NCBI RefSeq assembly: GCF_000963695.1
Contig: NZ_LAJX01000190.1
Location: forward strand, 1 to 33,852
Reading direction: 5' to 3'
Length of the DNA: 33,852 bases
From: Methylocucumis oryzae
GTDB taxonomy: Bacteria > Pseudomonadota > Gammaproteobacteria > Methylococcales > Methylomonadaceae
The stretch's first letter is position 1. The number at the start of each line of letters is the position of its first letter. The notes below the pieces were generated by a model. It saw only the letters and a list, made by a program, of their open reading frames with translations, ran no database searches and was not told the origin of the DNA. Shown here piece after piece: positions 1 to 33,852 of this stretch. A program made the translations under genes and the position numbers.

Positions 1-711
1 ACGATACTCGCCAGTTGCGGAACCTATACCCATAATCGCAGCACCCATGCTAGACATGACTGTTTTTACGTCAGCAAAGTCTACGTTAATCAAACCAGGA
101 TGGACGATTAATTCAGTAATGCCTTGTACGGCGTCTTTTAACACATCATTAGCGGCTTGAAAGGCTTTCAACAACGAAACATTTTCACCTAACACCGGCA
201 ATAGCTTTTGGTTAGGAATCGTGATAAGCGAGTCTACATATTTTTCTAACTCGGCAATACCTTGTAACGCCACATCCATTTTTTTCTTGCCTTCAAACTC
301 AAACGGTTTAGTGACAACGGCTACCGTTAAAATACCCATTTCTTTGGCAATTTCAGCAAACACCGGCACCGCACCAGTACCTGTACCACCTCCCATACCC
401 GCAGTTAAAAACACCATATCGGCGCCTTGCAAAATTTCGCGGATACGGTCTTTGTTTTCTTCAGCCGCACGTCGGCCTATGTCCGGATTCGTACCGGCAC
501 CTAAGCCTTTGGTTAAATCATCGCCTAAGCGAATAATTTTATTGACATTGAGTTTTCTTAGCGCTTGTGCATCGGTATTCGCGCAAATAAACTCTACTCC
601 TTCGATATGATTGCCCACCATGTGGTCAACCGCATTACCGCCACCGCCACCGACACCAATGACTTTGATGATGGCAGTCTCGCTATTGGGCTCTACTAAT
701 TCATATTTCAT
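1..711 (-). CDS. ftsZ: Cell division protein FtsZ (partial, 3' end outside window)
   Basis: Tubulin-like GTPase that polymerises into the Z ring and recruits the divisome. I translated the 237 N-terminal residues visible here. The protein starts MKYELVEPN, has the nucleotide-binding glycine run [11 protein letters not shown] near residue 20 and the tubulin signature GGGTGTGA near residue 105. [11 protein letters not shown] segment follows. The reading frame stays open to the left edge, so roughly the last third, including the C-terminal FtsA/ZipA-binding tail, is missing. An AAGGGG Shine-Dalgarno lies about 10 nt before the ATG. It is the last dcw gene in the usual order, 23 nt after ftsA. 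No lesion is seen in this part, even across an A-run encoding KKK. Confidence 0.97.
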
Positions 712-734
712 CACAACACTACCCCTTAAAAAGC

Positions 735-1964
735 TCAAAAATTACCCTGAAACCAACTTTTAATTTTATTAACCAAGCTGTCGCCATCTGCTTCTACATG
801 CTTACCTAGACCTTGGTGTTCTTTGCCGTACATTAACAACCCAACCCCAGTTGAATGTACTGGATTTTTCACTACTTCTGGCAAGCCAGTCACGTTTTCG
901 GGCCCCCCCATACGAACTGGCATATGAAAAATTTCTTCTGCTAACTCCACTAAACCTTTTACCTTTGAACTACCACCTGTTAAGACAATACCTGCAGCAA
1001 TCGATTCTTCGTTACCACTACGTCTAATTTCTGCTTGTACTAAGAGCATCAATTCTTCGTAACGAGGCTCGATGATTTCTGCCAAATTCTGCGCTGAAAT
1101 CTTACGCGGTGCTCTATCACCAATGCTAGGCACTTCAATAATGCCATCAACATTAGCTAACTGTGTTAATGCACAAGCATATTTACGCTTAATATCTTCC
1201 GCATTAACAGTCGGTGTACGCAATGCAACGGCAATGTCGTTGGTCACTTGATCGCCTGCTATAGGTATCACCGCCGTATGTTTAATAGCACCGTCAACAA
1301 AAATAGCGATGTCAGTCGTACCGCCGCCCATGTCGATTAAACACACGCCTAATTCTTTTTCGTCTTCGGTTAATACCGAATTACACGATGCTAACTGCTC
1401 TAAGACAATATCTTCTACCTCTAAACCGCAACGACGAATGCATTTAATGATATTTTGCGAAGCACTAACACTGCCCGTGACCATGTGCACTCGCGCTTCT
1501 AAGCGTATGCCCGACATGCCTATGGGTTCTTTAATACCATCTTGCAAATCAATAATAAATTCTTGCGGTAGGATATGCAGAATTTTTTGATCGGCCGGTA
1601 TTGCAACAGCCCGCGCCGAATCAATCACTCTATCAATATCGTATTGCGTGACTTCTTTGTCTTTTATCGCAACTACGCCGTGCGAATTCAAACTTCTTAT
1701 ATGGCTGCCCGCTATGCCGGCAAAAACCGATTTAATTTGGCAACCTGCCATTAATTCGGCCTCTTCTATTGCTTTTTGTATCGATTGTACGGTCGATTCC
1801 AAATTGACAACCACGCCTTTTTTTAAACCGCGCGAGGGTGAAGTACCTAGTCCTATGACTTCTATACCACCTTCATTAGTCAGCTCACCAACAATCGCAG
1901 CGACTTTTGATGTGCCTATATCCAAGCCGACGATTAAGTTACGTTCGGTTCTATTTCTAGCCAT
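735..1964 (-). CDS. ftsA: Cell division protein FtsA
   Basis: Actin-fold ATPase that tethers FtsZ filaments to the inner membrane and recruits later division proteins. The 409-residue product is close to the usual 410-420. It begins with the actin-family phosphate-1 motif ([18 protein letters not shown]) and has the phosphate-2 motif [14 protein letters not shown] near residue 210 and an adenosine motif GIVLTGGSS near residue 325. The extreme C-terminus ends [12 protein letters not shown], the amphipathic membrane-targeting helix expected of FtsA. It lies between ftsQ and ftsZ, and the order is canonical. The reading frame is intact. Confidence 0.97.
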
Positions 1965-2011
1965 TCTTGTTTACTCTATGGGTTGCCCAATCAAACTTTA
2001 TTATCACTCAT

Positions 2012-2775
2012 CTAATCCTGAGGGGGTGTTTGCTCAGGGCTTAAGCCGTTCTGCCAGTCCGGCTGTCTATCCGGTTTCCAAGATACCGCATAACCATTCG
2101 GATAACGCAAATCCACGACGGCCATGGCGTCGATTTGCTCTGGTGTTAACACCGTTAGCGATTTTAAAAAGCGCTGCAGTTTTTTTAACTGTTCATCGCG
2201 CCCTAATAAAATTTCTAAGCCACTGGTTAGCTTCAGCGTCCATGCCCAGCGTTTGTTGACCGCGAATTCCGCTAACGTCATAGAATGATCGTCTAATGCG
2301 GTCACAATGCCTTTCATAATCTCCAATACCTTCATCTGCTGCCCATCCGGGCCCGTCAGTTTAATTAACTCTTGATGCGCCTCTATGGTTTTAGGCTTAA
2401 AAATTACGCCTTGCTCTGTCATTAAGCTGTCTTCGCCCCAACGCACATAGGCTTTTTTTTCTGTAACCCTAATGTCTATCGTATCAGGCCATATCCGCTT
2501 CACCGTTACTGCTTCAACCCAGGGCATAGCCGCCACTGCATTATGAATCGCTTGCATATCAGCCTCTAAAAAATTGCCTGTTACCGAAGGCAATAAGGCC
2601 GCTTTAATTTCCTCTTTAGTAATATATTGAAACACTCCTTCGGTTCGTACGAACTTAATGGGTAATGAGGCAATTTTTATCGGTGCTTTTAATCTACCCG
2701 TGGAATAGCCAATTCCAACGACAACAATAAAGGCTAATGCAATGAAAAACAGCTTTCTCACGCTGGACTTTTCCA

Positions 2776-2776
<1 letters not shown>
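2012..2776 (-). CDS. ftsQ: Cell division protein FtsQ
   Basis: Bitopic inner-membrane divisome protein that bridges FtsA/FtsZ functions to FtsB/FtsL in the periplasm. The 254-residue product has a short cytoplasmic start (MEKSSVRK), one transmembrane helix at about residues 8-25, then a POTRA-like segment beginning near FVRTEGVFQYITKEEI and the FtsQ beta domain. The ATG overlaps the corrected ddlB stop as TAATG, so translation is probably coupled. Length and position between ddlB and ftsA are typical. The frame is intact. Confidence 0.93.
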
Positions 2777-3689
<913 letters not shown>

Positions 3690-3703
<14 letters not shown>

Positions 3704-4571
3704 CTACCATACAGACTTCAGTTTGTAATACTACGCCTTGTTGTTGTTTCACTTGCTGTTGCACATAAAAAATCAAATCTTCTATGTCGCTAGCACTCGC
3801 ACTACCGGTGTTAATAATAAAATTAGCATGCTTAGGCGACACCATTGCCCCGCCTATGACATAGCCTTTTAACCCAGTCTGCTCAATCAATCGAGCGGCA
3901 AAATCGCCTGGCGGGTTCTTAAATACCGAACCGCAGCTCGGCTGATTAGTCGGCTGTGTTTGTGCGCGCCGCTCTAATAACGCTTTAATTTTTTGTTGAC
4001 TCTGTTCGGTGTCTCCAGGCTGTAAGGTTAGCCAAGCCGAGGTAAACCATTCATCGTTTAATCCTTTAACCGTTCTATAACTGATTTCAAACTCATTAAC
4101 ACTGCGCCATTGCGTATGACCTTGTCTATTTAAGGTTTCCACGGCTTGAACAATAGGCCAGGTTTCCCCGCCAAATGCACCGGCATTCATCGCGAGCGCA
4201 CCGCCCATAGTCCCAGGAATACCGGCTAAAAACTCAGCACCGACCAGACCTTGTTCACCGCAAAAACGCGCAACATGAGCGCATGGCACGCCGGCTTCTA
4301 CATAAACTACGGTAGGTTCGGTCAAATACATCTCTTTTAACCGATTTTTAGTATTAATCACCGTCCCTCGAATACCACCGTCTCTAATTAACACATTCGA
4401 GCCTAAGCCTAACCAAAATAACGGCTCAGCGCTTGGCAGCTGATTAATAAACGCGATTAAATCGTGCTTATGCTCAGGTATAAACAAGCAGTCACAAGGT
4501 CCACCGACACGCCAACTGGTATATTTTGCTAGCGGTTCGTCATAAAGCAATCGCCCTAAGGTTGACGTCAT
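3690..4571 (-). CDS. murB: UDP-N-acetylenolpyruvoylglucosamine reductase MurB
   Basis: FAD-dependent reductase that converts UDP-GlcNAc-enolpyruvate to UDP-MurNAc with NADPH. The 293-residue product has the PP-loop/FAD-binding N-terminal half (KYTSWRVGGPCDCLF, then WLGLGSNVLIRDGG) and GAEFLAGIPGTMGGALAMNAG near residue 120. The motif SCGSVFKNP near residue 220 contains the proton-donor serine. The GxVFxNP style and shorter length point to the type IIa form rather than the E. coli type I. The ATG lies directly after the murC stop. The frame is intact. Confidence 0.96.
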
Positions 4572-5999
4572 TTAGGCCAGGCCTCTTGCAATAACTGCGG
4601 TAATTGCGCAGCAAATTGCCCCACCATTGCCCGCCCCCATGGTCATGACCACATCATCAGTACGCAATAAACGGGTTAATAATTCTGGAATTTCTTGCCA
4701 ATCCTCTGCAAACACCGGATCGACTTTACCCCGTATCCGTATCGCTCGGCTTAATGCACGACTGTCCGCCCCCGGTATTGCGGTTTCTCCTGCCGCATAC
4801 ACATCCAACAAAATTAATACGTCAACACTCGATAAAATATGAACAAAATCTTCAAATAAATCACGCGTTCGGGTATAACGATGCGGTTGAAAAATCAATA
4901 TATTACGTCTATGAGGCCAAGCCTGGCGTAATGCTTCCAATGTCGCCGCAATCTCCTTAGGATGATGACCATAATCGTCAACCAGCGGTATTTGACCTAA
5001 TGCTGGTAACTCAATCAGTGTGTGTTGAAAGCGTCGACCCACACCTTTAAATGCAGCAAGACTTGCGCTTATCGCATCATCATCAACCCCTAATTGCGTT
5101 GCTACCGTAATAGCCGCTAGTGCATTCAACATGTTATGCCAGCCCGGCAAATTTAGTCGTATGTTAAGTGCAGGATAGTCGCCGCGCCTTAACACGGTAA
5201 ATTCGGTTTGCATCCCATCTTGAACAATATTCACCGCTCTAACATCAGCGAGTTCCGAAACGCCGTAGGTTTTTACCGGCTTAGAAATCATGGGCAAGAC
5301 TTCTTTGACGCCATCATCATCAAGACATAACACGGCTAAACCGTAAAAAGGCAAATGGTGTAAAAACTCTAAAAACGTTTCTTTTAAACGTTGATAGCTG
5401 TTTTCATAGGTCGCCATGTGGTCTTGGTCTATGTTAGTCACTATCGCAATCATCGGTTGTAAATATAAAAACGACGCATCGCTTTCATCCGCTTCAGCAA
5501 CCAAATAATGTCCAGCACCCAATTTCGCATTACTACCCGCGCTATTTAATCGACCACCAATTACAAACGTCGGGTCTAAACCACCTTCCGCTAAGATACT
5601 TGCCGTTAAACTTGTTGTCGTCGTTTTACCATGAGTGCCCGCAACTGCGACGCCAAAACGAAATCGCATCAATTCAGCCAACATCTCAGCACGCGGAATC
5701 ACCGGTATACGCTTAACATAAGCTTGTTCTACTTCTGGATTCTGCCTGTCTATAGCACTAGACACCACAACCACATCGGTATCGGCAATATTGTCCGGAC
5801 TATGACCTAAGACAATATTCACGCCTAAACGCGCTAAACGCTGAGTTACCGAGCTTTCTTTTAGGTCAGAACCGGATACTTGGTAACCCAAATTAGATAA
5901 TACCTCAGCAATGCCGCACATGCCCGTACCACCAATGCCAACAAAATGAATGCGGCGAACATTACCAAAACCTCTAATATCCTTATTTGGAAAGTTCAT
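4572..5999 (-). CDS. murC: UDP-N-acetylmuramate--L-alanine ligase MurC
   Basis: ATP-dependent Mur ligase adding L-Ala to UDP-MurNAc in the cytoplasm. I chose the ATG at 5999 ([13 protein letters not shown]) because it overlaps the murG stop as ATGA and follows a GGAGGCG Shine-Dalgarno; an upstream in-frame start would lie inside murG. The N-terminal Rossmann motif is [18 protein letters not shown]. The central P-loop is [15 protein letters not shown], and the [10 protein letters not shown] and FQPHRYTRT motifs of MurC are present. The C-terminal glycine-rich segment TMGAGNGG is also visible. About 475 residues, full length and intact. Confidence 0.97.
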
Positions 6000-7051
6000 A
6001 CGCCCGCCTCTTCCATGCAAATGGCTGCAACCGTTTCAGTTGCCTGCAAACGAGCACATTGTTTTGCCGCCGCGCTAATGACGGCTAGCTTAGGCAGCAT
6101 CGTCTTAACCAAATCGGCCAAACTATCGGCTGTTAACGCTTGTTGTTCCAGTACGAAACCCGCCCCTGCAGACACTAAATAGCTGGCATTAGCCCGCTGA
6201 TGGTCATCAATCGCTCCAGGTAACGGGATAAAAATAGCAGGTACACCTAAAGCGGATACTTCGCTAACCGTCATCGCTCCAGACCGGCATATCATTAAAT
6301 CAGCCCATTGATACGCACTAACCATATCATCGATAAACGCCTTAACGTCAGCATCGATTTTCCGCGCTCTATACACCTCTGCAACCTGCTCATACATCGC
6401 TGAGCCGGTTTGATGCATAATTTTCACCGCAGCTAATTTAGCCATAGCCTCCGGCACAATTTCATTTAACACTTGAGCACCTTGGCTACCACCAACGATT
6501 AATACATTCAAAACCGGTTTGTTAAAATCGCGCACCATTAAGGCTGCTTGATTAAACGACTTACGCAAAGGATTGCCAGTACACTCCGCATTAACACTGG
6601 CATCAAAACTACTAGGAAATGCTTCTAAACGACGTGATGCTAGCTTAGCAAGCAAACGATTCGTTGTTCCAGGCACACGATTCTGCTCATGAATCACTAG
6701 TGGTATGCCTAAAAGCTTTGCCATTAACCCACCCGGTGCGGCGGCAAATCCCCCCATACCGAGTACCACACTAGGTTTGCGCCGTTTTAATGCGACAAAC
6801 GCTTGTATAAACGCTTGCATTAATTTGAAAACCGCGCTGACTTTTTGCAACACACCTTTACCGCGCAAACCTGCAACAGCCAAATAATCGATTTCAATGC
6901 CATATTGTGGAGCAACTCTGCTTTCTAAGCCTTTTGCCGTCCCCAACCAAGTTACCTGCCAGCCTTGCTCACGCATATACTCGGCCACAGCGAGTGCCGG
7001 AAATACATGCCCTCCTGTACCTCCGGCCATAATGACAATCCGTTTATTCAT
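5996..7051 (-). CDS. murG: Lipid II synthase MurG (GlcNAc transferase)
   Basis: GT28-family glycosyltransferase that transfers GlcNAc from UDP-GlcNAc to lipid I at the inner face of the cytoplasmic membrane. The 351-residue product starts [20 protein letters not shown] with the first G-loop, followed by [13 protein letters not shown]. The C-terminal domain has the third G-loop [14 protein letters not shown] and the UDP-binding segment [19 protein letters not shown]. It overlaps ftsW by 8 nt at its start and murC by 4 nt at its end, so it is tightly coupled. Frame intact. Confidence 0.97.
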
Positions 7052-8219
7052 GTTTTGCTTTAACTCTCACTCTAGGTTCTGGAATGGTATTGGCTTTAAT
7101 CTCAACGGCTTCATCATAAACACGACATAGCAAACCCACGGCACAGCACATAATAATCATACTACCGCCACCATAACTCATTAACGGCAGCGTCAAGCCT
7201 TTCGTAGGTAAAACTCCCATATTGACACCAATATTAATCAGCGCCTGTAAACCAAACCAAATACCTAAACCGTAAGCCACATAAGACGCATAAAATTGTC
7301 CTATACGCTCGGCTGCCTCCGCTATTTTGAATGCTCGCCAGATAAATAACGAAAACAACGCCATCACCGTCAACACGCCCACTAAACCTAATTCTTCCGC
7401 AACCACAGAAAGTAAAAAATCCGTATGCGCTTCAGGTAAATAAAACAATTTTTGCACACCATTCCCTAGTCCTACGCCTAATACTTTTCCCATGCCAAAC
7501 GAAATCAAGGCATTGCCTAATTGATAACCGCTAGTTTTAAAATGCGTCCAAGGATCTAAAAAGCCAACCACGCGCTCCAAGCGATAAGGCGATACAATCA
7601 CTAACGCTATTCCCGCCGCAGCCACGACACTAAATAAAATACCAAAGTGAACTAAGCGAGCGCCTGCTAAGAACATAAGTGCCATTGCTGTCGCGATAAT
7701 TACGACGGTTGAACCAAAATCTGGCTCTAATAACAGCAAAACACCGGCAACACCGAGTAGCGCCAATGGTTTTAACAATCCTACGATTGACGTGCGCAAC
7801 GAATCCGCCCGCCGCGTCACATAACCTGCCATATAAACAACTGAAAAAAACTTTACTAACTCAGATACTTGAATAGAAATACCTAAATTAAGCCAGCGCG
7901 TACTCCCATTAACGGTCACACCCACGCCAGGAATTAACACAATCACCAACAAAATCACGCCGAAAAAAAATAACTTGATACCCCATTTTTCCCATTGCTG
8001 CATCGGTATTTTGGCAATTAAATACGCCGACGCCATGCCTAACATTAAGTGAGCAAATTGTTTAAATGGATAATTCCAAATATTCGCTAATTGATTTTTA
8101 CCGATATGAATCGATGAAGACACGACCATAACATAGCCTATCGCGAGTAAACCTAAGCACGCTACCATAAGCAGGCTATCAACATGGAAGCGTCTGGTTA
8201 CAGGTAGTCGGCTTGGCAT
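7044..8219 (-). CDS. ftsW: Septal peptidoglycan glycosyltransferase FtsW
   Basis: SEDS-family polytopic membrane protein that polymerises lipid II at the septum with FtsI. The product is about 391 residues, strongly hydrophobic, with roughly ten membrane helices. It carries SEDS signatures: NGSTRWLNLG near residue 105, the LLLEPDFGSTVVI segment, YLPEAHTDFLLSVVAEELG in the large loop and LPLMSYGGGSM near the C-terminus. An in-frame GTG at 8225 is possible, but the ATG at 8219 (MPSRLPVTRR) has an AAGG Shine-Dalgarno 5-6 nt upstream and is preferred. It follows the murD stop closely. Confidence 0.95.
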   Translation of the reverse strand: MPSRLPVTRRFHVDSLLMVACLGLLAIGYVMVVSSSIHIGKNQLANIWNYPFKQFAHLMLGMASAYLIAKIPMQQWEKWGIKLFFFGVILLVIVLIPGVGVTVNGSTRWLNLGISIQVSELVKFFSVVYMAGYVTRRADSLRTSIVGLLKPLALLGVAGVLLLLEPDFGSTVVIIATAMALMFLAGARLVHFGILFSVVAAAGIALVIVSPYRLERVVGFLDPWTHFKTSGYQLGNALISFGMGKVLGVGLGNGVQKLFYLPEAHTDFLLSVVAEELGLVGVLTVMALFSLFIWRAFKIAEAAERIGQFYASYVAYGLGIWFGLQALINIGVNMGVLPTKGLTLPLMSYGGGSMIIMCCAVGLLCRVYDEAVEIKANTIPEPRVRVKAKHE

Positions 8220-8231
8220 CTTCACCTTCGA

Positions 8232-9602
8232 TTACACCAACGCTAATACAGCTTTAGTAAATTTATTGCCGCGATCTTGATAATTTTTGTACTGATCAAG
8301 ACTCGCGCACGCTGGCGACAATAATACGCTATCGCCTGTCTCAGCTAAGTTAGCCGCTGTTTGTACCGCTTGCACCATGTTATCGACAAAATAAACAGGC
8401 ACATTTGACGCTTTTAATACTCGCCCAATTAACGGCCCATCTTTACCCATGAGTACCACAGCTTTAGTTTTTTGCTTAATCACCGGCGCTAGTTCATTCA
8501 TATCCGCGCCCTTCGCATCGCCACCTGCAATTAAAATCACTTTGCGCGCATAGCCTTCTAATGCAGCAATACACGCGCCAATATTCGTAGCCTTTGAATC
8601 ATTCACCCAAGACACGCCGCGTATCTCGGCTACTTTTTGCATTCTATGTTCTAAGCCTTTAAATTTACGCAAGGACTCACACATTGCTTCCATTGGCAAA
8701 CCGATGGCTGTGCCTAATGCGAGTGCGGCTAACGCATTCGCCGCATTATGTCGGCCTTCCAAAGGCAACGCCGATAATGGCATTAATGGCGATTGCTCAT
8801 ACATTAAGTATTCACCGCCAGCCTGCTCAGCTATATAAAAATCAGCTTGGGTTTTAATCGAAAACGTATAAGTTTTGCGGTCAAGCTCGTACATAGCGTC
8901 AACAATAGCATCGTCAATATTTAACACCATCGCGCCATTGCCCTTAAAAATACGTTGTTTTTGGCGCGCATATTCGGCAACATCTGCATGTCTATCTAAA
9001 TGGTCAGGCGATACATTTAATACGGTAGCTGCGGTAGCGTTTAAAACTGTCGTGCGCTCTAATTGAAAACTCGACAATTCAATTACATTAATATCGGCGT
9101 GTTGCTCAATGAGCTCTAAAGCCGGCACACCTAAATTACCGCCTACAGCAGCACGTAAACCGGCGGCTTTAACCATTTCCCCCACCATAGTCGTCACAGT
9201 ACTTTTGCCATTGGAACCGGTGATGGCGACAATAGGCCCTGGTACGGAACACGCAAATAAATCAATGTCACTGACGATTTTGGCACCGCCTGCTACCGCT
9301 TTAGTAATGGCTTTTTCATTAAGCGACAATCCAGGGCTTACCACTAAATGCGTGGCAACTTGAAAAGCCATCTCATCAAAGCCACCGGTAAACACAGGTG
9401 CATCGGGTATTTGTTGAATAAACTGCTCCAGTAACGGCGGTTTATCTCGACTATCAGTTACGGCAAATTTAAACCTAAGTTTATGTAAATAATGAGCAAC
9501 AGAAATACCTGTGCTGCCTAAACCTACGACTAATACCTTAGAATCGCGAGGATTTAAGCCAAAATGTTGTTGCAATAATTTAATAACCGCATCAGTGTCC
9601 AT
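8232..9602 (-). CDS. murD: UDP-N-acetylmuramoylalanine--D-glutamate ligase MurD
   Basis: Mur ligase adding D-Glu to UDP-MurNAc-L-Ala. The chosen ATG at 9602 (MDTDAVIKLLQQ) lies 2 nt after the mraY stop; the longer in-frame start would lie inside mraY. About 456 residues. Motifs seen: VLVVGLGSTGISVA (N-terminal nucleotide-type fold), VAITGSNGKSTVTTM (P-loop), NVSPDHLDRH, NDSKATNIGA, and AGGDAKGADMNEL in the C-terminal domain, ending LLSPACASLDQYKNYQDRG. Frame intact. Confidence 0.97.
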   Translation of the reverse strand: MDTDAVIKLLQQHFGLNPRDSKVLVVGLGSTGISVAHYLHKLRFKFAVTDSRDKPPLLEQFIQQIPDAPVFTGGFDEMAFQVATHLVVSPGLSLNEKAITKAVAGGAKIVSDIDLFACSVPGPIVAITGSNGKSTVTTMVGEMVKAAGLRAAVGGNLGVPALELIEQHADINVIELSSFQLERTTVLNATAATVLNVSPDHLDRHADVAEYARQKQRIFKGNGAMVLNIDDAIVDAMYELDRKTYTFSIKTQADFYIAEQAGGEYLMYEQSPLMPLSALPLEGRHNAANALAALALGTAIGLPMEAMCESLRKFKGLEHRMQKVAEIRGVSWVNDSKATNIGACIAALEGYARKVILIAGGDAKGADMNELAPVIKQKTKAVVLMGKDGPLIGRVLKASNVPVYFVDNMVQAVQTAANLAETGDSVLLSPACASLDQYKNYQDRGNKFTKAVLALV

Positions 9603-9604
9603 GG

Positions 9605-10687
9605 TTATCTCAGCTTCAATGTGGCTAGTCCAATCAATACCAAAATCACGGTAATTATCCAAAATCTGACGATAACTCTAGGTTCAGGCCAACCTTTTAA
9701 TTCAAAATGATGATGGATAGGTGCCATTCTAAACACGCGTTTACCCGTCAGTTTAAACGACGCAACTTGTATAATGACCGACAAGGTCTCCATGACAAAG
9801 ACGCCCCCCATAATCACTAAAACCAACTCTTGCCTAACCATAACGGCTAACACACCTAAAGCCGCACCCAATGCTAAGGCACCTACGTCGCCCATAAACA
9901 CCATCGCGGGATAGGTGTTAAACCATAAAAACCCTAAGCCAGCACCAATCAATGCGGCGCAAAAGACAATTAACTCACCCACATGCGGCACATACGGTAT
10001 CGCTAAATATTGCGCAAAAGCACTATGCCCTGATAAATACGCAAACACGCCTAAACCTGCGGCAACCATAACCGTAGGCATAATCGCTAAGCCATCTAAA
10101 CCATCGGTTAAGTTAACCGCATTACTCGTACCGACGATGACAAAATACGTTAGCACCACATACATCCACCCCATATTCAGCATCACATCTTTAAAAAAAG
10201 GCACGATGAGCTGGGTTTCTACCTGTAATGTAGCCGTGTTGTACAGAAACAACGCTGCCGCCAAACCTATAATAGATTGCGACAGATATTTAGCCTTAGC
10301 CGATAAACCGTCGCTGTTACGCTTAATAACTTTTTTATAATCGTCAATAAAACCAATAACGCCATTACCTAAGGTCACCAACAAAACAACCCAGATATAA
10401 CGATTGCTTAAATCAGCCCATAGTAACGTGCTAACAGAAATGGCAATTAAAATTAACGCGCCACCCATAGTCGGTGTACCCGCTTTTTCGTAATGCGATT
10501 GCGGTCCTAATTCACGAATGCTTTGACCAATCTTGTTACCTCTTAACTTTTTTATCATCGCAGGGCCGATGATAAAGCAAATCATTAATGAAGTGAGCAC
10601 GCCTAAAATCGCTCTAAATGTCAGATAATGAAAAACTCTAAAACCACCGTTAAAGCTCATTAAATAGTCTGCTAAATACAATAACAT
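9605..10687 (-). CDS. mraY: Phospho-N-acetylmuramoyl-pentapeptide transferase MraY
   Basis: Integral membrane enzyme that makes lipid I from UDP-MurNAc-pentapeptide and undecaprenyl phosphate. The 360-residue product (typical for the family) has about ten transmembrane segments. Hallmarks are KAGTPTMGG near residue 70, [10 protein letters not shown] with the catalytic Asp pair, [10 protein letters not shown] near residue 195, [15 protein letters not shown] and the C-terminal [15 protein letters not shown] histidine motif. It follows murF within 10 nt after correction and precedes murD by 2 nt. Confidence 0.97.
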
Positions 10688-10692
10688 TGTTG

Positions 10693-12067
10693 TTATTTCC
10701 TAAAATTTTCCACTAAGGCTGCAGCGACATTTTTCCATGCGTTGTGACCTGGAACCTTTTACCAATATCGCCTCATGTCCTCGCACGTCTTGGCTAAGCG
10801 CTGTAATTAATTGTTCTTGCTCTTCAAAATACTGTGCGCCTTCACCAAATGCTGTTACTGTATGTTTAGCATTGTTACCCGTAGCATATAATTTTGTTAC
10901 ACCACTCGCTTTTATCATTTGACCTAGCTCAAAATGTATCTGTTCGCTACCCTCACCTAATTCACCAAACGCGCCTAAAGCTAGCCAAGATTCTTTATTG
11001 CACAGCGCTAAGACATCCAGCCCAACCTTTAATGACGCAGCATTCGCATTGTAAGTATCATCAATCACAATACTGCCTAAGCGCCCTCGCAATAACTGTA
11101 AACGTCCGGTAACCGGCTTAACCGATGCTAAACCTTGCACAATAGCATTAATATCAATATCTAATGCCAGCGCTGCCGCTATTGCAGCAAGAGCATTTAA
11201 CACATTATGACGCCCGGCTAATTGCAAACAACAATTAACCACACCCGCTTGGGTTACTAAATCAAATGTCGTTATAAATTGCTCGTCGCGTATACTCATC
11301 GCTAAATTCTTAGCAGATACATCAGCTAAGCTATTAAGACCAAACGATAGCACGCGTCTTGGTTTTGCAAGTTCTAGCCAAAAAGCAAAAAATGGATCAT
11401 CCCTGTTTAATATCGCAATACCGTTATCCGCTAAACTGGTAATAATCTCGCCTTTTGCTTTAGCTACGCCCTCCACGCTACCAAAGCCTTCTAAATGCGC
11501 AGGGCCAGCGTTATTTAATATCGACACATCGGCTTGGGCAATTTTGCTGGTATAGGCAATTTCGCCAGGATGATTCGCCCCCATTTCAATAACAGCAAAC
11601 TTATGAACATCTTGCAATCTAAGCAATGTAAGTGGTACACCAATATCATTATTCAAGTTACCTTGAGTGAATAACACCTTATCGGTATCACCGGCTGCTG
11701 CCGCCAAAATAGCGGCTGTCATTTCCTTAACAGTTGTTTTACCATTACTCCCCGTGATACCTACCATGCGTATAGGCGCAGCTTGCCGCCATCTGGCCGC
11801 TAACTGTGCTAAAGCTAAGCGTGTATCTGCAACCTGTATCAGCGGAATATTTGCACTGACTCCATGATTAACTAAAGCCGCAACAGCTCCAGCACGTTCG
11901 GCATCACCGACAAAATCATTACCATCAAACTGTCGCCCTTTTATCGCAATGTAAAGCTGCTCAGGCTTAATCGTCCTTGTATCAATACTAACAGAATGTA
12001 TTGTTTTATCTTCGCCCAGTAATGCTCCACCAACACAAGCTGCAATTTCACTTAATCGCATGGCCAT
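10693..12067 (-). CDS. murF: UDP-MurNAc-tripeptide--D-Ala-D-Ala ligase MurF (frameshift near C-terminus)
   Basis: Mur ligase adding D-Ala-D-Ala, the last cytoplasmic precursor step. The frame starts [14 protein letters not shown] and has the P-loop [15 protein letters not shown] near residue 105, [24 protein letters not shown] and [15 protein letters not shown]. As read it ends in an atypical [13 protein letters not shown] at 10700. Removing one A from the A5 run (plus-strand T5 at 10730-10734) gives [21 protein letters not shown] with a stop at 10693, matching the family ending (KGSRS..ME....L). Corrected length is about 457 residues. A start at 12061 (MRLSEIA) is also possible. Confidence 0.94.
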
Positions 12068-12101
12068 ATTTAAGAAGCGCCCTTCATTATTTTTGGAATA
12101 G

Positions 12102-13591
12102 TCATGCCATCTCTCGTTTGTTATTTAAGGCGGTCAATACCGTTTGCTTATCGCTAAACGGGTAACGTACCCCTTTGATTTCTTGATAATTTTCATGCCC
12201 TTTACCCGCCACAACAATACAATCATTCGCCTGTGCATGTTTAATCGCATAACCAATAGCCGAAGCTCTGTCAGGCATAACAACTATCTTGTCCGCATCC
12301 GCATCAGACATAATGTCTTGAATAATATCGGCGCTATTTTCATCGCGCGGATTATCATCAGTAATAATGACTCTATCAGCCCAGCGTTCAGCCGCTCTAC
12401 GCATTAAGGGTCTTTTGCCTTTATCCCGATTACCACCACAACCAAATACAACCCATAACGCTTGCGGGCAATGCTGACGAACTCCTGATAACACCGTCGC
12501 TAATGCATCGGGCGTATGCGCATAATCAATAAATACACTAGGGCTATTAGGATAAATATACGCTTCCATTCTGCCCGCTATAGGCTGCAAGCGCGTTAAC
12601 CGTTGCGTAGCTTGGTCAAAATCGATACCTAACGCTAATAAAACCGCTAACACTAATAACACATTATCAACATTAAACTCGCCATAAAGCGGTAATAAAA
12701 ATTCCTGTTGCTGAGTTCGCCATGCCACCGTTATCGCAAAGCCTTGGGTTAACGTTTTTACATTCGTTGCAATGACGCTTTCAGCATAATCAACGCGTTT
12801 ACCATGACGACTAACCCCCCATAATTGGGCATTTTTAGGCGTCATCTCACAGAATTTAGCACTTTCTGCGTCATCTAAATTAACAACAACAAACTCTAGC
12901 CCTGGCTTGGTCAATAAGCTCAACTTCGCTTGAATATAGGACTCCATGGTTTGATGATAGTCCAAATGATCGCGCTAATATTAGTAAACACTGCGCCTTT
13001 AAATTCAATCCCATCTACCCGGCCTTGCGCCAAACCATGAGAAGACGCCTCCATCGCGACATAGCGTTGATGAGTGGCAACAAAATGGGCTAATACCTGT
13101 TGTAAGCTAATCGCATCCGGCGTGGTATTAATGGTTTGTTGCAATGCGCCAAACGTTCCCCAACCCAATGTGCCAATAACGCCACAGTCCTCTAGCAACT
13201 GCCCTAAAAACTGACTACATGACGTCTTACCATTGGTTCCGGTAATGCCTATGACCGTTAACGCCTTGGATGGCTGGTGATAAAAACGCGCGGCCAATTG
13301 GCCTAAATGTTGAGCTAAATCTTGCACAGCGATAAACACCACTGGAATCGCAAGTGTTTCAACAAAAGCCTCTGAACCATTAGGCTCGTAAATAATTGCC
13401 ACCGCACCGTTTAAAACCGCTTGCTGTGCATGAGCTAAACCATGTTGGCGACTACCCGATAAAGCAATAAATACATTACCCGGCTTAACTGCTCGGCTAT
13501 CCAACGCTAAGCCATTTATTTCTATTGATGTTAGGCTGGCTTTATCTGCAACCGAATACCCAACATCTACTAACCAGTCAATGATATTCAT
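12102..13591 (-). CDS. murE: UDP-MurNAc-tripeptide synthetase MurE (frameshift near 12974)
   Basis: Mur ligase adding the diamino acid to UDP-MurNAc-L-Ala-D-Glu. The sequence DNPRDE near the C-terminus is the motif of meso-diaminopimelate-adding enzymes. The N-terminal half (MNIIDWLVDVGYSV; P-loop VIGITGTNGKTSCSQF) loses frame after FTNIS. Restoring one C in a CC pair (plus-strand GG near 12974) gives FTNISRDHLDYHQTMESYIQ and joins the C-terminal half, which has PIAGRMEAY, VFIDYAHTPDAL and VVAGKGHENYQ. The corrected product is about 496 residues, normal length. The start overlaps the ftsI stop as ATGA. Confidence 0.94.
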
Positions 13592-15452
13592 CTACACTCA
13601 ATTAATGCGTTTGTGTTAGCAAAAATCGGCATGGTTTCCAGCTGATCTGGCGCCACATCTAAAATCCTCAGCGCTCCACTCATTACTTTAGAAAACACCG
13701 GCGCCGATACTAAACCACCGTAATATTGACCCGCAGATGGCTCATCAATCATAACGACCATCACTAAACGAGGATTTTTGCCGGTGCCATGCCCGCAAAA
13801 AAACAGAAAAATATTTTTTCTCAGCATATCCATGCTTACCATTCGCCTTTTTCACCGTACCGGTTTTTCCTGCCACCGTATAACCGTGTACTCTAGCCTC
13901 ATAAGCCGTGCCGTCTTTGCTTACCACATGTTCCATCATGGCACGTACCCGTTTAGCGGTTGCGGCGGTAAATACTCTTCGCTCAGTATCAATTCCTTGA
14001 GTGTCATCGTTTTTAATCAAATTAGCTCTATGCAACATGCCATCGTCCGCTAACGCGGTGTAGGCTTGAGCCAATTGCAACGCAGACACATTAACACCAT
14101 AACCAAATGACAGCGTGGCACGATCAAATTCACGCATTCTTTTATAATTAATTAAACTGCCTCTTGCTTCACCAGGAAAACCTGTCTTAATCGGTAGACT
14201 AAAGCCTAACTTGCGATAAAACTCCCATAAATACAAAGACGACATTTTTAATGCCATCTGACTCACTGCGATATTGCTAGACTTTTTCAAAACTTGTGTT
14301 AAATCCATAGTGCCATAGTTATGAACATCCTTAACCGTATGGCTGCCAATATGAAAAACGCCTTGCGTATAAAACACGTCATTGGGCCGTACTAAACCAT
14401 GATCTAACGAAGCTGCGACAATAAAAGGTTTAACCGTCGAACCTGGCTCAAACACCTCTGTAAATGCCCTATTGCGATAAACCGCTTCTTTTAAATTTTC
14501 CCGCGTATTCGGATTGAAAGAAGGCTGATTAACGGCCGCAATAATATCGCCGCTTTTTGCATCTAAAATCACCAACGTGCCTGCTTGAGCTTTATTTGCC
14601 GTAACAGCAGCTTCAAGCTCCTTATACGCTAAATACTGAATGCGTTGGTCAATCGTTAACTCTATGCTTTTACCAGATTCTGGTGGTTTTGTGCTCGCCA
14701 CCTCAGCAATCACCTGACCATGACCATCTTTTAATACCCGCTTACCACCTGGGGTACCCTTCAACTCCTTTTCATAACCCAATTCCAACCCCACCTGCCC
14801 TACGCCTTCAATATCAGTAAAACCAACTAAGTGTGCTGATACATCAGCCACCGGATAAAAGCGCTTAAATTCAGTGAGACACTCAATACCTGCTAGCTTT
14901 AACTCTTTAATCTGCTGGCTAATAGCGGGGTCTATTTTTTTAGCTAAATACACAAATCGCTTAGGCGGTTGCTCGGCCATTAAGTCGGTTAACTTATGTT
15001 TAGGTAAATTCAACATACTGGTTAACTGACGGAGTTTGATAGCTTTCTCTTTATAATAAGCCTGTTTAATCAACTCTAAGTCAGCATCTGCTAATTTTTT
15101 AAGCTCCTTATGGTCTTTTCTGTAGTCTTTTTTTTAACTCATCAAGACGACGCTCATCATCTTCCCCTAAGACTTTGGCATCAGCGACTATCGTGCTAAC
15201 CGGCATACTACCCGCTAACGTGACGCCATTTCTGTCTTTTATCGTGCCACGATAAGCCGGAATCTCAACGTTGTTAATTTGAAAAGTTTCGCCTTTATGT
15301 TGATAAAATTCTGTATTAAATATCTGTAAAAAAACTGCCCGACATGTCAATAATCCCATTACCGACATCATCGCGATTAACAAAAAACGTCGTCTACCTG
15401 AAAAATCATTTTTAGGTTTAATGTTTTTAGGTAAAAAGCGAAAGTCCAGCAT
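13588..15452 (-). CDS. ftsI: Septal transpeptidase FtsI/PBP3 (three homopolymer frameshifts)
   Basis: Class B penicillin-binding protein cross-linking septal peptidoglycan with FtsW. It has a short cytoplasmic start and a transmembrane helix at about residues 24-44 (RFLLIAMMSVMGLL), then the pedestal domain (IPAYRGTIKDRNG). The catalytic motifs are EPGSTVKPF (nucleophile Ser), SSN and VAGKTGTVKK. Three lesions break it: an extra A in A8 at 15128-15135 (repaired as KKDYRKDHKELKK), a T7 run at 13797-13803 (expected 8 or 5), and an A5 run at 13775-13779 (expected 6). The last two restore AGMAPAKNPRLVMVVMIDEP. Corrected length is about 620 residues. The start lies 2 nt after the corrected ftsL stop. 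Confidence 0.93.
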
Positions 15453-15454
15453 TA

Positions 15455-15728
15455 TTAAGGTTTTAAATAAACTATGTTTTCTCTAATAGGTACAACGAGC
15501 TTTAATTTTTCAACGGCTAGCGTTTCGACTCGTTTTTGATCGGCAAACGTTTGTTAACTCCATTTGCATTTGCCCCCATTCCACTTCTGCCTGATTCAAC
15601 GCCTGCTCTTGAGCTTGTATTTCTATGAATAACAAACGGGAATCATACTTGCTATAAACAACGGCAAGAGCCGATGCGATTAAAACGACAAATAACACTA
15701 TCAAACAGACAATCTTAAAGTTTTTCAT
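15455..15728 (-). CDS. ftsL: Cell division protein FtsL (frameshift at 15550-15552)
   Basis: Small bitopic divisome protein that forms the FtsQLB complex and activates FtsWI. The ATG at 15728 overlaps the rsmH stop as ATGA. Residues 4-24 form one transmembrane helix (VCLIVLFVVLIASALAVVY), followed by a coiled coil with the typical VEWGQMQME segment. As read it ends in an off-frame NVCRSKTSRNASR. Removing one A from an A3 run gives ELTTFADQKRVETLAVEKL and ends IRENIVYLKP at 15455, the usual FtsL C-terminal style. Corrected length is about 90 residues. Confidence 0.9.
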
Positions 15729-16654
15729 GCGCACTTCTCAGCTACGCGCATGATTGCACTACGGGCGCGAGGATTGCTAGAGATTTCTTGCGCACTCGCT
15801 TTAACCGCCTTGCCTATGATTTTTAACTGTCCCTTAGGAATATCCGCTTGTTTAATGGGCAATTTACCAGGATCAAATTTACGACCTGATTCAGCTTTTA
15901 AATAACGCTTAACCAGCCTATCTTCTAGTGAATGAAACGCGATAACGACTAATCGCCCACCCGCCGTAAGCGCCGAACTCGCCTGTTGTAAAGCCGTTTC
16001 TATCTGTATAAGTTCTTGATTGATTTCAATTCGTATCGCTTGAAAGGTGCGTGTTGCAGGATGTTTATGACGCTCTCGCAAAGGAATCGACTCAGTGACA
16101 AGATCAGCTAATTGTTTAGTCGTCGTAATAGGTTGTTGCGCTCGGTACGCAACTATTGCTTTAGCAATTCGACGCGCATAACGCTCTTCACCATATTCAA
16201 ATAATACTCGGATTATTTCGTGCTCTGTCACCGTAGCCAACCAATCCATTGCCGATTGGCCTGTACTCACATCCATTCGCATATCCAATGGACCGTCACG
16301 CATAAAGCTAAACCCTCGGCTTGCCTCATCAAGTTGAGGTGATGACACGCCTAAATCGAACAACACACCGTCTACCTGCCCCCATTTATTGATAGCCGCT
16401 AGCTGCTCTTTTAATCCAGAAAAACTGCAATGTTTCAAACTCGTGCGCTGATCGCTAAGGAACGCTACGGCCTCTTCTGAATCTAGTGCTGAACGGTCTC
16501 TATCCAAGGCTAGCAAACATCCCTGCTCGGATAAACGCGATAAAATTGCAGAACTATGACCACCTCGACCGAATGTACAATCAACATACATCCCATTAGG
16601 TTTAATCGACAGACTTTCAATAACCTGGTCTAGCATGACTGGATAATGTTGCAT
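15725..16654 (-). CDS. rsmH: 16S rRNA (cytosine1402-N4)-methyltransferase RsmH (MraW)
   Basis: SAM-dependent methyltransferase acting on C1402 of 16S rRNA. The 309-residue product starts MQHYPVMLDQVIESL and has the SAM-binding motif YVDCTFGRGGHS, LFDLGVSSPQLDEASRGFSF, FEYGEERYARRIA, QAIRIEINQEL and VIAFHSLEDRLVK, and ends in the basic NPRARSAIMRVAEK. All these are diagnostic of RsmH. It lies directly after mraZ and overlaps ftsL by 4 nt. Frame intact. Confidence 0.97.
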   Translation of the reverse strand: MQHYPVMLDQVIESLSIKPNGMYVDCTFGRGGHSSAILSRLSEQGCLLALDRDRSALDSEEAVAFLSDQRTSLKHCSFSGLKEQLAAINKWGQVDGVLFDLGVSSPQLDEASRGFSFMRDGPLDMRMDVSTGQSAMDWLATVTEHEIIRVLFEYGEERYARRIAKAIVAYRAQQPITTTKQLADLVTESIPLRERHKHPATRTFQAIRIEINQELIQIETALQQASSALTAGGRLVVIAFHSLEDRLVKRYLKAESGRKFDPGKLPIKQADIPKGQLKIIGKAVKASAQEISSNPRARSAIMRVAEKCA

Positions 16655-16673
16655 AACGCTCTCATGCTAAGAA

Positions 16674-17142
16674 TTAAAAGCTTAAATCGCCTAGTTCATC
16701 CAGGCCTTCGCTATCACTACCCGCCATAAAGGCTTGCTCACCCGCGCTGTAAACATCTTCACGCCAAATTTCAAATTTATTACCTACGCCGATTAACACG
16801 AGTTTTTTGTCCAGTTTTGCCAATTTTCTAAGCTTCTCAGGTATTAACAAACGCCCTTGCGTATCCATCTCGCATTCAGCCGCATTACCAATAAAATACC
16901 TTTTAAGTTTTTAATGCCATAGGATTAAACGCAGGTAAATTTGATATTTTTTGTTCGACAACTTCCCATTCAGATAATGGGAATAGCCATAACAAATTGG
17001 CTTGCCCTACCCCTTTTTCATCTACGGCAAGAGTAATAATCATTTGCCGCTTACAAAGCGCTTGCAAGCTTTCACGGTAACGTGCCGGAATCGCAATACG
17101 TCCTTTTTCATCCAAGCTTATCGAGCTGTAACCACGAAGCAT
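16674..17142 (-). CDS. mraZ: Transcriptional regulator MraZ (frameshift at 16908-16912)
   Basis: Ring-forming AbrB-fold DNA-binding protein that represses its own dcw promoter. It contains two tandem half-domains, each with the family motif: SLDEKGRIAIPARYR near residue 10 and MDTQGRLLIPEKLR near residue 95. The frame is lost after FNPMALK. Removing one A from the A5 run gives MALKLKRYFIGNAAECEMD and joins the two pieces into about 155 residues, the normal size. It is the first gene of the cluster and follows the promoter and putative MraZ boxes described separately. Confidence 0.93.
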
Positions 17143-17164
17143 GCCACTCCAAAGGTAATTTTAT

Positions 17165-17197
17165 CCAATTCCCTCCACTTTAATCCATTTTGCACCA
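17165..17197 (-). promoter_or_regulatory. Putative MraZ operator: four TGG boxes at 10-bp spacing
   Basis: On the minus strand, TGG occurs four times at exact 10-bp intervals just upstream of mraZ (plus-strand CCA at 17165, 17175, 17185 and 17195), within contexts such as AGTGGT, ATGGAT, AGTGGA and TTGGAT. MraZ of E. coli binds TGGG-type repeats at one-helical-turn spacing in this position. The first box overlaps the -10 element, consistent with autorepression. The match is by pattern only. Confidence 0.7.
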
Positions 17198-17226
17198 CTA
17201 TAAAATTTGAAGCGTGGCTTAGTCAA
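17197..17226 (-). promoter_or_regulatory. Putative sigma70 promoter of the dcw cluster
   Basis: Minus-strand TTGACT (17221-17226) and TATAGT (17197-17202) are separated by 18 bp, a good -35/-10 pair. Transcription would begin about 45 bp upstream of the mraZ ATG, and the -10 abuts the MraZ boxes. A second TTGACG lies about 8 bp further upstream. No other strong promoter is seen before mraZ. Confidence 0.65.
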
Positions 17227-17782
17227 GCGTCAATTTAATTAATTTCTTGCTTGACAATGACTTAGATAAAAACACAGCATACTTTTATTACATTTACTTT
17301 ACTCGGTTATGGTATTTTCTTGGTAATCAATAGCTTTGTTACACCCTGTTCGACTTTTAATTAACTGGAACGGGTTAACATGACTGAATCCGTGTAAGGT
17401 TATTTTAGACTAAAAAATAACTTAAACGAGAACAGACATATTAGTGGAGGACGTTGATAATCTATATAGTAATTTGATTTATCAACATTTTTGTGGGTAC
17501 AAGGTTAACAAGCCAATTGAGTGCTGCAAAGTCAACCGTTGTTTAGTGGTTGAGCGGAATGAGACCGCTCATAATTGAATCGGCGAAAGATTCGCCATAC
17601 TTGCGAAGTAGAGATGTATAACACTATTTATCAGTTTTTAACGTGCTTTTTTATATGTAGCATGGACTATAAATCAGCACTAACTTTTTTCTTATGTAGA
17701 ATTGGCAAAGCAAGTACTCGGTAAAACGCTTTTCATGTAGTAACAAATTTAACAATATCCTCTTCTTGTTTTATATCAGCCA
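17227..17782. other. Gene-free stretch between dcw promoter and hsd operon, with several hairpins
   Basis: No convincing protein-coding gene is seen on either strand. The stretch is AT-rich and contains a chain of inverted repeats: an 8-bp stem at 17399-17421, GTTGATAA/TTATCAAC at about 17453-17488, and a compact series of four hairpins at 17532-17610 (listed separately). It separates the divergent ends of two minus-strand units: the 3' end of the hsd operon to the right and the dcw promoter to the left. Transcription terminators of the hsd operon are expected here, but none with a clear U-tract is seen on the minus strand. Confidence 0.6.
17532..17610. repeat. Cluster of four successive small hairpins
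   Basis: Four inverted repeats follow one another: CAACC/GGTTG (17533-17537 with 17548-17552), TGAGCGG/CCGCTCA (17551-17557 with 17565-17571, 7-nt loop), GGCGAA/TTCGCC (17582-17596, 3-nt loop) and TACTT/AAGTA (17598-17610, 3-nt loop). The first and second share two bases and would compete. The pattern suits a structured RNA, a palindromic repeat family member or a transposon remnant; the sequence alone cannot separate these. Confidence 0.5.
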
Positions 17783-17996
17783 TCACAACCCCTTCACTTT
17801 TAATTTGCTCTTTAATCTCATTAATGCAGCGAATAGCTGGCCTTGGCTTTCATCTGGCGCATCGTAGGCGAATAAAACCTCATCTGCCCGGATAAAGCGA
17901 TATTTTTCTAATTGCTGGATTTTGCAAACCAAGGGAAATTTAACCTCATACTTATCCACTTCAGATAACCGGCTCAGATAAGCTACAACTTTTCAT
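17783..17996 (-). CDS. Hypothetical 70-residue protein coupled to hsdR
   Basis: An unrecognised small gene whose ATG overlaps the hsdR stop (TAATG). As read, the ATG frame (MKSCSLSEPVI) stops at once. Removing one A from the A4 after ATG gives MKVVAYLSRLSEVDKYEVKF and continues open for 70 codons through KIQQLEKYRFIRADEVLFAY to a stop at 17783. The product is charged and soluble with no signal peptide or membrane helix. Two things support it: the same one-base homopolymer correction is needed in neighbouring genes, and the overlap suggests operon membership. It could be a small accessory of the restriction system. Function unknown. Confidence 0.55.
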
Positions 17997-20900
17997 TACG
18001 CAGACTTCAACAAATCAAACACCACCTTAGCAAACGCCGCCGCTTTGGCTGGATCAGACAAAAGCTGCATCATCTGGTTTTGGTGGGCTTCACTGCTATC
18101 TATAATCGCATCATCAATCGCCTTGCCAAAATCGCCTAGCATCGCTTGCTCTGCGCTGTTATTGGCAATCTGATTCATGACAATTGCGTTTTCGCTGACT
18201 TTGTCTCTAATCGTATAAGCATAATTGACCAGGTCTTTTTCTGTCAGGTTGTCGGTAATAAATAACTCATTCAAACGGCTAATAATCTGCGACAACAGCT
18301 CTTCTTTTCTATCCCTTGGTTTCGCAGTACCTATATCATCCCCAGGCACCAGCTTATAATCCCCAGCATCTTCTTTTAGCTTCAAGTCCTGCTTTTTGAT
18401 AATGGACAGACGGTAGTGACTCAATGTCACGTTATCCAAATCTATGCCGTCTTCTTCCATAAAGGTTTCGCGCAATAAGGGTCGAAGATTACGCGCATAG
18501 AGACTAAGCTTTTCTAAGGCCTTATCGTCGTAATCCACAATCTGCGACATAAACTCATAAAAGCGCACGAACGAGCCTAAATCCTTTTTAAAAATTTCCA
18601 AGGCATCTTTTTCTTGCTTACACTGTTTGAAGCAATTTTCAGCATTCGCAATCAGCACCGCATCGGCTGTCTTTTTGGTGCGCTCAAACATGTCTTTGGC
18701 TTGCTTGTAGGCATCCACCGCCGATTTGTAACGCTTTTGCCAGCGATCAACTGTCGGTTTGCAAATATTAGCCAGTGCCGCATTGCTTTTGCTTTTGACA
18801 AAAAAACGCATCGCAAAACTGCTCCACTTCCTGCCAGGTAAAAATATTGGCGGCGCGTAACTTGTCGTACAAATCAAAGATTAAGTCAGGGTCAGAAACA
18901 TCAGCCAATTCCGCAGTTTGGTAATAAGGCTGAAAGGCTTGCAGAATATCGTCCGGCTCATTAAAAAAATCCAACACAAATGTACCGGTTTCCGCTTTAC
19001 CAGGATAGGTGCGATTCAGGCGTGACAAGGTCTGCACACATTCCACATTAGCCAATTTCTTATCCACGTACATGGCGCACAGTTTAGGTTGATCAAATCC
19101 AGTCTGGAATTTGTTGGCGACCAGCATGACTTGATAATCGTCGGTATCAAAGGCTTTACGCATATCTCGGCTTTTTAGATTGGGGTTCATTGAGCTTTCG
19201 CTAAACTTTTCACCCATCAAACCCTCTGTGTTGGGGTCTTTGCTATTAAATTCCACCTCACCGGAAAAGGCGACCAGCGCATGAATGTTTTGGTAGCCTT
19301 TATCTTTAATGTATTTATCAAAGCTCAGCTTATAGCGCACCGCCTCTTTGCGCGAACTGGTGACGACCATCGCTTTCGCCTGACCGCCCAAAAGTCCCAT
19401 CACGTTGTCTTTAAAATGCTCAACGATGATTTGGACTTTCTGCGAAATGTTGTAGTCGTGCAAGCGCACCCACTGATTAAGTTTGACCTTGGCTTTTTTG
19501 CTTTCAACTTCCTGATCAGTGCCTTGGATTGCTAGCGCCAAGTGATAGGCAACTTTGTAATTGGTATAGTTTTTCAACACATCCAGAATAAAGCCTTCTT
19601 CAATGGCTTGACGCATACTGTAGACATGATACGCAGCAGGCAGATTGTCTTTTGACGGTGCTTGGTTGGGATCAGGACAGCGACCAAACAATTCTAAGGT
19701 TTTGGTTTTTGGCGTGGCAGTAAACGCAAAATAACTGACATTCTTAGACGCACGACGAGACGCTATGGCAGCATCCAAAATATCCTCAGTAGTGACTTCT
19801 TCTTCGTTGTCTTCCGACGCCTCAATCATCAACACTTCTTTAAGCTGACGCGCAGTAGAGCCGCTTTGCGACGAATGCGCTTCATCGGCAATGATTGCAT
19901 AGCAGCGTTCTTTCAAGCTGACGCTGTTTTCTATCGCTCGCAGCACATAAGGAAAGGTTTGAATGGTAACGATGATGATGGGTTGGGATTTTTCCAGCGC
20001 CGCCGCCAATTTTTCAGACTTTGAGCCATCGCCTTCTTTATTGTTAATCCGCCCGACCACGCCATCCACATGCTCAAACTGATAAATGGTGTCTTGCAAC
20101 TGATCATCCAATACCGTTCTATCGGTCACAATAATCACAGAATCAAATTGTTTGTGACCGTTCGCATCGTAGAGTGATGATAGTTGATGTGCGGTCCAGG
20201 CGATGGAATTCGATTTACCGGAACCCGCACTATGTTGAATCAGATATTTATGGCCTGGTCCTTCGCTACGCGCCGCGCTCACCAGCTTTTTGACCACATC
20301 CCATTGGTGATAACGCGGAAAAATCAGCGCCTCTTTCTTGTACTTACGACCTTCCCAATCTTCTTTTTCCTCAATCTGCAAATGAACAAAGCGCGCCAGA
20401 ATGTTGAGCAAGTTTTCTGATACTAAGACTTCATTCCACAAGTAATCCGTCGCATAGCGGTCAACATCATCGGGAATATCGTTACCCGCGCCGCCGTCTT
20501 GCGTGCCTTTATTAAAAGGCAAAAAATAAGTATCAGCACCTTCCAAACGCGTCGCCATATACACTTCGTACTGACTGACCGCGAAATGCACCAACGCACC
20601 GCGCTTAAAAGTTAACAAAGGCTCTGGTTTTTTAGTAACAGGATCAACCGGCAAACGAGTGGTTTTGTATTGCTTAATCGCATTATGAACCGCTTGTTTG
20701 AATTCTGACTTTAACTCCAAGGTCGCAATTGGCAGGCCGTTGACGAACAGCACCAAGTCAATCCGCCAGGCTTTAGCTTTGCTGCCGGTTTCCGCTAACT
20801 GTTGCGCAGTCGCCCAAGGGCTGTACACCAATTCCGGCACAACACGACAACGATTGTTTTGATAACGCGCCAAGGTCTCAGGGTTCAAATCATGCTCAGG

Positions 20901-21246
20901 TTTGAACTGACACAAGCTAAAGCGCGTGCCTCTATCGCGCAATTCATGCCGCAACACACCCAATGTGCCAAAAGTACGCAATTCTTTATTGGCGGCATTC
21001 GGATCAGATTTATTTAACTGACTGGCAACACGCTCCAGAAATTTTTTGCTCTGGATTATTGGGGTAAAGCGCACAGAATTTTTGCCATTGCGTATCTTGG
21101 GTTTCTTGCACAAAGCCCAGCAAATCTTCTGGATACAAAGCTAATTCACGATGGTAATGTTCAGGCGAACCTAATAACCAACCATTAGCGAGCAGGTGCT
21201 GAATAATATCGTTTTGAAAAACACTTTCCCTGGCTTTGTTATCCAT
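17996..21246 (-). CDS. hsdR: Type I restriction endonuclease subunit HsdR (two frameshifts)
   Basis: Motor and nuclease subunit of the type I restriction complex. It starts MDNKARESVFQNDIIQHLL. The PD-(D/E)xK nuclease motif is visible as RIDLVLFVNG...LELK (Asp ~163, Glu ~177, Lys ~179). Superfamily 2 helicase motifs follow: SAGSGKS (~341), DEAHSSQ (~454), FTATP, and a late VANKFQTGFDQP plus QTLSRLNR. Frame is lost twice: an extra A in A6 (21042-21047, repaired as EQKFLERVASQ) and an extra T in T7 (18800-18806, repaired as CDAFFVKSKSN). Corrected length is about 1082 residues, normal for HsdR. The C-terminal third is the helical part that binds the methylase. Confidence 0.93.
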
Positions 21247-21317
21247 GAGAATCTTTCAGTTAAAGTTGTGCGGATAACGCGAACACTGAAGCCGCGTGAT
21301 GTGTGTTAGTTGACGAG

Positions 21318-21731
21318 TCATAACCATTCCAAGGCCTGCCGCCAGTCTTGTATTAAGCCATCCAACAGGGCGTAGCTTCGTTTAGTAACCACCGCTTGCA
21401 CGATGTCATCGTTAAGCTCCAGATAATCATGCACATTGCGAAAGCCGATAATTTTTAACAATTCACCGTGTTGCAGTGCATTTAAGTCACCGCGACTTTT
21501 TAATTCATCTAAAGCTTCGCGGGATTGGCTGACCGATAAGTGATATTTTTGCTGCACAAAATACCGCGCCAGACCAATAAAGGATTCGATATAAACCTGC
21601 AAGGCCCGCTGTATCGCCAGATAATCGCGCTCCGTCCAATCAGCTGTATTTTCCAGGCTGGCTTCGTCCAGGATACGCAGCATTTTGCGTTGATGTCGAA
21701 GCAATGCTTGCTCATAAGCAATATCTCTCAT
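21318..21731 (-). CDS. hepT: HEPN-domain toxin (HepT-like), catalytic motif shortened
   Basis: HEPN ribonuclease toxin partner of an MNT nucleotidyltransferase. I chose the ATG at 21731 (MRDIAYEQALLRHQ) because AAAAGGA lies just upstream; it overlaps mntA by 20 nt. The protein of about 137 residues is all-helical. The catalytic motif of this family is R-x4-6-H-x-Y, usually RN..VHxY. Here the sequence is GFRNVHDYLEL, so only two residues separate Arg and His, as if two residues (6 nt, in frame) had been lost. The toxin may therefore be weakened or dead. The embedding between hsdS and hsdR suggests a role in guarding the restriction system. Confidence 0.85.
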   Translation of the reverse strand: MRDIAYEQALLRHQRKMLRILDEASLENTADWTERDYLAIQRALQVYIESFIGLARYFVQQKYHLSVSQSREALDELKSRGDLNALQHGELLKIIGFRNVHDYLELNDDIVQAVVTKRSYALLDGLIQDWRQALEWL

Positions 21732-22098
21732 AATCCTTTTCCCATTTTGACAAAATACTCTGCTCAACCCGTCTCACATGCGGTACGTTGCGATCAAACC
21801 ATTTAAGCGCGGACATTAAAATGCTGTACTGCAAATAAACCGGTGCGGTTTCCAAGTCAATCACGCTCACCTTAGTATAAAGCTTTAATGCGCTCTCAAT
21901 GGCGGCTTCCAACAACTGCGGGCGTAGCACACGCGCAGTGGCGTCGTTTTCGTAAGTGCTGAACAATACGGCAATATCCCAATCGCTATCTTCACGCGCG
22001 GTTTGTTTAGCGCGTGAGCCATATAAATAAATGGCGTCCACCTGTGCATGCGCGTGAATGACACGGGTTATATTTTCCGCCATGGTTTCTGGGCTCAT
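21712..22098 (-). CDS. mntA: MNT-type nucleotidyltransferase antitoxin (MntA-like)
   Basis: Minimal nucleotidyltransferase of the polymerase-beta superfamily. In characterised MNT/HEPN pairs it AMPylates a tyrosine near the HEPN catalytic motif and so neutralises the toxin. The 128-residue product carries a full GSx10DxD motif (YGSRAKQTAREDSDWDIAVL, about residues 27-46). The ATG overlaps the hsdS stop as ATGA, so it is co-translated with the specificity subunit. The downstream hepT gene overlaps it. The active-site motif is intact, unlike that of its partner. Confidence 0.88.
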   Translation of the reverse strand: MSPETMAENITRVIHAHAQVDAIYLYGSRAKQTAREDSDWDIAVLFSTYENDATARVLRPQLLEAAIESALKLYTKVSVIDLETAPVYLQYSILMSALKWFDRNVPHVRRVEQSILSKWEKDYERYCL

Positions 22099-23490
22099 GT
22101 GGCGACGTCTTCAATACGAGGCAAGGATTCAGGGGCTTGCCAATGTCTGACGTCGATTTTGCCGGTGACGGCGGCGGAGATTAGGGCGGTGCGGCGTTCT
22201 TGCATTAACTCAATGCTTTTTAAGCACTTATATATGAGTTCATCAAGCGTTTCACATTTTCCTTCAATCCATGAAACCAGCTCATTTTGTTCATTTATTG
22301 GGGGGCTTACAAAATAAATGTTGGCTATTCTGCTAAGACCTAGATCATTATTCGTTGCGCCCCGTGTGTAAAGTTGAGATTGTTCATAACAGGCTGTTCC
22401 ATTAAGTGCAAAAGCAAGGAAATACGGATTTACTTTTGATGCGATGATTTTTAATACAGCAACATGAACCCATACTTGAAACGGAAAATCAAAATCAACA
22501 ACACGTGCAACTCCTGTAGTGCCACCTTTTGTAAGCAATACGTCACCTTTCATGGGGCGAACTCTTTTACTGAATTCTATAAAATCATTTTCACTAATGT
22601 ACTTTGCATCTTCTAGCGACCATCGTTCAACCTTAATGTTTCTGGCTGATATGAACATATAACCGTCATCTTGATATTTCGGAGAGAAGTGTGGGCCATC
22701 AACAATTTCTGTTACAACATTTTTAATACGCGAAACAATCCAATGCTCCGGTACCTCACCCAACCACTCAACCCCAGAATCCCGCATAGGCACATCAGGG
22801 TTTAAACCTTTAGTCACGGCATGACTAATCACTGCCTGACGTTTTTTCTTTTAGCAGTTGGATGAGTTGTTGTTGTTTTTCAATCAGGTTGTCTATTTTG
22901 GCGGTTTCGTGGCCAATAAACTCCAAAATATTTGCTTGTTCAGTTTTATTGGGCAATGGCAACAATAGTGCTTTGACAATACTAGAGTTAAGTCCGTGCA
23001 TAATAGAGCCTTTTCCATTAACTTCTATTTGACTTTTTATCTCATGACAGTCATCTATCAGCAATCTAAAATAACGCGGTAATATATTTTCTTCTTTTAC
23101 ACGTAAACGTAAGAGATGCGAATCAATAATGCCTTGTTCCACATCTTGGGGAACCAGTTCGCACTTACCACTTGTTCCCATCATAGTAATAAGCAAGTCT
23201 AAGGGTTGAATTTGATAGACTTGCATTTCTAAGAATTTTAATGAACTGATTCGTCGTTTTCCTAGCGTAAAATCTTTTTTAATTACATTTTCTTGTCCAT
23301 ACACTCTAATTCCATCATCAACCATATCTTCAAGTTTTAATGCACTTCCAAAAGGGCCAATTTTGATTCCCTCCGCTCCATCTTTCAAAAGAAATCTAAC
23401 TTGACGAGTTTCCCAATGGGCTGGAATTGCTCCAAGTGTTTCAACCCCAGAATCCTTATATTCAGGATACGCTTGATAACGACCAGCCAT
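22095..23490 (-). CDS. hsdS: Type I restriction specificity subunit HsdS (frameshift at 22842-22847)
   Basis: DNA-recognition subunit with two target-recognition domains in tandem. The first unit begins near DSGVETLGAIPAHWETRQ and the second near DSGVEWLGEVPEHWIVSR, each followed by a variable domain and a helical conserved region (IDNLIEKQQQLIQLLKEKR; ELIYKCLKSIELMQERR). Frame is lost in the central helical linker. Removing one A from A6 gives LLKEKRQAVISHAVTKGL and joins the halves into about 464 residues, a normal HsdS. The start overlaps the stop of the hsdM-tail copy (TAATG). Two natural half-subunits are possible but less likely because the break lies in a homopolymer. Confidence 0.92.
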
Positions 23491-23608
23491 TATGAATGTA
23501 CCTCTCGCAACAAGTCCATAATCTCTGCGCTCAGAGCATCCAAATCCCTTGGCGGTTGATATTGGTCAAAATGCCGGTTAAACGGTATTTCATAACCGAC
23601 AAGCCATC
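23490..23608 (-). pseudogene. Second copy of the hsdM 3' end (about 36 codons)
   Basis: This segment encodes [20 protein letters not shown], then [13 protein letters not shown], a diverged second copy of the C-terminus of HsdM (24277-24410). It has a 7-residue deletion relative to that copy. Its stop overlaps the hsdS ATG, as expected for the ancestral hsdM-hsdS junction. On its 5' side it is cut abruptly at the REP palindrome. It is best explained as the remnant left when the RAYT/REP segment entered the junction, by insertion or recombination between related alleles. A longer open frame exists but its beginning is only REP sequence. Confidence 0.75.
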
Positions 23609-23692
23609 GTAGGATGGGCAAAGGAGGTACGACGTGCCCATCAAAAATGCCAACCCTGTTTGATGGGCACGCTGTCGCTTTGCCCATCCTAC
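23609..23692. repeat. Inverted pair of REP elements (BIME-like)
   Basis: The outer arms GTAGGATGGGCAAAG (23609-23623) and its exact reverse complement (23678-23692) enclose inner arms CGTGCCCATCAAA (23633-23645) and its exact reverse complement (23659-23671). Each half also holds GATGGGCA...TGCCCATC, itself an imperfect hairpin, so the structure is two REP units facing each other. It lies 6 bp past the RAYT stop, the usual place for REP sequences that the transposase recognises. Confidence 0.85.
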
Positions 23693-23697
23693 TTATT

Positions 23698-24231
23698 CTA
23701 TTCATTGCCGATGTTTTCATGATTTAACTGGATAAATTGATCCTCTAACTCAATTCCTGGCTCGTACCATCCTTTGTGGACGGCTTGGTTAAATGAGCTG
23801 TACGGCCAATCCTGTGGTCTGGAAACGTATCCATGTTTAACCGGATTAAAATGAATGTAATCCACATGCTGCCGCCAATCGTTTTCATCGCGAATGTAAT
23901 GCTCCCAAAACCGACGTTGCCAAATGCCTTTTTCACGTTTTTTGGTCTTGGAATCACTGATTACCCGGCTTGGCAATCCGGCTGAAAATTTACGTTTAAT
24001 CACCATCCAGCGTTTAGAGAAATCGTCATCGTTTTCCGGTAATCGCCATAGGGTATGTAAATGCTCTGGTAAAACGACTATTGCATCAATTTCAAACGGG
24101 TAACGTGATTTGCACAAGCGAAAGGCGGCACGCAATCGCTCTATGTGTTCAATTAATATCGGCTGTCTATTTTCGGTCACTACGGTAAAAAAATAACGCG
24201 CACCGGGTTGATAAAGTCGCCGATATTGCAT
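23698..24231 (-). CDS. rayt: REP-associated tyrosine transposase (RAYT)
   Basis: Y1/HUH-type transposase-like single-strand nuclease of the TnpA-REP group, which acts on REP palindromes. The 177-residue product starts [19 protein letters not shown]. It has the HUH metal motif in [11 protein letters not shown] (about residue 55) and the conserved [20 protein letters not shown] region, then NPVKHGYV, which holds the probable catalytic tyrosine. It sits in the middle of the hsd operon, between hsdM and the duplicated hsdM tail, with an inverted REP pair at its 3' side. Frame intact. RAYTs are usually single-copy domesticated genes, not classical insertion sequences. Confidence 0.92.
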
Positions 24232-24276
24232 TTCATCCCTCTATGATGATTTTCAAACGCTTGCGGATGGCGTTGT

Positions 24277-26605
24277 TCACGAATGCACCTCACGCAATAG
24301 GGCCATAATCTCGGCGCTGACTTTATCCAGGTCTGCGTCGATTTCCACTAAATCCCGTGGTGGCTGGTATTGGTAAAAATGCCGGTTAAACGGTATTTCA
24401 TAACCGACAATCCCAATTTGCTGATCTTTGTCATCCTTTTTACTAGCATCTATCCAGGCGTCCGGCACATGCGGATGGACTTCTTTCAGAAAGTAAGCTT
24501 CGTTGACCGCATTGACGGATTGACTTGGATCAAGCGACACATTCTCATAGTCGCGCAGCTCGCTATCGGCTTGGTATTCTATGATTTGGCCATCTACCGC
24601 GAATAAGCCGTAGATTGGATTAGGTTTAGCGCGATGCGTTTTCTTAATCACTTTTTCCGCCGCAGGATTTTTCCAACTGACAGCGGCTTTAATCTGTTTT
24701 TTGTCTTTTGCGTCCAGGAATACACCCGCTTGTTTACTGGCTGCGTTCAGCACATTATCAAACAAATTCATGTCGTCATACTGTTCCAGTCCGATAATGG
24801 CTTGCAGTTGTCGCGCTTTTAGCAGCAGCTTTTTCTGCTCCAGCCAAAGTGTACGATCCAGCAGATCTTTAAGGTGTTTTTCCTTGAGTTCGCTAAAATG
24901 GTGTTTGCAATATTTCCGTATTGCTTCGCCGTGCGCGCTTAAGTCACCGTAATGTTCGCAATCCGGATGGTCGGACCAGTGATCGTCTGTTGCATATTCG
25001 GCGTAAATCCATTGCATCGCTGCATTTAGTGCACCACTGTCAAAACGTAAGGTTTCTAGTCGCTGATCGCTAAATTGGTAGGACTCGCGTAATGGCCGCT
25101 CTATGGTGATGCGACGATAACCAAATTCATGGGTATTAAAAAATTTTGCTGGCAAAGGTTTTTACAGCTTCAGTTTTGGCATTCGCAGATTGACGACCGC
25201 GATTGCTTTTTTGCTCGCTGGCTTTATTCAGTTCGTAAGGCTCTATCACGGCAAAAGCGCCGAAGCAGCGGGTGATAGTCGCAATATCGTCATCGTCCAT
25301 CACGTTGCGCTTGCTACCTAATGATTTGCGCATTTTTCCGTATAAATTGACACCGTTGATGAGTTGCACTTTTCCTTTGCGTTCAGTGGCTTTTTTATTG
25401 GACAGTATCCAGATATAGGTCGCGATACCGGTGTTGTAAAACATATCGGTTGGCAAGGCGACAATCGCTTCCAATAAATCCGCTTCCAGAATGTAACGAC
25501 GTATTTCCGATTCGCCAGAACCCGCACCGCCAGTGAACAAAGGTGAGCCGTTGAGAATAATACCTATGCGTGCACCTCCATCGGCAGAATCGCGTAATTT
25601 GCTGATCAGATGCAATAAGAACAGTAACGAGCCATCAGAGACACGCGGTAAACCCGGCCCAAAACGACCAGCAAAACCTTTTAGCGTGTGTTCATCTTTA
25701 ATGTCAGTTTCAATCTTTTTCCAGTCCACGCCAAATGGCGGGTTGGAAAGCATGTAATCAAATTTGTCAGCGTAGAGTTGGTCGTTGGATAAGGTATTAC
25801 CCAGTTTGATATTTTTGACTTCTTGCCCTTTGATAAGCATATCCGCTTTGCAAATCGCATAGCTTTCAGGATTCAGTTCTTGACCATACGAACGCATCAC
25901 CGCTTGCGGATTGAGTTCGTGAACGTATTCCATACCCGCAGAGAGAAATCCGCCTGTGCCAGCGGTAGGGTCATAGAGTGTGCGAATAATGCCGGGTTTA
26001 GTCAGTGCTTCATCATCTTCCATGAATACCAGCGAGGTCGTGAGGCGGATAATGTCGCGCGGGGTAAAGTGTTCGCCAGCGGTATCGTTTGAGCTTTCAG
26101 CAAAACGCCGAATCAGCTCTTCAAACACCAAACCCATGTCATGATTGGAAATGACCTTGGGGCTTAAATCAGTAGTTCTGACTTTTTGCACAATCTTGTA
26201 CAGCAGATTGGCATCGTTCAATTGACCAATAAATTCTACAAATTTGAAGTATTCAAAAATCTCTCGCGCATCTTTGGAAAAGCTTTGGATATAGCTTTCT
26301 AAATTGGCAGCGATACCGGCTTCACCCAGTTTGGACAAGTCCATTTTTGAGATGTTGTAAAACGACAAGCCATTTGTGGCTCTGAGTAACAACTTTTCTT
26401 GCGCTTCTTCCGGCAAGTTCATCGCTTGCACTTTCTCGACCTGCGCTAACACAGCTTCTTTGCTATCTTCCAATACGCATTCAAGACGACGTAACAAAGT
26501 AAAAGGCAAAATGATGCGACCGTATTGGCTTTGTTTAAAGTCACCGCGTAGCAAGTCTGCTAATAACCAGATGTAGTCCGCTAAGTTGTTAGGTGTTTGG
26601 TTCAT
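24277..26605 (-). CDS. hsdM: Type I DNA methyltransferase subunit HsdM (frameshift at 25138-25143)
   Basis: N6-adenine methyltransferase subunit of the type I complex. The ATG at 26605 ([13 protein letters not shown]) has AAGGA 5 nt upstream and is preferred over the longer frame. An HsdM N-terminal helical domain is followed by GEHFTPRD (~177), SAM motif [10 protein letters not shown] (~212) and the catalytic NPPF (~288). Frame is lost after KTFASKIF. Removing one base from the A4T6 run gives a join to [20 protein letters not shown] and a long C-terminal extension, total about 775 residues, typical of this HsdM subfamily. It ends in [16 protein letters not shown] and LREVHS, repeated downstream of the RAYT. 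Confidence 0.93.
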
Positions 26606-26825
26606 AGTGTCCTTTCTATTACTTGCGATTGCAGAGTGTGAGGCTGTAGTCAATTAAACGGCGAATAGTACCATGTAGAGAATAGACTAAAAAAGCGTGT
26701 TCTAATATAAATCGCGGTATTCAGTATAGGCTTCAAAACGGCATACACTGAAGTTTCATTTTGGCACTTGCCTGCTTTTAGAAAGCCGCAATCGGCAAGG
26801 CGACTTGGATAATTTGCCTTATTAT

Positions 26826-26942
26826 CTTTGGGCGTTACCTGGGGAGATGTCGCCCTGGTATGACTCGGTTAGATTGTGTAGGCAAACTAAAAAAGGATGT
26901 TGGCAGGATGTATTTGCACGAATTGAAACGGAATTAAATTAG
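26826..26942 (+). pseudogene. C-terminal fragment of a TPR-type glycosyltransferase
   Basis: A plus-strand frame open from 26730 ends LWALPGEMSPWYDSVRLCRQ, then TKKGCWQDVFARIETELN. The pattern PWY.S.RL.RQ...G.W..VF.RI..EL is the usual end of TPR-repeat/SPINDLY-like glycosyltransferases in Proteobacteria. Only about 40 residues match; the bulk of the gene is absent upstream, where hsdM begins on the other strand. I read it as a truncated leftover from before the island was assembled. The family assignment is from memory of the motif. Confidence 0.5.
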
Positions 26943-27030
26943 CAGTAATTTAGCCATTTTGAATTGGTGAATCCGTTATTTACCCCCAAATATCAGGTAA
27001 AATCGCACCCAAATATCGGCCAAACTTACA

Positions 27031-27059
27031 CAAGCCGTGCATTTAAACCCGTTGGAAAA
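27031..27059 (+). repeat. 29-bp direct repeat, left copy (possible att site)
   Basis: The 29 bases beginning CAAGCCGTGC and ending GTTGGAAAA occur again at 29054-29082 in the same orientation. Weaker similarity extends on both sides (CGCACC and CGGCC upstream, AAGAATATG and GAAGAATT downstream), with small gaps. The two copies enclose hicBA, the NERD gene, the XRE gene and the phage-type regulator. Confidence 0.75.
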
Positions 27060-27074
27060 AGAATATGAGAAGAA

Positions 27075-27305
27075 TTAGCTTTTATTTCTTGCCTTAAACC
27101 ATTCGTCTCTATCTATTTCAGCTTGCTTAAGTAATCTTGATAATAAATCAACACTAATTTCTTGCCTATGCGGATTTGGCAACGTAAGAACGCTTTTACC
27201 TTTTACCATATACGGATGTTTACCTCCGCTATAAGGTCCTTCAAACTTTAAATATCTGAGCGTTGCTACTAATTCGCTCCAACTAATAGGAGTTAGCTTA
27301 GGCAA
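27075..27305 (-). CDS. hicA: HicA-family mRNA interferase toxin
   Basis: Double-stranded-RNA-binding-fold toxin that cleaves mRNA. The 76-residue product has the family core SWSELVATLRYLKFEGPYSG, then GKHPYM with the catalytic His, and LTLPNPHRQEISVDLLSRLLKQA. The start appears to be TTG at 27305 (MPKLTPISW), overlapping the hicB stop, with GGAGG immediately before it; no ATG or GTG start is available. It lies downstream of its antitoxin, the hicB-hicA order. Confidence 0.9.
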   Translation of the reverse strand: MPKLTPISWSELVATLRYLKFEGPYSGGKHPYMVKGKSVLTLPNPHRQEISVDLLSRLLKQAEIDRDEWFKARNKS

Positions 27306-27549
27306 CCTCCATTATCCTTGGTGTGCTAATAACCAAACCGTCGATAGGTGGAATTTCTAAACCTCTGCTATTATGAATTAAAATCCAACCTTCAACGCTC
27401 TCGGCTAAATTCTTCCTACACTCTTCCAATGTTTTGCCGGTTGCCCAAACACCGTTTAATCCTTCTATCTCGCCGTAATAGGGTTCATCATCTTCGATTA
27501 ATTCGTAATGTGCTTTATTTAATGCAGCGTCGATATATTCTCTAATCAT
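27298..27549 (-). CDS. hicB: HicB-family antitoxin
   Basis: Partner antitoxin of HicA, with a partially degraded RNase H fold. The 83-residue product has the hallmark YYGEIEGLNGVWATGKTLEE, then CRKNLAESVEGWILIHNSRG. It is the short form without an obvious separate C-terminal DNA-binding domain. AGGTAACA precedes the ATG, and the ten bases AGGTAACAAT are repeated 16 bp upstream. It overlaps hicA by 8 nt. Confidence 0.9.
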   Translation of the reverse strand: MIREYIDAALNKAHYELIEDDEPYYGEIEGLNGVWATGKTLEECRKNLAESVEGWILIHNSRGLEIPPIDGLVISTPRIMEVA

Positions 27550-27573
27550 TGTTACCTAGCCTTATTGTTACCT
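27548..27573 (-). promoter_or_regulatory. Direct repeat spanning the hicB start
   Basis: The ten bases ATTGTTACCT (plus strand) occur at 27548-27557 and 27564-27573. On the coding strand each reads AGGTAACAAT, so the ribosome-binding site and first start-codon bases are duplicated. This may be an operator for hicBA autoregulation or a local duplication. Confidence 0.35.
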
Positions 27574-27632
27574 GTTCTGGCGTTGTCCTTTTTAAATACT
27601 TTCTTAAGGTTACGAAACTATTTTTCTAAGGC

Positions 27633-28272
27633 TTATTGCTTATATTTGCTTTGTATATACTCAATGTGTTCTTCATCTACCTTATTTGAACGCTTACTTC
27701 TTTTGTACTCTATTTTTCCAATTGCTTCATATACTTGATTTTCGTCTAATATGTCGTTATTAAATTGCGATATATATTTGACTAAGTCATTTAGTTTTAC
27801 AACGTTTGTTCGGTAAATTAGTTTTTATTTCGACTTCAGAATTAGTAAACACAACTATTGAAATTATCCATTCTTTTGATATGCCTACTACATTGCTCAA
27901 ATGATAGATGTGACCATTATTTTGTAATAAGGGATTTAAGAATTTATATTTTTTTTGACTATTTTTGAATGTTTGCGTCCATTTGTGCTGTTTTTCATTA
28001 CCATAAATCCATCCTTTATAGTCCTTTGTTTCGATTATAAAAATACCTTTTCTTGAAAATAAAATGTGATCAATTTGAGTTGAACCGTTAGTGGTAGGGA
28101 TTGTGATATTGTTTTTTAAATGATACCCATGCTCTTCAATAGATTGTAGCGTTATCCTTACCTTTTTTTCACCTTCGTTCTCTTTATAGATTAGATTTTT
28201 TCTTCCTGTTTGATAACCAATGCTAAATGGAATTGCTAAAAAAGCTAACGTGACTATCATTTCAACTATCAT
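27633..28272 (-). CDS. NERD-domain protein, membrane-anchored (one frameshift near 27807-27810)
   Basis: NERD is a nuclease-related domain found in mobile and defence loci; the exact reaction is not established. The product starts MIVEMIVTLAFLAIPFSIGY, a probable N-terminal membrane helix. It has the NERD core STQIDHILFSRKGIFIIETK (Asp...Glu-x-Lys) followed by DYKGWIYG. As read it stops at 27787. Removing one A near CCGAACAAACG extends it through VVKLNDLVKYISQFN to a lysine-rich end at 27633, total about 212 residues. AAGGA lies about 10 nt before the ATG. Confidence 0.8.
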
Positions 28273-28392
28273 TTATCTTAATTCCTTTATTTCCTTTCTA
28301 TATAGCTATAATTAGCTCTATCTAGCTTACAAGTTAGCCTAGCTTGTCTAGCGCGTCAATCCTTCGCGTCCATTTCTTTTTAATTTGTTCGG

Positions 28393-28661
28393 CTATTTTG
28401 TACCCGTTAATAGATTTTGTTTTTCTCGAATCTCCTCTAGTTCTGGGCTGATTTGTCCAGCTTCAGGAATTGTTAAAGCCGTAGTAAGCTAATAAGCGTA
28501 TTGAGGCCATCTTTTTACAATTGCTTCAATATGTTCCTCGTTTGCTCTTTGGATACCGTTTTCAACGTTTGCCCAGGTTTTTGCCTTTAACCTGTTTCAG
28601 CCTCAAACATTGTTCTATCCATCGATAAAGATTCTCTAAGTTTTCTGATTCTATTTTTCAT
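28393..28661 (-). pseudogene. XRE-like phage-type regulator, broken by a frameshift and an internal stop
   Basis: The frame starts MKNRIRKLRESLSMDRTMFE at 28661, stops after AETG, and continues in another frame as KAKTWANVENGIQRANEEHI, then RWPQYAY, a stop (28489-28491) where Trp is expected, and LTT. Repairing one T at 28589-28590 joins the frames into about 89 codons ending at 28393. The sequence pattern (short HTH with RWPQYA.WL.TG) is that of small prophage or XRE regulators. The frameshift resembles other homopolymer errors here, but the extra TAG suggests real decay or a second error. It is divergent to the gene at 28736. Confidence 0.6.
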
Positions 28662-28670
28662 AAATCACCA

Positions 28671-28690
28671 AATATTAGTTGACTAATATT
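28671..28690. promoter_or_regulatory. Palindromic operator candidate between divergent regulators
   Basis: AATATTAGT (28671-28679) and ACTAATATT (28682-28690) form a perfect 9-bp inverted repeat with a 2-bp centre; a further TAGTCA half-site follows at 28691. It lies 10 bp upstream of the XRE start and about 45 bp upstream of the divergent gene, the usual place for a repressor operator. Confidence 0.6.
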
Positions 28691-28735
28691 TAGTCATTGA
28701 TTTTAACCAGCCACAAACAGGCTAAGGGGTCAATT

Positions 28736-28969
28736 ATGGAACAAACACCAATGCAAGACAACACGATGGAAAAACAGTTAATGCAGCTACCGATAAGCGT
28801 TAACGTCTCTTTACCAATGATTCATCAAAGGCAATCCGCCGAACTTAACGGCTTATCTGAAGGCATGAGGGGTTGGATAGATAACGGCTACTTACTCGTT
28901 AAAGTGGGGCGTTACACAATGGTTAACCTCGTTCAACTCGCTGAACGACTCAAAAACGGAACGCTATAA
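28736..28969 (+). CDS. Small phage-type regulator/excisionase-like protein
   Basis: A 77-residue protein on the strand opposite to its neighbours. The ATG at 28736 (MEQTPMQDNTME) has AAGGGG 7 nt upstream; a longer TTG-initiated frame is unlikely. The core HQRQSAELNGLSEGMRGWID, then NGYLLVKVGRYTMVNLVQL, resembles winged-helix excisionase/AlpA-like regulators, including those of filamentous phages, where a short HTH is followed by G-x-V-x-x-W and K-x-G-x-x-x-V-N. The pairing with a divergent XRE gene across a palindrome supports a prophage-type switch. Assignment is by pattern only. Confidence 0.65.
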   Translation: MEQTPMQDNTMEKQLMQLPISVNVSLPMIHQRQSAELNGLSEGMRGWIDNGYLLVKVGRYTMVNLVQLAERLKNGTL

Positions 28970-29053
28970 AACTAGCCAATCAAGCAAAAGGAAAAACAAC
29001 CATGACAACGAATGACTTACCCACTTTACCGCCACGCACCGGAATTCCTCGGC

Positions 29054-29082
29054 CAAGCCGTGCATTTAAACCCGTTGGAAAA
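29054..29082 (+). repeat. 29-bp direct repeat, right copy (possible att site)
   Basis: Identical over 29 bases to 27031-27059, same orientation, about 2.0 kb apart. It lies about 95 bp beyond the 3' end of tRNA-Lys and inside a truncated gene. No part of it matches the tRNA itself, so it is not the standard tRNA-derived att sequence. Confidence 0.75.
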
Positions 29083-29133
29083 TCAAAATGGAAAGAATAT
29101 GGAAAGAATTTCCCTATCCTGAGCGGTGGGCAT

Positions 29134-29164
29134 AAAAAAAAGCCAGTTAAAAAACTGGCTTTTT
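29134..29164 (-). terminator. Rho-independent terminator of tRNA-Lys (looks bidirectional)
   Basis: AGCCAGTT (29141-29148) and AACTGGCT (29153-29160) form an 8-bp stem with a 4-base loop, extended by flanking A/T runs on both sides. On the minus strand it lies 13 bp after the tRNA CCA end and is followed by a T7 tract. It would also stop plus-strand transcription leaving the island. Confidence 0.9.
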
Positions 29165-29176
29165 CAATGACTTATA

Positions 29177-29253
29177 TGGTGGGTCGCATGCGATTCGAAC
29201 GCATGACCATCGCATTAAAAAGTGCGGTGCTCTACCGGCTGAGCTAGCGACCC
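29177..29253 (-). tRNA. tRNA-Lys(UUU), CCA encoded, 8-nt anticodon loop as read
   Basis: A complete cloverleaf is visible: acceptor GGGTCGC/GCGACCC, D-arm GCTC/GAGC, T-arm ATGCG-TTCGAAT-CGCAT, discriminator A and an encoded CCA. The anticodon loop reads CTTTTTAA, 8 nt with five T, where tRNA-Lys normally has CTTTTAA; total 77 nt instead of 76. The anticodon stem has four pairs plus a C-A mismatch at its base. The extra T fits the homopolymer errors elsewhere. Its position after queC is conserved in gammaproteobacteria, and this tRNA is a known integration site for islands. Confidence 0.95.
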
Positions 29254-29267
29254 GACAAAGAATGCTT

Positions 29268-29295
29268 ATTATAAAGATGTTTTAAAAATATGCAA
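29268..29295 (-). promoter_or_regulatory. Promoter of tRNA-Lys
   Basis: Minus-strand TTGCAT (29290-29295) and a perfect TATAAT (29268-29273) with a 16-bp spacer lie just before the tRNA, so the RNA would start about 7-10 bp upstream of the mature 5' end. Confidence 0.75.
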
Positions 29296-29300
29296 GCATT

Positions 29301-29972
29301 TTATTTATAGCGCGTGTTATCCATCTGACCGGCTTGCTCAAACCCTGCTTTTCTTAGGCGGCAAGCATCACAAACACCGCAAGCTTGGCCTTGTTCATCG
29401 GCGGAATAGCACGAAACGGTTTGGCTATAATCGATGTTTAAGCAATGCCGGTAGTGATAATGTCAGCTTTGCTTAAATTTAGCAGTGGCGTATGTATCGT
29501 GAATGGGACGCCTTCTACACCCGCTTTTGTCGCTAAGTTAGCCAGGCTTTGAAAAGCGTTAATAAATTCTGGTCGGCAATCGGGATAACCGGAGTAATCT
29601 ACCGCATTAACACCTATAAAAATATTTTGGCAATGCAATACTTCAGCCCAAGCTAAAGCAAACGCTAAAAAAAATGGTATTTCTAGCAGGTACATAAGTA
29701 ACAGGTATGCCTGCTTGTAATTGTTCAGGCACAGCGATGTGTTTGTCGGTTAATGCCGAACCACCAAAAGCATCTAGGCTAAGTTTTATAATTTTGTGTT
29801 CTTTTACGTGATAGCGTTGTGCGATATTCGCCGCTGCGGTGAGTTCGGCGTTATGGCGTTGACCGTAATCGAAACTTAATGCGTAACAGGTGAAACCTTG
29901 TTGTTGGGCTAAGGCTAAAACGGTGATGGAATCCAGTCCACCAGATAATAAAACGATTGCTGATTTTTGCAT
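29301..29972 (-). CDS. queC: 7-cyano-7-deazaguanine synthase QueC (two frameshifts)
   Basis: ATP- and zinc-dependent enzyme converting 7-carboxy-7-deazaguanine to preQ0 for queuosine. It starts [20 protein letters not shown] with the PP-loop SGGLDS. Frame is lost twice: an extra T in T8 (plus-strand A8 at 29667-29674; repaired as [17 protein letters not shown]) and a missing T at 29440-29441 (repaired as [16 protein letters not shown]). The corrected C-terminus has the zinc-binding [14 protein letters not shown] cluster and ends at 29301. Corrected length is about 223 residues, normal for QueC. The ATG directly follows the queE stop. Confidence 0.93.
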
Positions 29973-30617
29973 TTATTTGCCTCGGGCATCATGCCATAAC
30001 AATTTGTGCAATTGGACTTGAAAACGCACAGGTAATCTATCTCGCAAAATATGTTCAGCCAATTCAGTAGGATTTTGCTGGTCTGCTACGGGAGAAAACA
30101 AAATTTGGCACGTTTCATGTAGACGTTGTTCAACAAGCCAGGCTTTTGACCATTCGTAATCTTCTTGGCTGCCGATAACGAATTTAACTTGGTCTTTTGC
30201 TGTTAAAAACGCTAAATTTTCATAGCGATTTTTACTTAGCTCGCCGGAACTGGGTGTTTTTAAATCCATGACTTTAACAATACGTGCGTCTACGGCTGAT
30301 ATGTCCAGCGCCCCACTCGTTTCTAACGAGACATAAAAGCCTAAATCGGCTAAATGAGTCATTAATGTTAAACAACCAGGCTGTGCTAAAGGTTCGCCAC
30401 CGGTGACGGTGACGTACTGGCACTGATACGTTTGTACTTCAGCCAAAATATCGGCTATGGTCATTTTTTGACCACCGCTAAACGCGTAAGCCGTATCACA
30501 ATAGCTGCAACGCAATGGACATCCCGTTAAGCGAATAAATGCCGTCGGTATGCCAACGGTATTCGATTCGCCTTGTAACGAGTAGAAAATCTCCGTAATT
30601 CTTAATTCAGAATCCAT
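29973..30617 (-). CDS. queE: 7-carboxy-7-deazaguanine synthase QueE
   Basis: Radical SAM enzyme that contracts the ring of 6-carboxy-tetrahydropterin in queuosine synthesis. The 214-residue product has the start EIFYSLQGESNTVGIPTAF, the short radical-SAM cluster motif CPLRCSYCD (C-x3-C-x2-C) near residue 33, TVTGGEPLAQPG and LETSGALDIS. It lies between cpoB and queC with almost no spacing; queE and queC catalyse successive steps. Frame intact. Confidence 0.96.
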   Translation of the reverse strand: MDSELRITEIFYSLQGESNTVGIPTAFIRLTGCPLRCSYCDTAYAFSGGQKMTIADILAEVQTYQCQYVTVTGGEPLAQPGCLTLMTHLADLGFYVSLETSGALDISAVDARIVKVMDLKTPSSGELSKNRYENLAFLTAKDQVKFVIGSQEDYEWSKAWLVEQRLHETCQILFSPVADQQNPTELAEHILRDRLPVRFQVQLHKLLWHDARGK

Positions 30618-30619
30618 TA

Positions 30620-31483
30620 TTAATTGATGGTTGCCAATTTCTTACTCGCCAATCTAGCCGCATTCGAGTCAGGGTAATCCGTAGTCACGCGCGTTAGATA
30701 TTGTTTGGCCAGGTCCTTTTGATTTTGATCTAAGGCAACAAAGCCAAGTTTTAGTAACGCATCGGGCGCTTTAGCGTGGGTAGGATATTTATCTAGCACG
30801 GCTTGAAAAGCTTGTTTAGCAGCTTCGTCATCGTGCTTAACTCTAAAGGCTTCGCCTAACCAATATTGCGCATTTGCAGCCAAAGAGCTTTCTGGGTATT
30901 GTGCTAAATAAGCATTAAACTCAGTAATCGATTGCTCGGTATGGCCGTTTCTAAGCTCAGTATACGCATGTTGATAAAGCTGTTGTTCTGCGTCAGACGC
31001 GGCTGGTACAGCGCTGTTAGCGGCTGCTACCGGCGGTGTTGGCGCTGCATTAACCTTATCGGGCGCAGCATCAGCGGCTGGTGCAGCTGGCTCCGTCGCC
31101 TGTGGAGTTTCAACAGGCGTTTCCGGCGCCACACTACCGGCTGACTCGGCTGATGCCTGGTCAGCAGGCGCGGCCGTACCTTCTAAACGCTGCAAACGGT
31201 CATCCACATCCGTGTACATAGTCGATTGATGTTTTTTAAGTTCAGCGATTTGATTAGCCTGCTCTTCTAACTTACCTGTTAATTGCTGCACTTCTCTTTG
31301 CAGTTGCTCAACCTTAGCGGTCATCTCTAACATTGCGTTCGTCGATGGCGTAGCCGCTAAATTAACATTAGGTGCTGGTTGCGCTGAAGGAGGGTAACTG
31401 GAGTTATCAATAACCTCTGGCAACGCGTAAGCGTTACTTAAGACAAGGCTTAAACAGGTTAACAACGTTAAACGAGGTTTCAT
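30620..31483 (-). CDS. cpoB: Cell division coordinator CpoB (YbgF), TPR protein
   Basis: Periplasmic partner of TolA that links outer-membrane constriction to septal wall synthesis. The 287-residue product has a signal peptide (MKPRLTLLTCLSLVLSNAYA) and an N-terminal coiled coil (about residues 50-105, heptads such as VEQLQREVQQLTGKLEEQ). An Ala/Pro/Glu-rich linker follows (about 105-160), then a C-terminal TPR domain (AYTELRNGHTEQSITEFNAY onwards, YPESSLAANAQYWLGEA). It follows pal, the conserved order. Confidence 0.94.
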   Translation of the reverse strand: MKPRLTLLTCLSLVLSNAYALPEVIDNSSYPPSAQPAPNVNLAATPSTNAMLEMTAKVEQLQREVQQLTGKLEEQANQIAELKKHQSTMYTDVDDRLQRLEGTAAPADQASAESAGSVAPETPVETPQATEPAAPAADAAPDKVNAAPTPPVAAANSAVPAASDAEQQLYQHAYTELRNGHTEQSITEFNAYLAQYPESSLAANAQYWLGEAFRVKHDDEAAKQAFQAVLDKYPTHAKAPDALLKLGFVALDQNQKDLAKQYLTRVTTDYPDSNAARLASKKLATIN

Positions 31484-31492
31484 TAGCTGACC

Positions 31493-32083
31493 TTAATAAA
31501 CAATTTCAACGCGACGATTTAATTCCCATGACGATTCATCATTACCCATTGCAGCAGGTTTTTCCTCGCCATAGCTAACCACGCTGATTTGCGACTCTGA
31601 TACACCTTGAATTTTCATCATACTGGCAACAGATTTAGCGCGTTGCTCTCCTAAGCCAATGTTGTACTCTCGTGAGCCTCTGTCGTCGCAATGACCTTCT
31701 AAAGTGATATGCTGACTAGGGTTGGCGATTAAATATTGCACATGTGCCGCAATTACAGGAATAAAATCCGGCTGTACGTCACTCGAATCTAACATGAAAT
31801 AAATCGTGCGTTTCGATAAGGGATTGCTAGGGTCGCTAAATTCTGGGCCTAGGTTTTTGCCACTGCTACCATACATGTTTGAACCTGAGCCATACATGCC
31901 TGAACCGCCCATTTCTGAGCCATTAATACCCGTACTACCATTTAAACCACTGGTCGAAGCATCATTAATACCATTCGTTGACGTTTGCCCACCTAATAAA
32001 CTAGGGTCTTCGTCTGGGGTATCTGCACAGCCCGCCAGTAATAACGTGCTAATCGTTAATGCCAATATAATGCGTAATTTCAT
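31493..32083 (-). CDS. pal: Peptidoglycan-associated lipoprotein Pal
   Basis: Outer-membrane lipoprotein that binds peptidoglycan and the Tol complex. I chose the ATG at 32083 (MKLRIILALTISTLLLAGCA) because it gives a standard lipoprotein signal with Cys at residue 19; the longer frame begins inside tolB. A Gly/Ser/Asn-rich linker follows (LNGSTGINGSEMGGSGMYGS), then the OmpA-like domain with TLEGHCDDRGSREYNIGLGE, then RAKSV, and WELNRRVEIVY at the end. About 196 residues. The low-complexity linker is longer than in E. coli Pal. Confidence 0.95.
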   Translation of the reverse strand: MKLRIILALTISTLLLAGCADTPDEDPSLLGGQTSTNGINDASTSGLNGSTGINGSEMGGSGMYGSGSNMYGSSGKNLGPEFSDPSNPLSKRTIYFMLDSSDVQPDFIPVIAAHVQYLIANPSQHITLEGHCDDRGSREYNIGLGEQRAKSVASMMKIQGVSESQISVVSYGEEKPAAMGNDESSWELNRRVEIVY

Positions 32084-32115
32084 TGTGTTTTCCAAAGTTA
32101 AACTAAAGAGGGAAA

Positions 32116-33377
32116 CTAGGGCGACCATGCGGGTTCGCGCACTTCACCGCTGTTAAATACCAGTTTTTGTTGCATTTTACCATCGATGGAAACGGCTGAT
32201 AAGAAACCGTTACCACCTGCTTTTGATGCATATAAAATCATGCTGCCATTCGGTGCAAAACTAGGCGATTCATCTGAGGGACCTTTCGTTAGCGGGCTAA
32301 TTGAACGGGTCGCCATATCCATAATTGCTATTCTATAGCTTCTGCCATTACCATGAACCATAACGATATTGCGTCCATCCGGCGAAAAACTACCGCGCGC
32401 ATTGTAATCACCAGCAAAGGTAATACGTTTAGCATCACCACCTTGGCTAGATGCCATATAGAGTTGTGGCTTTCCGCCTCTATCCGAAGTAAAAATAATT
32501 TTACTGCCTTCAGGTGACCACGATGGCTCAGTGTCAATGGCGTGGTTATTCGTTAAACGCAGTAATGAGCGAGTTGATAAATTTAAGACATAAATTTCTG
32601 GATTACCGTCTTTTGATAAGGTTAACGCTAAGCGTGTACCATCGGGCGACCATGACGCGCGCCATTAATACCTGGAAATTCTGCGACTCGCTCACGCTGT
32701 CCAGTCGCTAAGGTTTGCAAATAAACTGCGGCAGCTTTTCTCTCAAAGGAAACATAAGCGATGCGTTTACCATCGGGCGACCAAGAGGGGGACATTAACG
32801 GTTCAGGCGATGACGCTATAGTTTGCGGGTTATAGCCGTCGGCGTCGGCGACTTGTAGCTGGTGATTACCGCCCCCGCTAGTAATATAAGCAATACGGCC
32901 ACTGAAAACGCCTTTTTTCCCAGTTAATTTTTCAAAAATTAAATCACTAATTTTATGGGCTGTTCTGCGTAAATCAGCAGGTGATGAGGTCATTTTATAA
33001 CCTAATAGTTGGCCTGTTTTGTACACATCAAGTAGTTGAAATTGTACTTCGTAAAGACCACCGGCGTTATTCACTTGACCAACGACTAAGTAATTTTGCG
33101 CTAATTCTTGCCATTCAGGGAAGTTGACCTGCTGGGCTGTGCTAGGATGACTACGCATCGCTTGCTCTGCCATCATTTTAAAATAGCCACTACGCGCTAA
33201 ATCGGCATTGACGATTTCACTAATGCTGACAGGAGCACCACTAGAGGCAAAAGGCACTACGGCTACCGGAACAGCACCTTCTAAACCTTCAGTGATTTCA
33301 ATCTGTAACCCAGCATAAGCCAGACTGAAGTTAACTAAACAAAAGATGCCAATACATAATTTTTTGTGTAAATCCAT
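32116..33377 (-). CDS. tolB: Tol-Pal system protein TolB (frameshift near 32660)
   Basis: Periplasmic beta-propeller that interacts with Pal and TolA. It starts with a signal peptide (MDLHKKLCIGIFCLVNFSLA), then the N-terminal domain (PVAVVPFASSG, SEIVNADLARSGYF). The C-terminal propeller repeats carry WSPDG-type motifs (SPSWSPDGKRIAYVSFE, EPSWSPEGSKIIFTSDRGG). Frame is lost after FPGINGA. Restoring one C (GGC GCC GCG) gives ASWSPDGTRLALTLSKDG and links to the rest. Corrected length is about 420 residues, ending EVREPAWSP at 32116. Confidence 0.94.
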
Positions 33378-33415
33378 TATGACCTCTGTGAGATGAAGCG
33401 CAGAAAAAGAGAGTG

Positions 33416-33852
33416 TTATCTCGGATTAAATACGAATGTTAACGGCCTAAATTCTCGGGCAAATAATTCTTTATCTTTAGGCACCGGTAGAGGTGACGCT
33501 TTATTAACGGCACTGACGGCTGAATTATCGAATATTTCATCGCCGCTACTCGCGATAACTTCCACATCGGTTACTGTACCGTCTGGTAATAAACGAACTC
33601 TAACGGTACATTTTAAACCTTGCGTGGCATCCGGTGGCCTAATCCACTGACGTGTAACTTTTTGCATTAAGGCTTTTTTTAGCTCAGCTAATTCTGATTT
33701 CGCTTTTGCCGCAGCGTCGGCTTTAGCCTTAGCTTCTGCCTCGGCTTTCGCTTTGGCTGCCGCTTCGGCTTCAGCTTTGGCCTTTGCTTCTGCCTCAGCT
33801 TTCGCTTTTGCCGCCGCTTCGGCCTTAGCCTTAGCTTCTGCCTCCGCTTTGG
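33416..33852 (-). CDS. tolA: TolA, C-terminal part (5' end outside window)
   Basis: Inner-membrane-anchored periplasm-spanning protein of the Tol system. The visible 145 residues consist of a long Ala/Lys/Glu helix (repeats such as KAEAEAKAKAEAAAKAKAEA) then SELAELKKALMQKVTRQWIR and the globular C-terminal domain (CTVRVRLLPDGTVTDVEVIA, ending EFRPLTFVFNPR) that contacts TolB and Pal. The reading frame is open to the right edge. The repeat-rich helix is typical of TolA. It precedes tolB by 38 nt. Confidence 0.95.
   Translation of the reverse strand, partial: KAEAEAKAKAEAAAKAKAEAEAKAKAEAEAAAKAKAEAEAKAKADAAAKAKSELAELKKALMQKVTRQWIRPPDATQGLKCTVRVRLLPDGTVTDVEVIASSGDEIFDNSAVSAVNKASPLPVPKDKELFAREFRPLTFVFNPR

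Follow-up and report, generated by a model that had tools for sequence, protein, structure and literature searches.

The segment of about 2 kb that lies between two identical 29-bp repeats beside a tRNA-Lys gene of Methylocucumis oryzae is very probably what is left of inovirus prophages that had integrated at this tRNA, next to queC, with the enclosed genes representing a cargo/immunity arm and the repeats representing 3' ends of integrase genes. Comparison with prophages of related bacteria supports a reading in which the segment would be such an arm minus the other ~8-10 kb of its phage. Remnants of this kind are already known, and a decayed inovirus prophage arm is the most likely description; the unit cannot move on its own. 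The stretch of DNA analysed (the window, 33,852 nucleotides) is one entire contig of a genome assembly of 4.58 Mb in 389 contigs, 88.6% complete. Other genomes are cited below by G numbers and individual loci by L numbers.

The two repeats agree at 29 of 29 positions (27031-27059 and 29054-29082, on one strand, 2023 bp apart), a pairing for which our own estimate of the chance expectation in 33.9 kb is about 2e-9. The preliminary description of two identical, co-oriented copies around five genes was accurate, and its suggestion of a duplication at the root of the pair is retained here; the weak similarity that it saw extending on both sides is borne out on the right and not on the left. Right-side similarity resumes past an 11-bp gap with 15 of 17 bases identical, a score that 0 of 500 shuffles reached (2.6% of 500 in a weaker extension anchored at the repeat edge), whereas the similarity on the upstream side is no better than chance, being equalled by 28% of shuffles, or 83% when anchored. 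Exactly two copies occur in the genome at up to three mismatches, rather than the scattered set that had been named as evidence against a bounded element. The repeat was absent from 295 other genomes (27-mer, up to three mismatches), from viral contigs (exact 21-mer) and from genome contigs (exact 20-mer).

The features of the segment and of its right-hand flank are as follows.

27031 to 27059, plus strand: left 29-bp copy, matching the integrase-tail profile as a C-terminal tail (frame QAVHLNPLE-KEYEKN, stop at 27076-27078)
27058 to 27075, plus strand: degenerate 11-bp-spaced arm-like pair AAAGAAT/GAAGAAT (up to two mismatches between units; putative function)
27075 to 27305, minus strand: HicA toxin gene (PF07927, 1.2e-7)
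27298 to 27549, minus strand: HicB-like (UPF0150) antitoxin gene (PF21748, 3.8e-31)
27787 to 28272, minus strand: NERD-domain nuclease-like gene with a hydrophobic N-terminus (PF08378, 1.1e-30)
28399 to 28663, minus strand: inovirus C-type HTH repressor gene, broken by a frameshift and an in-frame TAG (upper boundary approximate)
28736 to 28969, plus strand: Xis/Cox-like protein of 77 aa (phrog_1864, 5.7e-8)
29002 to 29032, plus strand: apparent start of the gene after xis (ATG at 29002), with the putative deletion junction in about this stretch
29033 to 29122, plus strand: integrase 3' end, APEFLGQAVHLNPLENQNGKNMERISLS then stop, which includes 29054-29082 (tail profile 22.0 bits; left boundary approximate)
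29089 to 29106, plus strand: arm-like pair, TGGAAAG twice, 11 bp apart (putative function)
29135 to 29166, no strand assigned: terminator-like hairpin beside tRNA-Lys, found by eye
29177 to 29253, minus strand: tRNA-Lys gene (attachment site), its anticodon loop one A longer than in relatives

Each 29-bp copy has the appearance of the closing codons of a tyrosine integrase gene from a filamentous phage. On the plus strand they share the tail QAVHLNPLE..., the right copy reading ...APEFLGQAVHLNPLENQNGKNMERISLS and the left ...QAVHLNPLEKEYEKN, each followed by a stop; the corresponding ends are YLNQAVALNPLENPKV in the G019 inovirus prophage's integrase and YLNQAVQLNPLEN in a related integrase of G066. 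A tail profile was built from 24 relatives of the G019 integrase, their inovirus context not being confirmed for each, and among 1595 six-frame peptides of the window the two repeats took ranks 1 and 2 (right copy 22.0 bits, E 9.8e-6; left copy 12.8 bits, E 0.0075). Because the top score in 60 mononucleotide-shuffled windows was 16.5, and two of the 60 exceeded 12.8, the right copy stands by itself, and the left copy, with only about 9-12 recognisable integrase codons and a score dependent on the right copy, leans mainly on its identity to it. BLAST gave short alignments, 29 bp at 83% (E 0.019) between the left copy and the end of the G066 integrase, and 23 bp at 91% (E 0.006) between the right region and the integrase end on contig C123 of G011. 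By eye, the surroundings of the right copy look like the G019 integrase gene at its 3' end. The right copy also stands in a native context of integrase 3' end, 11-bp-spaced arm-like repeats, terminator and tRNA-Lys. The absence of an integrase gene between the repeats, as reported earlier, stands beside repeats that themselves read as integrase ends.

When 27 loci were scanned with the same profile (cut-off E 0.05), two matched, L074, itself a profile member, and L076; the 15 loci with C|Xis but without Zot or Rep gave no match. By eye, a G001 contig shows an integrase-end likeness and a similar repeat pair within its first 93 bases, on the left of tRNA-Lys; the profile did not pick this up. 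Two other identities for this DNA were set aside. The ORF at 29002 is not a convincing 41-aa gene, having no in-frame stop at the end of the peptide and the integrase tail in another frame; the only other match to its peptide was in G046 (E 0.007), with no recognisable phage genes in the surrounding 3 kb. A dif/Xer site, an idea suggested by the 28-29 bp length, was rejected by eye against the dif consensus.

The 11-bp-spaced repeats look like integrase arm sites. The same 7-mer pair follows the integrase and recurs left of the repressor in 11 of 18 prophages (up to two mismatches in all; L144 and L160 of the 20 Zot/Rep-bearing loci were omitted, their Int being on the other side), and in the other 7 it was not found at both ends. 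When the right-hand stretch was shuffled, 5 of 360 controls showed such a recurrence. The window's own TGGAAAG pair occurs at both ends of the L162 prophage, and a close variant of it in L163, placed at tRNA-Lys by likeness. In the window the left repeat leads directly into the degenerate pair abutting the hicA stop, just as a GTTGACA pair abuts it in G010. Between the left arm and the integrase end, seven prophages match over 18-32 bp, mainly in the arm sites, with local scores of 19-34; the corresponding score in the window is 67, and the left copy is therefore likely to be an addition. Since the others match mainly in arm sites, an integrase tail on the left would be unexpected in a single prophage and expected at a phage/phage junction.

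Relatives carry inovirus prophages of ~10-13 kb in the order att - cargo - repressor | xis - coat/Zot/Rep - integrase - att. One of ~10.3 kb in G011 (Int, Rep, Zot, coat-like, Xis and C) occupies the orthologous tRNA-Lys/queC site and is flanked on both sides by att copies. The left end in G010 runs att, GTTGACA pair, hicA stop, hicA, hicB, with Rep, Int, tRNA-Lys and queC on a separate contig. An inovirus-like prophage in G045, also with Zot and Rep and bounded by tRNA-Lys-like att repeats, has att, HicB, HicA, NERD and C | Xis at its left end and Int and att at the other; one of its genes seems by eye to be interrupted by an insertion-sequence-like transposase ORF, and its repressor has only two relatives among named genome contigs. 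Its functional order is that of the window except that HicA and HicB are swapped, and because its HicB belongs to a Pfam family different from that of the window HicB, the cargo is analogous and not orthologous. The remnant thus resembles the prophages of G045, G011, G010 and G019 in gene order, C|Xis pair and arm-like repeats, and those of G011 and G010 in tRNA site as well; unlike it, all four keep phage core genes, those of G010 split over contigs. The comparison supports a hicBA-NERD-regulator group as the likely make-up of an inovirus early arm.

Individual genes fit this pattern. A HicA domain with an adjoining HicB-like partner points, on Pfam matches, to a predicted type II HicAB toxin-antitoxin pair, and the neighbouring product carries a NERD domain whose homology runs on in another frame to 27645, the reading frame being broken near 27790. 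The divergent C repressor|Xis pair of same-order inoviruses is present, its repressor broken; over 28399-28578 this repressor shares 61.7% identity with residues 32-91 of the G019 C repressor. A G011 relative of the Xis-like protein matches both phrog_1864 and a Cox-like excisionase family; the window protein also matches two Synechococcus phages weakly (E 3e-3, 40%), and it gave no plasmid match and no relative in viral contigs. Zot (PF05707) was not found in the 88.6% complete, 389-contig genome, from which phage contigs may be missing, and the segment is for this reason classed as a remnant and not as a prophage. The G011 Rep query, run without a positive control, likewise had no match there, and the tyrosine integrase beside the tRNA is a 3' end only, the G019 integrase as query having matched nothing at E 1e-30 or better in the same 88.6%. 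The left flank (26654-27031) gave one unconvincing match among the loci compared (47 bp, 77%, E 0.004) and by eye a likeness to the sequence left of tRNA-Lys in G002.

A sequence of events can be envisioned from these pieces. Two prophages would have stood in tandem at tRNA-Lys, or a resident prophage would have taken in a phage circle by recombination. Where phage met phage, the att core could then have been lost, perhaps by recombination between short arm-like repeats, so that an integrase tail came to abut hicA and the left-hand phage was reduced to that tail alone. A second deletion, of ~8-10 kb by subtraction from the G011, G045 and G019 prophages, would have cut out the interior of the right-hand phage, its coat, Zot, Rep and integrase genes included, starting shortly behind xis and ending at the integrase tail. 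Tandem prophages best account for the left copy, which has the look of a phage/phage junction that has collapsed; the second att core is absent and the tandem origin not directly visible, and the deletions are read against diverged prophages, no relative having the same phage. The preliminary description was thus right to see a mobile element with repeats on its two sides and its own integrase gone, and mistaken in taking for a complete small element what looks like the early arm of a much larger prophage.

A variant of this explanation, which we regard as a serious minority possibility, starts from a defective phage circle of ~2 kb, running from hicA to the integrase tail, that entered a resident prophage at its integrase tail through shared homology and so left the repeats as a Campbell duplication; homologous recombination between them could in principle release the segment again. 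Such an origin would account for repeats that are identical despite differing flanks, for an interval of exactly one repeat-to-repeat unit, and for a left copy running straight on into the arm region and hicA, the arrangement of a circle lacking the att core. Against it, no free circle or further copy was found beyond the two in the genome, and the order of deletion and insertion is not readable from one genome.

Less probable again, and in our judgement improbable, is that near-identical phage copies were collapsed or misjoined in a fragmented, indel-rich metagenome assembly. The 389 contigs and 88.6% completeness give this idea some force, as do two single-base length differences nearby. At 29217 the anticodon loop of tRNA-Lys contains five A against the four of relatives, with the result that ARAGORN gives the tRNA no name; the extra base is probably a sequencing error, and otherwise the anticodon loop is enlarged. 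A homopolymer run in queC is likewise longer by one. Together these differences suggest indel errors, and part of the apparent decay may be artefact. The differences downstream of the two tails are orderly, however, the in-frame TAG of the repressor is no homopolymer error, and the right-hand join to the tRNA is in native order.

Integration has a hotspot at this tRNA-Lys: by our own table count, 13 of 61 genomes carry short copies of its 3' part (match starting at query base 1-8 and ending at 41-59), and many relatives have, by eye, a GGCATAAAAAA hairpin similar to that of the window on the left of the tRNA or of a partial copy. The genes beyond the tRNA we take, from ORF reading, to be queC and then queE. 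In relatives att at the tRNA-Lys/queC site consists of ~45-55 bp of the tRNA 3' end, and this sequence has one copy in the window (33-mer, up to three mismatches) and one in the genome (26-mer, up to two), so that in place of the tRNA-derived direct repeats found at both ends of an inovirus prophage there is a single tRNA 3' end. That the 29-bp repeats are attL and attR of a small non-autonomous element mobilised in trans, as first proposed, is very improbable in spite of the perfect direct repeat, the accessory genes within, the xis-like gene and the adjoining tRNA gene, because relatives have the tRNA 3' end as att at this site, both copies read as integrase C-terminal tails and not as a recombination core shared with attB in empty sites, and neither an occupied nor an empty copy, including the predicted single copy in relatives, appeared in the searches of 295 other genomes, viral contigs and genome contigs given above.

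The repressor-side cargo slot was surveyed across the order, in which an Xis profile matched 35 of 301 genomes, the window's own included. Among the better Xis matches 37 loci were picked and annotated; Zot or Rep was present in 22, and omission of the Synechococcus phage record L020 and of L161 (the same place as L033) left 20 distinct genomic loci with a divergent C|Xis pair. A hydrophobic N-terminus (Kyte-Doolittle peak of at least 1.6, a cut-off picked after the data were seen) marks the longest ORF adjoining the repressor at 17 of the 20 loci, compared with 6 of 30 background ORFs; membrane anchoring of the cargo proteins is predicted from that feature alone. Pfam was run on 22 of 52 cargo ORFs plus the overlapping HicA ORF of L031, and the counts of loci are lower bounds: Mrr_cat at least 6, HicA at least 5, and NERD, PLD-like and Ser/Thr kinase at least 1 each. 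G010 adds an Mrr gene with HicAB, and PADLOC gave weak partial matches of NERD to PglW and of Mrr to PDC-S02 and type IV enzymes. The slot repeatedly carries HicAB and nuclease genes with hydrophobic N-termini. A DUF29 protein also recurs beside the repressor, by Pfam in L142 and L160 and by sequence likeness in L032.

Within the window, HicAB and the NERD gene may still be acting as an addiction or defence cassette. More doubtfully, the whole att-repressor slot could be a standing defence and superinfection-exclusion locus in which a membrane-anchored NERD or Mrr nuclease, often with HicAB, would attack incoming phage DNA at the inner membrane, the host having kept the cassette after loss of the phage. 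A literature search found no paper combining inovirus and NERD domain.

Known systems supply several parallels. Pf-type Pseudomonas filamentous prophages are described as having tRNA att sites with short duplications, a tyrosine integrase, an HTH-type excisionase and a toxin-antitoxin pair among their accessory genes, with duplicated attP sites in some chromosomes (PMC7549136). The remnant shares with them the tRNA site, the excisionase and a toxin-antitoxin pair, keeps the 3' end of an integrase gene, and differs in its deleted core genes, in HicAB at the repressor-side end and in the NERD gene (PMC7549136). Cryptic inoviruses, according to an inovirus survey, carry toxin-antitoxin and superinfection-exclusion genes, some in tandem arrays, and tandem insertions were treated separately there, 800 sequences having multiple pI proteins (PMC6813254). 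The remnant is like these in being integrated with toxin-antitoxin cargo and unlike them in having no morphogenesis gene, so that a pI-based search would be expected to miss it (PMC6813254). The kinase-kinase-phosphatase cargo of Pf6 places inovirus accessory genes in lysogeny control and phage defence (PMC11341870); L144, with a Ser/Thr kinase adjoining the repressor, resembles Pf6, and the window differs, its cargo being HicAB and a NERD nuclease of predicted function (PMC11341870).

A perfect direct repeat around an accessory module beside a tRNA can therefore be two leftover gene ends and not recombination sites. The analysis points to a possible means of spotting inovirus remnants from which the morphogenesis gene that serves for detection is gone, and the recurring HicAB and nuclease cargo beside inovirus repressors offers a testable class of candidate superinfection-exclusion genes.

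Elsewhere in the window, positions 17996-26653 hold a type I restriction locus with HsdM, HsdR and two HsdS-type ORFs (one just under the Pfam cut-off), and inside it a Polbeta nucleotidyltransferase/HepT-like pair at 21318-22098. In this locus, at 23494-24413, another gene end is duplicated around an insert. The insert holds a Y1/IS200-type transposase ORF (23698-24231), and the sequence found as an imperfect copy on each side of it (49 nt at 78%, 64 nt at 91%) belongs to the 3' end of the neighbouring ORF at 24277-25155. L034 in G100, one of the 15 C|Xis loci scanned above that lack Zot and Rep, is a possible second inovirus remnant of the same design: at 6667-7500 its C|Xis genes are accompanied by a TGGCTAC pair spaced 11 bp and by a hairpin immediately before tRNA-Met, with no Zot, Rep or Int.
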